Shown: piece by piece, positions 1 to 64,000 of the stretch
Layout: each line of letters starts with the position of its first letter
How positions within the stretch are numbered: the stretch's first letter is position 1
Source of the DNA: Thermohalobaculum xanthum
GTDB lineage: Bacteria; Pseudomonadota; Alphaproteobacteria; Rhodobacterales; Rhodobacteraceae
Assembly (NCBI RefSeq): GCF_016623495.1
Contig: NZ_JAEHHL010000002.1
Coordinates: 1 to 64,000, forward strand
Direction of reading: 5' to 3'
DNA length: 64,000 nucleotides
The notes under the pieces: generated by a model
The model's database searches: none
The model's input: the letters and a program-made list of their open reading frames with translations, nothing else
What the model was told of the DNA's origin: nothing
Made by a program: the position numbers and the translations under genes

Positions 1-669
1 GGATGCGAATGTCCGTGGTGTCCAGAGCGGTCTTTTTCATTCTTAAGGAACCTTCATTTTGACCATGCCCGGGAAACGCTGCTGCCCAACGGCCTGAACA
101 TGGTAACATCTATTCATTGAAAGGTGGCATTGCCAATCGGCTCTAATATGCTCTTAGAGCTCTTGCATTAAGCAGAAGTCGGGTTTCGACTAGATTGGCT
201 AGAAATGAGATTCGCGGATTGCACGCCTATCTTAAAGAGAACTATTTTCTCTGAAGACTGGCGGGCACCATGTCGCTGCGCCGCCTGCTTAAATTTGATC
301 TGACTATTCAAAATAGCTGCTTTCGCATAATGTACTTGCAGATACGAGTTCGCACCAAATGTCCGCTCTCTGTCCGTCACGTCAGCCGCTGCGCGTTGAA
401 CCGACGACTGCCCCGGGCTCGAACCGGACCTTCACCGCGTTGAGCATGAACGTCCGGAAAGGGAGGAGAGCGGTCATTCGCTGTATGCCGCACCAATGAC
501 CGCTACGCGGACGAAGCCGACATTTAGCGGTTGGCAGCTTCCGGACGAAATCCGCCCTCCCCGTTCGCCGCGACGAACGACTGCTTCGAGTCCTTGCGCG
601 CTGTAGTCCGCGCTCGATCAGGAATTGGCAGTTATAGTTATATCGAAGATTGCGCGTTCAGCGTTGCGC
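1..669. other. Non-coding stretch with one dispersed repeat
   Basis: I see no convincing gene here. The short open frames lack ribosome binding sites and recognisable domains. The part before about 350 is clearly more AT-rich than most of the window. A degenerate repeat at 468-544 recurs near 9.2 kb. The following regulator gene ends at 670. Confidence 0.6.
468..544. repeat. Dispersed intergenic repeat, copy R1
   Basis: This copy matches 9155-9238 at roughly 80% by eye and shares the 19-mer GCGGACGAAGCCGACATTT and the end GCAGCTTCCGG/TTCAGCTTCCGG. The reverse complement of the same core appears near 11370. All copies I noticed lie in the first 12 kb. Confidence 0.6.
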
Positions 670-2262
670 TCAGGCATTGAGACCCGAACGAAGGAAACCC
701 GCGCGGAGGAGCGCGCGATGCTCCTCCTTGCGGAAAGGATACGACGCCAGGATCGCCTCGATATCGAGCGTCGAACCGAGGGCCCGGAGCTGCTGCTGCG
801 CTCGCTGCGCGACGTCCCGCCGGCCTTGTAGGCCCGCCAGCGCGATCCGACGCTGCAGAGCGCGTGGATACTGCGGATCCAAAGTTTCCGCACGTACCAA
901 GTGCGACTCGGCCTGGTCGTAGTCACCATCAAGCAGATGCCAGAGGCCGAGGTCAGACTCGATGACCGCCGCGTAAGGATAAACCGCATCGAGCTTGGCG
1001 ATCCGGCTCTGATGGATCCTCGCCGTCGCGGGGTCACCCGCGAAGCCCGTGATGCAACCTCCGAAATGATAGTTCTGCGCCGCACTCGGGTTTAGCTCGA
1101 TGGCGCGGTACACATGCTCGAGCGCGCGGTCGTGGTTGAAATTGGTCCAGAGCTCGCCCACCCCGGTCAGGGCATGCGCAAGCCACGCACCTCGGTCGAT
1201 CTCCAGCGCCTGGCGAGCCGCCGCGAGCGTTCCCGAGAAGGCGACCCGCGTGTCCGACCCCGAAAACCCCGACATCGCAGCCTGGAAGCGGGATTGCGCG
1301 ATCAGCGTGTAGGGGAGATACCAGCCCGGCTCGCGCTCTGCGGCCTCGGCCGCAAGGTTCTCGGCTGCCCGGAAATCGCCGTCCTGGCCCCGGAACACGT
1401 GCCACTTCGCACGCATTGCGAGGTCCCAGGCCGTCAGGTCCGTCGATGCTTTGCGAAGCACCCGCCGCATCTCTGCGCCCTGAATCTCTGGCTCGAGTCG
1501 GGCGACAGTCTCCGTGGCAATCTCGTCTTCAAGCGTCAGCAGATCGTCGAGTTGCCGCGTGATCCGGCTGCTCCAGACGAGCACGTCCCCCTCGGCATCG
1601 ACGAGGCTCACCGAGAGCCGGACACGGCCGCTGTCGCAGATCATCGAGCCCTGGAGCAGGTAACGCGCGCCGCAGCGTCGCCCGATCTCGGCCGCCGGCA
1701 GGCTCGACCCCCGGAAGAGGTTCGACGTGTTGCGGGCGATCACCGGAAACCAGCGCCACGCGCAGAGCGCGCCGATCACCTCGTCGGTCAGCCCGTCGGC
1801 GAGATATGACCTGTCCGACGCCTCAGAGTGGTCTTCGAACGGAAGCACCGCGATCGCGGGGCGGAACAGCACCTCTGTCACGATCCGCTCGGAGATCCCG
1901 GGATCGCCCTGTGCGGCCCCGGCCACATTTGCCAGCGCAACTCCCGATGGCGTGTGCTCGAGCACCTCGCCCATGAAGCGGAAACCGCGTCCCCGGATCG
2001 TGCGGATCCAGCGCTGCGTATTGCCGTCATCGCCGAGCGCCCGGCGCACGTCGCGGACGCGGCTCGTGATGGCCGCGTCCGACACGATGCGTCCGCCCCA
2101 GACGGTGTCGACCAGTTCCTGCGCGCTGACCACGCGGTCGCGATGCTCGACGAGGTGGTGGAGCACGTCAAAGACCTGCGGCTCGAGGGGAAGCTGCATC
2201 CCCCCGCGGGCGAGCTCCAGCCGGCCCGGATCCAGAGTGAACTCTCCGAACGAGTAGCGCAT
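670..2262 (-). CDS. Winged-helix regulator with TolB-like domain and TPR repeats
   Basis: A 530-aa predicted cytoplasmic transcription regulator. Residues 1-98 form an OmpR/CadC-type winged helix (FGEFTLDP start; DAAITSRVRDVRRALGDD; RTIRGRGFRF wing). About 134-260 resembles the TolB-like domain often fused to such helices and to class III cyclases (AVLPFED...YLADGLTDE). The rest looks like tetratricopeptide repeats (for example YLPYTLIAQSRFQAA, DYDQAESHLVRAETLDPQY). No transmembrane helix is evident, unlike CadC. The start at 2262 is preceded by AGGAG with nine bases spacing; the frame is open further upstream but without a better start. It diverges from the osmC-like operon at 2494, and three 11-bp direct repeats (2354-2386) lie between, as expected for an OmpR-fold site. 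The ligand is unknown. Confidence 0.85.
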   Translation of the reverse strand: MRYSFGEFTLDPGRLELARGGMQLPLEPQVFDVLHHLVEHRDRVVSAQELVDTVWGGRIVSDAAITSRVRDVRRALGDDGNTQRWIRTIRGRGFRFMGEVLEHTPSGVALANVAGAAQGDPGISERIVTEVLFRPAIAVLPFEDHSEASDRSYLADGLTDEVIGALCAWRWFPVIARNTSNLFRGSSLPAAEIGRRCGARYLLQGSMICDSGRVRLSVSLVDAEGDVLVWSSRITRQLDDLLTLEDEIATETVARLEPEIQGAEMRRVLRKASTDLTAWDLAMRAKWHVFRGQDGDFRAAENLAAEAAEREPGWYLPYTLIAQSRFQAAMSGFSGSDTRVAFSGTLAAARQALEIDRGAWLAHALTGVGELWTNFNHDRALEHVYRAIELNPSAAQNYHFGGCITGFAGDPATARIHQSRIAKLDAVYPYAAVIESDLGLWHLLDGDYDQAESHLVRAETLDPQYPRALQRRIALAGLQGRRDVAQRAQQQLRALGSTLDIEAILASYPFRKEEHRALLRAGFLRSGLNA

Positions 2263-2353
2263 GTTGTCAAACTCCTGACGGAGCGTGTCGTCACGCGTCA
2301 CGAAAATACCCCGGGAACGGGTCCGGGGGAAGCGCCACCACCCGTGCGCCTCC

Positions 2354-2386
2354 AATCTCCACGAAATCTCCAGCGACTCTCCAGCC
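2354..2386. promoter_or_regulatory. Three 11-bp direct repeats, candidate operator of the winged-helix regulator
   Basis: Three consecutive units (AATCTCCACGA, AATCTCCAGCG, ACTCTCCAGCC) carry TCTCCA at an exact 11-bp period. OmpR/PhoB-fold proteins typically bind direct repeats with about one-turn spacing. The site lies in the gap between the regulator at 670-2262 and the operon starting at 2494. Binding is inferred. Confidence 0.5.
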
Positions 2387-2493
2387 TGTCCGCAAGCGCG
2401 GAGTCTGGCGCCGGCGTAGGGTCGCCGCATTGCCGCCGGATGGATCACTGAACCGCTCCGACGGCTCCAATCCAGATCAGAAGGAAGGCCCTG

Positions 2494-3060
2494 ATGACCA
2501 TTCAGACGAGATTCGAGACCGCCGACAACGGCGTCAACGTGGCTGCGCTGATGGGCGCGCGCGAAGCGCTCGAGGCCGCCCCCGAGGCCGGACAGTTCAC
2601 CTGGAGGGCAGAGTGCGAATGGATGAACGGCACGCACAGCCGCTCGACCGTGTCCGGCTTCCACGGCCTCGGCGCCGAGCAGGCGCGCGCGCAGAGCTTC
2701 ACCATCGACTCGGATCATCCGACGGTCTTTGCCGCAGAGGACAAGGCTCCGACGCCGGTCGAGATCGTGCTCTCCGGGCTCGCGGGCTGCCTTAGCGCCG
2801 GTGTGGCCGCGGTCGCGCAGCGCCGCGGCATTCAGCTCCGCTCTGTCCGTGCGACCGTCGAGGGCGACATGGACATTGCCGGCATCCTCGGCATCGACCC
2901 GGATGTCCGCAACGGCTTCAGCGCCATCCGGGTGACGTTCCATGTCGATGCCGACGCGACCGATGACGAGATCCGCGCGGTGATCGCCCAGTCGCAGAAG
3001 CGGTCGGCCGTGTTCGACATCGTGACCAACCCCACCAACGTCGAGGTGTCCGTCGCCTGA
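2494..3060 (+). CDS. OsmC family protein
   Basis: A 188-aa protein of the OsmC/Ohr fold, whose members reduce organic hydroperoxides or act on thiol substrates. Seen: an N-terminal helical extension, then FTWRAECEWMNG, a core TPVEIVLSGLAGCLSAG with Cys99, the usual position of one OsmC cysteine, and a C-terminal strand ending TNPTNVEVSVA. The only other cysteine is Cys41 in an early strand, so peroxidase chemistry is not assured. A purine-rich AGAAGGAAGG precedes the ATG. It is the first gene of a tight rightward operon (OsmC, two flavoproteins, MaoC) controlled presumably by the divergent regulator. OsmC genes are often inducible by oxidants or electrophiles, which fits a neighbourhood of flavin oxidoreductases. 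Confidence 0.85.
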   Translation: MTIQTRFETADNGVNVAALMGAREALEAAPEAGQFTWRAECEWMNGTHSRSTVSGFHGLGAEQARAQSFTIDSDHPTVFAAEDKAPTPVEIVLSGLAGCLSAGVAAVAQRRGIQLRSVRATVEGDMDIAGILGIDPDVRNGFSAIRVTFHVDADATDDEIRAVIAQSQKRSAVFDIVTNPTNVEVSVA

Positions 3061-3091
3061 GGCGGCCCTCTCCAGCCAGGGAATGAGTCCA

Positions 3092-4321
3092 ATGCGCTGT
3101 CTGTCGACCATCATCATCGGCGCCGGCCAATGTGGCCTCGCGATGAGCGCCGAGCTCACGGCACGCTCGGTGGAGCATGTCGTTCTCGAGCGCGGCGAGG
3201 TCGCTAACACCTGGCGCACGGAAAGATGGGACTCGCTGCGTCTGCTCACCCCCAACTGGATGAGCCGACTGCCGGGCCAAGCCTATGATGGCCCCGACCC
3301 GGACGGCTACATGTCGATGCCCGAGATCATAGGCCGGCTGTCGGCCTATGCCGGGCGAATCGAGGCGCCGGTGATGACCGGGGTCTCGGTCCGACGGGTC
3401 AGCCCCGGTGGCGCGGGCTGGCGGATCGAGACCACGGCCGGCAACTTCATGTGCCGGTCGCTCGTCATGGCGACCGGCGCCTGCAACATCGCCACGGTGC
3501 CCGGCTGCGCGGCCGGGGTGCCGCCCGGCATCAGCATGGCGACACCGGTCGACTACCGTCGGCCCTCGGACCTGCCGGAGGGCGGTGTTCTCGTCGTTGG
3601 CGGGTCCGCGACCGGCGTGCAACTCGCGCGTGAGATCAGGCTTTCCGGCCGCCCCGTCGTCCTTTCGGTCGGCGAGCATGTTCGGGTCCCGCGCCGCTAC
3701 CGCGGCCGTGACATCAAGTGGTGGATGGAGGCGGTCGGTCTGCTCGACCAGCGCTATGACGAGGTCGACGATCTCGCGCGCGTTCGCCGGACGCCTTCGC
3801 TCCAGCTCGCCGGCATGCCCGGCATGCTCGACCTCAACGCGCTCGGCGCGCTCGGGGTTGAGGTTGTCGGCCGCCTCGTCGGCATCCGCGACGGCAGGGC
3901 CCAGTTCTCCGGGGCGCTCGCGAACCACTGCGCGATGGCCGACCTCAAGATGAACCGCCTGCTCGCCCTGATCGACGACTGGGCAATGCGCCAGGGGCTC
4001 GACGGAGCGATAGAACCGGAGCGGTTCGAGCCCACCCGGGTGCCCGCCTCGCCGCGCCTCGAACTCGACCTTGCCGGTGGCGAGATCGCCTCGATCGTCT
4101 GGGCGACTGGCTTCCGGCCCGACTTCAGCTGGCTCGACGCACCGGTCTTCGACCGGAAGGGGCGCCTCGTCCACGACGGCGGGATCGTCTTGCCCGGGCT
4201 CACTGTCATGGGGCTGCCGTTCATGCGGCGGCGCAAATCCACACTGATCGATGGCGCCGGCGCGGATGCCCGCGACCTGGCGGACCACGTCCTGGCCGGC
4301 CTCGGCCGCCGGGCGGCATGA
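3092..4321 (+). CDS. Flavin-dependent monooxygenase / NAD(P)-binding oxidoreductase
   Basis: A 409-aa two-dinucleotide-binding-domain flavoprotein of the CzcO/FMO-like group. The N-terminal Rossmann motif IIIGAGQCGLA should bind FAD and a second motif, VLVVGGSATGVQLARE, should bind NAD(P)H; WDSLRLLTPNW and VWATGFRPDFSWL are typical of the family. I chose the second ATG (3092) because AGGGA sits nine bases upstream; the first ATG (3083) directly abuts it. The stop overlaps the next region by the ATGA at 4318. Members hydroxylate nitrogen- or sulfur-containing or carbonyl compounds; the substrate cannot be told here. The gene sits between an OsmC protein and another FAD enzyme, suggesting a short oxidative pathway. 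Confidence 0.8.
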   Translation: MRCLSTIIIGAGQCGLAMSAELTARSVEHVVLERGEVANTWRTERWDSLRLLTPNWMSRLPGQAYDGPDPDGYMSMPEIIGRLSAYAGRIEAPVMTGVSVRRVSPGGAGWRIETTAGNFMCRSLVMATGACNIATVPGCAAGVPPGISMATPVDYRRPSDLPEGGVLVVGGSATGVQLAREIRLSGRPVVLSVGEHVRVPRRYRGRDIKWWMEAVGLLDQRYDEVDDLARVRRTPSLQLAGMPGMLDLNALGALGVEVVGRLVGIRDGRAQFSGALANHCAMADLKMNRLLALIDDWAMRQGLDGAIEPERFEPTRVPASPRLELDLAGGEIASIVWATGFRPDFSWLDAPVFDRKGRLVHDGGIVLPGLTVMGLPFMRRRKSTLIDGAGADARDLADHVLAGLGRRAA

Positions 4322-4335
4322 GAGGAGAAAACACG

Positions 4336-5502
4336 ATGCCGGATCGCAGCAAGCAAGAGCGGCGCTGGGACGCCATCGTGATCGGCGCCCGCTGCGCCGG
4401 GGCGGCAACGGCGATGTTGCTGGCCCGCGCCGGGGCGAGGGTCCTGGTCGTGGACCGCGGCGCCTATGGCAGCGACACGCTCTCGACCCACGCCCTGATG
4501 CGCACCGGGGTCGCCCTCCTTCATCGCTGGGGTATTCTCGGGGCGATCCGTGCTGCCGGCACGCCGGCGGTCAGGACGACAACCTTCGTCTACGGCGGCG
4601 AGGAGGTCGCGGTCGAAATCAAGCCTGGCGACGGGGTCGACGCGCTCTGCGCGCCGCGCCGGACGGTGCTCGACCGAGCGCTCGCCGACGCCGCCATGGC
4701 GGCTGGCGCCGAGGTCCGATATGCCACCTCCCTCGAGGGTCTCGTGCGGGACGATGCGGGGCGGGTCTCGGGAGCGATCCTCCGCTCCTCGGTAGGCCAG
4801 CTTCACGAGGAGCACTCGGCTCTCGTGATTGGCGCGGACGGGCGTCAGTCCACGCTTGCTGGGCTCGTTGGTTCGCGGCTGCTCTCGGCCACCGAGAACA
4901 GTTCGGCCGGCATATTCGGCTATTTCCCTGGCATCCCGGACCGCGGCTACCGCTGGTATTTCCGCCCGGGGGCGCACATGGCCGTCATCCCGACGAACGA
5001 CGGTGCCCATTGCGTCTGTGCCTTCGTCCCGCGCGCCCGTTATCGTGACGTCGTTGGCACCGACGCGGAGGCCGGGCACCGGCGGCTGGTGGCCAGCTTC
5101 GATCCTGGAATCGGCGAGGCTGTCGCCGGGAACGCCGAGATCGAGCTTCGCCGATATGTTGGTGCGCCCGGCCACATGCGCCAGGCCCACGGGCCCGGAT
5201 GGGCGCTCGTTGGGGACGCGGGCTACTTCAAGGACCCGATCACGGCGCACGGCATCACCGACGCGCTGCGCGACGCCGAGCTGCTGGCGGAAGCCGTAAT
5301 TCGGTCCGGCCCCGATAAACTTGGGCCCTACCAGGAGGCGCGAGATCACCTCTCCCGCCACCTGTTTGCCCTGACCGACGAAATCGCCGGATTCGGCTGG
5401 ACCTTCGAAAGTCTGAAGGAGTTGCACGCCCAGTTGAGCGCAGCGATGAAGCACGAGCACGCCCACATGATGCGCACCGAGACGCCACGGCTGGTTGCCT
5501 GA
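4336..5502 (+). CDS. FAD-dependent monooxygenase (aromatic hydroxylase/halogenase-like fold)
   Basis: A 388-aa protein of the PHBH/geranylgeranyl reductase/flavin halogenase superfamily. It starts with AIVIGARCAGAATAMLLAR, the GxRCAG variant of the FAD loop, has LVIGADGRQST as the DG motif and ALVGDAGYFKDPITAHGI as the GD motif binding the FAD pyrophosphate/ribityl chain. I use ATG 4336, with AGGAG eight bases before, rather than the ATG at 4318 that overlaps the stop of the previous gene. No halogenase WxWxIP motif is seen, so hydroxylation or a reductase reaction is more likely. It is translationally close to both neighbours (14 bp and 10 bp gaps), implying one mRNA. Confidence 0.8.
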   Translation: MPDRSKQERRWDAIVIGARCAGAATAMLLARAGARVLVVDRGAYGSDTLSTHALMRTGVALLHRWGILGAIRAAGTPAVRTTTFVYGGEEVAVEIKPGDGVDALCAPRRTVLDRALADAAMAAGAEVRYATSLEGLVRDDAGRVSGAILRSSVGQLHEEHSALVIGADGRQSTLAGLVGSRLLSATENSSAGIFGYFPGIPDRGYRWYFRPGAHMAVIPTNDGAHCVCAFVPRARYRDVVGTDAEAGHRRLVASFDPGIGEAVAGNAEIELRRYVGAPGHMRQAHGPGWALVGDAGYFKDPITAHGITDALRDAELLAEAVIRSGPDKLGPYQEARDHLSRHLFALTDEIAGFGWTFESLKELHAQLSAAMKHEHAHMMRTETPRLVA

Positions 5503-5512
5503 GGAGAAAGTG

Positions 5513-5956
5513 ATGACCGATACGAAGCCAATTTGGGAACGCACGATCGCCGGAAAGCCTGATGTCGGCGCCACCGCCAACCGCACGCGCACCACGACGG
5601 CGACGGATGTCGAGCGCTTTGCGGAGATGACCGGCGACCGCAATCCGTTGCACTTCGACGAGGCGCTGGCGGCAGCCACCCCCTTCGGCGGGATTGTCGT
5701 GCAGGGCGGCGTCACGACGGGGCTCCTGAACGCGACGGTGGCCGAGGACCTGCCCGGGCCCGGCACGGTGTTCCTCGAGACCCACTGGCGCTTCCTCAAG
5801 GCCGTGCGGGTCGGCGAGACCATCACCGCCACCGTGACAGTCACGGAGGTGCGCGAGGACAAGCCGATCTGCAAGCTCGAAACACGGGTCGCCGATGCCA
5901 CCGGAGCGGACTGCGTGACTGGGACGGCCGTTACCTACACCATGCCGCTGAAGTGA
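5513..5956 (+). CDS. MaoC-type (R)-specific enoyl-CoA hydratase
   Basis: A 147-aa single hot-dog-fold hydratase. The catalytic segment GDRNPLHFDEALAAATPFGG contains the Asp and His that activate water in (R)-hydratases, followed by the IVVQGGVTTGLL helix typical of PhaJ/MaoC. A GAGGAGAAAG sequence precedes the ATG, seven bases away. It is the last large gene of the operon starting at 2494. A CoA-ester hydratase next to two flavoproteins suggests the pathway handles an acyl-CoA or carboxylic compound, but this is inference; the protein could also act on a housekeeping acyl-CoA. Confidence 0.85.
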   Translation: MTDTKPIWERTIAGKPDVGATANRTRTTTATDVERFAEMTGDRNPLHFDEALAAATPFGGIVVQGGVTTGLLNATVAEDLPGPGTVFLETHWRFLKAVRVGETITATVTVTEVREDKPICKLETRVADATGADCVTGTAVTYTMPLK

Positions 5957-6035
5957 CCCACTCGATAAGCTTTGGGACTCGAATAACTTTGTTGGAGCGC
6001 AGTTCTACACGGCAGCCGCGAACCAAGGAGGATAG

Positions 6036-6185
6036 ATGTCGCAAAGGATCGGGACGCGAATTTCCTGGCTCGGCCTGGCTGTCTCACTCGCGATCGGTTC
6101 GGTCTTATTCCGCGGTCTCGGCGATTTCGGCCAGACGGTCCCGAAGGTGAACTGCCGGCAGCCGATGCAGTGCCCGCTGTACTGA
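6036..6185 (+). CDS. Small membrane protein, 49 aa
   Basis: A short open frame from ATG 6036 to TGA 6183-6185 with a near-perfect ribosome binding site (AAGGAGG, five bases before the ATG). The product has a positively charged start (MSQRIGTR), one hydrophobic helix (WLGLAVSLAIGSVLF) and a polar tail with two cysteines (VNCRQPMQCPLY). It lies 79 bp after the MaoC gene on the same strand and could belong to that operon. A perfect 15-bp hairpin follows 26 bp after its stop. I do not recognise a family. The strong Shine-Dalgarno sequence is the main argument that it is real. Confidence 0.55.
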   Translation: MSQRIGTRISWLGLAVSLAIGSVLFRGLGDFGQTVPKVNCRQPMQCPLY

Positions 6186-6211
6186 AGAATGCTTCGCTTG
6201 CCAACGACGAC

Positions 6212-6246
6212 CGCCCATGCGGGCGCCGCGCGCGCCCGCATGGGCG
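6212..6246. terminator. Perfect 15-bp hairpin downstream of the 49-aa gene
   Basis: CGCCCATGCGGGCGC at 6212-6226 pairs completely with 6232-6246 around a five-base loop (CGCGC). No run of T follows, so it may be a weak or Rho-assisted terminator or an mRNA 3'-end stabiliser for the operon that begins at 2494. Confidence 0.45.
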
Positions 6247-6268
6247 CAAGGAGGACGTTCAATAGCCG

Positions 6269-6324
6269 CGCAGCGAAGTGCCGCTTTCCGCTCCCGGCTG
6301 TCGTGCCGGCGACGCTCTCGGCCC
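6269..6324. repeat. Dispersed intergenic repeat, copy S1
   Basis: A roughly 57-bp degenerate repeat starting CAGCGAA and ending in the pattern CCGGCGACGCTCTCGGCCC. Similar copies lie at 9006-9062 and 11401-11466, in gaps between genes. Confidence 0.55.
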
Positions 6325-6768
6325 CAGACTGATGTCGAGCGGTAGAGCAGAGCTTGAGTAACGGGCGAAATTTCGTCTGTGCTGTGAAGTCAGGTCATTG
6401 CCCTCCATCTTGCACACGCGGCGTATCCACAGATTCTGTGGAGAAGCCTGTGCACATCGACGTTGGCTGAACGCTTCGACCTTGAACCAAATAGGAAATC
6501 TTCATTTGCCTAAGAAAACGGCAGTTTACATGTATCAAATTGAGACAATTGCAGAAAATTCTGCTATTTATCAGCGTGCCTTGCTTCCCACTTCGCGCTG
6601 ACGAAGGAGGAGCAAAGCACTCACTGACCGAGTTGATAAGTCTTGCAGTCACTCGCCTTGCGAGAATCCCCACGGCGGGCCAGAGGGAGATTGGGCGTGC
6701 CAAGCCCGATGCGGACACGCTCAGATTACTGCTAAGGCTTCTCTAATGGCCGTTCGGGAGCCTCGAAA

Positions 6769-7101
6769 TCAGGCGGTCGGTGGTGAATAGGCCTTTCTGA
6801 CCTTCCCCGCCTTCTTCATCGCCTCTTGGGACTCTTCCATCGTCATCAAGACCGTCGTCTTGAATTTCGAGCATGCGCCGCTCGCACCGACTGCAAGCGC
6901 CACAGAGGCCGCCTCGACATTCGACGGGAATTCACAGATTGCCAGGCCGTCAAAATCTCCGAAGCAAAAATACATTTCCTTCACGCTTCCGCCAGCCGAC
7001 GAAATCATCTTTTCCGTCAATTTTCGGCGGTTCTGGGGCTTGTCGATGAGAGCCTTTGTCGATGCGCTCGAGTAGGAGAATTGGAGTAAGAAGGTAGCCA
7101 T
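6769..7101 (-). CDS. GYD domain-containing protein
   Basis: A 110-aa protein beginning MATFLLQFSYSSASTKALI, the standard opening of GYD-family proteins, with the family hallmark degraded to FGDFDGLAICEFP (the name-giving Gly-Tyr-Asp is Gly-Asp-Phe-Asp here). AAGGAGG lies six bases before the ATG. The fold is a small ferredoxin-like alpha/beta dimer of unknown role. It is a lone leftward gene flanked by repeat-containing gaps. Compared with the rest of the window the gene is AT-richer, which fits the accessory nature of this stretch. Confidence 0.75.
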   Translation of the reverse strand: MATFLLQFSYSSASTKALIDKPQNRRKLTEKMISSAGGSVKEMYFCFGDFDGLAICEFPSNVEAASVALAVGASGACSKFKTTVLMTMEESQEAMKKAGKVRKAYSPPTA

Positions 7102-7364
7102 AAGAACCTCCTTCAGAGGTCGCCCTCGCCGCCGGCGAAAGATACCACTCCCGCGGTTACCGCACTCGATGAATCTATCTCTCGCGGGAACTCCTGCTGG
7201 GCGGCTCCATCTTCCAGTGTCCTGCCGTATCCCGCCGGTCGCGAAGCTTCAAAGGCATTGCCGCGAGCACGCCCGTGGGACAACGGCTGTGAACTCGCCA
7301 CTCCGGCGGAGTGGGGACTTACAGTTTTAGCGCCCATCAGGTGGAGATAAGGGGTCAGCGGATT

Positions 7365-8846
7365 CTATGCGTCGTTTGAGCCGCACAATCCCACGACGTT
7401 ATGAACTGAAACAGGCCTTTGGAAGCCCTTAAGATCCAACACACCGATGGATGCGACCTCGATACGCTCCTCCACCTTCACGAGCACTCTCGGCGAAATC
7501 AGGATCTGCCCGTCTGCCGCTTCGTCGCACAGTCGAGCGGCCAAATTGCAGACAGTACCGATCGCGCTGTAATCGAGCCGCTCTTCGAAGCCGATCGTGC
7601 CCAAGGTGGCGTAGCCGCCAGCTATGCCGGCACCACATCCCAAGTCCCATCCGCGCTTCCGCCAACCCAAGGCGAGCGCGCCGACGGAATCCCGGATGTC
7701 GATCGCCATCCGGATTGCCTGAAGTTCATGCTCTTCAATCGGGACGGGAGCGTTGAACAGGACCATCGCGCCGTCACCGGCGAAGTGCTCGATCGTGCCG
7801 TCATAAGCCGTGATCGCACGCCCGAGCTCCACGTGATACTCGCGCAGGACCTGCATGACCTCCTCGGGATCGGCCGTCTCGGTGAACGCAGTGAACCCGC
7901 GCAGATCCACGTAGACGACCGTGATCTCCGAGCGTCGCGTCTTCAACGGATCGTCGGCCTCTCCGGCCATGATCAGGTTGCTGATCTTGGGAGAGAGGAA
8001 CCGGGTCAGCTTGGACATGCGGCCAATCTGATCGACTTGATCTGCAACCCGCGTCTCCAGGGTCTTGTTCCAATCTGCAAGCTGGCCTGCCTGATCTTCC
8101 ACCTGCCGGCTCTTCTCCCGAATCTCGGCAAACAATCTGGCATTCTCGATCGCGATCACTGCCTGGTCGGCGAATGTCTCGACCATCGCGATCTGCTCGG
8201 GAGTGAAGGAGCCCCGCTCGAAGCGGAAGAGGATTAGGGCGCCAATTGGGTCGCTCCCACGCATCAGGGGGACGCCGAGTGCCGAGTGAAAGCCCATTAG
8301 TTTCTGAGCCTCGTGGCGGGTGAACTCCTTGTCGCGCAGCACGTCCGGAATATGCACCGTACACCCCTCGATCATGGTGCGCCCGTAGACCGAGCCGCGG
8401 TCCGGCTTCTCTGAATACCGTTCGAAATCTGCCTTCCATTCCGCCTTGCAGCCGTAGGTGGCCGCCAGTCGGTAGATATCGCCGTCACGATGGCGGAGTG
8501 TGCCGATATCGGCGTGGCCCAGCCGTGACGCCGTTTTCAGGAGCATTTCAAGCACCTGTGGGAGAGCACCGGCAGAGCGGCTGATGAGCTTCAGGACCTC
8601 TGATGTGGCTCCCTGGATGTCGCGCGACAGCTGAAGCTCGCGGGTTGTCTTCTCAAGCGCTTCAGAGAGCTCGTTCATGCGGGCTTCGAGCCGCTGTCGC
8701 GAGTCGTCAGGGTCGGTGTTCGTGTCCGTCGGCGTGGATCCGGGTTTCGCGGCATCGACCCGTCCCTGAATGCCGTCGGCTGTGCTTCGCGGTCCCACGA
8801 GCCTCTCCCGAAACCTGAAGGATTCAAGCCTTATTAATCCTATCAT
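7365..8846 (-). CDS. GAF-domain class III adenylate/guanylate cyclase
   Basis: A 493-aa soluble cyclase. Residues about 50-75 form a coiled coil, about 80-240 a GAF sensor domain (SALGVPLMRG, PEQIAMVETFADQAVIAIEN), 240-285 a helical linker ending TRFLSPKISN, and 300-490 the catalytic domain. Both metal-binding aspartates are present (VYVDLRGF, Asp314; HFAGDGAM, Asp358) as are the transition-state Asn434 and Arg438 in NLAAR, so one chain can supply a complete homodimeric site. DYSAIG favours the adenylate-cyclase side, but specificity is uncertain. The start is ambiguous: ATG 8846 is used; a GTG at 8882 adds 12 residues. No strong ribosome site supports either. It stands alone, with no downstream effector gene adjacent. 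Confidence 0.85.
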   Translation of the reverse strand: MIGLIRLESFRFRERLVGPRSTADGIQGRVDAAKPGSTPTDTNTDPDDSRQRLEARMNELSEALEKTTRELQLSRDIQGATSEVLKLISRSAGALPQVLEMLLKTASRLGHADIGTLRHRDGDIYRLAATYGCKAEWKADFERYSEKPDRGSVYGRTMIEGCTVHIPDVLRDKEFTRHEAQKLMGFHSALGVPLMRGSDPIGALILFRFERGSFTPEQIAMVETFADQAVIAIENARLFAEIREKSRQVEDQAGQLADWNKTLETRVADQVDQIGRMSKLTRFLSPKISNLIMAGEADDPLKTRRSEITVVYVDLRGFTAFTETADPEEVMQVLREYHVELGRAITAYDGTIEHFAGDGAMVLFNAPVPIEEHELQAIRMAIDIRDSVGALALGWRKRGWDLGCGAGIAGGYATLGTIGFEERLDYSAIGTVCNLAARLCDEAADGQILISPRVLVKVEERIEVASIGVLDLKGFQRPVSVHNVVGLCGSNDA

Positions 8847-9227
8847 GGCGCCGAGAATTACTTGAGCGCAAACGGGACACACTCAAGAATGTGGATCTTA
8901 CAGCGGCGCCGATCCGTCCATGTCGGTTTTGGCTCGAGAGTTGATTATTTGGTGGATTTGGTCGGAGGACGCTCTCGTAGGCCCAGCCGACCTTCGCATT
9001 ACGCGCAGCGAACGTCTGCTTCCCGCCCAATCCGGCCGTCGTGTCGGCGTCGATCTCGGCCCTTAGCGGTCATCCGTCCTCGCTGCGGCGAAGGACAACT
9101 GCCCTCCCACAATGGTCGTCAAGGGCACCGCGGCGAATGACCGTTCGGGGCTCAGAGCAGTCGTTCGCTGCACGGCGCACCAACGACCGCTCTGCGGACG
9201 AAGCCGACATTTCTGCCGGCTCCAAGT
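8847..9227. other. Intergenic stretch with two dispersed repeats
   Basis: No gene is supported. It holds repeat copies S2 (9006-9062) and R2 (from 9155), the latter running up to and slightly over the 3' end of the DUF3604 gene. Confidence 0.5.
9006..9062. repeat. Dispersed intergenic repeat, copy S2
   Basis: Starts CAGCGAACGTCTGCTTCCCG and ends GTCGGCGTCGATCTCGGCCC, aligning without large gaps to 6269-6324. Confidence 0.55.
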
Positions 9228-9238
9228 TCAGCTTCCGG
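9155..9238. repeat. Dispersed intergenic repeat, copy R2
   Basis: Matches 468-544, sharing GCGGACGAAGCCGACATTT exactly and the CAGCTTCCGG end. Its last bases overlap the stop codon of the DUF3604 gene (9228-9230). Confidence 0.6.
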
Positions 9239-11132
9239 GCGTGTACCAGATCGGCGACGTGTAGGCGCGGTCCTGCTGGGCCATCACCGCGTCCTCTGGC
9301 AGGTCGATATTGCCGTAGAACGCCTGATCGTAGGCGAGCCAGGAGGGCGTCGGGATCTCCAGTACGCGTACATAATAGTAGGCACGCTGCGCGGGGTCGA
9401 ATTCGGGGTCGACCCAGTGGCCGCCAAGCGCGGCCGCGCCGATCGTGTTGGTGAAATCCGCGCCCTGCACCGTGCTGCCCACGGGCGGCAGCTTGCCGTC
9501 CGCACCCAGGGCGCGGTCGCCCGACCAGGCCACGTCGAACACCTTGGTCTGCGGCTCGCCATCGGCCCCGACCCAGCCCTTGACGACCTGGATCCGGTCC
9601 AGGTTCGCCCCGTCCGGGTCGCGCAAGGCGCGGATCATCAGCGTGGGCGCGGCGCCCTCGGGTCCCGCGAACAGGTCGCCGCCCATCGGCACGCCGCGGG
9701 CATAGCCCGTCTCGGCGAAGTCGGGGCGGTGAACCTCTCCAGCCTCGAAGTCCCAGCCGGCGAAGACGCGCACGGTGATGCGCGAGCCTGTGGTGGCGTA
9801 AACCTCCTTGCGCTTGAACGCATCCCAGATCGCCTCGCGCGTGTTCTCCCGCGCCCATGCGGCGGCGAGGCCGGAGGCAAGCGTCTCGTAGTGCCGGATC
9901 GCGATGTCCTCGCCCAGAATGACCGGCTGGACGATGAAATCCTTGTAGCGCGCCGCGCCGGTGCCCGGCTCCACGATGCTCGCCTTGCCGAAGAAATTGT
10001 CCTCTCGAGTCGTGGCAAGCGACGTGTGGCTGTCCGTCGCGCCGATCAGGCCGAACTTGAAGGGGTTGGCGCCGATCTCCGCCTCGTATTTCAGGCCCCG
10101 CGCCAGCGCCTGCCGCGCGTATTCCCGCGGCAGCATGTCCGGTGTCTTAAGCTCGGTGCCGAAATTGCCGCGATCCCAAGTGTAGTAATCGGCGAACTCG
10201 TCGTTCGGGCTCAGGGCCGGGTGGGTCTCGCCGTCGCCCTTGATCTGGGTGACCTCGTAGAGCGGCTCCCACCGCGTTCGTCGCTCGGCGTAGGCAATAT
10301 CAATCGGCTCGCCGTTCATCCGCACATCGTCGAACATCAGCCCGTTGGAGAGGTTTCCGTTATGGGCAAAGGCCATGACGCGCCCGCCGGTGTCGGCTTC
10401 ATAGGCCTCCATCCAGTCCCACAGATCCTCCGGATCCGTGCTGTTATAGGTGGAAAAGGGCACCAGGCCCTCGACCCTGTCGGCGTCGTCGCGGAACATA
10501 ACGACCCGATGCAGGTTGTTCGCGTCCGGCCCCGAGGACCATTCGAACCCGTGGATCGCCGAAAAGACGCCGGGCGCGTTGTGGCGCTCGGCGCTGTCGA
10601 CGATGCGGTTCCACATCGTGCGCTGCAGGGTGTCGTCCTGGATCATGTCGACCGCCTCGTTGAGCGCGGCACCCCACTCGATATAGGCCGCGATCGGATC
10701 GCCGCCCTTGACCATGTCATGCAGCTTGCGGCCCCAGTCGTTGGCGAGCAGGCCGGGATTCGACTCCGCGATCATCGGCGCGAGGCCAAGGTTCTCGGCA
10801 TGATCCGCGACGACGAGGAAATCCAGCGGCCGGATCAGCTGCGCGTACTCGCCCATGGACGCGCGCACCTTCTCGCCGCGCGCGAAGCGGAACGCCTCGT
10901 CCGGGCCGAGGGTGTTGCCGATCATGCCGGCGTCGGTCGAGTAAGATGTATGCAGGTGCGTGTCGCCCCAGAACACGCGGTTCGGGTAGGACTGGTCGAG
11001 GAAGGGCGAATACTGACGCGCGCCAAGCTTCACGTCGTCCTCCTGGATCGCGACGTCGCCCACGTAGCCTTGCGCCAATGCTGCACTCGCAAAAAGTACA
11101 GACAGCCCCAAACCTTGCAAAACAGCTTTCAT
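9228..11132 (-). CDS. Secreted DUF3604 (PHP-like) protein
   Basis: A 634-aa exported protein. Residues 1-20 form a cleavable signal peptide (LGLSVLFASAALA before QG). GDTHLHTSYSTD (56-67) and FLVVADHAENLG (105-116) are the PHP-like metal-binding motifs of DUF3604, and ATDSHT later supplies another likely ligand. Length is usual for the family, whose activity is not established; a metal-dependent hydrolase of the periplasm is the usual guess. The ATG at 11132 is followed by a normal hydrophobic leader. A perfect TTGAT-N4-ATCAA box lies 61 bp upstream, suggesting oxygen- or nitric-oxide-dependent control by an FNR-type regulator. No operon partner is adjacent. Confidence 0.85.
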   Translation of the reverse strand: MKAVLQGLGLSVLFASAALAQGYVGDVAIQEDDVKLGARQYSPFLDQSYPNRVFWGDTHLHTSYSTDAGMIGNTLGPDEAFRFARGEKVRASMGEYAQLIRPLDFLVVADHAENLGLAPMIAESNPGLLANDWGRKLHDMVKGGDPIAAYIEWGAALNEAVDMIQDDTLQRTMWNRIVDSAERHNAPGVFSAIHGFEWSSGPDANNLHRVVMFRDDADRVEGLVPFSTYNSTDPEDLWDWMEAYEADTGGRVMAFAHNGNLSNGLMFDDVRMNGEPIDIAYAERRTRWEPLYEVTQIKGDGETHPALSPNDEFADYYTWDRGNFGTELKTPDMLPREYARQALARGLKYEAEIGANPFKFGLIGATDSHTSLATTREDNFFGKASIVEPGTGAARYKDFIVQPVILGEDIAIRHYETLASGLAAAWARENTREAIWDAFKRKEVYATTGSRITVRVFAGWDFEAGEVHRPDFAETGYARGVPMGGDLFAGPEGAAPTLMIRALRDPDGANLDRIQVVKGWVGADGEPQTKVFDVAWSGDRALGADGKLPPVGSTVQGADFTNTIGAAALGGHWVDPEFDPAQRAYYYVRVLEIPTPSWLAYDQAFYGNIDLPEDAVMAQQDRAYTSPIWYTPGS

Positions 11133-11192
11133 GGTATTCCCGCCTGCAAAAGATACCCTGACACAGGCTGCAAATATCCTGGGTTAGACGCA

Positions 11193-11206
11193 TTGATCAT
11201 GATCAA
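11193..11206 (-). promoter_or_regulatory. FNR/CRP-type box upstream of the DUF3604 gene
   Basis: TTGATCATGATCAA is a perfect 14-bp palindrome matching the FNR/FnrL consensus TTGAT-N4-ATCAA. It is centred 67 bp before the start codon at 11132. The family of regulators recognising this half site includes FnrL and Dnr-type proteins; which one acts here cannot be told. Confidence 0.7.
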
Positions 11207-11364
11207 AGCAAGCTGTTCATCTCGCGCGGCGATCAAGAAACGTGAAGGCAATCGAAGGATGCTTTAAAGTGCGCAAAGGGACGCGTTCGTCGGCTTTGGG
11301 CTCGCAGCGGACCTTGGCGGCGCGAGGCCCCGATGGCAGCAATGGGCCGGAAGCGGCCGACCGT

Positions 11365-11425
11365 CCATTGTCGGCTTCGTCCGCGGAGGCGCCGTTCATG
11401 ATCGGAGCAGCGGATCACCGCTCTC
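11365..11425. repeat. Dispersed intergenic repeat, inverted copy R3
   Basis: TGTCGGCTTCGTCCGCGGA is the reverse complement of the core of R1 and R2 with one end substitution. The copy is more decayed than the others and runs into S3. Confidence 0.45.
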
Positions 11426-11466
11426 CGTCCGCAGCCGACCGTTGCGCCGGCGTCGCTCTCGGCCCG
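11401..11466. repeat. Dispersed intergenic repeat, copy S3
   Basis: Ends in GCGCCGGCGTCGCTCTCGGC, aligning to the 3' half of S1 and S2. Confidence 0.5.
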
Positions 11467-11510
11467 TAGGTGCCACAGCTAATCGTCGCATCGAATGACC
11501 GCTTCGAACC

Positions 11511-11530
11511 GATTCTGTTGAATAAATCGG
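11511..11530. mobile_element. Solo IS5-like inverted-repeat end (scar)
   Basis: GATTCTGTTGAATAAATCGG strongly resembles the terminal repeat of IS5-family (IS903-type) elements as I remember it (GGCTTTGTTGAATAAATC). No transposase or second end is visible nearby, so this would be a remnant. It lies 81 bp beyond the 3' end of the ion-channel gene. Confidence 0.4.
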
Positions 11531-11611
11531 TGCTGTGGCATGGTGGGATAGCCACGCAAATGAGGCCTCAGCGGCCACTCGGGAGGCGTATCGAACGACG
11601 CGAGCAAGTCG

Positions 11612-12682
11612 TCAGAGCGCGAACGAGACCGTGAGCACAATGAGCAATGAGATCGGATAAAGAGGTCGGGACCAGTAGTTAATGCGCTCGACGCGTGCCA
11701 CCGTACTGTGCTTGGCAATGTATGAATGTAAGACGGTCTGTACTAGGCTGAAAAACACCAAGAGCGTCGACAGCAGGATGAACTGATCGATCCGCGTGAA
11801 ATAAGGAACCTTGGGCAAGAGCACGGCAGTCGCGAATAAATAGGCGACGAGCGTAAGAAAGCCCGTCGCCGCGATGCCTATGCTTGTGCCAACTTCCTTC
11901 GAATCAATCCAGCGCGGCACCCACGACATAGCGACAATAAGACAGAGTGGGACGATCAACTTCCAAAAATAATAGTTCGGGATGCGCTCGACCGTGAGTT
12001 CAAGAATGAAACCCGCGGTTCCGACCTCCCCTTTGACCGGGAAGTAGCCGCGGGGCTCTGCCATCCAATCCACGACCCGGAAATCGGGAAGCGAGAAGGT
12101 CTCGGCAATCCCGGAGCGGCGGCCATGCGGCCCAGAAGCGGGAACCATATGTACCTCGGACTCAAACAGGCCGGCGGCGACCATGTGAATTGTCAGCTTT
12201 TGCCGATCAAGGGGAAACTCCCGAAGGTCGAAGGGTTGCGAGAACCAGCCCCACGTCTTCTGCCGCAGCACGACTGTTCCGTCCGGCAAGACCTCGACAA
12301 ACGACGGCAAGGCGTTCCATGCTTGCTGCTGGTTGACGATGCCGAGACGCGGAGTCCATACAGCACTCGTGGGAACGACCTTAGGTCCAGGGCCCGCATG
12401 GGCAAGGGACGGATCGCGCCACGTCGCCGCGTAATAGATGCCGGCCGAGAAGCTCTGGTTCGCAGAATCGACCGTATCGACGTCGAGGACATAGATTGCG
12501 GCGCCGACTTTGGTCGGCTCGCCCCATTTAGTGGGGCGAGGATGCATGGGCGTATTTGGAAGTTGGGAGGCACTTTGCTGGCCAGCGATCTCTCCGCTAG
12601 GGTCGGGAAGTTGCGCCGGTGCGGGCGTCTGAAAAAGAACAATCAGGACGAGAGTCCCTACGAAACAGAAAACCGTCTTCAT
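11612..12682 (-). CDS. Bacterial pentameric ligand-gated ion channel (Cys-loop receptor homologue)
   Basis: A 356-aa membrane protein of the GLIC/ELIC family. Residues 1-23 are a signal peptide, followed by a beta-sandwich ligand domain with the conserved Pro-loop region FDLREFPLDRQKLTI (151-165; no flanking cysteines, as in other bacterial members). Four helices follow: M1 about 237-257 (FWKLIVPLCLIV), M2 264-289, M3 297-322, M4 339-355. The M2-M3 link LPKVPYFT closely resembles GLIC LPKTPYMT. Glu263 aligns with the intracellular selectivity glutamate of GLIC, suggesting cation selectivity. The frame is open to a TTG/ATG at 12751/12748; I prefer 12682 because the signal peptide starts there, though the ribosome site is weak. 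Insertion-sequence scars flank the gene on both sides. Ligand unknown; proton or a small amine are possibilities. Confidence 0.88.
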   Translation of the reverse strand: MKTVFCFVGTLVLIVLFQTPAPAQLPDPSGEIAGQQSASQLPNTPMHPRPTKWGEPTKVGAAIYVLDVDTVDSANQSFSAGIYYAATWRDPSLAHAGPGPKVVPTSAVWTPRLGIVNQQQAWNALPSFVEVLPDGTVVLRQKTWGWFSQPFDLREFPLDRQKLTIHMVAAGLFESEVHMVPASGPHGRRSGIAETFSLPDFRVVDWMAEPRGYFPVKGEVGTAGFILELTVERIPNYYFWKLIVPLCLIVAMSWVPRWIDSKEVGTSIGIAATGFLTLVAYLFATAVLLPKVPYFTRIDQFILLSTLLVFFSLVQTVLHSYIAKHSTVARVERINYWSRPLYPISLLIVLTVSFAL

Positions 12683-13132
12683 GAGATCGTGCCCATTTCT
12701 ACCGCCGGTGCGGCGACGGCGCCGTTCTCCGTTTGACTGTTGAGGCATCAATTTCTGCTAAGGTTCGCACTACTTGTCATTGATACTAGGCGGCCCGGTC
12801 TGAATGCTCCCGATTGAAGGTTAGTCCAAAATGAACCTCTGGGCACTCCTCTCCTTCCGGAAACGTGCCCGAGAATTCGCACTCACATTGGATAAGTTTC
12901 ACGGGTCAGGACCCGGCTTCCCTGCCCCCCCTTAAACGAATTCCTGTCGTGGCTCCGGTTATGCACAAACTCATAGGACCAGATACGGTTGAACCGTTCG
13001 CCGCGAATTTGTGCGAGCGTACGCCAAAAAAAGATCTTTACGGAAATGTCCTGCGCCGCAGCCATCAGCGGTAAACGCGCGCGCCTCAGTCATCCCGCAA
13101 CGGGCTCCAAACGTCTCGTTCATCTCGCTCGA
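12683..13132. other. Intergenic gap with a transposase relic
   Basis: Apart from the IS3-type fragment at 12931-13005 nothing is recognised. Base composition is lower in GC than the genes to the right. Confidence 0.5.
12931..13005 (-). pseudogene. Fragment of an IS3-family transposase (OrfB)
   Basis: The leftward frame reads RGERFNRIWSYEFVHNRSHD, which parallels the start of the integrase core of IS3 OrfB proteins (typically RNHVWSYDFV.DRTHDG). The similarity stops after about 25 codons and the frame closes at 12883, so only a decayed scrap remains. It lies upstream of the ion-channel gene. Confidence 0.5.
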
Positions 13133-14170
13133 CTAATGCAGCCGCGTGATTTCCGGGAACGTCCAGCTTCCATCGAGAATCTCTGATCGAGGTTCATAGA
13201 GACGCACAGTGTAGTTCCAGCCTGGCGTGATCGGAATGCAGTTGATGCGGCCATCCTCGCAGCCGCCGAAATGGATGGTGTAGGAGCCATCGTCGTTCGG
13301 CGTCGCCGAGGTGTTGTTGTAGCTATTCCGGCCGAGCGCATTTGGCTCGAGATAGCCGTCGGCGTTGTATACTGTGATGGACCAGAAGGCGTCGACCGGC
13401 ACGTCCTTCACGGTGACCGCGTGCGGGGTGTCGCCGTCGTTCGCCGCGACGCTGTCGATGATCGCGCTTGCTGTTCGGGCCGGCTGTCCGGCCCAGCCCG
13501 CGAGGGCGCCGACCATGTGGTCTATGGGGTCGACCTCGTCCTTTCGGCCGAAGGCGCGGGCCGCGTCGAAGCCGATGGCGCTTGCGAGATCGTTCAGCGC
13601 GTTTCGCGCCTCGGCCAGGCTGTCGAGATCCCAGTCCGGCGCCTCGAACGGCCCCGGACCGCCGCCCGTCACCGCGATGCCGTCCTGCGCCGCGTGGGCG
13701 GCGGCAAGGTCATCCGACGCGGCCGCGTCGACGAAGGTGCGGAAGAGGATCATGGCGAAACGCGTGCCGACATCCTCCTCCGTCAGCGTGTAGGTTCCGG
13801 GAGATGCCTCCACGAACCCGTAGTGATCCTGGCTGATGACCAGCATGGACTGGAAGCGCCCCCCGATCTCGGGCAGCGTGACCGTCGCGGGCTCGGACAG
13901 GTCGAGCACGACGGCCGAATAGAGCGTGTCCTGGTTCGCCCGGATCACGGGCTGCGGCGCGTCGGCGGACACGGGCTCACGGAAATGGATGAACTCTCCG
14001 ATGCCGATGCCATGGGTGGCCATGTTGAGCCGGAACATGTGATCGGACTCGGCGCGCACGAGGTTTTCGAGCGTGACCTCCTCGGCCGCCGCGAGGCCCG
14101 GCAGGCAGAGGCCGAGGGCAATCGCGGCGGCGGAGAGGCGGGTCATGATCGGGCAGGCGGAGCGTCTCAT
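13133..14170 (-). CDS. DUF1254/DUF1214 periplasmic protein, copy 1
   Basis: A 345-aa exported protein with a signal peptide (AAAIALGLCLPGLAAA). The DUF1254 half has HFREPVSADAPQPVIRANQD and TLYSAVVLDLSE; the DUF1214 half has VDAFWSITVYNADGYLEPN and YTVRLYEPRSEILDGSWTFP, both typical. GAGGAG lies six bases before the ATG. The function of the family is not settled. It is the last gene of a seven-gene leftward set and is a paralogue of the protein at 16924-17991; the two share the NxDTLYS, FWSxxxYNA and GWNYTVRLY elements but only moderate overall similarity. The barrel gene upstream is 10 bp away. Confidence 0.85.
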   Translation of the reverse strand: MRRSACPIMTRLSAAAIALGLCLPGLAAAEEVTLENLVRAESDHMFRLNMATHGIGIGEFIHFREPVSADAPQPVIRANQDTLYSAVVLDLSEPATVTLPEIGGRFQSMLVISQDHYGFVEASPGTYTLTEEDVGTRFAMILFRTFVDAAASDDLAAAHAAQDGIAVTGGGPGPFEAPDWDLDSLAEARNALNDLASAIGFDAARAFGRKDEVDPIDHMVGALAGWAGQPARTASAIIDSVAANDGDTPHAVTVKDVPVDAFWSITVYNADGYLEPNALGRNSYNNTSATPNDDGSYTIHFGGCEDGRINCIPITPGWNYTVRLYEPRSEILDGSWTFPEITRLH

Positions 14171-14180
14171 CTCGATCTCC

Positions 14181-14987
14181 TCATCGCGGGAACAGGAGGG
14201 TGAACTGGAGGCGGAACCGGAAACCCTCGGGCCCGTTGTCGGGCGCGGTCGCCCAGTATCCAACGCCCCCCTGGAGGCTGACGGGCAGGCCGCCGAGCAG
14301 CAGCATCTTGCTGGCCGAGACATTGACCGGCACCGCCCAGTCGTTCGCGGTCCAGTCATAGGCACTCTCGCTCTGGATCGAGAACGTCCAGGCCGTATCG
14401 GTCGTGTATGCAGCGAAGGGCTGCATGAAGGTGCGGTTGATATCCGAGCGGTCGCCATCCCCAGCGAACGACCAGACATGGTTGACGAGGGCGCCCGCAG
14501 TCCAGGGCCCCCGCTGGACGAGCCCTACCGCGGTCGGGCCCGCGCCCCATTTCTCGGCGCCGAGGAGATCGTCGGTCGCGGTCGGCAGCAGCAGGATCGG
14601 GCCGACGCCCCAGGTGAAGCCGCCTTCGGTGATCTTCGAGGGCGAGAGGAACAGGCTCGTCGACATGTCGCCGAGTCCGAACTGCGAGCCTGCGCCAGGA
14701 AAGATGTCCTCCTGCCAGGTCACGGGGACGATCGTCCGCGTGATCAGGTTCCAGTCCTCGGTCACGCCGAACGGGATGACCGGCTGGATGTTGGTCGTCA
14801 GGCGGTCACCTGCGTCCTGCGGGCCGATATTACGGTCCCAGTTCATCTGCAACGGGATCGACACCAGCGAAGCGAGCGGATTGGCGAGTTCCTGCGCGAG
14901 GTCGTCGAGGTCGAGGGCCTCCTGCGCAATGGCTGAGCCCGCGAGCGTGAGGTTGGTCGAGATCGCGAGGGTGAGGAGGACCTTCAT
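14181..14987 (-). CDS. Outer-membrane barrel protein of DUF1254 loci
   Basis: A 268-aa protein with a signal peptide (LLTLAISTNLTLAGSAIAQ) followed by alternating amphipathic strands (LITRTIVPVTWQ, WGVGPILLLPTATDD, PFAAYTTDTAWTFSIQSE) ending in aromatic FRLQFTLLF, the usual signature of a porin-like barrel. Proteins of this kind are often annotated as transporter or phenol-degradation MetA-like. GAGAGG precedes the ATG at 14987; an in-frame ATG at 15005 overlaps the stop of the upstream gene. A role in moving hydrophobic compounds across the outer membrane is inferred from fold and neighbours only. Confidence 0.75.
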   Translation of the reverse strand: MKVLLTLAISTNLTLAGSAIAQEALDLDDLAQELANPLASLVSIPLQMNWDRNIGPQDAGDRLTTNIQPVIPFGVTEDWNLITRTIVPVTWQEDIFPGAGSQFGLGDMSTSLFLSPSKITEGGFTWGVGPILLLPTATDDLLGAEKWGAGPTAVGLVQRGPWTAGALVNHVWSFAGDGDRSDINRTFMQPFAAYTTDTAWTFSIQSESAYDWTANDWAVPVNVSASKMLLLGGLPVSLQGGVGYWATAPDNGPEGFRFRLQFTLLFPR

Positions 14988-15001
14988 GTTTACCTCTCGC
15001 T

Positions 15002-16894
15002 TCATCGTTGCGGCGAGAAGGCCGCCGGCGGGACGACGACCGCCCGTTCGGGCACGTATCGGTCGAAGAGATCGATCAGGTGTGCGGCCTCGGCTGCGTC
15101 GCCAGTGATGTCGATCTCGCCGGCCGCCGCCAGATCGGGAACGCTTGCGACACTGAGATAGAGCTTCGCCCACGCGGCCCCCGAGAGCGCGATCGTCACG
15201 TCGGCCGGACGGTAATGGCTGTCGGGCGACGCGACGAACTCCGCCACCGCCCGGCGGATATGGAGCGCGGCCGTGCTGCCGTCGGTGAAGTCGAGGCGCA
15301 GCACCCTGTCCGTGCCGCCGCTCCGCTCCGGGTCGATCCGGACGCGGAAGTAATCGACATAGGTCGCGGGCGATGCGGCGATGACCTCGGGCGCCGGCGG
15401 GATGATCCGCGGGATCGTGACCTTTCCCTCAAGCGCGAGGGCCTGGGACATCAGGTGCGCGCGGTCGTTGGCGCCGGTCGAGACATAGGCCATCTGGCGC
15501 AGCGCGTCGGCCTTGACCTGCCGGACGTCGGCGTCCTGCGGGTCGAGGCGGTAGAGGTAGTTCACGAGCTGCGCGGCCCAGGCGTATTCCTTCCTCGCGA
15601 GTGCCTCTCGCGCCGCAGAGAGCACGGCGTCGCGACCGCCCATGAGCGGCACGATGCGTGCGGCCTCGTCCTCGGGCGACACCGACTTGAGGGTCGCCGC
15701 ATCGTTGTCGTACCAGCCGATGCACTGGTAGTGGATCGCGGGCGTGTAGGTCGAGATCTCCCCATAGTTTTGAAGGTTGTGGGGAATCTCGTTCAGGTAG
15801 TCGGGAAACCTGACGAGGTGCCGGAGTTCGTCCGGACCCTTGCCCCCGAGGATGCCCCGCAGGCTCTGGTCGAGGACGAAACTCGCGCCGTCGAGGTAGC
15901 CCTCGAGGATGCGCTGGATCGTCTCCCTTCCGACGAGGGGGCGGCAGGCCGCGGAGACGAGGACGTCGGGTTGCAGGTCGCGGTTGAACTTCAGGCCCGC
16001 GATCCAGTCGCGCGGGTCGCGGAACACGTCGCCGCGCAGCGAGTAGAGCTGCGGCGGGCTCGACCACAGCATCGTGGTGAAGAGGATGCGCCGGTCCGGC
16101 AGCCAGACCGTGGTGTGGACCTTGTCGTCCGATCCATATTTCGTGAAGAACTGCATCTTCTGGCCGAGCACGGTCATCTCCTGCCCGTCCTTGACCGGCG
16201 TGTTCACCGGAATGAACGCGAATTCGGGCGACTCGAGGTTCGTCGGCACGACATAGGCATCCGGGCCGGATTTCGGCATGAACCCGTTGAACTGGATGAA
16301 CATCCGCGCGGTCAGGTAGGGCCCGATCTCCGGGTAGAAGGCGGGCGCGCCGCCCGCGTTCGCGGCCACGACCGCGTTCAGGTCGGGGTGGCCGATGATC
16401 GTCAGGTCGTCGCGGCCCTCGGCGAGAACTCCGGCGCCGAAGCAGGTGTGTGAATGGCCGTAGATGATCGCCTTGACCGGCTTGTCGCTGACGGTGCGGA
16501 GCGCCGCGAACATCAGTTCGCCGTCATGCTTGGTGTCGCCGGTGTCGAAGGCGATCAACCCCTCGGGCGTGTCGATGACCGCCATGGGCGCGAGCCCGTA
16601 GCCGCCGAAGACCCAGATCCCCTCGGCTGGCTGCTCGATCGTCGGCTCGACCCACCCGACCTTGTCGATCCCGTCGAGCAGCCGCTTGTTGGTGATCGCC
16701 CCGTTCGGCGCGGTCACGAGCTCGACCGGCGCGCCCATATAGGCGTCGATCTGCGCGGTCGAGGAGGACAGGTCCCGCGTGCCAGCGACCTCTGCCGAGG
16801 CCGGAGCCGCGAAGAACCCGCCCGAGGCTGCGGAAGCGGAAGCGAGCGCGGTCGCGGAGACGAGCACGTCGCGGCGGTTCGGTCTGGAAGGCAT
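15002..16894 (-). CDS. Tat-exported alkyl-sulfatase-like metallo-beta-lactamase-fold protein lacking metal ligands
   Basis: A 630-aa protein. A twin-arginine signal (NRRDVLVSATALASA) begins it, and the start at 16894 has GGGAGAG upstream. The body matches linear alkylsulfatases of the SdsA1 type: metallo-beta-lactamase fold about 50-330, dimerisation domain about 340-490 (YGEISTYTPAIHYQCIGWYD, LAARKEY-like helices) and SCP2-like C-terminus about 510-630. The metal motif HxHxDH reads HSHTCF (147-152), so the Asp and third His are replaced. The later SHGWPVWG-type ligand segment reads SAACRPLVG. Catalysis of the SdsA type is therefore doubtful. It sits between a DUF1254 gene (gap 29 bp) and a barrel gene, in one operon. 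Confidence 0.8.
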   Translation of the reverse strand: MPSRPNRRDVLVSATALASASAASGGFFAAPASAEVAGTRDLSSSTAQIDAYMGAPVELVTAPNGAITNKRLLDGIDKVGWVEPTIEQPAEGIWVFGGYGLAPMAVIDTPEGLIAFDTGDTKHDGELMFAALRTVSDKPVKAIIYGHSHTCFGAGVLAEGRDDLTIIGHPDLNAVVAANAGGAPAFYPEIGPYLTARMFIQFNGFMPKSGPDAYVVPTNLESPEFAFIPVNTPVKDGQEMTVLGQKMQFFTKYGSDDKVHTTVWLPDRRILFTTMLWSSPPQLYSLRGDVFRDPRDWIAGLKFNRDLQPDVLVSAACRPLVGRETIQRILEGYLDGASFVLDQSLRGILGGKGPDELRHLVRFPDYLNEIPHNLQNYGEISTYTPAIHYQCIGWYDNDAATLKSVSPEDEAARIVPLMGGRDAVLSAAREALARKEYAWAAQLVNYLYRLDPQDADVRQVKADALRQMAYVSTGANDRAHLMSQALALEGKVTIPRIIPPAPEVIAASPATYVDYFRVRIDPERSGGTDRVLRLDFTDGSTAALHIRRAVAEFVASPDSHYRPADVTIALSGAAWAKLYLSVASVPDLAAAGEIDITGDAAEAAHLIDLFDRYVPERAVVVPPAAFSPQR

Positions 16895-16923
16895 CACTCT
16901 CTCCCTTGGTGGATGGTTCGACG

Positions 16924-17991
16924 TCATCGCGCGTCGGCGGGCCGTGCGGCCGGGAAGACCCAGCTGCCGTCGAGGATCGCGGGTTCTGGCCGGTAGAGAC
17001 GGACCGTGTAGTTCCAGCCCTCCATGATCGGCAGGCAGTTGACGCGGCCGTCATCGCAGCCGCCGAGATGCACCGTGATGCTGCCGTCGTCGTTTGGCGT
17101 CCCGTTCACCGAGTTGACCGAATAGGCGCCGAGCGGGTTCGGCTCGAAGAAGCCTTCGGCGTTGTAGAGGCTTACGGACCAGAAGGCGCCCACGGGCACG
17201 TCGGCGGGCACGTCAATCCTGTAGGTGCCGACGGGCAGGCCGGGCTCGGCGTTCAGGTAGAAGGCCTCGGTCTCGGGCAGGCCGCCCCAGCCGACCGCGG
17301 TGCCGAGGAAATGGCGCACCGGCTCCACGTCCTCCTTCCTGCCGAAGACGCGGAAGCTGTCGGGCGCGAAGCGTCCGATCTCGATCGTGGCGCGGAGCAG
17401 GCCCTCGAAGCTTTCCTCGTCGTAGTCGGGAACGACGAAGGGCTCGGCCGAGCCGGCCTCGACCGTCATCCGGTCCTGGATCACGTTCACGGCCGCGACA
17501 TCCTCGGGGTCCGAGGCATCGACGAGGACGCGCAGGAAGACGATGACATAGGGCGTGTCGAAGCTCGCCATGTCGAGCGTGTAGGTCCCGCCCCCGAAGA
17601 AGACCTCGTTGATGTAGTGATCCTGGTTCACGACCATCGCTGTCATGTAGCGGTCTCCGACGTCTGGCAGGGTCAGCGTCGCGCCCTCGCGGATGTCGAT
17701 CACTGCGGTGCTGTAGAGCGTGTCGCGGTTCATCCGGATCGTCGGCTGCCTCTCGACCCGCGTCGGGGTGCGGAAATGGAAGAACCGGTTCACACCACCG
17801 GCGAGCGAGACATATTTCCCGAGCTCGATGTCGGTGGCGGCGCGCACGAAGTTGTCGATGGTAACGGGGATCTCCAGGCTCTCGGCTAGCGCATCGAGCG
17901 TCCGGTCCGGGTTTCCCGCCGTCGCCGGGAGCGACAGTGCGGCGAGGTGAGCCGCGAAGGCCGACAGCACGAGGGGGCGAAAGACCGGCAT
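16924..17991 (-). CDS. DUF1254/DUF1214 periplasmic protein, copy 2
   Basis: A 355-aa exported protein with signal peptide (LVLSAFAAHLAALSLPATAG). DUF1254 features include FFHFRTPTRVERQPTIRMNR and DTLYSTAVIDI; DUF1214 features include VGAFWSVSLYNAEGFFEPNP and NYTVRLYRPEPAILDGSWVF. Second of two paralogues in the operon; each copy is preceded by a barrel-protein gene (18059-19000 before this one, 14181-14987 before copy 1), suggesting duplication of a barrel/DUF1254 pair or parallel recruitment. Reaction unknown. Confidence 0.85.
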   Translation of the reverse strand: MPVFRPLVLSAFAAHLAALSLPATAGNPDRTLDALAESLEIPVTIDNFVRAATDIELGKYVSLAGGVNRFFHFRTPTRVERQPTIRMNRDTLYSTAVIDIREGATLTLPDVGDRYMTAMVVNQDHYINEVFFGGGTYTLDMASFDTPYVIVFLRVLVDASDPEDVAAVNVIQDRMTVEAGSAEPFVVPDYDEESFEGLLRATIEIGRFAPDSFRVFGRKEDVEPVRHFLGTAVGWGGLPETEAFYLNAEPGLPVGTYRIDVPADVPVGAFWSVSLYNAEGFFEPNPLGAYSVNSVNGTPNDDGSITVHLGGCDDGRVNCLPIMEGWNYTVRLYRPEPAILDGSWVFPAARPADAR

Positions 17992-18058
17992 GAAGCGCTC
18001 CTTTCCTTGTGAAGCTCGGGCGTGGGAGGTCCCGGGCGCGACGCTGCGGTTCGGCGTT

Positions 18059-19000
18059 TCAGAACTTCCAGGCGATCCCGAGCGTGCCGTAATCCGATTT
18101 CAGGCGGTTCTTCGCGTGGATGTCGTGCATCCACTTGCCGTAGATGTTGAGCCGTCCGCCGGCGAAGGCCGGTGACCAGAGGAACCCCGGACCGAGGCCG
18201 ACCGACTCGGACTTGAAGCTGCCGAGCCGCGCGCCGCTGCCACTGTCGCCCGTGACCTGGTCGTACCAGTAGCCCTTCAGTCCAATCGCAAAGGTCTGCG
18301 ACAGGAACTGGTTGACGGTGAAGTCCATGTGGAACTCGGCGCCCGTCTTATAGTCCGTGGCGTCGTTGCGGGTATTCACCATGATCCCGGGCGCGATCGA
18401 GACCTCGGTGCCCCATTCCTGGTCTAGCCATGTGACGGCGCCGACGGAGTCGAAGCTCCAGTAGTTCCGGCCGAGATTGGCGAGGCGCGAGACGTCGTAG
18501 CCGCCCGTCGGTGCGATTACCGCCTGGGCGAGCTTGAAGTGGAAGTTCCCGGTGTTCCAGTTCAACTGGAAGGGGACGAAGGCGATGTCGCTCAGGTCGA
18601 AGCTGTCGTCGCTTGTCCGGAACGTGTTTCCGAGCGGGCCGCGCAGCGTCGCATCTATGCTCGCATAGCCGAAGGGCACGACCGCGCCGACCGTGTAGGT
18701 TAGGCCCGGTACGGGGAGGCCCCATGTATAGGTTCCGATCGCAAGATTGAGGAATACGTCCGCCGAGAGGTCGAGATCGACCTGCCCTTGCAGGACGGCC
18801 GCACCGACGCTGCCACTCTGAAACCAGGCGATGTCGGCAATCTGGAAGCCGGGTGCCGGAGATAGCGCGATCGCGAAGTCACCAGCCGTGCCGGGAAGGT
18901 AATGGCTCGAAGCGCCCTCGGCCGCGCGGGCACCCTCGGCCGTCAGCGCACCTGCGATCACGATCGCCGCGGTGATGGCCTGCCTCGACAAACGTCGCAT
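18059..19000 (-). CDS. SphA/MetA-type outer-membrane barrel protein
   Basis: A 313-aa protein with signal peptide (ITAAIVIAGALTAEGARA). The mature start SSHYLPGTAGDFAIALSPAP is the hallmark of the phenol-degradation MetA-like/SphA family, which form outer-membrane barrels implicated in uptake of hydrophobic compounds. The C-terminus ends in the aromatic YGTLGIAWKF. GAGGGG lies eight bases before the ATG at 19000. It follows the glycine-zipper gene by 44 bp on the same strand. A frame extension of more than 100 codons upstream overlaps that gene and is not coding. Confidence 0.8.
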   Translation of the reverse strand: MRRLSRQAITAAIVIAGALTAEGARAAEGASSHYLPGTAGDFAIALSPAPGFQIADIAWFQSGSVGAAVLQGQVDLDLSADVFLNLAIGTYTWGLPVPGLTYTVGAVVPFGYASIDATLRGPLGNTFRTSDDSFDLSDIAFVPFQLNWNTGNFHFKLAQAVIAPTGGYDVSRLANLGRNYWSFDSVGAVTWLDQEWGTEVSIAPGIMVNTRNDATDYKTGAEFHMDFTVNQFLSQTFAIGLKGYWYDQVTGDSGSGARLGSFKSESVGLGPGFLWSPAFAGGRLNIYGKWMHDIHAKNRLKSDYGTLGIAWKF

Positions 19001-19044
19001 GTGACATCCCCTCGCTTCGCTGCGGCGAGGCCTAGCCCAGCTGC

Positions 19045-19290
19045 CTATTTCGTCTTCTTGTGAATCTGGCCGATGATCGCGCCGGTCGCCGCGCCCGCCG
19101 CGGCCCCAGCGAGAGGCCTCCCGCCGGCCACCCCGCCGATAACGGCGCCGCCCACGGCCCCCCAAGTGGCTCCTTTCGAGACGGGACCCGCCAGCGTGGC
19201 ATTTGGCGCCGCCATCAGGCCGAGCGCTGCGGCCAGGGCGACGGTGAGGCACCTGCGTTGCACGGTCTTCGAAATCGGGACGATGGTCAT
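19045..19290 (-). CDS. Small glycine-zipper protein
   Basis: An 81-aa protein with signal peptide (LTVALAAALGLMAAPNATLA) and a glycine-zipper helix hairpin (WGAVGGAVIGGVAGGRP, AGAATGAIIGQI), as found in small outer- or inner-membrane-associated proteins. CAGGAGGGATACA precedes the ATG at 19290, and this ATG overlaps the TGA of the MORN gene (ATGA), so the two are translationally coupled. It may oligomerise in a membrane. Function unknown. Confidence 0.8.
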   Translation of the reverse strand: MTIVPISKTVQRRCLTVALAAALGLMAAPNATLAGPVSKGATWGAVGGAVIGGVAGGRPLAGAAAGAATGAIIGQIHKKTK

Positions 19291-20132
19291 TGTATCCCTC
19301 CTGCCTTCCATTCGATGACGGTCTGGGTTCCATCCGGTTGGGTCACAAGGATCGTGCCGTCCGGCTCGCCGTCGACGAAGCGGCCCTGGATCACGTTTCC
19401 GGCCACGTCGATCGTGGTGCCGAAGCCGTTCCGCTTTCCGCCAGCGAAGCCGCCAGTATAAAGATCGCCGCCCGATCCCCTGTAGAGTCCGGGGCCGTCG
19501 GGCATGCCATCGGCGAACTGCCCAGCGTAGAAGTGGTCTTCCGCGTCCCGGAGGATGCCAAAGCCATGCCGCTTCCCATCATTGACCTGGCCCAGATAGT
19601 GCTCGCCATCCTCGGCGGTGTAGTCGACGACGACGGTGCCGACGCCCTTGCCGTCCTTGAACTCGCCCTTCATCAGCCAGCCGTTCGGCAACAGCACGAC
19701 GCCCTCGCCGTGATCGACGCCGTCGATCAATTCCCCGATGAACCGCGCCCCGCCGGCCGTCCGCACGAAGCCCTTGCCGACCGGCTTTCCCTCCTCGAAG
19801 TGTCCGAGAAACTCGTTGAAGCCGCCCGCTTCCGCGCGGAGAAAGAGGCGCCCCTCCCCGTCGGGCTTGCCATCCTCCATCTGGCCGGTATAGCGACCGA
19901 TGATCCCGCCGCCGTCCCAGAAGACCAGAACGCCATGGCCTGCGGCCTTGCGATCTTGGCAGGCACCCGACCACGAGACACCCTCGTCCGGGGCCGGGGT
20001 CTCGACGCTCCAGACCTCGCAGCCGCTGACACCGTCGGTCATCCAGCCGCCCTCGGCGGCAGCGGACGAGGCTGCGCCCGCCGCCATCAGTGCGAGCGCC
20101 GCAACAGTCGTCGTCGTCCGCATTGATGTCAT
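19287..20132 (-). CDS. Exported MORN-repeat protein
   Basis: A 281-aa protein with signal peptide (VAALALMAAGAASSAAA) and about eight MORN-like repeats of roughly 22 residues (GRYTGQMEDGKPDGEGRL, FLGHFEEGKPVGKGFV, YLGQVNDGKRHGFGIL, YAGQFADGMPDGPGLY, YTGGFAGGKRNGFGTT, IQGRFVDGEPDG). Two cysteines near the N-terminus (SGCEVW, GACQDR) could form a disulfide. MORN repeats often scaffold at membranes. It opens the seven-gene envelope operon and is divergent from the AraC-type regulator at 20420. Confidence 0.85.
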   Translation of the reverse strand: MTSMRTTTTVAALALMAAGAASSAAAEGGWMTDGVSGCEVWSVETPAPDEGVSWSGACQDRKAAGHGVLVFWDGGGIIGRYTGQMEDGKPDGEGRLFLRAEAGGFNEFLGHFEEGKPVGKGFVRTAGGARFIGELIDGVDHGEGVVLLPNGWLMKGEFKDGKGVGTVVVDYTAEDGEHYLGQVNDGKRHGFGILRDAEDHFYAGQFADGMPDGPGLYRGSGGDLYTGGFAGGKRNGFGTTIDVAGNVIQGRFVDGEPDGTILVTQPDGTQTVIEWKAGGIQ

Positions 20133-20243
20133 GCTGTTATCCTCCCGTTATGGTCGCGCTCGCATGGCGCGGCCCCTTGGCATCCCTCGCGTCGTGCGGC
20201 TCTGAACGCGTTGAAGTATAAGCGATCGCGGGGGAGCTGCATT

Positions 20244-20257
20244 TTGACATGTGTCAA
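20244..20257. promoter_or_regulatory. Inverted repeat in the MORN/AraC divergent gap
   Basis: TTGACATGTGTCAA has six-base inverted arms (TTGACA/TGTCAA) around TG. It lies 112 bp before the MORN gene and 163 bp before the AraC gene. It may be an operator, or TTGACA may simply be a -35 element. Confidence 0.3.
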
Positions 20258-20419
20258 TGGATGCCTCGACCGGTGAGCGAGCGATGGTTCGCGCTCTCCG
20301 ACGAGTATGGGTTGCAAGCGCAAGGAATGCCGGCATTTTTTCCAACGCGAAACATTGTCTTCGCGCAAAAGTTCCTTCAGGCTCGCTGATCAGTTTACGA
20401 CAAACGGAGTGCGGCGCGG

Positions 20420-21427
20420 ATGATCGCCCTCCAGAACAGCCGGGTCTTCGGCCCGATGAACCGGATTGCGGCCGAGCTCTATTCACGACGCGCCGTCGAT
20501 GTCGGATGGCAGCGAGTGGGGCTCAGCCCCGACATCCTCGACGGCCCACCGCTCTTCCTGCCCTATCGCATTCAGGCCGAAGTGATGGAGGCGATGGCGC
20601 GCACGCTCGGCGAGCGACATCTCGGCGCCATGGTTGCCGCCCGCTACAGTTACGAGGATCTCGGGATCTACGCCGGTTACGTTCTTGACGCGCCGAGGCT
20701 CGACAGTGCCTTTGCGCGTGGCATCGCGGCGCTTCGGACGGTCTTAAGCCATGCCAAGGCCGGCCTTCGGCCCTCGGGCGATCGTCTCGTCCTGAGCTAC
20801 GAGTCCGGCATCCGATCAGTCGTCGGCAGCCGCCACATCGACGAGGGGCTTCCCCTCATCCTCACGGATCTTTGCCGACGCTTTCTCGGGTCCGGCTGGT
20901 ATCCCGAGTGGGTCGAGCTGCCGGGCGCGCGGCCACCGACGGCACAAACTCTCTCGGTGCTTTTTGGGGCGCCAGTTCACTTTGGCTGCGATCTTCCGGG
21001 GATCGCGCTGCGACCGAAGGATCTCACGCGAGCGAACCTCGCACCACGCCCGGCGCGTGAAGTGGTCGTGGCAGCCGATCTCCGCGAACTCCTCTGCAAT
21101 CAGCCGCCGAGCACAGCGACCGGGGTCGTGCGCGAAGCGATCGAAGTGCAGCTTCGGCTCGGCGACACTTCGTTAGAGAAGGTCGCCGCGCGCCTTGGTC
21201 TCGGCCCGCGCAGCCTTCAGCGCCGGCTGGCGGTCGAGGGGGCAGAATTCCGGACGCTGCGACAGAGCATCCTCAGCGCACGTGCGAGGGCGCTCGTTAC
21301 CGAGACCAGTCGACCGCTTAACGAGATCGCCGCGGCGCTTGGCTACGACGAGGTCAATTCCTTCCGGCGGGCCTTCCGGTCCTGGTTTGGCGCTTCGCCC
21401 TCTGCAGTACGGATGAAAGGAGCCTAA
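20420..21427 (+). CDS. AraC family regulator with arabinose-binding-like sensor domain (OruR/ArgR type)
   Basis: A 335-aa regulator. Residues about 25-210 resemble the N-terminal sensor of OruR/AraC-type proteins (SYEDLGIYAGYVL, GWYPEWVELPGARP, LFGAPVHFGCDLPGIAL). The last 100 residues carry two helix-turn-helix motifs (LEKVAARLGLGPRSLQRRL and LNEIAAALGYDEVNSFRRAF ending FGASPSAVR). It is transcribed away from the MORN-led operon and is the obvious candidate for its control; the inducer would presumably be a small hydrophobic or amino-acid-like compound, which is inference. No strong ribosome site is visible at 20420. Confidence 0.85.
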   Translation: MIALQNSRVFGPMNRIAAELYSRRAVDVGWQRVGLSPDILDGPPLFLPYRIQAEVMEAMARTLGERHLGAMVAARYSYEDLGIYAGYVLDAPRLDSAFARGIAALRTVLSHAKAGLRPSGDRLVLSYESGIRSVVGSRHIDEGLPLILTDLCRRFLGSGWYPEWVELPGARPPTAQTLSVLFGAPVHFGCDLPGIALRPKDLTRANLAPRPAREVVVAADLRELLCNQPPSTATGVVREAIEVQLRLGDTSLEKVAARLGLGPRSLQRRLAVEGAEFRTLRQSILSARARALVTETSRPLNEIAAALGYDEVNSFRRAFRSWFGASPSAVRMKGA

Positions 21428-21912
21428 GGCAGCCCCGCCTACGTGGAACGGATCGACCAAAAAACAGCTGAACCGCGAAGGAGGTGTCAATTTGACTGAA
21501 GCGCGAAAAATTCGACGTTCGGGTTTAAAGGGAATTGTCAGTCAATAGCCACCAAACAGTATCAACATTTTCAAGCTAGTTCTCGCGTGTCTGCATTGTC
21601 GCCCTCTGAGCCAACATCAATGGAGGACGCAGCGAACTACCTCTTTCCAACCTTTTACTGCAAGCGCTGCGCTCAAAACCTAAACTTGCGTCTTCAAGGG
21701 GTTTCCAAGCCGATATTCTAAGCTCCGACCGAGATCACTCCGCGAACGCTTGAGCAGGACACTCCGATTTAGGTCAAGAGATCCGCAGCCGCCCTTTGTA
21801 TTGGGCTCTTTCTTGACGAGATCGTCATAAGCACCCCCCATCCGACAGCGCCAAAACGCCGCACGGCAAGCTCCGCAGAATTACACCCCAGAAACACCCA
21901 GGAACGGAAATA
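21428..21912. other. Gap without recognisable genes
   Basis: About 480 bp of lower GC content than the neighbouring genes. I see no open frame with a ribosome site and no repeat. Confidence 0.5.
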
Positions 21913-21930
21913 GCCGCCCCACAAGGCGGC
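21913..21930 (-). terminator. Hairpin downstream of tRNA-Asn
   Basis: GCCGCC at 21913-21918 pairs with GGCGGC at 21925-21930. On the leftward strand the hairpin follows the tRNA by about 28 bases and precedes TATTTCC; on the rightward strand it precedes CATTTTCGTTTT. Confidence 0.55.
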
Positions 21931-21958
21931 CATTTTCGTTTTAACATATTGAAACGGT

Positions 21959-22034
21959 TGGCTCCGGCGGCAGGACTCGAACCTGCGACCCGCGGATTAA
22001 CAGTCCGATGCTCTACCAACTGAGCTACGCCGGA
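21959..22034 (-). tRNA. tRNA-Asn (GTT)
   Basis: A 76-nt leftward tRNA with encoded CCA. The acceptor arms TCCGGCG and CGCCGGA pair fully, the D arm contains AGCTCAGTTGGTAGAGC, the anticodon loop CTGTTAA gives GTT, and the T arm contains GGTTCGAGTCC. No integrase or attachment-site duplication is seen next to it. Confidence 0.97.
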
Positions 22035-22139
22035 ACAGCCGTTTCGTCGAGTGCCGGGCATATAGCAAAGGCACTTTGTTCCGTCCAGAGCTTTCCGTCA
22101 CTTTTCCGGCAGCCCGTTGCGGGCGGCAGAGCCGGTTGG

Positions 22140-22937
22140 TCACTGTGCGGCAACCGGGGGCGCGCCGCCGTAATCGCGGGTCGCCTCGGCCGCCGCCTGG
22201 GCGGTCATTCGGCCAAGCGTGGCCAGGCGCTCGGTCGGGATCCGGGCAGAGGGGCCTGAGACCGAGACTGCGGCGACCGCCTGGCCGTACTCGTCAAAGA
22301 TCGGGGCCGCGACGCAGCGCAGGCCCAAGGCGTGTTCCTCGTTGTCAATCGCATAACCGACGGCGCTGACCTCGTTGAGGATCGCCTCGAGCCGGCCACG
22401 CTCGGTCACCGAGTTCGCGGTCGCCCGCTCGAGCGGCATGGTCGAAAGGATGCGGCTGCGGCGCATCGGATCCATATGCGCCAGAAGCGCCTTGCCGACA
22501 GCCGAGGCGTGAAGTGCCACGCGGCCGCCGACCCCGGTGATCGCGCGCATCGCGTGCCGCGATTCGATCTGGCCGATGCAGACCGCCTCGCCATCGGATT
22601 CGACGAAGAGGTTCGCCGTCTCGCCCGACATTTCCATCAGCCTGCGCAGATAGGGCCGCGCCAGGCCAAGCTTGTCGCGGCTGCGCGCAAAGGCGGACCC
22701 AACGAAGAACGCGGCGACGCCAATGCGCCAGACGCCGCCTTGCGGGTCGGGGCGAACGAAGCGCTCGGACTCGAGCGTGGTGAGCAAGCGATGCGTGGTC
22801 GATGGCGGAAGGCCGGCGGCTTCGGAGAGCTCGGTGAGCGACATGCCGTCGCTGCTGACCGCCAGATAGCGAAGCAACGAGAGGGCCCGCGTGAGCGAGC
22901 GGACCTGACCCGCGGACTTGACCTTGCCTTCAGACAC
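22140..22937 (-). CDS. IclR family transcriptional regulator
   Basis: A 265-aa regulator with an N-terminal winged helix (RALSLLRYLA, LTELSEAAGLPPSTTHRLL) and a C-terminal effector domain of about 170 residues (ANLFVESDGEAVCIGQIES, HASAVGKALLAHM, GYAIDNEEHALGLRCVAAP, AVSVSGPSARI). Length is standard. No target operon lies adjacent: the tRNA is downstream and a signalling operon ends 167 bp upstream, so the regulon cannot be read from context. The HASAVGKA and HALGLRC elements are generic for IclR proteins sensing small carboxylates. Confidence 0.9.
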   Translation of the reverse strand: MSEGKVKSAGQVRSLTRALSLLRYLAVSSDGMSLTELSEAAGLPPSTTHRLLTTLESERFVRPDPQGGVWRIGVAAFFVGSAFARSRDKLGLARPYLRRLMEMSGETANLFVESDGEAVCIGQIESRHAMRAITGVGGRVALHASAVGKALLAHMDPMRRSRILSTMPLERATANSVTERGRLEAILNEVSAVGYAIDNEEHALGLRCVAAPIFDEYGQAVAAVSVSGPSARIPTERLATLGRMTAQAAAEATRDYGGAPPVAAQ

Positions 22938-23104
22938 GTTCGCGCCCTCTGTACAGCCGATAAACTCCGATGATAGCGCGCTGCAGCGCTCGGGGAAGGC
23001 TGGGGCGCCCTCCCGGATGCGGATTTTTTCGCACGCCCGGCCCAGATGCGGCGTTTGCAGGCCTTACGGCCGCGAGCGGTGGCGCGCGGTCTGCATGGCT
23101 GGCG

Positions 23105-23941
23105 TCACAGGGCGCGCGCGGATTCGAGGCCACGCAGAGCCGCGTCGATGACGGATGGCATGCCGCCACCAAGCATCGAGACCTGTGCGGCGTCACCCGC
23201 GGTCACGGCGTTCTGGAGCGCGCGGGCGGCCTCGTCGAGCTGCCCTGCCCCGACGGATCCGGCAAGCCCGGTGAGGATGTGGAGCGCGCCTCGAATCGCG
23301 GCATCGTCATCCTCGGCGAGGCCACGCGACAGCATCACCGCGGCGTCCTTCAGGTCGGCCTGCGCCTTGTCGAGGATCTCGGCAAGCGCATCGGGGCCGA
23401 CCGCCTGCCCAAGCATCGCGAGCGTCTCGGTATCGATCACCGGCGCGGTGGTCGCGGCGTCAAGCCCGGCGCCGGACCCGGCCGCATCCGGCGCGTCGGG
23501 CGCACGGCGATCATTCCCCCCGGGCGCTCCCGAGCCAGGGCGCTCGCCGCGCTGCCGCAGCTTTGGCCCGGCGAAGGCAAGGATCTGTTTTCCGAACTCG
23601 GTGATCGAGATGATCGGCTTGGCGATGACGCCGTCTGCGCCGGCGGCGTCGATGGCCTGGCGGTGCTCGCGCATCACATAGGCCGTGAGCGCGATGACCG
23701 GCACGTCCGAATGCCGGCTCCAGGGCGCGCGCAGTTCGCGCACGACCTCGATGCCGTTCTTCCGCGGCATCTCGATGTCGATGAGGATGATGTCGAAATT
23801 CGATGCCTTGAGGATCTCGAGGGCCTCCTCCCCGTCACTCGCGATGGTGACGTGGGCGCCGAGCGTCTCGAGCATCTGCACGGCGACCATCTGGTTGGTG
23901 GGGTTGTCCTCGGCAAGGAGGATCCTCAGTCCATCAAGCAC
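23105..23941 (-). CDS. Response regulator receiver fused to an Hpt domain
   Basis: A 278-aa phosphorelay protein. The receiver (1-125) has acidic Glu11/Asp12, phospho-acceptor Asp55 in IILIDIEMPRKNG, Thr86 and Lys108 in GVIAKPI. A proline/alanine-rich linker (about 130-168) leads to an Hpt domain with His221 in RGALHILTGLAGSVGA. It lacks a DNA-binding output. The gene follows the hybrid kinase-like gene by 81 bp, so it is the natural partner. Phosphate could pass from its receiver to its own Hpt domain or to a remote regulator. Confidence 0.88.
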   Translation of the reverse strand: MLDGLRILLAEDNPTNQMVAVQMLETLGAHVTIASDGEEALEILKASNFDIILIDIEMPRKNGIEVVRELRAPWSRHSDVPVIALTAYVMREHRQAIDAAGADGVIAKPIISITEFGKQILAFAGPKLRQRGERPGSGAPGGNDRRAPDAPDAAGSGAGLDAATTAPVIDTETLAMLGQAVGPDALAEILDKAQADLKDAAVMLSRGLAEDDDAAIRGALHILTGLAGSVGAGQLDEAARALQNAVTAGDAAQVSMLGGGMPSVIDAALRGLESARAL

Positions 23942-24022
23942 GTCAAATCTCCGCGGGGCGCGCGTGGGCTGCGCGCATGCATCGGGTTGCGGTGCGGAAG
24001 GTGTTCGAGTCGTGGCGCGCGG

Positions 24023-25687
24023 TCAAGAGACCGCCCAGCCTGTCGTGCGGTTTGCCTCGAGCGCGCGTACGAGAGCGGCGCGGTTCACCGGGAGTGGGCA
24101 GACCGCATCGAAGATCTCGGGGTGGGACGGCGCGCCGGCGGCGATGATCCGTGCACTGGGAAAGCGGGCGCGCATGCGGAGGATGGTTTCGACCTCGCTG
24201 GGATCGTCGGCCGCGTAGATCACGGCGTCGACATTCTTCTCGCTGGCGCCGGAGCCATGCATGTGCCAGCCCTCGGCCTGCACGAGCGCGCCGAGGACGG
24301 CTGCGAGTGTGCGGGATTGCACGTCGATGCGCACGGTGCGCGGCTCGTCCGAGTGCCTGGCCGCCGGCACGCTGACCCGGACCGAGGCGCGGCCGTCGGT
24401 CGGCCGCTCGACGACGATCTGGCCGCCCATCAGCTCGATCAGGCCCTGCGCGATCATCGGTGCCAGCGAATCCGAGGCGAAGCTTCCATAGTCGATGCGC
24501 CCGCGGCCGAGCATCTCCTCGGGCTGCCAGCCGGCCTGCTCGCGGCCATGCACGGCCGCGTCGATCTCGACCGAGAGCCAGCCATCGTCATGCCCGATGC
24601 GCAACACGAGCTCCGGGCTGCCCACAATCTCGATCATGTGCGACAGAAGGTGGATCAGCGCCTGACGCAGCCGGACGAAATCACCGACAACCCTGGGCGG
24701 AACGTCCGACGCCACCTCGCAGCGCACCGCCAGCCCTGCCCGCTCGATTCGCGGCGCAAGATGGCGCTTGAGCTCGGCGCAGAGATCGGTGAGCGCGAAG
24801 GTCTCGCTGCCGATCACCTGCTTTTCGGATTGCAGATCCGAGAGGTCGAGCATGTCGCTGAGCAGGGTCACCATCTGCGTGCCCGAGCGCTGGGCCTGTT
24901 CGATCAGTCGGCTCTGCGCATCGGAAAGCTGCGTCTGCCGCACCAGCGCGAGCATTCCCATCACGCCGTTCATCGGGGTCCGCAACTCGTGGCTCATCAT
25001 CGTGAGGAAGCGCGACTTCATGCGCGACGCGGCCTCGGCCCGCTCGGCCAGCGCGGCGCTGGCCTGCGCCATGGCGCGGTAGCGCCGGCTCTCGATCAGC
25101 AGCAGCAGGACCAGCGTCAGCACGATCGCCAGCACGGCACCCACTGCGGCAAGGGCAAGGTAGCTGCTGTTTCGGACATTGCCGCGCACCTCGGCCAGAC
25201 GATTTTCCTCGGCGCGAATCACCCGGATCGAAAGGGCCCGGAGCTCGTCCCCATACCCGAGAAAATCCTGCAGAACGGCGCGCACTTTGGCGGGCGGCTC
25301 GTCGTCGATCGAGACGATCGCATCCTCGTGCCTCTTCATTTCCTCAAAGAGGCGATCGACGACCCCGGAGTGATCGAGCGCCGCGAGGCGCCTGCCCACA
25401 TCGCCCTCCTGGAACAGGAGCACGCGGCTCCAGAGGATGTCGAAACGCTCGTTGACCGTCTCGCCGCTGGTTCCGTCGGGGCCGAGGGCGAACTGACCCA
25501 GCGTCGCGGCAAATCGCGACAGCTCGACCTCGACCTGGACGGCGCTCCAGAACAGGCTTTCCTGCGAGGCCCGCTCGAGGCCTTCCGAGCTTTGCTGTTG
25601 TGCCCGCAGCGCGATACCGGCCGCGACCAACGCGCCGAGCAGCGCGAAAAGGAACAGCGTCCGGGTTATGCTGAAGGATTGCTTCAC
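24023..25687 (-). CDS. Membrane hybrid sensor kinase-like protein with degenerate ATPase domain
   Basis: A 554-aa protein. TM1 about 9-27, periplasmic helical sensor 28-174, TM2 175-198, HisKA domain with His233 in FLTMMSHELRTPMNGVMGML. The ATPase domain is unusual: the N box reads RLRQALIHLLSHMIEI with His346 where an Asn is expected, and the G1 box is EIDAAVHGRE instead of DxGxG. A final ~100-residue receiver-like segment (447-554) has VDAVIYAADD in place of the phospho-acceptor strand and no KP loop, so it appears inactive too. The start codon overlaps the stop of the gene upstream (ATGA). Phosphatase or allosteric signalling are alternatives to kinase activity. Confidence 0.82.
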   Translation of the reverse strand: MKQSFSITRTLFLFALLGALVAAGIALRAQQQSSEGLERASQESLFWSAVQVEVELSRFAATLGQFALGPDGTSGETVNERFDILWSRVLLFQEGDVGRRLAALDHSGVVDRLFEEMKRHEDAIVSIDDEPPAKVRAVLQDFLGYGDELRALSIRVIRAEENRLAEVRGNVRNSSYLALAAVGAVLAIVLTLVLLLLIESRRYRAMAQASAALAERAEAASRMKSRFLTMMSHELRTPMNGVMGMLALVRQTQLSDAQSRLIEQAQRSGTQMVTLLSDMLDLSDLQSEKQVIGSETFALTDLCAELKRHLAPRIERAGLAVRCEVASDVPPRVVGDFVRLRQALIHLLSHMIEIVGSPELVLRIGHDDGWLSVEIDAAVHGREQAGWQPEEMLGRGRIDYGSFASDSLAPMIAQGLIELMGGQIVVERPTDGRASVRVSVPAARHSDEPRTVRIDVQSRTLAAVLGALVQAEGWHMHGSGASEKNVDAVIYAADDPSEVETILRMRARFPSARIIAAGAPSHPEIFDAVCPLPVNRAALVRALEANRTTGWAVS

Positions 25688-26187
25688 TTCAGTTCGATCT
25701 TCACGACCTGCCAGATGAGGCGATTGTTGTAGACGGGATCCTGGAGTTCCTTGAAGTCATCCAGCGGATACATCAGCCAGAACGGGCCCTTGTCGCGCCG
25801 AGACAACTCGCGCCCGTTCATGCGTCTCGCAAGGATAACGCCGTAAGCCTTGAAATCGCTCACCGGGATATCGATGGCGTAATCGTTCGCCGCGGTGATC
25901 TTGGCCGAGGACCACGCGCGATCGCCGACAAACCTCAGCAAATCGGTCACGAGCGGCCCTTCGAAGCGCACCTCGCCGTCGGTGAACTCGGTCCGGGTCG
26001 CGATGACATGGGGCTCGAGCGCTTCGAGCTGTTCCATCGACAACTGCGTCTCGATCGGTGGCGTCGCCAGGAGGTCGCGCACGAGTATGCCGCTGGCCAG
26101 TGCGCGCGGCCCGCTCAGCAGGGCGACCGTCACGGACAACGCCGCAGCGATCACGATGGTCAGTCTTCCTCGGCCCCACTGTGCCAC
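25684..26187 (-). CDS. Exported molybdopterin-domain-like protein (sulfite-oxidase fold, no Mo-binding Cys)
   Basis: A 167-aa protein with a signal peptide or anchor (LTIVIAAALSVTVALLSGPRALA). The mature part follows the oxidoreductase molybdopterin-binding fold: VRFEGPLVTDLLRFVG, ITAANDYAIDIPVSDF, KGPFWLMYPLDD and a final WQVVKIELK. No cysteine occurs in the mature part, so it cannot ligate molybdenum in the usual way and is better seen as a binding or sensory module. The start is a GTG at 26187 with GGAGG nine bases upstream; a GTG at 26205 and an ATG at 26331 are in frame. It overlaps the kinase-like gene by 4 bp and probably presents a signal to that protein's periplasmic domain. Confidence 0.72.
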   Translation of the reverse strand: MAQWGRGRLTIVIAAALSVTVALLSGPRALASGILVRDLLATPPIETQLSMEQLEALEPHVIATRTEFTDGEVRFEGPLVTDLLRFVGDRAWSSAKITAANDYAIDIPVSDFKAYGVILARRMNGRELSRRDKGPFWLMYPLDDFKELQDPVYNNRLIWQVVKIELK

Positions 26188-26402
26188 GCTCAAGCCCTCC
26201 GACACTTCGCCTCGTTCGAAGAATGCGAGTGCGGCACTACCCCTCCCCTCGGGCACTGCCGGTGCTAGGCTTAAACGATTACCCTTATCAATTTGCGAAG
26301 CGCCGACGCGCCCGCACCGCAAATGCGGCAAAACTCAACGCAACCATTTGATATTCTGCTATGCGGCAGAAGAATGGCGAGTCAGCGGTAATCATGAGGA
26401 GT

Positions 26403-26429
26403 CGCACCCGCGCGGCTCGCGCGGGTGCG
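26403..26429 (-). terminator. Strong hairpin after prpE
   Basis: CGCACCCGCGCG (26403-26414) pairs perfectly with 26418-26429 around GCT. It begins four bases after the prpE stop codon. T-richness afterwards is poor, so it may be a GC-type or processing hairpin. Confidence 0.6.
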
Positions 26430-26433
26430 GGAA

Positions 26434-28332
26434 TCAGCCCGCTGCGGGATAGCCGAGCCCTGTCAGGGCGCCTCGAATCTCGTCGAGGATCACCGGGTCG
26501 TCGATCGTCGCCGGCGTCTTGACGTCGTCGCCATTCGCGATCTTGACCATGGTGGCGCGCAGGATCTTGCCCGACCGCGTCTTCGGCAGGCGATCGACCA
26601 CGGTTGCCAGCTTGAACGCGGCGACCGGGCCGATCTCGTCCCGCACCAGCTTGACGCATTCCTTGACGATCTCGTCATGCGGCCGGTTGCAGCCCTTGTT
26701 GAGGCAGAGGAAGCCCATGGGGAGCTGGCCCTTCAGATCGTCGGCGACACCGATGACGGCACATTCGGCGACGTCGGGGTGGCTCGCCAGCACCTCTTCC
26801 ATCGCGCCTGTCGACAGCCGGTGGCCGGCCACGTTGATGACGTCGTCGGTGCGGGCCATGATGTAGAGGTAGCCATCGTCGTCCATCATGCCGGCATCCC
26901 CCGTCTCGTAGTAGCCGGGGAAGGTGGTCAGATAGCTCTTCTTGAATCGGTCGTCCGCGTTCCACAGCGTCGGCAGCGTCCCCGGCGGAAGCGGCAGCTT
27001 GACCGCGATCGCGCCAAGTGTCCCGCGCGGCACCTCGTGCCCCGCCTCGTCGAGGATGCGCACGTCGTAGCCGGGCATCGCAACGGTAGGCGAGCCCAGC
27101 TTGACCGGCATCAGTTCGATCCCCACCGGGTTCGCGGCGATGGCATAGCCGGTCTCGGTCTGCCACCAGTGATCGATCACCGGAACCTTGAGCTGTTGCT
27201 CGGCCCATTCGATCGTGGCGGGGTCGGCGCGCTCGCCGGCCAGGAACAGGGTCTTGAGCGAGGGCATCGGGTATTTCGACACGTACTCGCCCTTGGGGTC
27301 GTCGCGCTTGATCGCGCGGAAGGCGGTGGGCGCCGTGAAGAGCGCCTTGACCCCGTGCTCGGAGATCACGCGCCAGAACGTCCCCGCATCGGGCGTGCCG
27401 ACGGGCTTGCCCTCGAACACGATGGTCGTGGCCCCCAGCAGCAGCGGCGCGTAGACGATGTAGCTGTGGCCCACGACCCAGCCCACATCCGAGGCCGCCC
27501 AGAAGACCTCGCCCGGCGCGATGTCGTAGATGTTCCGCATGGTCCACAGGAGCGCGACCATGTGGCCGGCATTGGGCCGCAACACTCCCTTGGGCTGGCC
27601 CGTCGTGCCCGAGGTGTAGAGGATGTAGAGTGGATCCGCACCGCCAACCGGCTCGCAGGCCGCGGGCTCGACCCCGTACTGGAAGCCATGCCAGTCGAAA
27701 TCGCGGCCTTCGATCATCTTCGCGACTTCCTGCTCGCGCTGGAGGATCACGCAGAAATCGGGCTTGTGTTTCGACTGCTCAATGGCCGCGTCGATCAGCG
27801 GCTTGTAATGCACCACCCGGCCGGGCTCGAGCCCGCAGGAGGCTGCAATGATCGCCTTGGGTGTCGCGTCGTCGATCCGGACGGCAAGCTCGTGCGCGGC
27901 GAAGCCGCCGAAGACAACCGAGTGGATCGCCCCGATCCGGGCGCAGGCAAGCATCGCCTCGACCGCCTCTGGGACCATGGGCATGTAGATGATCACGCGG
28001 TCACCCTTGGCGACACCCTTGGCCTTGAGCGCGCCGGCCAGGCTGGCCACGCGGTCGCGCAGCTCGGCATAGGTCACCACATGCTTGGTGCCGGTGATGG
28101 GGCTGTCGTGGATGATCGCGGGCTGGTTGCCGCGTCCGGCCTCGACGTGGCGGTCGACGGCGTTCCAGCAGGTGTTGCAGACACCGTCGGCGAACCAGCG
28201 GTAGAAGGGGGCGGCGGAGTCATCAAGCGCGCGCGTCGGCTTCTCGATCCAGTCGACGGCTTCGGCCGCTTCCATCCAGAAGGCTTCGGGATCGGCTTTC
28301 CAGCCCGCATAGATTTCGGCGTATGTCGTCAT
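26434..28332 (-). CDS. prpE: Propionyl-CoA synthetase (PrpE-type acyl-CoA ligase)
   Basis: A 632-aa AMP-forming acyl-CoA synthetase that activates propionate (or acetate) with ATP and CoA. The phosphate-binding loop YTSGTTGQPKG is at 239-249, the adenylate-binding HWWQTETG and YETGDAG follow, and the catalytic Lys589 lies in RSGKILR, a site commonly controlled by acylation in this family. The N-terminus (YAEIYAGWKADPEAFW) and the substrate region fit PrpE rather than Acs, though I cannot exclude acetate use. It is a single leftward gene followed by a strong hairpin. Location in the same stretch as pccA, pccB and methylmalonyl-CoA mutase supports a role in propionate assimilation. Confidence 0.88.
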   Translation of the reverse strand: MTTYAEIYAGWKADPEAFWMEAAEAVDWIEKPTRALDDSAAPFYRWFADGVCNTCWNAVDRHVEAGRGNQPAIIHDSPITGTKHVVTYAELRDRVASLAGALKAKGVAKGDRVIIYMPMVPEAVEAMLACARIGAIHSVVFGGFAAHELAVRIDDATPKAIIAASCGLEPGRVVHYKPLIDAAIEQSKHKPDFCVILQREQEVAKMIEGRDFDWHGFQYGVEPAACEPVGGADPLYILYTSGTTGQPKGVLRPNAGHMVALLWTMRNIYDIAPGEVFWAASDVGWVVGHSYIVYAPLLLGATTIVFEGKPVGTPDAGTFWRVISEHGVKALFTAPTAFRAIKRDDPKGEYVSKYPMPSLKTLFLAGERADPATIEWAEQQLKVPVIDHWWQTETGYAIAANPVGIELMPVKLGSPTVAMPGYDVRILDEAGHEVPRGTLGAIAVKLPLPPGTLPTLWNADDRFKKSYLTTFPGYYETGDAGMMDDDGYLYIMARTDDVINVAGHRLSTGAMEEVLASHPDVAECAVIGVADDLKGQLPMGFLCLNKGCNRPHDEIVKECVKLVRDEIGPVAAFKLATVVDRLPKTRSGKILRATMVKIANGDDVKTPATIDDPVILDEIRGALTGLGYPAAG

Positions 28333-28445
28333 TCAACGTCCCTCCCAGATGGCGTGATCGCTCGGCGCCCATCCCTGTTGCGTCGCTCCTGCCGCGCCGG
28401 GCGTTCGGCGCGGGCCCTCTCTCTCGATCCGTTCAGGCGCAGGCC

Positions 28446-28464
28446 GGCGGGTCGTCCGCCCGCC
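28446..28464 (-). terminator. GC-rich hairpin after maeB
   Basis: GGCGGG (28446-28451) and CCCGCC (28459-28464) pair across a seven-base loop, eight bases beyond the maeB stop. No T run follows. Confidence 0.35.
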
Positions 28465-28471
28465 GCGCGCC

Positions 28472-30754
28472 TCAGGCGTAGTGCTGCACCGGCGTGCCCG
28501 CGAGGGCCGCGATGTTAAGAAGCCCTCGCGCTGTCACCGACGGGCTCACGATATGTGCCTTGTTGCCCATACCCATCAGGATCGGGCCGACCTCGAGCCC
28601 CCCGGCAAGCTGCTTGAGGATGTTGCGCGCGCCCGAGGCCGCGTCGACATTGGCGAAGATCAGGCAGTTCGCCTGGCCGGTCAGCCGCGAGTTCGGAAAG
28701 ATCCGCGCCCGGAGGTCGGGATCGAGCGCATGATCGGCATGCATCTCGCCCTCGTACTCGAAGTCGACCTCGCACTCGTCGAGCATCTGGAGCGCGCGGC
28801 GCATCTTGCGTGCCGACTCGGTGTCTAGGCTGCCGAAGACCGAGTGGCTGAGCAGCGCCACCTTGGGAACGATGCCGAAGCGCCGGATGTGGCGCGCGGC
28901 ACCCACGGCGACTTCGGCCACCTGCTCGGGCGTGGGGTCATGGTTCACCTGGCTGTCGGCGATGAAGATGACGCCCTGCTCGAGGATGACGGGGCTGAGA
29001 GCCCCCACGGGGCGGAGCATCTCGGGGCCGCCGGACAGGACCTCGCTGACATAACGCAGATGCCACAGATACTGCCCGAACGTGCCGCAGATCATGCTGT
29101 CGGCGTCGCCGCGATGCACCATCACCGCGGCGATGGCCGTGGTGTTCGTGCGGATGATCGTGCGCGCGAGTTCAGGCGTGACCCCGCGGCGCTCCATCAG
29201 CGCGTGATAGGTCTGCCAGTAGTCGCGATAGCGCGGATCGTTGTTCGGGTCGCAGATCTCGAAGTCGGTGCCCGGCCGGATCGCGAGGCCCTCGCGCTCG
29301 ATCCGCGCGGCCATGACGTCGGGGCGACCGATCAGGATCGGCCGGTCGACCCCCTCCTGCATGACCGACTGCGCTGCGCGCAGCACGCGCTCGTCCTCGC
29401 CCTCGGCAAAGACCAGCCGGCGCGACGACGAACGCGCCGCCTCGAACACCGGCTTCATCAGCATGGTCGAGCGGAAGACCGATCCATCGAGCTTAGCGCG
29501 GTATCCCACCGGGTCCGCGAGCGGCTTGCGCGCGACGCCGGTTTCGGTCGCCGCCTTGGCGACCGCAGCGGCAATCTGGCCGAGGAGGCGCGGATCGAAG
29601 GGTTTCGGGATCAGGTAGTCGCGCCCGAACACCATGCGCTCGCCGCGGTAGACCGCCGCCGCCTCGGCCGAGGAAGTCTGCCGGGCCAGATCGGCGATCG
29701 CATGCGCGCAGGCGATCTTCATCTCCTCGTTGATCTGGGTCGCGCCGACATCGAGCGCGCCCCGGAAGATGAACGGGAAGCAGAGCACGTTGTTGACCTG
29801 GTTGGGATAGTCCGAGCGTCCTGTCGCGACGATCGCGTCGGACCGGGCCTCGGTCGCCTCGTCGGGAAAGATCTCGGGCCGCGGGTTGGCGAGAGCGAAG
29901 ATGATCGGGTTCTTGGCCATCGGCTTGATCATCTCGCCGCTCAGCAATCCGGGAGCCGAGAGACCGAGGAAGAGATCGGCGCCATTCAGAGCCTCGGTCA
30001 TGGTCTTGTCGGCCTTGGGGCGCGCATAGGAGCGCTTGGTCTCGTCGAGATCGTCGCGCCCCGCATGCACGAGGCCATTGATGTCGTAGAGCCAGATGTT
30101 CTTGCGCTTGACGCCGAGATCGCACAGCAGGTTGAGGCATGCGATGCCGGCCGCACCGCCGCCGGTCGAGACGATCTTGAGCTTGCCGAACGTCTTGCCC
30201 GCGATCTGGAGCGCGTTGATCGCGGCCGCGGCGACCACGATGGCGGTCCCGTGCTGGTCGTCGTGGAAGACGGGGATCCCCATGCGCTCCTTGCAGATGC
30301 GCTCGACGATGAAGCATTCCGGGGCCTTGATGTCCTCGAGATTGACCGCCCCGAAGGTCGGCTCGAGCGAGATCACGATCTCGGCCAGCTTCTCGGGGTC
30401 GCTCTCGTTCACCTCGATGTCGAAGCCGTCGATGTTGGCGAACTTCTTGAACAGCGCGACCTTGCCTTCCATCACCGGCTTGGAGGCGGCGGCGCCGATG
30501 TTGCCGAGCCCGAGAACCGCCGTGCCGTTCGAGATGACCGCCACGCGGTTGCCCTTGCCGGTGTAGCGGTAGGCGTCGTCGGCCTCGTCGCGGATGCGCA
30601 GGCAGGCTTCGGCCACGCCCGGGCTGTAGGCGAGGCTGAGATCGCGCTGGGTCGCCATCGGCTTGGTCACCCGGATCGCCAGCTTCCCCGGCACCGGCTC
30701 TTCGTGATACCTGAGCGCGGCCTCTCGCAGCGCGTCCTCGGTGGTCTTTTCCAT
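28472..30754 (-). CDS. maeB: NADP-dependent malic enzyme with phosphotransacetylase-like domain
   Basis: A 760-aa enzyme decarboxylating malate to pyruvate with NADP. The malic domain (about 1-430) shows SLAYSPGVAEACLRI, the metal/substrate region VFHDDQHGTAIVVAAA and VSTGGGAAGIACLNL for the cofactor. The C-terminal 320 residues match the phosphate acetyltransferase fold (FAEGEDERVLRAAQ, ILIGRP, GNKAHIVSP), which usually acts as a regulatory acetyl-CoA-sensing module in MaeB. Length is typical. It would drain C4 acids coming from propionate via succinyl-CoA. It stands alone, 100 bp downstream of the reductase gene at 30855-31790. Confidence 0.93.
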   Translation of the reverse strand: MEKTTEDALREAALRYHEEPVPGKLAIRVTKPMATQRDLSLAYSPGVAEACLRIRDEADDAYRYTGKGNRVAVISNGTAVLGLGNIGAAASKPVMEGKVALFKKFANIDGFDIEVNESDPEKLAEIVISLEPTFGAVNLEDIKAPECFIVERICKERMGIPVFHDDQHGTAIVVAAAAINALQIAGKTFGKLKIVSTGGGAAGIACLNLLCDLGVKRKNIWLYDINGLVHAGRDDLDETKRSYARPKADKTMTEALNGADLFLGLSAPGLLSGEMIKPMAKNPIIFALANPRPEIFPDEATEARSDAIVATGRSDYPNQVNNVLCFPFIFRGALDVGATQINEEMKIACAHAIADLARQTSSAEAAAVYRGERMVFGRDYLIPKPFDPRLLGQIAAAVAKAATETGVARKPLADPVGYRAKLDGSVFRSTMLMKPVFEAARSSSRRLVFAEGEDERVLRAAQSVMQEGVDRPILIGRPDVMAARIEREGLAIRPGTDFEICDPNNDPRYRDYWQTYHALMERRGVTPELARTIIRTNTTAIAAVMVHRGDADSMICGTFGQYLWHLRYVSEVLSGGPEMLRPVGALSPVILEQGVIFIADSQVNHDPTPEQVAEVAVGAARHIRRFGIVPKVALLSHSVFGSLDTESARKMRRALQMLDECEVDFEYEGEMHADHALDPDLRARIFPNSRLTGQANCLIFANVDAASGARNILKQLAGGLEVGPILMGMGNKAHIVSPSVTARGLLNIAALAGTPVQHYA

Positions 30755-30854
30755 TGTTGCGTCGCCCTCCCCGTGGCGTTCAGTCGGATCTCGTGCCCGC
30801 CGTTACGTCCATGCGCCCGTCATCGCCAATGCGGCGCGCGTGCGTTCTGCCTTG

Positions 30855-31790
30855 TCACTTCCCCCCGCCGCGCGCGCCGTGCTTCCACGGCTCGAGCAGG
30901 GCCGCGACCGTCTCGGATGCCGGCGCGGCAAGACCGTGGCGCGCACCGAGACGCGGCACCGCCCCGGCGAGCCAGTCGATCTCGAGCGCCTTGCCGGCGT
31001 CGAGATCATGCGCAAGCGAGGCGCGCATCTCGTCCGGGAGACCGCGCGCGAAATCCAGCATGCGACGCGGCAGGTCGTCGCGCAACGCGATGCCCTCGGC
31101 CCGGCCCAGTTCGGTCACCTCGCCGGCAAGACGCAGATAGAGCGCCTCGAGCGCGGGCGTGGTCTTGAGCGCGCCGGCAGTGCAGCGCGCGCCGGCCGTC
31201 ACGCCCGAGAAGGCGGAGAGCGCGGCGAACTTGGTCCACAGATCGACGCGCACATCCGCGCTCTCGGGAACGGTGATCCCCGCGGCGTGGAAGGTGGCGC
31301 GGATCTCCCGAACCTGCTCGTCGTCCTGGCGCCCCGCCGCTGTGCCGATCGTGTAGGTGGCGCCGGGCGTGACCTGCCGCACGACGCCCGGCGCCTCGAT
31401 GTGAGCCGAGATGCGGGCGATCCCGATGAGCACGCGGTCGGCCCCGAAACGGGCAGCCAGCCGGTCGGTGGCCTCGACACCGTTCAGGAACGGAAGCGCC
31501 GGCGCACCCCCCGCCATTGCGCGCGCCATCTGGTCCGCCGCGCCGTCGAGATCCTGCGCCTTCACGGCCACGATCACGAGGTCCGCCTCGGGCAGGTCCT
31601 CGCCGCGATCCGAGACGACGGCAGGGCGCAGTTCGACCGTTTCGGCTGGAGTCACCAGGCGCAGCCCGGCCTCGCGGATCGCGGCAAGGTGAGAGCCGCG
31701 CGCCAGCAACGAGATCTCGTGCCCCGCCGCGCCGAGCCGCGCCGCCAGCATGCCGCCGACCCCGCCGGCACCGATCACCGCAATCCTCAT
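30855..31790 (-). CDS. 2-dehydropantoate 2-reductase family protein
   Basis: A 311-aa NADPH-dependent reductase of the PanE/ApbA family. It opens with MRIAVIGAGGVGGMLAARLG for NADP, carries VIVAVKAQDLDGA and FLNGVEATDRLAARFG in the N-terminal half, and the catalytic Lys in DLWTKFAALSAFSG in the helical half. Family members make pantoate for coenzyme A, but many paralogues exist with other 2-oxo acid substrates, so I leave the symbol empty. Monocistronic by appearance. The upstream gap to the divergent sulfotransferase-like gene is about 115 bp. Confidence 0.85.
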   Translation of the reverse strand: MRIAVIGAGGVGGMLAARLGAAGHEISLLARGSHLAAIREAGLRLVTPAETVELRPAVVSDRGEDLPEADLVIVAVKAQDLDGAADQMARAMAGGAPALPFLNGVEATDRLAARFGADRVLIGIARISAHIEAPGVVRQVTPGATYTIGTAAGRQDDEQVREIRATFHAAGITVPESADVRVDLWTKFAALSAFSGVTAGARCTAGALKTTPALEALYLRLAGEVTELGRAEGIALRDDLPRRMLDFARGLPDEMRASLAHDLDAGKALEIDWLAGAVPRLGARHGLAAPASETVAALLEPWKHGARGGGK

Positions 31791-31906
31791 CGTCTACGCC
31801 CCTTGCCTTGCCAGCTCGCGCGCCCTCGAATGCATCGCGCATGTCGCCGTTCTGTTATAGTCTTGATGTATCGAACCCGAGAGTTGTCCATCACATAAGC
31901 AAACGG

Positions 31907-32563
31907 ATGTACATCTCGCACGATTTCCGCTTGATCTTCGTCCGAACGGAGAAGACCGCAGGCACGTCCATCGAGGTCGCGCTGCGCGCGGCACTTGGCG
32001 ACGACAGTGCCGACGGGCATGGTGCGGCGCGCCCCCGATGGGCGCGCTTCTCGCCGGTCCATCATGGCGCGCTCACGCGGCGACTGCCGGAGCTGTTCGG
32101 GCTCCACCCGCACGCGACGGCGCGCCAGATTCGCCGTGTGCTCGGCAAGGACATCTTCGACAGCTACTTCACCTTTGCCGTGGACCCGAACCCGTGGGAC
32201 AGGCAGGTTTCGCTTTACTATCAGCGCCAGCGGAAGCGGGCCGCGCCCGTCTTCGAGTTCGACCGGCACATCCGCAGCCGACTCTACCGGGCGACTGAAT
32301 ATGTCCGGCTCAACAACTGGGGCATCTACGCCGACGGCGACAGCATCATGGTCGACCGCGTGCTGCGCTACGAGGAGATCGAGACGGCCCTGCCGAAGCT
32401 TCTGTTCGAGATCGGCGTGCGCGAGCGCATCGACCTCCCCCGCGCCCGCGCGGGCCATCGCGTCCCATGCCGGAGCTACCGCGACGAGTACACGCCCGAA
32501 AGCCGCGCGCTGATCGCCAGCTGGTATCCCAAGGAGATCGAAGCGCTGGGCTACTGCTTCTGA
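31907..32563 (+). CDS. Sulfotransferase family protein
   Basis: A 218-aa protein with the PAPS-binding 5' loop FVRTEKTAGTSIEVAL near the N-terminus and the second, 3'-phosphate-binding region TFAVDPNPWDRQVSLYYQ, where the usual RNPWDR arginine is DPNPWDR. The C-terminal YTPESRALIASWYPKEIEALGY is typical of bacterial carbohydrate-type sulfotransferases. The ATG at 31907 has no good ribosome site; the frame stays open upstream. It is the only rightward gene in the interval between prpE and pccR. The replaced arginine weakens a confident enzymatic claim. Confidence 0.75.
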   Translation: MYISHDFRLIFVRTEKTAGTSIEVALRAALGDDSADGHGAARPRWARFSPVHHGALTRRLPELFGLHPHATARQIRRVLGKDIFDSYFTFAVDPNPWDRQVSLYYQRQRKRAAPVFEFDRHIRSRLYRATEYVRLNNWGIYADGDSIMVDRVLRYEEIETALPKLLFEIGVRERIDLPRARAGHRVPCRSYRDEYTPESRALIASWYPKEIEALGYCF

Positions 32564-32619
32564 CCGCCGGGCGCGCGGCGGGCGCCCTTGCCGGAGACTG
32601 CGAGCCTTCGGCATCGGGA

Positions 32620-34764
32620 TCACTCGGCGGCGCGCGGCCGGCGCGTGGCACGGATCAGGCCGAGGATGTTCTTCGCCGCCTCGGGGATGTTGGTGCCGGG
32701 GCCGAAGATCGCGCGCACGCCCTTGGCCTTGAGGTAATCGTAATCCTGCGCCGGGATCACGCCACCGCAGATGACGATGATGTCCTCGGCCCCCTGCGCC
32801 TTCAGCGCCTCGATAAGCTTGGGCGCGAGGGTCTTGTGCCCCGCCGCCTGCGAGCTGATACCGATGACGTGGACGTCGTTGTCGATGGCGTCCTGGGCGG
32901 CTTCCTCGGGCGTCTGGAACAGCGGGCCCACATCGACATCGAAGCCGATATCGGCAAAGGCCGTCGCGATCACCTTGGCGCCACGGTCATGGCCGTCCTG
33001 GCCCATCTTGACCACCAGCATGCGGGGACGACGGCCCTCTTCCTCGGCGAAGGCCTCGACGTCCTTCTGGATGGCGGCGAAACCCTCGTCGCCCTCATAG
33101 GCGGCACCATAGACCCCCGACAGCGTCTGCACCTCGGCGCGATGGCGCCCGAAGACCTTTTCCATGGCGTCCGAAATCTCCCCCACCGTTGCACGGACCC
33201 GGGCCGCCTCGACGGCGGCCTCGAGCAGGTTGCCGCCCTCGCGCGCGCGGCGTTCGATCTCGGCCAGCGCGCGCGCGCAGGCTTCGGCGTCGCGCCCGTC
33301 ACGGATGCGCGCCAGACGACCGACCTGCGCCTCGCGGACGCGCACGTTGTCGACATCGAGGATGTCGATGGCGTCTTCCTTCGGCAGGCGGTACTTGTTC
33401 ACCCCGACGATCACCTCGTCGCCGCGGTCCACGGCGGCCTGGCGGCGGGCGGCTGCCTCCTCGATCCTGAGCTTCGGCATGCCGCTCGCGACCGCCTTGG
33501 TCATGCCGCCGAGCCCATCGATCTCCTCGATCAGCTTCCACGCCTCGGCGCACAACTGGTCGGTCAGCGCCTCGACATAGTAGCTGCCGGCCAGGGGATC
33601 GACGACCTTCGTCACGCCCGTCTCGTGCTGCAGGATAAGCTGCGTGTTCCGGGCAATCCGGGCCGAGAACTCGGTCGGCAAGGCAATGGCCTCGTCGAAC
33701 GAGTTGGTATGAAGGCTCTGCGTGCCGCCGAGCACGGCGGCCAGCGCCTCGTAGGCCGTGCGGACGATGTTGTTGTAGGGATCCTGCTCCTGCAGGCTGA
33801 CGCCCGAGGTCTGGCAGTGGGTGCGCAGCATCAGGCTCTGTGGCTTCTTCGGCTCGAACTCGGACATGATCCGCGCCCAGAGCGTGCGCGCCGCCCGCAG
33901 TTTCGCCGCCTCCATGAAAAAGTTCATGCCGATGGCGAAGAAGAAGCTGAGCCGCCCGGCGAAGGCGTCGACATCCATGCCGCGCTCGATCGCCGCCTTC
34001 ACGTATTCCTTGCCGTCGGCCAGGGTGAAGGCGAGTTCCTGCACGAGGTTCGCACCCGCCTCCTGCATGTGGTAGCCCGAGATCGAGATCGAGTTGAACC
34101 GTGGCATCTCGTTGGCCGTGTACTCGATGATGTCGGCCACGATCCTCATGCTTGGCTCGGGCGGATAGATGTAGGTGTTGCGGACCATGAACTCCTTGAG
34201 GATGTCGTTCTGGATGGTCCCGGAAAGCTCGGCCCGGCTCGCGCCCTGCTCCTCGCCCGCGACGATGAAGTTCGCCAGCACCGGGATCACAGCGCCGTTC
34301 ATCGTCATCGAGACCGAGATGTCCTTTAGCGGAATGCCGTCGAACAGGATCTTCATGTCCTCGACCGAGTCGATGGCGACGCCGGCCTTGCCCACATCGC
34401 CCTCGACGCGGGGATGGTCGCTGTCATAGCCGCGATGCGTCGCGAGATCGAAGGCGACCGAGACGCCCTGCTGCCCCGCCGCCAGCGCCTTGCGATAGAA
34501 GGCGTTCGACTCCTCGGCGGTCGAGAAGCCCGCGTACTGGCGAATCGTCCACGGACGGCCGGCATACATCGTCGCCCTGACGCCGCGCGTGAAGGGCGCG
34601 ACGCCCGGCACGCCGCCAAGATGCCCGACATCGGCGATGTCGTCCTCGGTATAGAGCGGCTTGACCGCGATCCCCTCGGCCGTTTCCCAGGTGAGCGCGT
34701 CGGGGCTGCGGCCCTTGAGTTCCTTCTCGGCGAGCTTGCGCCAGGTCCCGGTCTTGTCGCTCAT
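32620..34764 (-). CDS. Methylmalonyl-CoA mutase
   Basis: A 714-aa single-chain adenosylcobalamin enzyme interconverting (R)-methylmalonyl-CoA and succinyl-CoA. The N-terminal barrel has [20 protein letters not shown] and [19 protein letters not shown]. The C-terminal B12 domain has the base-off motif DGHDRGAK (Asp590, His592) and [12 protein letters not shown]. Length equals the usual single-polypeptide McmA. It follows the P-loop gene at 34865 by 100 bp, and together with pccA/pccB forms the carboxylation route for propionyl-CoA. No methylmalonyl-CoA epimerase gene is present in this window, so it must lie elsewhere. Confidence 0.95.
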
Positions 34765-34864
34765 CGCTTTTCCTCCAGTTCGCGGCCTCGGCGCCGCGCG
34801 GCCAAGGCATCCCCTGAATTGCAGGCCGGCGCACCGGCCATGACCCGCCCAGGTGCCGCCGCCA

Positions 34865-35779
34865 TCATTCGGCCTCGCGCCGGGCCCGCGTTTCGAGACC
34901 CATCCCCGCGATTGCCGCCATGTCGTCCTCGTATAGCGCAGTCAGTTGCTCGCGCTCGTCCCGCGTCCAGGGCGCAAAACGCGGGGCGTCCGGGCGGGAG
35001 TGCTCTGCCACGATCGCCTCGCGCTCCGCCTGCTCCGGCGCATCCGGGCGGCGCCAGCGCGCGACTAGCGCCTCGACCGCCTCGGCCGGCATCGAGCGAT
35101 TGCGCCACTTCGCTGCCCCACGCATGCAGAGTCGCGCCGCCTCGGCCCCGACAAGGCGCGCGAGCATCGCGTGCTCGTCCCCCGCAAGATCTTCGTAGCG
35201 CGCTGCATCCGCCACCGGGAATGCTGACACGATCTCGCCGATCAGGTGTGGCCATCGCCCCGTCGCCGAGAAGATTCGCGGTTTCGCCACGTCGAACCCG
35301 GCCACCGGGCGGTGACGGCAGACATGGGCGAAAAGGCTCTCGCTCCATTCCGCGTAACCCCGAAACGTCACGACCGCCCTGACCGGCCAGGGCCTCAGCG
35401 CCAGCGCAAGAAGTCGCAGCCGCCATCCGGCCTCCGGATAGAGCGCGCGCGTCCTTGGCATCGGCGGCAGCCCGACCGAAGCCGCGCGAGGCCGTGGAAA
35501 GAGCCAGGCAGCCGGGCCGAGCAGGTTCTCGTCCGACAGCACCAGGAGCCGCACGCCCTGCCGCTCGGCATCCCGGGCGGCCATCCGCGCCGAGAGCGCC
35601 CGCGCCGGCGCGGAGCGCCTGAGCTGCGCAATACCGCCGCCCTTCGGCGGCGGCCGGATGTCCCGAGGCGTGATGGCGCGGATGCCCTGGGCGGCGAGCA
35701 GGCCCGCCCGCGCGTCCAGCGCGGCCTGCGTCGAGGTCGTGCCGGTTCGGTGCACGCCGAGATGCAGCACGATTTCCAT
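34865..35779 (-). CDS. Sulfotransferase-like P-loop protein
   Basis: A 304-aa protein starting [20 protein letters not shown], the sulfotransferase-type P-loop of a family common as hypothetical genes in Rhodobacterales. Supporting elements are [11 protein letters not shown] and [19 protein letters not shown]. The rest is alanine/arginine-rich with little else recognisable. A competing frame on the same strand (34761-35807) is longer but lacks motifs. It lies between pccA (32 bp gap) and the mutase gene, so it is probably co-transcribed with them. Its role in propionate use is unclear. Confidence 0.7.
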
Positions 35780-35811
35780 CAGCCAGGGCTCCCGCCGCCT
35801 GAGTCATGGCG

Positions 35812-37812
<2,001 letters not shown>

Positions 37813-37987
37813 GCGTCCCTATCCTTCTTGTGTTCTGTCGTGTGCTCCGCACCCGCGCGCACCTGGGGCCCGGGCATGCGGCCGGCGGGCGGGCATGCGA
37901 GCCGCCACCACGTGCGCATGAGCACGAAGCGGAGCGTGGTCGGAGGTATCGAGGGAGCTGCCGGGCGACCGGGCGCCGCGGCGAGGC

Positions 37988-38254
37988 TTACTTGTCGTCG
38001 GGCAGAAGCACCATCACGCGCCACGCGATGCCGACGAAGCCGAAGGTCACCGCGAAGGAGGCGAGGAGGATGAAGAGCGCCGTCACCCCTTCCGCCGCGC
38101 CGTGCACCAGCCGGCCGAGCCCCCCGATATCGAGGGTGAGCAGGATTAGCAGGAAGATCCAGCCGGCCGCGACACCGTCGCCGGCCGACACCGCGACATA
38201 CTTCACCAGCCAGTAGGGATCCCGCCGGTATTTCTCTCGGCTCTCGGGCGTCAT
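37988..38254 (-). CDS. Small two-helix membrane protein in the pcc cluster
   Basis: An 88-aa protein with a polar start (MTPESREKYRRDPYWLVKY) and two hydrophobic helices (GWIFLLILLTLDIGGL; LFILLASFAVTFGFVGIA). GGGAGAG lies six bases before the ATG at 38254. It sits between ridA-like and pccA genes on the same strand. A small orf at this place is a feature of pcc loci in related bacteria as far as I recall. Function unknown. Confidence 0.75.
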   Translation of the reverse strand: MTPESREKYRRDPYWLVKYVAVSAGDGVAAGWIFLLILLTLDIGGLGRLVHGAAEGVTALFILLASFAVTFGFVGIAWRVMVLLPDDK

Positions 38255-38338
38255 CACGGCTCTCCCGGTCGCGGCTGCATGAGGGGGATGTGGTGTCCCC
38301 CGAGAGAGCGTCAAGCATGGTGTGACGGAGCGACGCCA

Positions 38339-38749
38339 TCATGCCGCCCCCTCTGCCGGGCGCCGTGCCACCATGTCGATCTCGACCAGCGCGCCGACCG
38401 CGAGGGCCGTCACGCCCACGGTGGTGCGCGCTGGGCGCCGGTCGGGCGGGAAGAAGGACTGGTAGACCGCGTTGAACGCCGCGTAGTCGCGCTCGAACTC
38501 GGTGAGGTAGCAGCGGCACTGGATCACGTGCGAGAGGTCGAGCCCCAGGCCGCCAAGCACGACGCGCAGGTTCTCCATCACCCGCCGCGTCTGGGCCTCG
38601 ATCCCCGCGGGCAGCGGCGCGTCGGGTGCGGCCGGGTCGGTCGGCATCTGTCCCGTCAGGAAGACCCAGCCATCGGCCTCCACCGCGTGGCTGAAGGGCG
38701 CAACCGGGCGGGGGCCGCCTGCGATCATGTGGAAGAGGGGCGCGCTCAT
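38339..38749 (-). CDS. RidA family protein
   Basis: A 136-aa protein of the RidA/YjgF/YER057c family, whose archetype hydrolyses reactive enamine/imine intermediates. Seen: PVAPFSHAVEADGWVFLTGQ, MENLRVVLGGLGLDLSHVIQ and the final RTTVGVTALAVGALVEIDMV. The position usually occupied by the catalytic arginine reads CRCYLTEFERDYAAFNAVY with ARTTVG, in line with Rid subgroups. Start 38749 is chosen because family proteins begin there, although the ribosome site is poor. It is inserted between pccB (152 bp away) and the small membrane gene, co-directionally. Confidence 0.85.
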   Translation of the reverse strand: MSAPLFHMIAGGPRPVAPFSHAVEADGWVFLTGQMPTDPAAPDAPLPAGIEAQTRRVMENLRVVLGGLGLDLSHVIQCRCYLTEFERDYAAFNAVYQSFFPPDRRPARTTVGVTALAVGALVEIDMVARRPAEGAA

Positions 38750-38901
38750 GGGGCCCCCGGAAAATGTGCGAGCGCGACCTGCCCAGCGCCCGCCGCGCTG
38801 AGAAGGCCGACCGGCCAGCAATCAGCCAGCCGCGGCCGCCACCGGGCCTTGCCCCCGAACTGGGCGTGGAATGTAGCGGGGTCACGCATTATCCGGTTCC
38901 G

Positions 38902-40434
<1,533 letters not shown>

Positions 40435-40486
40435 CTCTTTTCTCTCCCTCAGGCCTGGGCCGTGCTGCGGGGATGCCGCGCCGGGA

Positions 40487-40533
40487 TTGCGAAATCCATA
40501 GAAAATGCGAACATCTTTTGCGAAACTGCGAAC
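40487..40533. promoter_or_regulatory. Array of four TGCGAA half sites between pccB and pccR
   Basis: TGCGAA occurs at 40488, 40506, 40519 and 40527, two of them within the near-palindrome TTTTGCGAAA and ATTGCGAAAT. PccR of Rhodobacter sphaeroides is reported, from memory, to bind TTTGCAAA-type half sites in the pccB promoter. The array is therefore a likely PccR operator. Confidence 0.6.
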
Positions 40534-40563
40534 ATGGCCTGATCACGACGGGAAAACACAGCG

Positions 40564-41967
40564 ATGACGGCGCGAAAAACCTTTGCAGGCGCGCGGCTTG
40601 GCGAGATCCGGCGCGGCCTGGGCATGACGCAGGCGGCACTTGGCCGCAGCCTCGGCGTCTCCACCTCCTACCTCAACCAGATGGAGAACAACCACCGGCC
40701 CATCAGCCGCGACGTGGTGCAGGGACTGGCCGAGAAGTTCGGCCTCGACGTCTCGGTCTTCTCGATGGACGAGGGCGACCGCCTGATCGCAGACCTGCGC
40801 GAGGCAATGGCCGACCCGGTCTTTGCCGATGCGCCGAGCCGCGCCGAGCTTCAGATCCTCGCCACCAACGCCCCCGGCATGGCGCATGCCTTCCTGACAC
40901 TGCATCGCGCCTACAGCCGGGCGCAGGAGCGGCTCGCCAGCATCGACGAGGCGCTCGAGCGGCCGGATGCCGGTTTCTCGCCCCTGCCGTGGGAGGAGGT
41001 GCGCGACTTCTTCCACTATGTCGACAACTACCTCGACGCGGTCGACCGCGCGGCCGAGCAGTTCGCCCGCACGGCGGGGTTCGACGGGCGCGACAAGATC
41101 GCGAACGGCGCCCGCTGGCTGGCCGAGCGCCACGGCATCTCGACCCGCTACGAGGGTCGGCTGATCCGCCGCTATGACGACGCAAGCCGCACCCTGACCC
41201 TCTCGCCCGACCAGACGCCGGCGACGCAGGCCTTCCACCTCGCCCACCAGGTCGCGCTGATCGCCCATGCCGGGCTGATCGAGGCGACGCTCGATCTCGC
41301 CCGCTTCCGGACGGACGAGGCCCGCGCCATCGCCCGCATCGGCATCGCCAACTACTTCGCGGGGGCGGCCATCCTGCCCTATGGCGCCTTCCTCTCCGCG
41401 GCGCGGGAGTTGCGGCACGATCTCGAGGCGCTGGCGGGACGCTTCGGCTGCTCGCTCGAACAGGTGGGCCACCGTCTCTCGACCCTCCAGCGGCCGGGCG
41501 CGCGCGGAGTGCCGTTCTTCTTCGTGCGCGTCGACCAGGCGGGGACGATCACCAAGCGCCACTCCTCGACGCCGCTGCAATTCGCGCGGTTCGGGGGGGC
41601 GTGCCCGCTCTGGAACGTCCACCGAGCCTTCGAGACGCCCGGGCGCATCCTGCGCCAGCTGGCCGAGACGCCGGACGGGGTGCGATACCTCTGCCTCGCC
41701 ACCGACGTGATCAAGCCTGGCGGGCATTTCCGAGCACCGACACGGCGTTACGCAATCGGGCTCGGCTGCGAGGTGCGCTACGCGGATCAGCTTGTCTATG
41801 CCGACGACCTCGACACGACCAACGCCGCCGCCTACGAGCCGATCGGAATCTCCTGCCGGATCTGCGAGCGCCGCGCCTGCCATCAACGGTCGGTCCCGCC
41901 GGTGGAGAAACGCCTCAGCATCGACGCGAATGCGCGGGACGTGCTGCCTTATGCAATCCGGCGGTGA
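40564..41967 (+). CDS. pccR: Short-chain fatty acyl-CoA regulator (PccR/ScfR type)
   Basis: A 467-aa XRE-type regulator. Residues about 10-62 carry the helix-turn-helix (LGEIRRGLGMTQAALGRSLG, SYLNQMENNHRPISRD). The remaining 400 residues match the ScfR architecture, an IrrE-like/DUF2083 domain plus a C-terminal segment with clustered cysteines (SCRICERRACHQRSVPP). In R. sphaeroides the PccR member activates propionyl-CoA carboxylase expression in response to acyl-CoA. Its position divergent from pccB and the operator-like array between them support the same role. Confidence 0.88.
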   Translation: MTARKTFAGARLGEIRRGLGMTQAALGRSLGVSTSYLNQMENNHRPISRDVVQGLAEKFGLDVSVFSMDEGDRLIADLREAMADPVFADAPSRAELQILATNAPGMAHAFLTLHRAYSRAQERLASIDEALERPDAGFSPLPWEEVRDFFHYVDNYLDAVDRAAEQFARTAGFDGRDKIANGARWLAERHGISTRYEGRLIRRYDDASRTLTLSPDQTPATQAFHLAHQVALIAHAGLIEATLDLARFRTDEARAIARIGIANYFAGAAILPYGAFLSAARELRHDLEALAGRFGCSLEQVGHRLSTLQRPGARGVPFFFVRVDQAGTITKRHSSTPLQFARFGGACPLWNVHRAFETPGRILRQLAETPDGVRYLCLATDVIKPGGHFRAPTRRYAIGLGCEVRYADQLVYADDLDTTNAAAYEPIGISCRICERRACHQRSVPPVEKRLSIDANARDVLPYAIRR

Positions 41968-41988
41968 GAGACGCAGTCCGCTCTCTCA
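41965..41988. terminator. Stop-codon hairpin between convergent pccR and GST genes
   Basis: TGAGAGA (41965-41971) and TCTCTCA (41982-41988) pair around ten bases and include both stop codons. It could terminate either transcript; no T run is present. Confidence 0.35.
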
Positions 41989-42609
41989 GCCTGCCTGGGG
42001 CGGTGCAACCGCCTCGTCCATGGCGAGAGCGCAGCGATATGCTTCCCGCTTGGAAAGGCGGGCGAAATAGGTCTCGAATGCCGGTCGCTGCTCGATCGTC
42101 CCGAATGCCAGCCCCCAGCCAACATGCGAGCCGACATAGACATCCGCCGCCGAAAATTCGGGGCCGGCAATGTAGTCGCTGGCCGAGACAGCGTGTTCAA
42201 GCGTGTCCATCACGGCGCCGAAATTGCCATAGCCAACCATCCGCTCCCGCTCGACCGGCACCTCGACCTCCAGGGCACGGCTCGTGACAGCAGCTTCCAG
42301 CGGACCTGCAGCGAAGAACAGCCAGCGATAATAGGCGGCGCGATCAGCCTGGGCGGGCGCCAGGCCAGTGTCGGGATAGGCATCAGCCAGCCATGCGCAG
42401 ATGGCGGCGCATTCCGTCACCACAGTGTCGCCGCGACGGATTGCAGGCACCTTTCCCATCGGATTGATCGCGAGATAGTCGGGAGACTTCATGGCCGGGC
42501 CGTACTCGATGATCTCGGTGCGGTATGGCACGCCCACCTCTTCCAGCATCCAGCGGACGATCCGCCCCCGTGACATGGGGTTGGTGTAGAAGATCAGGTC
42601 ATCGGTCAT
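41986..42609 (-). CDS. Glutathione S-transferase family protein
   Basis: A 207-aa GST. The thioredoxin-like half reads LIFYTNPMSRGRIVRWMLEE, MGKVPAIRRGDTVVTECAAI (cis-Pro and glutathione gamma-Glu contact); the helical half contains FSAADVYVGSHV with the capping Asp. GGAGGG lies six bases before the ATG at 42609; a GTG two codons earlier is also in frame. The gene is convergent with pccR and its substrate is not indicated. The ribosome site is strong. Confidence 0.88.
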   Translation of the reverse strand: MTDDLIFYTNPMSRGRIVRWMLEEVGVPYRTEIIEYGPAMKSPDYLAINPMGKVPAIRRGDTVVTECAAICAWLADAYPDTGLAPAQADRAAYYRWLFFAAGPLEAAVTSRALEVEVPVERERMVGYGNFGAVMDTLEHAVSASDYIAGPEFSAADVYVGSHVGWGLAFGTIEQRPAFETYFARLSKREAYRCALAMDEAVAPPQAG

Positions 42610-42819
42610 TGCCACCCTCCGCGATCAATCCGGCGCGGACGGTAGCAAGAATGCTGACCGTCGTCAGCGCAACTCCCTCACCTGTTCGACACCTCCCACT
42701 TGGGATTGATCCAGGGCGGGCGATTGTCGCGCATGCGCGATCGGTCCGCGAAGGTCTTGCCTGAGGGGCGTGATACGGCGGCTTTACCGTGCTGCGGCAG
42801 CATGTTGATCCGGCGGCTG
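42610..42819. other. Short gap containing a betA 3'-end relic
   Basis: Holds the 61-bp relic at 42671-42731. In the leftward frame a 41-codon open frame ends RDNRPPWINPKWEVSNR, the same ending as betA. Confidence 0.45.
42671..42731. repeat. Partial copy C of the betA 3' end
   Basis: About 61 bp matching 45031-45091 with a few substitutions. The encoded C-terminus reads MRDNRPPWINPKWEVSNR, against [18 protein letters not shown] in betA. Confidence 0.7.
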
Positions 42820-43830
42820 TTATTCCCGCCGGCTTCTTTCCTCCTTCTTCATTTCTCGAGCAAGACGGAATCCTGTGTAGTTGGCTCGATATGTTTCTAA
42901 TTGGCGGCCGCGCGCCGCTGGGCGCACGCCATCCATCGCGGTCGTAAATGCCCCGCCTTTTGCAACGCGCCAGCAATTGTTCTGAGATTGCGCCAGCCGC
43001 AGATAGGCGCTGTCACTCGCCAGCCCGAGATGTTCCTCTGTCCAGCAGGACAGCGTGAGCTCGCGCACATTGCCGGACATGTGGCGCAGTCCCCAGGCGT
43101 TGGCGGCGTCGAGCTCATGCACGGGGACTTGCCTTCTTCGGTTCGTCAGATGCGGCATCTCGATCTTTCGGAGGTTCTCGGTCGCCTTCCGCGAAAAATT
43201 GGCTTGATCGGCGGTCAGCTCGTCTCCCTGCGCGAACCGCGTCTGCGTGCCCGAACGGGCCGCATATTCCCATTCGGCTTCGGTCGGCAGGCGATAGACA
43301 TCTGCCCCCGCACGGCCGTTGAGCCAGGCCACGTACTCGAGTGCGTCGAGGTAGGAGACATTGATCACGGGGTGATCCGGCCCGAGGGCCACGTATCCTT
43401 CTTCAAGCGTCAGAACTCTGTGATCCGGGGTGTGTGTGCACCCGCCATCCTCCACGCAAGCCATCCAGTCCGCATGGGTCAGTTCGTTGCGGGCCATGGC
43501 ATAGGGGATTTCCATCTCCACCCGGTGGCGGGGATGCTCGAATGGGATGATGTTGATCTCGTCGGGCCCGCGCATCCGCACTTTGGCGTTTTCCCCGTAA
43601 ATGTCGAACGGGTTGCGCGACTCCCCGGGTTCGGCGCCCATCAGGAACGCGCCCGGCGGCATCACGATCATCTCGGGGCAGACATCGCATTCGCGGAAGC
43701 TTTCGAGCGGCGAAACCCTGCGGCCATCTGCGAGTTCGTACGAAACTTCGCCATCCGACGCCGCCGGAACGGGGAGCAGGATGCTTCCGCAAATGAGCGC
43801 CGCCAGAATATGTTTCAGGCAAGAATGCAT
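42820..43830 (-). CDS. Exported SUMF1/FGE-fold protein without catalytic cysteines
   Basis: A 336-aa protein with signal peptide (KHILAALICGSILLPVPAA). The body is the formylglycine-generating-enzyme/sulfatase-modifying fold: MIVMPPGAFLMGA, HPRHRVEMEIPYAMARNELT, YRLPTEAEWEYAAR, LRHMSGNVRELTLSCW, CWRVAKGGAF (286-295), NYTGFRLAR. In true FGE the segment after KGG carries two catalytic cysteines; here it reads KGGAFTTAMDGVRPAAR, without any. It is therefore unlikely to make formylglycine on the nearby choline sulfatase. Many such proteins have binding roles. The gene lies between two copies of the betA 3' end. Confidence 0.82.
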   Translation of the reverse strand: MHSCLKHILAALICGSILLPVPAASDGEVSYELADGRRVSPLESFRECDVCPEMIVMPPGAFLMGAEPGESRNPFDIYGENAKVRMRGPDEINIIPFEHPRHRVEMEIPYAMARNELTHADWMACVEDGGCTHTPDHRVLTLEEGYVALGPDHPVINVSYLDALEYVAWLNGRAGADVYRLPTEAEWEYAARSGTQTRFAQGDELTADQANFSRKATENLRKIEMPHLTNRRRQVPVHELDAANAWGLRHMSGNVRELTLSCWTEEHLGLASDSAYLRLAQSQNNCWRVAKGGAFTTAMDGVRPAARGRQLETYRANYTGFRLAREMKKEERSRRE

Positions 43831-43934
43831 CGCTCTTCTCCGACATCATGCACCGGCGCGGTCTGCCGCATGAGCACCGCGCCACCAAACATGATGGCCA
43901 CGGTCGCTGCGGGAGCCGGAATGACGTGCCGCAG
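43815..43934 (-). pseudogene. Remnant of the small membrane ORF found downstream of betA
   Basis: Frame reads LRHVIPAPAATVAIMFGGAV, parallel to LRHVFLVLAATVSAFAVAAF encoded at 44739-44906. It lacks a normal start codon (first codon CTG after a stop) and runs over the start of the SUMF1-like gene. It is part of repeat copy B. Confidence 0.4.
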
Positions 43935-44148
43935 TGTCGTTCAACTCTCAGTTCGGATCAGTCAGGCAACAGCAGCCGCAATGGAAAGGGATTCAAGCGC
44001 GGTTAAAGCGGCACTTCAAGCGCGCCGTTCCGCGGCCTCGCATCATCTACAGAAGACGAACAGCACTCCCTCACCTGTCCGACACCTCCCACCTTGGATT
44101 GATCCAGGGCTGGCGATTGTCGCGCGGCAATGGCGGAGGGCCGAGGAG
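43895..44148. repeat. Copy B of the betA 3'-end repeat
   Basis: Aligns without gaps to 44861-45114 at a constant offset of 966 bp. The stretch 43951-44145 is about 94% identical; the part before it is more diverged. It keeps the last 20-odd codons of betA in frame, ending [18 protein letters not shown] and a stop. Confidence 0.85.
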
Positions 44149-44159
44149 GTGACGCAGGC

Positions 44160-44723
44160 TCATCCCGCCGCCGCGATGAACTCCTCGATTCGTGCACGGA
44201 CTTTCGTCTCGATCTCCTGCCAGCGGGGCAGATACTCGGCGCTATAGGTGACTTTGACGTTCAGCGTCGGGCGCGGCGCGATGAACTGGCTGCACGACGG
44301 CATCGGCACGTGGTTCGGCCGCGAGCAGCTTATGAAGACGGTCCGCTTCCGGTCCTCGAACTTCACAAAGCTGTCAATGCCGGACGGATGCGAGAGCCAC
44401 TCGAGACCGTGAAGCATCCCCTTGCGCTCGAACTCGTCCATCGACTCGCGCATGCGAGAATAGGTCTTGAACTTCGCGTCCGATGGACCTGCCGTGCCAA
44501 TCTTTCTGTTCCGCTGCAGCAGCACATTGATCCAGTGGCTGTTCTTCCAACCGGCGTGTTTCCGCCATTCCTCGAAGGATTCCGGTGTTCGGGGCGTCAG
44601 GTCCGGCAGCTCGGTGATCATGAAGACCCCTGTGGTCCGGTAGAACCCGTCCTCGGTCAGGAACGTTTCGGCCTGATCGTCCTTCTCGATCGGCGCATCG
44701 AGGTAACGGCGGGGGATCGCCAT
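44160..44723 (-). CDS. Uncharacterised 187-aa protein, probably the 3' part of a split gene
   Basis: I do not recognise the family. The product begins [11 protein letters not shown] and ends [12 protein letters not shown]; it is rich in charged and aromatic residues ([20 protein letters not shown]) with two cysteines, and has no signal peptide of its own. GGGGA lies seven bases before the ATG at 44723. The open frame upstream (44739-44906) is in the same reading frame, separated only by a TAG at 44739-44741 and five codons, which suggests one membrane-anchored protein of about 248 residues interrupted by a nonsense codon. It lies between two copies of the betA 3' end. Confidence 0.65.
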
Positions 44724-44738
44724 GCGAATTTCCCCGAT

Positions 44739-44906
44739 CTATACCCTCACCGGCTCCATCGTCGCGGTGGAGGGATTGATCGGGACCATCGGGCGGCCCG
44801 CGTAGCTCTCAGGAATATCTCCGCCCTCTTGGGTCAGCATGAACGCCGCAACGGCAAACGCCGAGACCGTCGCTGCTAGCACCAGGAAGACGTGCCGGAG
44901 TTTCAA
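44739..44906 (-). CDS. Small membrane ORF (55 aa) upstream of and in frame with the 187-aa gene
   Basis: The frame starts at TTG 44906, preceded by AGGA with six bases spacing, and ends at TAG 44739-44741. It encodes KLRHVFLVLAATVSAFAVAA, a single transmembrane or signal helix, then a periplasmic-type tail (ESYAGRPMVPINPSTATMEP). It may be a free small protein, or the N-terminus of the protein at 44160-44723. A decayed homologue sits at the matching place before the SUMF1-like gene (43815-43934). Confidence 0.5.
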   Translation of the reverse strand: MKLRHVFLVLAATVSAFAVAAFMLTQEGGDIPESYAGRPMVPINPSTATMEPVRV

Positions 44907-45114
44907 TCGAAGTCCTGTTCGGATCAGCCAGGCAAAAGCAGCCGCAATGGAAAGGGATTCAAGCGCGGTTAAAGCGGCACTTCAAGCGCGCCGTTCCGCG
45001 GCCTCGCATCATCTGCATAAGACGAACGACACTCCCTCACCTGTCCGACACCTCCCACCTGGGATTGATCCAGGGCTGGCGATTGTCGCGCGGCAATGGC
45101 GGGCGGCCGAGGAT
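44861..45114. repeat. Copy A of the betA 3'-end repeat (within and after betA)
   Basis: The apparent parent copy; it includes the last 26 codons of betA, the intergenic stretch and the start of the small membrane ORF. See copies B and C. Confidence 0.85.
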
Positions 45115-46698
45115 GTGGTCGGCGGCCTTCTCGCCCACCATGATCGAGGGCGCGTTGAGGTTGCCGTTGGTGATCCGCGGGAAGATCGAGCTGTCGGCCA
45201 CGCGCAACCCCTCGACCCCGATCACGCGGGCCTCGGGGTCGACGACCGCCAGCGGGTCGTCGGCGCGCCCCATCCGGCAGGTGCCGCAGGGGTGATAGGC
45301 GCTCTCGACATGCTCGCGAATGAAGGCGTCAAGCTCGTCATCCGTCTGCACTTCGGGCCCCGGCTGGATCTCGTCTCCGCGATAGGCATCGAAGGGCGGC
45401 GCGGCAAAGATCTCGCGCGTGATCCGGATACAATGGCGGAAGTCCTCCCAGTCCTGCGCCTCCGACATGTAGTTGAAGCGGATGCTTGGCGCCTCGCGCG
45501 CGTCGCCCGAGCGCAGCGTCACCGAGCCGCGCGAAAGCGAGCGCATCGGCCCGACATGCGCCTGGAAGCCATGCCCGACCGCCGCCACCTTGCCGTCGTA
45601 GCGCACCGCGAGCGGCAGGAAATGGAACTGGATATCGGGATAGTCGACGCCCGCGCGCGAGCGGACGAAGCCCGCCGCCTCGAACTGGTTCGACGCGCCC
45701 GGCCCGGTCCGGGTGAAGAGCCAACGCGCACCGACATACGCCTTGCCCGCGAGGTTCCAGTAGCGGAACAGCGTGATCGGCTGCGTCGAGGCCTGCTGGA
45801 TATAGAGCTCGAGGTGGTCCTGCAGGTTCCGGCCCACGCCGGATCGGTCGGCGACGACCTCGATCCCGTGCTCGGCCAGATGGTCGCCCGGCCCGATGCC
45901 CGAGAGCATCAGCAGCTTGGGCGAGTTGATCGAGGAGGCCGCGAGGATCACCTCGCGCCGGGCGCGCACGACCTCGATCCTGCCGCCGCGCTCGACCTCG
46001 ACGCCGGTCGCGCGGCCGTGCTCGATCACCACGCGGCGGGCGAGACAGCGGTGGAGCGTGCAGTTCTGCCGCCGGAGCGCGGGCTTGAGATAGGCATCCG
46101 CCGCCGACCAGCGCTCGCCCTGCCAGATGGTGCGGTCCATCGGGCCGAAGCCTTCCTGCTTCTCGCCGTTGTAGTCGTGGGTCCGCTCGAACCCGGCGGC
46201 GACGCCCGCATCCTCGAAGGCGCGGACCAGCGGGTTCTCGCGGCTGCCGCGCGTGACATGCAGCGGGCCGCCCCGACCGCGCCAGTCGCCGTTGCCGCCA
46301 TGGCCACCGTCGTGCCAGTCCTCCATCCGCTGGTAGTAGGGCGCGACGTCGGGCCAGGCCCAGCCATCGGCCCCCTGCTCGGCCCAGTGGTCGAAGTCGC
46401 GCGGATGGCCCCGCACATAGACCATCCCGTTGATCGACGACGACCCCCCGATCACCTTGCCGCGCGGACAGGCGAGCCGCCGCCCACCCAGATGCGGCTC
46501 GGGCTCGGACACGAAGCCCCAGTCGTAGCGCGGCAGGTTCATCGGGTAGCTCAGCGCCCCCGGCATGCGGATCAGCGGCCCCCAGTCGGTGCCGCCGAAC
46601 TCAAGCACGATGACCGAGTGTTGCCCGTTCTCGGACAGCCGCGCCGCAAGCGCCGAGCCGGCGGAGCCGGAGCCGACGATGACGAAATCAGCTTCCAT
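45037..46698 (-). CDS. betA: Choline dehydrogenase (GMC oxidoreductase)
   Basis: A 553-aa FAD enzyme of the GMC family that oxidises choline to betaine aldehyde. The N-terminus [20 protein letters not shown] binds [23 protein letters not shown] and [20 protein letters not shown] are the two GMC signatures; the C-terminal [12 protein letters not shown] and [20 protein letters not shown] hold the active-site His/Asn. The start overlaps the stop of the GST gene as TGATG. It is the last gene of betI-betC-GST-betA. The usual betB (aldehyde dehydrogenase) is missing from this operon. Its 3' end is duplicated downstream. Confidence 0.93.
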
Positions 46699-47336
46699 CA
46701 CTTCACTCTCAGCGGCTCGTAGCTGACCATCGCGTGCCGGGCATAGGCCGGCCGCGCGGTCAGACGTTGGTAATAGGCATCGAGATTGGGCGTCGCGGCC
46801 TTGTCGAATTCGAGCGTGTCGTAGCGGTAGAGCTGGTGCCCGACCATGATGTCCGCGAAGCTCAGCGCCTCGCCGCCCAGATAGGGCCCCTCTCCGATCC
46901 GCGCGTCGAGCATGGCCGCCAGCGGCTTGACCTTTTCGATCGTGGCCGCGATCGCCGCCGGGTCGCGCTCGGCCTCGCGGACGCGTACCAGAGGCCAGAA
47001 GACGCCGTAGTTGAAGGCCGGGATGAAGGTCGTCTTCATCCATTCAGCCCACATGTCGAGCGCGGCGCGACGCACGGGGTCGCGGGGCCAGAAGGCTTCA
47101 TCGCCATGCCGCGCCGCGAGGTAGCGCAGGATCGCGGCGCTCTCCCACAACGTCACCTCGTCGTCCCGGAAGGTCGGGACCAGCCCATTCGGGTTCAGGG
47201 CGCGGTATTCGGCTGTATCGGTCCCGCCATAGGCGCCGCCGACATCGATGCGGTTTGCCTCGAGCCCCAGCTCGCCCAATGCCCACATCACGATCTGGAC
47301 GTTCGATGACGTCGCCCTGCCCCATACAGTGATCAT
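46698..47336 (-). CDS. Glutathione S-transferase family protein inside the bet operon
   Basis: A 212-aa GST with [40 protein letters not shown] (cis-Pro and gamma-Glu site) and [15 protein letters not shown] in the helical half. It begins one base after the betC stop (TAAGATG) and its stop overlaps the betA start, so it is translated with the choline genes. It occupies the position where betB is found in many related operons. A role in detoxifying aldehyde or in glutathione-dependent chemistry is only inference. Confidence 0.88.
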
Positions 47337-47337
47337 C

Positions 47338-48852
47338 TTACTCGCCTTTCGGGAAGCGCTTGCCCCCATCCACGACGTTGAGGTCCATGTGATTGCGCAT
47401 GTACTGCTCGGACGCCGCGCGAAGCGGCTGGAAGTCCCAAGGGTAATAGGCGCCCTTGCGCAACGCCTCGTACACGACCCATCGCCGGGCCTGGCTCTCG
47501 CGCACCTCGGCGTCATAGGCGGCGAGGTCCCAGCGCGCCTCGGACTTGGCTCGGAGCATCGCCAGAGTGCCCTGATGCTCGGGCACATCGGCGAGGTTCG
47601 TAAGCTCCTGCGGGTCCGCCTCGAGATCGAAGAGCTGGTCGGGGTCGAGCGCACAGCGGTTGTATTTCCATCGGCCATAGCGCAGCGAAACCATCGGTGC
47701 ATAGGACGCCTCGGCCGCGTATTCGATGGCCACCGGCGCAGTGCGTTCGGCACCATTCGCCAATCGAAGAAGGCTTTCGCCGTCCGTCCAGGGCGCGACC
47801 TCTTCCATCGAAACGCCGGCGAGGTCGGCCAGCGTCGGACAGACATCGACGGTCGAGACAGGCGCGTCGATCCGCGCGGGCGCGATCCCCGGCCCCGCGA
47901 TCATCATCGGCACGCGCGACGAGCCTTCGAAGAAGCTCATCTTGAACCAGAGCCCGCGCTCGCCCAGCATGTCGCCGTGGTCCGAGACAAAGAGGATCAC
48001 GGTGTTCTCGGCCATCTGCCCGCGCTCGAGCACGTCGAGGATGCCGCCGATCTTCTCGTCCAGATACGAGATATTGGCGAAGTAGGCGCGCCGCGCCCGC
48101 CTGATCATTTCGGGCGTGATCTCGTAGCTGCGCCAGTCGTTGGCGTCGAAGATCCGCTTCGAGTGGGCGTCCTGCTGATCATAGGGGATGGCGGGCACTT
48201 CGGGGTCGAGATGCGCGCAATCCTCGTAGAGGTCCCAGAACCGGCGGCGCGCCACGTAAGGGTCGTGCGGATGCGTGAAGCTGACGGTCAGACACCACGG
48301 GCGGCCGTCCTCGGCGCGGGCGTAGTCCCAAAGCTGGCGCTCGGCCTGAAAGGCCACGTCATCGTCATAGTCCATCTGGTTGGAAATCTCGGCGATGCCC
48401 GCCGCTGGGACCGCACCGAGATTGTGATACCACCACTCGATCCGCTCGCCCGGCTTGCGATAGTCGGGGGTCCAGCCGAAATCGGCAGGATAGATATCGG
48501 TGGTCAGCCGCTGCTCGAAGCCGTGCAGCTGGTCGGGCCCGACGAAATGCATCTTGCCGGACAGGCAGGTCGCGTAGCCCGCGCGCCGCACGTGATGCGC
48601 ATAGGTCGGGATTGCCGAGGCGAACTCGGCGGCGTTGTCATAGACGCGCGTTCGCCGCGGCAGCTGGCCGGACATGAAGCTTGCCCGCCCCGGGGCGCAG
48701 AGCGGCGACGCGGTGTAGGAGTTGACGAAGCGGGCCGATCGTTCGGCCAGCCGGCGCAGGTTCGGCGTGTGCAGCCAGGGCGCCGGACCGTCGGGAAACA
48801 GCGTGCCGTTCAGCTGATCGACCATCAGGATCAGGATGTTCGGGCGGGTCAT
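47338..48852 (-). CDS. betC: Choline-sulfatase
   Basis: A 504-aa type I sulfatase releasing choline from choline-O-sulfate. The active-site signature is [14 protein letters not shown] with Cys52 as the residue converted to formylglycine; metal ligands Asp12 (ILMVDQLNG) and [12 protein letters not shown] are present; the C-terminal region [17 protein letters not shown] and [20 protein letters not shown] are typical of BetC. Start ATG 48852 overlaps the betI stop by 4 bp. The product would feed BetA. A cysteine-free SUMF1-like gene lies nearby but should not be its activator. Confidence 0.93.
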
Positions 48853-49445
48853 GTGCGGCTCCGGGCAAGCTGCGTGTCGAGATAGTCCTCGACCAGCGCG
48901 ATCGCGGTTTCGGGGGCATGCGCGGGCGCAGTGGCATCGACGGCCAGCGCGCGGCGGATGTAGAGGCCATCGATCAGCGCCGCGACGCCCTCGGCGATGC
49001 GCGCAGCCTCGGCGCCAGCGAGGTGGCGCAGATCGTGGACAAGGTTCGAGTGCAGACGGCGCGCATAGACGCGCAGCAGCCGCCGCGCGCCCTGCTCGTT
49101 CTGCGCATGAACATAGAAGGCGAGCCATGCCGAAACGGTCGCCGGCGCGAACTGTGCCGGGGCGAAGCTCTCGGCCACGATCAGCGAGAGACGCCGGCGC
49201 GGATCGTGCTCGGGCGCGAGAGCCATGGACACCGCGCGGCCGAACTGTCCGAGCAGATGGCGCATGGTGGCGAGGAAGAGTTGCTCCTTCGCGCCGAAGT
49301 AGTGATGGGCGAGCGCCGGCGAGACGCCGGCGCGCCGCGCGATCTGCCCCATCGTCACGTCAAGGCCGCCGCGGTCCCCGATCGCCTCGACCGCGGCCTC
49401 GATCAGGGCGCGGCGGCGGATCGGCTCCATTCCAAGCTTTGGCAT
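48849..49445 (-). CDS. betI: TetR-type repressor BetI
   Basis: A 198-aa TetR regulator that represses bet genes in the absence of choline. It starts with [20 protein letters not shown], the helix-turn-helix is [20 protein letters not shown], and DGLYIRRAL near the end is family-typical. It overlaps betC (ATGA) and so is autoregulated with the operon. A 20-bp perfect palindrome lies 37 bp upstream of its start. Confidence 0.93.
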
Positions 49446-49482
49446 GCGTCGCTCCGTTCATCTTCCCGGATTTGGCGCAAAG

Positions 49483-49502
49483 TTGATTGACTCGTCAATC
49501 AA
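49483..49502. promoter_or_regulatory. BetI-type operator palindrome
   Basis: TTGATTGA-CTCG-TCAATCAA is a perfect 8+8 inverted repeat between betI and coxG, resembling known BetI sites (TTGATTG...CAATCAA type, from memory). An A-rich AATAAAAAA follows. Confidence 0.7.
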
Positions 49503-49642
49503 TAAAAAACCAGCAACCACGATCGCGCGATAGCGCGCAATGGACCCGTCGAGACGGTGGACATGCGCGAAATCCTGCCGCACGATCCCCGCAAGAAACG
49601 AGCGGCCTGAAGCGGGCCGGACCAGGGAGAGGACCGGATCTC

Positions 49643-50188
49643 ATGAACATGTCGGGCGAACGGCTGATCGCCGCGCCGCGTGCCGATGTCTGGGCGGCAC
49701 TGAACGATCCCGAGGTGCTGAAAGCATGCATTCCGGGCTGCGACAGCCTCGAGAAGACATCGGACACCTCGTTCTCGGCCGTCGCCACGCAGAAGGTCGG
49801 ACCGGTGAAAGCCACCTTCAAAGGCGAGGTAAGCTTGTCGGATATCGTGGAGGGCGAGGGCTACACGATCACCGGCGAGGGCAAGGGCGGCGCGGCGGGC
49901 TTCGCCAAGGGGGGCGCGAAGGTCAATCTCAGCGACGCCGAACCGCCCGAGGGCAAGTCCGGGCCAGCCACCCTTCTGGTCTACGAGGCCGAGGCGAAGG
50001 TCGGCGGCAAGCTTGCGCAACTCGGATCACGGCTCATCGACGGTTTCGCGAAGAAGATGGCGGACGACTTCTTCAACCGCTTCCAGACCGCGATCGAGGG
50101 GCCTGCCGAGCCCGAGGAAGCGGACGACGGCGACGATGCGGCGCCCGAGGCGAAGAAGAAGAGCTGGCTCAAGCGGCTGGTTGGTTAA
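49643..50188 (+). CDS. coxG: CoxG-like SRPBCC protein
   Basis: A 181-aa protein of the CO dehydrogenase subunit G family (START/SRPBCC fold). Seen: [47 protein letters not shown] and the C-terminal lysine-rich tail [11 protein letters not shown] that may bind membranes. In Oligotropha CoxG helps recruit the enzyme to the membrane. A second ATG lies six bases downstream. It precedes coxS by 74 bp on the same strand. Confidence 0.88.
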
Positions 50189-50262
50189 GCAAGGTCAGAT
50201 TTCCGCCCGGGGACGGTCACGTCCCTTCGGGCGAACGGAGCTTTATGGGAGGACTATCCGAA

Positions 50263-50751
50263 ATGACAAAGGTTTCCATGACCGTGAACGGCAAGGCCGT
50301 CTCGGGCGACGTCGAGGGACGCACGCTGCTCGTGCAGTTCCTCCGCGAGGGGCTCGGCCTCACCGGCACGCATGTCGGCTGCGATACCTCGCAATGCGGC
50401 GCCTGCGTCGTCCACGTGAACGGCGAGAGCGTGAAGGCCTGCACGATCTTCGCGCTGGGCTGCGAGGGCGCCGAGGTGCGCACCATCGAGGGCATGGCGA
50501 ATGCCGACGGCTCTCTGGGCGTGATCCAGGCCGCGTTCCAGGAGCATCATGGCCTGCAATGCGGGTTCTGCACGCCGGGCATGGTGATGTCCGCCGCCGA
50601 CCTTCTGTCGCGCAATCAGAATCCGACCGAACGAGACGTCCGCGAATGGCTCGAGGGCAACATCTGCCGCTGCACCGGCTACCACAACATCGTGAAGTCG
50701 ATCATGGCCGCCGCGGCCACGCTGCGCGGCGAGCAGGTCGCCGCGGAATAA
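50263..50751 (+). CDS. coxS: CO dehydrogenase-like small subunit (two 2Fe-2S clusters)
   Basis: A 162-aa iron-sulfur subunit of the xanthine oxidase family. The plant-type cluster motif is [20 protein letters not shown] followed by AC; the second cluster has [13 protein letters not shown] and [18 protein letters not shown] precedes the ATG at 50263. Order coxG-coxS-coxL-coxM differs from the M-S-L of the classical form I operon. It passes electrons from the molybdenum site of CoxL to FAD of CoxM. Confidence 0.93.
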
Positions 50752-50791
50752 CGACACGGCGCAGGCCAATAACAGATCAGGGAGAGACGAC

Positions 50792-53161
<2,370 letters not shown>

Positions 53162-53170
53162 GTATGCATC

Positions 53171-53189
53171 GGGGGCGCACGGCGCCCCC
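53171..53189 (+). terminator. GC hairpin between coxL and coxM
   Basis: GGGGGCGC (53171-53178) pairs with GCGCCCCC (53182-53189). Nothing T-rich follows; may lower coxM expression. Confidence 0.3.
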
Positions 53190-53266
53190 GCCCGCCCCCT
53201 CCCCGCCGGGAGAGGGATCGCCCCGGCCCGGTCAAGGCCGGGGAGCGCAAGACAGGGAAGACGAAC

Positions 53267-54064
53267 ATGTATGCATTCGACTACGCCCGCCCCGCCAGCC
53301 TCGCCGAGGCGATCGAGGCGATGAAGGACGAGGACGCGAAGGCGCTGGCCGGCGGCCAGACCTTGATCCCGACGCTGAAGCAGCGGCTCGCCAGCCCGAC
53401 GACGCTGGTTGACCTCAATGGCATCGCCGAGATCAAGGGCATCTGCCTGAAGGACGGCATGGTAGCGATCGGCGCAGGCACGCGTCACGCCGAGGTCGCC
53501 GACTCGGCGGATGTGCAGCGACTGATCCCCGCACTCGCCCATCTCGCGGCCCATATCGGCGACCCGCAGGTGAGAAACCGTGGAACCCTTGGCGGCAGCC
53601 TCGCCAACAATGACCCCTCGGCCTGCTATCCCGCCGCGGTGCTTGGACTTGGCGCGACGGTGCACACCTCGGCCGGCCGCGCCATCGCCGCGGACGACTA
53701 CTTCCAGGGCATGTTCGAAACGGCGCTGGGAGAAGGCGAGTTGATCACCTCGGTCGACTTTCCCGTGCCGGAGAAGGCTGCCTACATGAAGTTCGTGCAG
53801 CCGGCCTCGCGCTTTGCCCTCACCGGCGTCTTCGTCGCGAAGTTCCTCGGTGCCGTGCGCGTAGCCGTCACTGGCGCATCCGAGAGCGGCGTCTTCCGCT
53901 GGCCCGAGGCGGAAAAGGCCCTGAGCGCGAACTTCTCGGCCGGCGCCCTCGACGGCGTCGCCCTTGGCGCCGACGGGATGATCGGCGACCTGCATGGTAC
54001 GCCCGAGTATCGCGCACATCTGGCGGGCGTGATGGCCCGCCGCGCGGTAACGGCCGCCGGCTGA
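53267..54064 (+). CDS. coxM: CO dehydrogenase-like medium (FAD) subunit
   Basis: A 265-aa FAD-binding subunit of the vanillyl-alcohol oxidase fold. [17 protein letters not shown] opens it, [14 protein letters not shown] and [20 protein letters not shown] are the FAD motifs, matching CoxM/CutM. It lies 105 bp after coxL and ends just before a strong hairpin at 54092, closing the cox operon. Electron acceptor unknown. Confidence 0.92.
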
Positions 54065-54091
54065 GGGCGGGCACCGCGGCAAAAGACTGAT

Positions 54092-54113
54092 GGCGGCGCG
54101 GCGACGCGCCGCC
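54092..54113 (+). terminator. Hairpin after coxM
   Basis: GGCGGCGCG (54092-54100) and CGCGCCGCC (54105-54113) form a perfect nine-base stem with loop GCGA, followed by GTTT. It lies 28 bp after the coxM stop. Confidence 0.55.
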
Positions 54114-54237
54114 GTTTGCACTTGAGCCGGCCCCGTCGGGCGCCGGCTCACATGTGCTTGGCAGTCCTCCCCGCGCCCGCTAACACTTCTTCCCGAGGGC
54201 CGCCTTGCGATGCTGGCGGCGTCAGCTGGGGAGCACG

Positions 54238-54696
54238 ATGGACAAGCCGAGCTGGCAGATCAGGGACGCAGATTTCGTTGCGCGGGTCCACGCCTCCTTC
54301 GCGAAGCAGAGATTCATGACCCTGATCGGCGCGCGACTGGCGCATGTCGCGCCGGGCGACGTGGTCATCGAGATGCCGGTGCGCGCGGAGCTGGAACAGC
54401 AGCACGGCTATGTCCACGCGGGCGCATGCTGGTCCATCGCGGATTCCGCGGCAGGCTATGCCAGCCAGACCCTGATGGGTCCTGATGACGGCGTGTTGAC
54501 GGTCGAGCTCAAGATCAACCTGCTCGCTCCTGCCGGCGGCGACTTGTTGCGCGCCCATGGCCGGGTCGAGCGCGCCGGGCGCAGCCTGATGGTCGCCCGC
54601 TCGGACGTCTTCGCCGTCGATGGTGGCACCGAGAGGCATGTGGCGACGACGCTCGGCACGTTCATGGTGATGCCGGGGCTGAAGGACCGGACATGA
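54238..54696 (+). CDS. PaaI-type hot-dog thioesterase
   Basis: A 152-aa hot-dog protein. Characteristic is QHGYVHAGACWSIADSAAGY with the catalytic region HxG and Asp, then VELKINLLAPAGGDLLRAHG. Likely hydrolyses aromatic or medium-chain acyl-CoA. GGGGAG lies four bases before the ATG. Its stop overlaps the next gene (ATGA at 54693), so it leads a three-gene set with a GNAT and a GFA protein. Confidence 0.85.
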   Translation: MDKPSWQIRDADFVARVHASFAKQRFMTLIGARLAHVAPGDVVIEMPVRAELEQQHGYVHAGACWSIADSAAGYASQTLMGPDDGVLTVELKINLLAPAGGDLLRAHGRVERAGRSLMVARSDVFAVDGGTERHVATTLGTFMVMPGLKDRT

Positions 54697-55274
54697 CCAC
54701 GTCGGCGATCCACCCGCTCACCCCCGAGCGCCTTGGCGACTTCGAGACGCTGATGGGGCCGCGCGGCGGCGCCGAGGGGTGCTGGTGCATGCTGTGGCGC
54801 GTCCCGGCCAAGACGTTCAAGGCAGGAAAGGGTGACGCGAACCGCGATGCGATGCGCGCGCGGGTAACCGGGGGTCGCGCGCCGGGACTGCTGGCCTATC
54901 TCGACGACACGCCTTCCGGGTGGATCTCGGTCGCGCCGCGGTCCGAGTTCCCCCGGCTCGCTGGCTCGCGCATCCTCGCCCCGGTCGATGACCGCGATGC
55001 CTGGTCGGTCACCTGCTTCTTCATCGCCCGGCAGGCCCGTCGCAAGGGGCTGACCGTGGCGCTGCTCGATGCCGCCGCCGGATTCGCGCGCCGGCATGGC
55101 GCCCGCTGCCTCGAGGGCTATCCGGTCGATCCGGGGGACACCCGCTACCCCGGAACCTTCGCCTGGACGGGCCTTGCCCCCGCGTTCCTCGCAGCCGGCT
55201 TCCACGAGGTCGCCCGGCGGTCGGACAAGCGGCCGATCATGCGGCGCGAGCTCGACGCGGATGACGATGGCTGA
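54693..55274 (+). CDS. GNAT family acetyltransferase
   Basis: A 193-aa N-acetyltransferase-like protein. The region VTCFFIARQARRKGLTVALL carries a modified CoA-binding loop (RRKGLT), and YPVDPGDTRYPGTFAW is typical of a small GNAT subgroup. Start overlaps the thioesterase stop; the stop overlaps the GFA gene. The N-terminus has three near-consecutive aromatic/cysteine residues (GCWCMLW). The acceptor is unknown. Confidence 0.8.
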   Translation: MTTSAIHPLTPERLGDFETLMGPRGGAEGCWCMLWRVPAKTFKAGKGDANRDAMRARVTGGRAPGLLAYLDDTPSGWISVAPRSEFPRLAGSRILAPVDDRDAWSVTCFFIARQARRKGLTVALLDAAAGFARRHGARCLEGYPVDPGDTRYPGTFAWTGLAPAFLAAGFHEVARRSDKRPIMRRELDADDDG

Positions 55275-55671
55275 GCCCCTGACCGGCCGGTGCCTCTGCG
55301 GCGCCATTCGCTTCGAGGTCGACGCGCTGACCGAAGGGCCGGTGGCCTGCCATTGCCGCGCGTGCCAGCGGCAGAGCGGCAGTGCGTTCTGGGTGGCCGT
55401 GACCGCGGCGCGCGATGCGGTCCGCGTCACGGGCGATCGGCTGGCCTGGGTGCGTGCAACGCCATCCGCCGAGCGCGGCTACTGCCGCGACTGCGGCGGG
55501 TATCTGTTCTGGCGGTTGCTGACGGGCGACACCGTCGACATCGGGGTCGGCGCGCTCGATCGGATCGACGGCATGGTAATCGAGGCGCACATCTTCACCG
55601 CCGAGGCGCGCCTTCCGTTACCTGACGACGGCATCCCCCGCTTCCCGCACGGACGCCCGGGGATCGACTGA
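55267..55671 (+). CDS. GFA (glutathione-dependent formaldehyde-activating) family protein
   Basis: A 134-aa zinc protein of the CENP-V/GFA family. Cysteine motifs: GRCLCGAI, CHCRACQRQSGSAF and GYCRDCGGYLFW, enough for two zinc sites. It overlaps the GNAT gene by 8 bp. Gfa binds glutathione; most family members have no known activity. An ATG at 55261 is also in frame. Confidence 0.85.
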   Translation: MAEPLTGRCLCGAIRFEVDALTEGPVACHCRACQRQSGSAFWVAVTAARDAVRVTGDRLAWVRATPSAERGYCRDCGGYLFWRLLTGDTVDIGVGALDRIDGMVIEAHIFTAEARLPLPDDGIPRFPHGRPGID

Positions 55672-55723
55672 CGCCGTCAAGGGAAGCGGCCGGCCCACGA
55701 GCCGGCTGTCCGGCGCCTTGCGC

Positions 55724-56626
55724 TCAGGCTGTCAACCCCTCGGGCTCGGGCAGGCCGTTCTCGCGGCAGCATGCCGTCAACGTGTTCGCGAGCAGGCAGG
55801 CGATGGTCATCGGCCCGACGCCCCCCGGCACGGGCGTGATCGCTCCGGCCACCTTGGCGCAGCTCTCGAACTCGCAGTCGCCGACAATCTTGTGCCGGCC
55901 CTCGCCCAGCTCCGGTGCGGGAACGCGGTTGATGCCCACGTCGATGACGACCGCGCCCGGCTTCAGCCAGTCGCCGGTGACCATCTCGGGCCGGCCGACG
56001 GCCGCGACCACGATGTCGGCCTGGCGGCAGACCGCCTCGATGTCGCGGGTGCGGCTGTGCGCGACTGTCACCGTGCAGCTGTCGCGCAGCAGCAGGTTGA
56101 ACATCGGCTTGCCCACGATGTTGGACCGGCCGAGCACGACGGCCGAGCGTCCAGAGAGGCTGCCGAAGTGATCGCGCAACAGCATCAGGCAGCCCAGCGG
56201 CGTGCACGGAACCATCGACTTCTGGCCGGTGCCGAGCAGGCCGACATTCGAGATGTGGAAACCGTCGACGTCCTTCGCCGGATCGATCGTGTTGATCACC
56301 AGATCGCTGTTGAGGTGCCCGGGAAGCGGCAACTGCACCAGGATGCCGTTGATCGCCGGATCGGCGTTCAGCCGCTCGATCAGCGCGAGAAGCTCGGCCT
56401 CGGAGGTCGACGCATCGAGCCGGTGCTCGACCGAGTTCATGCCGACCTCGACGGTCTGCTTGCCCTTGTTGCGGACATAGACCTGGCTTGCGGGGTCCTC
56501 GCCCACCAGCACCACGGCCAGGCCGGGCGTAATCCCGTGCTCGGCCTTGAGCCTGGCGACATGCTCGGCCACCTGACCCCGCACATTCGCTGCGAAGGCC
56601 TTGCCGTCGATCCGTTTCCCCGTCAT
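55724..56626 (-). CDS. folD: Methylenetetrahydrofolate dehydrogenase/cyclohydrolase
   Basis: A 300-aa bifunctional enzyme of one-carbon metabolism. [20 protein letters not shown] holds the catalytic Tyr and Lys, [12 protein letters not shown] and [11 protein letters not shown] the Asp/Pro region, and [13 protein letters not shown] the NADP site; [10 protein letters not shown] ends it. It is leftward, 43 bp before the queF gene end. Length is usual. Confidence 0.95.
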
Positions 56627-56669
56627 CCCCTACCTCTCCTCGAAAACCCCGCCGCCCACGGCGCCTGTC

Positions 56670-57131
56670 TCATCCCCGGCCCCGATACGGAGCGACACCG
56701 GTTTCAGGCAACCAAAGACCCTCGGGCGGCGCCCCCGTCTGCCAGAACACGTCGATCGGAATCCCCCCGCGCGGATACCAGTATCCCGCGATTCTGAGGT
56801 ATCGCGGCGACACCGCGGCGACGATCCGTTTGCCGATTTCGACGGTGCACCCCTCGTGGAACGCGCCGTGGTTGCGAAAGCTGAAGAGGAACAGCTTCAG
56901 CGACTTCGACTCGACCAGCCAGCGGTCGGGCACGTAGTCGATCACGAGATGCGCGAAATCGGGCTGCCCGGTCACCGGGCAGAGCGAGGTGAACTCTGGA
57001 CAGGTGAAGCGCGCGACATAGTTGTCGTCGGGGTGCGGGTTCGGCACCGGGTCCAGCCGCGCATCCTCGGGACGCGCCGCGATGGCTGCATCCTTGCCGA
57101 GCGTGGTATGCGAGAGATCATGATCCGTCAT
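56670..57131 (-). CDS. queF: NADPH-dependent 7-cyano-7-deazaguanine reductase
   Basis: A 153-aa T-fold enzyme of queuosine synthesis reducing preQ0 to preQ1. [19 protein letters not shown] holds the catalytic Cys and Asp, and [20 protein letters not shown] the QueF motif with substrate-binding Glu-Ser-Lys and His-Glu. Size is of the short (type I) QueF. The start at 57131 is the natural ATG. Not overlapping with folD; 43 bp gap. Confidence 0.95.
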
Positions 57132-57191
57132 GGCGGCCCAATTAGCCTGCCAGCGGCCGGGGGACAATCTCGCGTGTCAGAAATGAGCCGA

Positions 57192-57665
57192 TTATTTCAG
57201 GACGACGCGGTGCGACCATGTGCGACCGTCCGAGATCACGATGTCCCTGAACCCGAGGATCTTTGCCAGGTCGAACCACGTTGCCGAGGTTGCGAGGTTC
57301 GTGCGCTGGAAGAAATCGGTCGACCGCGCATTCGCCGTCAACTGGGCCATGACCGCGCGCGCGCGGTAAAGGGTCGCGAAAACCTCGTCATCGAGCGCGA
57401 CAATGATCATGTGTTCGGCCTCCCCGCCCTTGGCGAAGATCGCGAAACGCGGGATCTTGGGCGATTCGAGCTGTGCCTTGGTGATCTGGGTGATGAAGTT
57501 CACCCGGATCGCGCGCTCGGCGGGCGGCGTCCCCGTCAGGTCGCGCTCGAACACCTCCTCGGAGCCGATCGGCGGGTAGTAGTAATCGTCCTTCTCCTGG
57601 GCGGCCGCGGGGAGCGCGGCTGCGAGGAAGGCTGCCGCGAGCAGGCAGGTTGCAAGGCGTGTCAT
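57192..57665 (-). CDS. Exported protein of unknown function, 157 aa
   Basis: The product has a signal peptide (LATCLLAAAFLAAALPAAAQ) and a mature part starting EKDDYYYPPIGSEEVFERDL. It contains NFITQITKAQLESPKIPRFA and ATSATWFDLAKILGFRDIVI, conserved-looking but unnamed in my memory; similar secreted proteins occur in Rhodobacterales. No cysteine is present in the mature part. GGGAG lies before the ATG. It lies 60 bp upstream of queF on the same strand, perhaps co-transcribed. Confidence 0.7.
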   Translation of the reverse strand: MTRLATCLLAAAFLAAALPAAAQEKDDYYYPPIGSEEVFERDLTGTPPAERAIRVNFITQITKAQLESPKIPRFAIFAKGGEAEHMIIVALDDEVFATLYRARAVMAQLTANARSTDFFQRTNLATSATWFDLAKILGFRDIVISDGRTWSHRVVLK

Positions 57666-57819
57666 CTGCGGGTCTCCCTCGATCTCGAACTTCAAACGAA
57701 GATGTAGCGGCGCGAATTTCCGGGCAAGTGTCACGCACGTCCCACGACAGACGCGGCGGCCACGTTTCCGCGAGCACCGCGTGAACCGGCCATCGCGGTG
57801 CGGGCGACCGCCACTGTCG

Positions 57820-59097
57820 TCACGCCTCGGTTCGCGTAAGCGCGCGCCACGCGATGTCGCGACGGCAGAACCCCTCGGGCCAGTCGATGAGATCAACCGC
57901 GCGATAGGCTCGCTCGCGCGCCTGCGTAACGCTGGGTCCCGCCGCGGTGACGTTGAGCACCCGACCGCCATTGGCGAGGACGCGCCCGTCCGAAGCCCGG
58001 GTGCCGGCGTGAAACACCGTGACGCCATCGACGCGGCCTGCATCATCGAGCCCGCGAATCTCGCTCCCCTTCGCGTAGCTGCCCGGATAGCCGCGGGCGG
58101 CCATGACGACGGTCAGGGCGGGATCCGCGTGCCATTCGAGGCTGACATCGGCGAGCCCGCCCTGCGCGCAGGCCATGAGCGCCGGGACGATGTCGGATGC
58201 GAGGCGCATCATCAGGACCTGGCATTCCGGGTCGCCGAAGCGGACGTTGAATTCGACAAGGCGCGGCTCGCCCGCCTCGATCATCAACCCGGCATAGAGG
58301 ACGCCGCGGTAGGGGGTTCCCCTGCGGGCCATTTCGGCGATCACCGGCCGCACGATGCGGCTGAGCGCTTTCTCCTCGACCTCGGGCGTCACCACCGGCG
58401 CCGGCGAGTAGGCGCCCATCCCGCCGGTGTTCGGCCCCTCGTCGCCATCGAAGGCGCGCTTGTGGTCCTGCGCCGTTGCCAGCGGGAGCACGGTCTCGCC
58501 ATCGGTGAGGACGAAGAACGAGGCCTCCTCGCCAGGCATGAACTCCTCGATCACGACCTCGGCGCCGGCGCTGCCAAAGGCGCCGCCCAGCATGTCGTCG
58601 ACAGCCGCCTCGGCCTCGGCCAGCGTCGTGGCGACGACGACGCCCTTTCCGGCGGCAAGACCATCAGCCTTGACCACGACCGGCGCACCCGTCCGCGCGA
58701 GATACGCCTTGGCGGCGGCGGCGTCCGAGAACCGCGCCCAGGCGGCAGTCGGCGCGCCGCAGGCGTCGCAGACTTCCTTGGTGAAGGCCTTCGAGGCCTC
58801 GAGCCGCGCCGCGGCCGCAGACGGGCCAAAGACCGGGACGCCGGCACCCGCGAGATTATCCGCCACCCCCGCGGCCAGAGGCGCCTCGGGGCCGACGATG
58901 ACGAGGCCGACGCCGTTCGCCTTGCAGTAATCGACGATCGCGGCGCCATCCTCGGGATCGAGCGCGATACAGGTCGCGACCTCGGAAATCCCGGCATTCC
59001 CCGGCGCGGCGACAACCGACGTGACCAGTGGGCTCTGCGCCACCTTCCACGCAAGGGCGTGCTCGCGCCCACCGCCGCCAAGAACCAGAACCTTCAT
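57820..59097 (-). CDS. purD: Phosphoribosylamine-glycine ligase
   Basis: A 425-aa ATP-grasp enzyme of purine synthesis. It starts MKVLVLGGGGREHALAWKVA, has VVVKADGLAAGKGVVVATTL for ATP, EEFMPGEEASFFVLTDG, and VEFNVRFGDPECQ at the metal site. Full length. It is divergent from xseA (148 bp gap). Confidence 0.96.
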   Translation of the reverse strand: MKVLVLGGGGREHALAWKVAQSPLVTSVVAAPGNAGISEVATCIALDPEDGAAIVDYCKANGVGLVIVGPEAPLAAGVADNLAGAGVPVFGPSAAAARLEASKAFTKEVCDACGAPTAAWARFSDAAAAKAYLARTGAPVVVKADGLAAGKGVVVATTLAEAEAAVDDMLGGAFGSAGAEVVIEEFMPGEEASFFVLTDGETVLPLATAQDHKRAFDGDEGPNTGGMGAYSPAPVVTPEVEEKALSRIVRPVIAEMARRGTPYRGVLYAGLMIEAGEPRLVEFNVRFGDPECQVLMMRLASDIVPALMACAQGGLADVSLEWHADPALTVVMAARGYPGSYAKGSEIRGLDDAGRVDGVTVFHAGTRASDGRVLANGGRVLNVTAAGPSVTQARERAYRAVDLIDWPEGFCRRDIAWRALTRTEA

Positions 59098-59245
59098 CTT
59101 GCCGCTCCCGCCTGCCCGTCTCGCGGGTCCCCTAGCACGCGCGCGCGGAAGGGCAAAGTATACGATTCCCCGGCTCCCCCCCTTGCGCGCATCCGCCGCC
59201 CGGGGTCAGCTTGGCGCGAACCACAGTCAAGGAACCGCTCGCCCG

Positions 59246-60739
59246 ATGAGTCTGATCGACGACACGCCGGAAGGCACCAATGCGCCCGAGCTGACGGTCT
59301 CCGAGCTGTCTCGCGGCATCAAGCGAACGCTCGAGACGACATATGGCCGCGTGCGGGTGCGGGGCGAGCTTGGTCGCGTCACCTTCCACCGCAACGGCCA
59401 TTGCTATCTCGACCTCAAGGACGAGAACGCGGTGCTGGCCGGCGTGATCTGGAAATCCGCGATCGGGGGGCTCGATATCCGGCCGCAGGAAGGCGACGAG
59501 GTGATCGCGACGGGCCGCATCACCACCTTTGCCGGCCAATCGAAGTATCAGCTGGTCATCGAGAACCTCGCCTATGCCGGCGAGGGCGCCCTGCTCGCAC
59601 GGCTCGAACGGCTGCGCAAGCAACTCGCGGCCGAGGGGCTCTTCGACCCCGCAGCCAAGCGCCCCCTGCCCTACCTGCCGCGTGTGATCGGCGTCGTGAC
59701 CTCGCCGACCGGCGCGGTGATCCGCGACATCCTCCACCGCCTGGCCGACCGTTTCCCCGTGCATGTCCTGGTCTGGCCGGTGGCGGTGCAGGGGCCGCAA
59801 TCGGCGCCGCAGGTAGCCGCGGCGATCCGGGGCTTCGACGCGCTGGCGCCGGGTGGCAGCGTGCCGCGTCCGGAGGTTCTGATCGTGGCGCGCGGCGGCG
59901 GCTCGGTCGAGGATCTCTGGGGCTTCAACGACGAGGCCGTGGTGCGCGCGGTGCATGACTGTCGCATCCCGGTCATCTCGGCCGTGGGGCACGAGACGGA
60001 CACGACGCTGATCGACCATGCCGCCGACCGCCGTGCGCCCACCCCGAGCGCGGCTGCGGAAATGGCCGTGCCCGTCCGGGCCGAACTGGTCGCGATGCTC
60101 GCGGACCGCGATGCCCGGCGGAAATCCGCGCTGGCACAGATGCTCAAGCAGAAAGGCCAGCGGCTGCGCGACGTCGCGCGCGCCCTGCCCCGCCCGTCCG
60201 AGATCATCGAGGTGCGCCGCCAGCGGCTCGACCTTGCCGCCGCGCGTCTTCCGCGCCCCGCCGAACTGACCAAGGCACGGCGCCAGCAGCTCGCGCTGGT
60301 CGCGACCCGCCTGCCAGCGGCGCTGAACCGCGCGGTCGCGGTGGCACGGATCGAGCTCACGCGCCGGAGCGGCCGGCTGGGCGTGGCGCATCTCGCGGGC
60401 CGGGTCGAGCGCGGACGCGAGCGCCTGGACGGTTGGGCCACGCGCCTGGTGCCAGCGGCGCGGCGCAAACTCGCCAGCGCGTCCGACCGGCTGTCCGCGC
60501 AGACACGGCTGCTGGGCTCGCTGGGCTATCGCCAGACGCTTGCCCGAGGGTTTGCCGTGGTTCGCGGCGAGGATGGAGACGTCGTCACCGACGCGGCCAG
60601 CCTGTCGGGCGGAACGCGGATCGCGATCGAGTTCCGCGACGGACGCGCGAGCGCCGTCACCGAGGGAAGTGGCGCCGCATCGCGCCCGCGCGGCAAGTCC
60701 GGTGGATCATCGGGTGGCCGACAGGGGTCGCTATTCTGA
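59246..60739 (+). CDS. xseA: Exodeoxyribonuclease VII large subunit
   Basis: A 497-aa subunit of exonuclease VII. The OB-fold N-terminus has RVRVRGELGRVTFHRNGHCY; the catalytic domain includes YLPRVIGVVTSPTGAVIRDI, ARGGGSVEDLWGFNDEAVVR and ISAVGHETDTTLIDHAAD. A coiled-coil stretch (about 290-430) rich in arginine and alanine follows and LGYRQTLARGFAVVR ends the core. The small subunit xseB is not adjacent. The frame is open upstream to 59021, but MSLIDD is the normal start. Confidence 0.94.
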   Translation: MSLIDDTPEGTNAPELTVSELSRGIKRTLETTYGRVRVRGELGRVTFHRNGHCYLDLKDENAVLAGVIWKSAIGGLDIRPQEGDEVIATGRITTFAGQSKYQLVIENLAYAGEGALLARLERLRKQLAAEGLFDPAAKRPLPYLPRVIGVVTSPTGAVIRDILHRLADRFPVHVLVWPVAVQGPQSAPQVAAAIRGFDALAPGGSVPRPEVLIVARGGGSVEDLWGFNDEAVVRAVHDCRIPVISAVGHETDTTLIDHAADRRAPTPSAAAEMAVPVRAELVAMLADRDARRKSALAQMLKQKGQRLRDVARALPRPSEIIEVRRQRLDLAAARLPRPAELTKARRQQLALVATRLPAALNRAVAVARIELTRRSGRLGVAHLAGRVERGRERLDGWATRLVPAARRKLASASDRLSAQTRLLGSLGYRQTLARGFAVVRGEDGDVVTDAASLSGGTRIAIEFRDGRASAVTEGSGAASRPRGKSGGSSGGRQGSLF

Positions 60740-60775
60740 GCGGTCCTGCAGAAACAACACAAAGGGAGATCAGGA

Positions 60776-61069
60776 ATGCCCAAGGGTTACTGGATCGCAA
60801 GCGTGCGGGTCGATGACGCGGCGAAATGGCAGCAGTATGTCGAGGCGGCGCGCCCCGCCTTTGCCGAACATGGCGGGCGCTTCCTCGCGCGCGGCGGCGC
60901 ACAGGAGGAGGCCGAATCCGCGCTCGGCAGGTCTCGCCACGTCATCTGCGAGTTCCCCAGTCTTGCAGCCGCGCAAGCGTGCTACCACTCGGCCGAGTAC
61001 CAGGCGGCGCGCAAGCTGCGGGAAGGTGCGGGCATTGCAACGATCACGCTGCTCGAGGGCCTCGAATGA
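60776..61069 (+). CDS. DUF1330 protein
   Basis: A 97-aa ferredoxin-like alpha/beta protein starting PKGYWIASVRVDDAAKWQQY, with GGRFLARGGAQEEAE and ICEFPSLAAAQACYHSAEYQ, all DUF1330 hallmarks. AAAGGGAG lies nine bases before the ATG. Its stop overlaps the next gene (ATGA at 61066). Function unknown. Confidence 0.88.
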   Translation: MPKGYWIASVRVDDAAKWQQYVEAARPAFAEHGGRFLARGGAQEEAESALGRSRHVICEFPSLAAAQACYHSAEYQAARKLREGAGIATITLLEGLE

Positions 61070-61410
61070 CAGTCACGATCTGGCACAATCCGCGCTGTTC
61101 GAAATCGCGGGAGACGCTGGCCCTGATCCGCGAGCGCGGGATCGAGCCCACTATCGTCGAATACCTCAAGACAACGCCGACCGACGCCCAGCTCCGTGAC
61201 GCTCTGAAGCGGCTCGGTCTTCCGGCCGCCGCCTTGCTCCGCCGGTCCGAGCCCGCGGCCCGCGCGCGCGGCCTCGGCAAGGACAGCGACGAGGCCGCGA
61301 TCATCGCCGCGATGGCCGATGATCCCGTCCTGATCGAACGGCCGGTGGTGTTCAGCGCGAAGGGCGGCCGTATCGGCCGCCCGCCAGAAGCGGTGGCCGA
61401 GATCCTCTGA
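61066..61410 (+). CDS. arsC: ArsC family (glutaredoxin-dependent) arsenate reductase-like protein
   Basis: A 114-aa thioredoxin-fold protein. IWHNPRCSKSRETLALI carries the catalytic Cys12, VEYLKTTPTDAQLRDAL, and the final PVLIERPVVFSAKGGRIGRP holds the arginines that bind arsenate. It may act on arsenate or be a YfgD-type protein. No ars genes are nearby. Coupled to the DUF1330 gene. Confidence 0.82.
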   Translation: MTVTIWHNPRCSKSRETLALIRERGIEPTIVEYLKTTPTDAQLRDALKRLGLPAAALLRRSEPAARARGLGKDSDEAAIIAAMADDPVLIERPVVFSAKGGRIGRPPEAVAEIL

Positions 61411-61422
61411 CCGGGCGCGCGA

Positions 61423-62286
61423 ATGGCAGATAATCGTGCATCCGGAGTGCGCCGGCCCCGACCGAATGCGTACCTCCGTGCGATCCGGTGGTCGCTCCGT
61501 GCGCTGTCCGGTCTTTCGCTCCGGATGGCGGTGTTGCTCTGTATGCTTGTGCTTCTCGGCCCCGGGTGCAGCACGGACCAGGAGACCGCAAATCTGCCCC
61601 CCGCCGCCGAGGTCAAAGCACCCCCTGTCGCCAGTCCCTTCCAACAGGAACTCGATCGGCTGGGCGTCCCCCTCAGGCTGCCCGCGCGCGGCAAGGCAAT
61701 CGTGGTGAACATCCCGGCCTTCGAGCTCATCGCCTTCCGCGACGGGATGCCCGAGCTTCGGAGCCGCGTGATTGTCGGTAGCCCGCGGAACCCGACGCCG
61801 GTGGTCGAAACACATGTCAGTGCCGTGCGATTCCGGCCGCGCTGGCGGCCCACGCCTTCGATGATCGCGAGCGGCGAGTACGCCGACAAGATCTGGCCGC
61901 CTGGACGGAAGAACCCGCTTGGCCTCGCGGCGATCCGGCTGGGGGAAGGCTTCCTGATCTACCTTCACGACACCAACCGCCGCAGCCTGTTCGAGCGCGA
62001 GGCCCGGGCGCTGTCGCATGGCTGCATCCGGGTGCAACGCTGGGACGAGCTGATCGGCTGGGTGCTCGACATCGACCTCGACGAAGTTCACCGCCACGCG
62101 AACGGGCGCCGGACCTTCGACGTGCAGGCCGACCCGATACCGGTCTACCTTGGATATTTCCTCCGCTTTCCGCAGGGCGACGGCGCGGTTGCCGAGTTTG
62201 CCGACGTCTATCGCCTCGGCACCTCGCTCGGTCCGCAACGCGACGCCACATACGCAGCTAGCGACGCGACTTGTGCGGGCGGCTGA
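61423..62286 (+). CDS. L,D-transpeptidase (YkuD) with lipoprotein-like N-terminus
   Basis: A 287-aa cell-wall enzyme. The N-terminal hydrophobic helix (MAVLLCMLVLLGPGCS) ends in a lipobox-like LGPGC, and the YkuD domain (about 85-225) contains the active-site YLHDTNRRSLFEREARALSH followed by GCIRVQ. It would make 3-3 crosslinks or attach proteins to peptidoglycan. The start could also be the ATG at 61525; neither has a clear ribosome site. Same strand as arsC-like gene, 12 bp gap. Confidence 0.85.
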   Translation: MADNRASGVRRPRPNAYLRAIRWSLRALSGLSLRMAVLLCMLVLLGPGCSTDQETANLPPAAEVKAPPVASPFQQELDRLGVPLRLPARGKAIVVNIPAFELIAFRDGMPELRSRVIVGSPRNPTPVVETHVSAVRFRPRWRPTPSMIASGEYADKIWPPGRKNPLGLAAIRLGEGFLIYLHDTNRRSLFEREARALSHGCIRVQRWDELIGWVLDIDLDEVHRHANGRRTFDVQADPIPVYLGYFLRFPQGDGAVAEFADVYRLGTSLGPQRDATYAASDATCAGG

Positions 62287-62293
62287 AGGTCCG

Positions 62294-62716
62294 TCAGCTG
62301 GCGGCGCCTTCGCCCTTGCAGAGCAGCGGCCTGCGGTCGCGGCGGATAATTTCCAGTTCCATTCCGGCGTCCTCGCTGTCGCCCGTAAGGCGGGCGACAA
62401 TGTTACCGCCGGGACCGGCGCGATGCATCGACCAGCACAACACGTCCGTGCCTGGGCCATAATAGAAACAGGCCATGCCCCTGTGCGCGCGCCAGACGCC
62501 ATCGACGCATTCGCCGCTCTCGTCGCGCCAGCGCACGCGCCCATCCGGACGAAAGTGCTCGGCGCCCGCGGGCTCGCCATCCTCCTCGTAATAGAGCGTC
62601 CAGCCAGTCGCGTAGTCCGAGAAGTCCTGGGGAGTCACGGGATCATCGGCGCGAGCCTGCCCGAGAGAAAGGCCGAGGAACAGTGCGGCGAGCGCAAGGC
62701 TGGAGTGCTGCATCAT
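62294..62716 (-). CDS. Exported protein of unknown function, 140 aa
   Basis: Signal peptide (SLALAALFLGLSLGQARA), then a mature domain beginning DDPVTPQDFSDYATGWTLYY with HFRPDGRVRWRDESGECVDG and MACFYYGPGTDVLCWSMHRA. Three cysteines suggest a disulfide. The pattern resembles small periplasmic proteins common in Rhodobacterales. Start is one of two adjacent ATG codons (62716/62713) with a weak ribosome site. It lies 26 bp after the next gene on the same strand. Confidence 0.7.
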   Translation of the reverse strand: MMQHSSLALAALFLGLSLGQARADDPVTPQDFSDYATGWTLYYEEDGEPAGAEHFRPDGRVRWRDESGECVDGVWRAHRGMACFYYGPGTDVLCWSMHRAGPGGNIVARLTGDSEDAGMELEIIRRDRRPLLCKGEGAAS

Positions 62717-62742
62717 GATCTTAGATTTGACGCTCGTCCGTC

Positions 62743-64000
62743 TCAGTGCAAGCGGAAGGCGGTCTCGACCGGCGCAAGGCAGACGCGATTCGAGCAGGCC
62801 TGCAGCCTGAGGGTCACCACCGCGTCCTCGGGCGCCAGCGCAACCTCGACACAAGCGTCATGAACCTGCACGGGTCGGCCGGAGAACCCTGCCTCCAGCG
62901 CGTGCGAGGGCGGCCATTTGGCCGCCGCGCCGGTGATCGCAGCCCCTACCATCTCCGCGTCGCCGGGGTCCGCCGCGGTGAGGTGCCAGCCCGGCGCAAT
63001 CTCGAGCTCGAGACGCCGGCCAGCTTCACGCATGCGGGCGCGGATCACGCCTCCGGGAAGCGTCCGGCGCAACTCGCTCTCGCCCTCGGCCAGCACGCGC
63101 GCGGCGACCAGCGCATCGGGGCGCAGGAGCGGCACTTGCTGAACCGTCCCTGCCAGCGCACCGATCAGACGCCCCGCCCGCGCCACCCATGCCGGCTGCT
63201 GCGACCGCAGGGACAGGCGCGCGAAAAGTTCGGCCGCCGAGCTCTCCCCCGCCGGCGTTGCCCCGTCCGATGAATCGAAGATCGGCCCGAACGGTCCGTC
63301 GGCCTCGGCCATTCTCAGGCGGCCCGACGGGTCTGAAAAAGCATCCGCGGCCGCCTCGGCCAGGCTGGCCGCGCGGTCGAGCCACACCTGCCCGCTCCCG
63401 GCATCCGAAAGCGCGAGGAAACCAAGTCCGAGCCATGCGTAATCCTCGAGCGCGGCCGCACCGATCGCACGATCCTCGGCCCAAAGCCGCTTGAGACGCC
63501 GGCCATCCCAGAGCCGGCGCCAAAGCGCCTCGGCCGCGCGGGCAGCGTGATCGGCAAGCTCCGGGCGGCCGAAGGCCTCGGCGGCCTCGGCCAGCGCCCG
63601 GATCATCAGGCCGTTCCACCCGGCGATCACCTTCTCGTCGCGCACCGGGCGGGCGCGACCCTCACGCGCGACACGCAGATGCTCGAGGACCGCGTCGAGA
63701 CGCTCGAAATCCACGCTCTCGTCCGGATCGAGATGCGCGACCGCCCCCGCCTCGACCGTGGGCCGCTGATCCAGCCCAAGCGCCGACAGTGCCCAATCGG
63801 CGTCGGCGCCGAGCGCCGCCGCCGCCTCTTCGCTCCGCCAGACGTAGAACGCGCCCTCCTCGCGCCGCCCCTGCGCGTCGAGGCTGTCGGCATCCTCGGC
63901 CGCATAGAACGCGCCCTCCGGGTCGGTCATGTCGCGGAGCACGTAGTCGAAGCAGCGCTCAGCCGCGCGGCGCCAGGCCAGACGGCCCGTCATCTCCCAG
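62743..64000 (-). CDS. DUF255/YyaL-type thioredoxin-domain protein, C-terminal part (5' end beyond the window)
   Basis: The visible 416+ residues are the C-terminal, alpha/alpha-barrel part of the YyaL/Spata20 family: YVLRDMTDPEGAFYAAEDAD, GAFYVWRSEEAAAAL, VIAGWNGLMIRALAEAAEAF. The N-terminal thioredoxin domain lies outside. The C-terminus adds a DsbD-alpha-like segment (SHALEAGFSGRPVQVHDACV, LQACSNRVCLAPVETAFRLH). The reading frame continues past 64000. Function of the family is unclear. Confidence 0.85.
   Translation of the reverse strand, partial: WEMTGRLAWRRAAERCFDYVLRDMTDPEGAFYAAEDADSLDAQGRREEGAFYVWRSEEAAAALGADADWALSALGLDQRPTVEAGAVAHLDPDESVDFERLDAVLEHLRVAREGRARPVRDEKVIAGWNGLMIRALAEAAEAFGRPELADHAARAAEALWRRLWDGRRLKRLWAEDRAIGAAALEDYAWLGLGFLALSDAGSGQVWLDRAASLAEAAADAFSDPSGRLRMAEADGPFGPIFDSSDGATPAGESSAAELFARLSLRSQQPAWVARAGRLIGALAGTVQQVPLLRPDALVAARVLAEGESELRRTLPGGVIRARMREAGRRLELEIAPGWHLTAADPGDAEMVGAAITGAAAKWPPSHALEAGFSGRPVQVHDACVEVALAPEDAVVTLRLQACSNRVCLAPVETAFRLH

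Follow-up and report, generated by a model that had tools for sequence, protein, structure and literature searches.

Closest described alkylsulfatases

Type III alkylsulfatases combine an MBL fold with the Alkyl_sulf_dimr and Alkyl_sulf_C/SCP2 domains and carry a binuclear zinc set made up of HxHxDH, a Glu/Asp, a bridging Glu and a late His. In work attributed to Knaus in 2012, a His of Pisa1, numbered H317 in the alignment made here, is reported to be the general acid that protonates the leaving sulfate. A review describes the general acid only as "a histidine residue" (PMC3920027). In SdsAP, zinc 1 is held by Asp196, His197, His367 and Glu322, and zinc 2 by His192, His194, Glu303 and Glu322, with Pisa1 having an Asp at the position of SdsAP Glu303 (PMC5426288).

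Gene, domains and export signal of P0001

The gene compared here with these enzymes, P0001 (15002..16894, minus strand), lies in a window of 64,000 nucleotides, which is the whole stretch of DNA analysed, and encodes a putative Tat-exported alkylsulfatase-like MBL protein of 630 aa, reading from 16894 down to 15002. The protein would be 11 residues longer if it began at another ATG in the same frame, at 16927, but the start at 16894 has a clear Shine-Dalgarno (AAGGGAGAGAGTG-ATG) and opens the twin-arginine signal MPSRPNRRDVLVSATALA. On the plus strand of 15002-16894, long open frames are present, none of them gene-like on ORF inspection.

P0001 has the domain set of the type III alkylsulfatases in Pfam (Alkyl_sulf_dimr, 1e-30; Alkyl_sulf_C, 7e-12; SCP2, 2e-4), with Lactamase_B below the threshold, an absence to be expected if the metal motifs, on which the Lactamase_B profile depends, are damaged. 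The nearest solved chains in a phmmer search of the PDB were YjcS, SdsA1, Pisa1 and SdsAP (E 1e-38 to 1e-27), and the strong matches were confined to the alkylsulfatase group. The AlphaFold2 model (pLDDT 78.9) is weak at residues 181-197, 285-291 and 376-395, with the 285-291 segment, near the metal site, below 50; its best Foldseek match was SdsA1 (2cfu; TM 0.70, E 1e-33, 627 columns). Pfam, phmmer and the model thus bear out the alkylsulfatase-like fold with dimerisation and SCP2-like domains named in the preliminary description, and its Tat-type signal is also visible, as a twin-arginine motif (NRRDVLVSA) recognised by eye ahead of a hydrophobic stretch, NRRDVLVSATALA. The Tat route is a local feature: the motif recurs in the orthologues L006 and L011, and several other orthologues without it have Sec-like or lipoprotein-like N-termini. 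P0001 shares with SdsA1, SdsAP and Pisa1 this domain architecture and a signal peptide, at 20-25% identity, and stands on a separate branch (support 100/100).

Metal ligands lost and retained

The segment HSHTCF replaces HxHxDH at residues 147-152, and SAACRPLVG lies around A316, both as first described. Alignment with SdsAP places the seven metal ligands of the alkylsulfatases in two sets, four missing from P0001 and three kept. Among the missing, Asp196 and His197 have been either substituted or deleted, with T150-C151-F152 standing in this region (the position of the gap is uncertain), the bridging Glu322 aligns with T274 or its neighbour, and His367 corresponds to A316. The kept ligands are His192 (H147), His194 (H149) and Glu303 (D256), the last standing for a Glu of SdsA1, as does the Asp of Pisa1; a conserved RG past the ligand loop is also common to P0001 and the three alkylsulfatases. 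The binuclear set is therefore incomplete, and HxH with the third histidine-site ligand, that is, one half-site, is found at the sequence level. P0001 is thus a protein without the tight Asp-His half-site and the bridge, in which the histidine half-site's own three ligands are retained.

The earlier statement that the protein "lost its metal ligands" consequently stands for the late His, the acid at the bridge and both residues of the Asp/His half-site and fails for H147, H149 and D256, which are invariant in 25 of 25 relatives (27-76% identity to P0001); mapping on SdsAP, SdsA1 and Pisa1 gives this division, with four ligand positions lost, and the HxH and the acid at the SdsAP Glu303 position kept. 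Only four of the 91 H/D/E/C residues are invariant in those 25 sequences (H147, H149, H169 and D256), and three of the four are histidine-site ligands (hypergeometric 3e-5, relatedness ignored). This conservation could be structural rather than metal-related. Here it is proposed, with about as much confidence as doubt, that P0001 is an exported dimer which has one metal site and, in its C-terminal part, a hydrophobic pocket, and which acts with the other products of its operon on a ligand other than a sulfate, by binding or converting it. One metal ion would be bound at H147/H149/D256, possibly with H260; the protein would form a dimer of the alkylsulfatase type, its SCP2-like domain would offer a hydrophobic pocket, and the ligand bound or converted would be hydrophobic and not a sulfate ester.

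The position of the general acid points the same way with respect to sulfate esters. Pisa1 H317 aligns with P281 of P0001, the His is missing from P0001's clade as well, and Pro is also found at this position in sister clades with canonical ligands, His being limited to the SdsA1-type group. A working alkylsulfatase with a two-metal site rebuilt from other residues would agree with the unchanged overall fold and domains, with the best fold matches being alkylsulfatases, and with the conservation of H260 and D257 within P0001's own clade (12 members for H260); it is nevertheless very unlikely, given the change of the general-acid His to Pro, of the bridging acid to Thr and of SdsA1 Asn307 to Gln, and the two intact canonical SdsA1-type paralogues that the same genome already encodes. 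The group is probably not one of alkylsulfatases; its member on a Vibrio plasmid has no more specific annotation than "alkyl sulfatase dimerization domain-containing protein".

The preliminary description had also suggested that Cys residues take part in a new chemistry, and C151 and C317 do lie at or beside lost ligand positions. Both vary even in close orthologues, position 151 being C/V/A/S/L/T and position 317 C/T/A/S/H/G among the relatives, and all three Cys of P0001 are unconserved; the suggestion is thus unsupported and was rejected as highly improbable.

Subfamily, phylogeny and selection

The genome scan gave 20 loci of the P0001 family, to which further searches added more, and the tree was built on 37 rows. 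Uncharacterised sister clades with canonical ligands (such as G301/L033, G039/L005 and G763/L051) have, like P0001, Pro for the general-acid His; unlike P0001, they carry the full two-metal set HxHxDH...E...D/E...H. The loss of Asp-His, the change of Glu to Asp and the loss of the bridging acid are shared by 25 of the 37 rows (branch support 100/100). Thirteen of these 25 form the HxHY group, which includes the Vibrio fortis plasmid, Aquiflexum, Variovorax and Binatota sequences and resembles P0001 in its lost Asp-His and its His-His-Asp half-site; these rows have Asn at the bridge and a Tyr after HxH, and the late His is kept in 12 of the 13. The remaining 12 rows, all of which lack the late His, group together (100/100); among them, L015 and L016 retain Tyr and Asn, whereas the ten rows closest to P0001, in contrast to the HxHY group, have Thr at both the Tyr and the Asn positions (100/99) and Ala, Gly or Phe at the late His.

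The ligands were thus lost stepwise along the tree, on supported branches, and the subfamily would derive from a branch of dinuclear hydrolases that neighbours the type III alkylsulfatases. The sequences of the group provide a stepwise record of a two-metal active site dismantled under selection. No paper on the P0001 group was found in the literature search. In the Aquiflexum genome (L020, 9370-14068), two HxHY copies occur in tandem with an alpha/beta hydrolase between them.

The further loss of Tyr, Asn and the late His in the core clade, residues of the pocket that are still present in relatives, argues against the one-metal reading, as it would also suit a drift to pure binding. This is part of the case for the main rival, the first option of the preliminary description, in which P0001 is a pseudoenzyme, with neither metal nor catalysis, acting as a dimeric lipid- or ligand-binding protein or as an assembly partner of the DUF1254/1214 proteins. 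That four of seven ligands are gone favours it too, as does the precedent of the class-C flavodiiron proteins, an MBL fold able to lose all metal (PMC7785958). It is harder to reconcile with the finding that most acidic and His residues vary while precisely those three that are left as ligands of the half-site do not. The pseudoenzyme is considered a real possibility, though at less than even odds.

In Nei-Gojobori comparisons within the family, pN was well below pS (e.g., dN 0.17 vs dS 1.0), and P0001 is a member of an old subfamily under purifying selection and not a lone degenerate enzyme. Some copies do decay, as the Roseibium aggregatum orthologue (L017) has two in-frame TAG codons, which represent a decayed copy or a sequencing error; for P0001 itself, a decaying pseudogene or a sequencing artefact was rejected as having almost no probability, since its frame is intact, it is under purifying selection, and the 64-76% identity maintained across many hosts argues strongly against it.

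Gene neighbourhood

Five minus-strand genes, separated by 10-67 bp, form a tight operon of which P0001 is the third. The first encodes a barrel-type protein of the PF13557 (Phenol_MetA_deg) family, likely in the outer membrane (18059..19000), and the second, 29 bp upstream of P0001, a secreted DUF1254/DUF1214 protein of 355 aa (16924..17991), identified by Pfam and placed by its Shine-Dalgarno and spacing. Its product has a VPA0106/VPA0735-like fold, the fold family of these two DUF1254/DUF1214 proteins being represented by 3u07, 2p3y and 3vb9. Downstream of P0001 are a likely outer-membrane beta-barrel of 268 aa (14181..14987), recognised as such by eye and belonging to no Pfam family, whose homologues adjoin eight other family members, and a second DUF1254/DUF1214 protein in Pfam (13133..14170), of 345 aa from its likely start. 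In the one-metal reading, the ligand would enter through the barrels and be handled by the DUF1254/1214 proteins, whether in the periplasm or on the outside of the cell.

Nearby are a minus-strand gene for a DUF3604 protein with PHP-like motifs seen by eye (9228..11132), which has a homologue beside two family members (L008 and L010), and a divergent AraC-family regulator with Arabinose_bd and HTH_18 domains (20420..21427, plus strand), which has a homologue at the side of the Ruegeria cluster. A homologue of bacterial pentameric ligand-gated ion channels (11612-12751, minus strand; Neur_chan_LBD and Neur_chan_memb in Pfam) separates the DUF3604 gene from the operon. An Rfam scan of the cluster gave no match, and promoter and terminator scans gave counts no higher than chance.

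In the core clade, seven orthologues (L006, L008, L009, L011, L012, L013 and L019) have DUF1254/1214 genes next to them on the same strand, and in the outer group the domains are found beside L023 and fused in L021. The linkage was absent at L010, L015, L017, L020 and L022, and at L007 and L014, which are on short contigs; at L016 the genes are 11 kb away. Most hosts have few DUF1254/1214 domains per genome, and the DUF1214 domains lie near the family gene in two of three cases in P0001's genome (4.05 Mb, both in the operon), in two of two in Ruegeria, and in three of three each in Winogradskyella and Desulfosarcina. As DUF1254/1214 genes also adjoin three relatives with canonical ligands (L032, L033 and L054), the association may be older than the loss of the ligands. 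This repeated company offers a handle on the function of two common domains. The literature on DUF1254 with alkyl sulfatase, DUF1214, DUF3604 and VPA0735 yielded no paper on function.

The fusion in L021 (8957-11737, plus strand), from a Candidatus Binatia MAG, is a natural protein of 926 aa that joins DUF1254-DUF1214 to an HxHY alkylsulfatase-like part. This Binatota fusion, together with the operonic linkage, also counts in favour of the pseudoenzyme as a partner of the DUF1254/1214 proteins.

Among other neighbours, PF00884 FGly-type sulfatase genes occur near clusters at L006 (12364-14745, minus strand) and L012 (6757-9135, plus strand), with a related ORF in L011; a possible link to FGly sulfatases is thus limited to three loci. 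Radical SAM proteins are encoded directly upstream of the family gene or a few kb from it at L010 (8528-9901, plus strand; weak SPASM match) and L018 (5515-6864, plus strand).

Distribution and mobility

P0001's own clade includes sequences of Ruegeria, Thiorhodococcus, Eudoraea and Winogradskyella, of Desulfobulbaceae and other MAGs, and a Synechococcus record for which culture contamination is possible. A close copy of P0001 was found only in its own genome among 61 genomes, which included four others of the same genus, and family members are rare in samples of the class, of the phylum and of the Eudoraea family. The family copies of Thiorhodococcus and Eudoraea are 80% identical and their RpoB 47%; for Thiorhodococcus and Ruegeria the values are 70% and 59%, the control for host divergence being RpoB comparisons with Thiorhodococcus only. 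We infer from these identities that the family gene has moved across phyla. A more tentative reading, rather more likely wrong than right, is that these exported MBL proteins of several phyla are an undescribed subfamily that uses a single two-His-one-carboxylate metal centre. Together with DUF1254/DUF1214 proteins and outer-membrane barrels, they would make up a module of the cell envelope that is passed on horizontally and has a chemistry new to the fold.

Concerning possible vehicles, no relative of P0001 was found among the IMG/VR viral contigs searched for phage carriage, and plasmids had distant relatives only (best 36% identity, Vibrio fortis). No direct repeat longer than 13 bp that would mark an island at the tRNA-Asn, and no att repeat, was present in the 64-kb window. 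Same-genus synteny ends at this tRNA-Asn (21959..22034, minus strand), with the cluster on its 3' side, where positions 1-21900 of the window form a variable region that has no counterpart in the 18 kb past the same tRNA of a same-genus genome.
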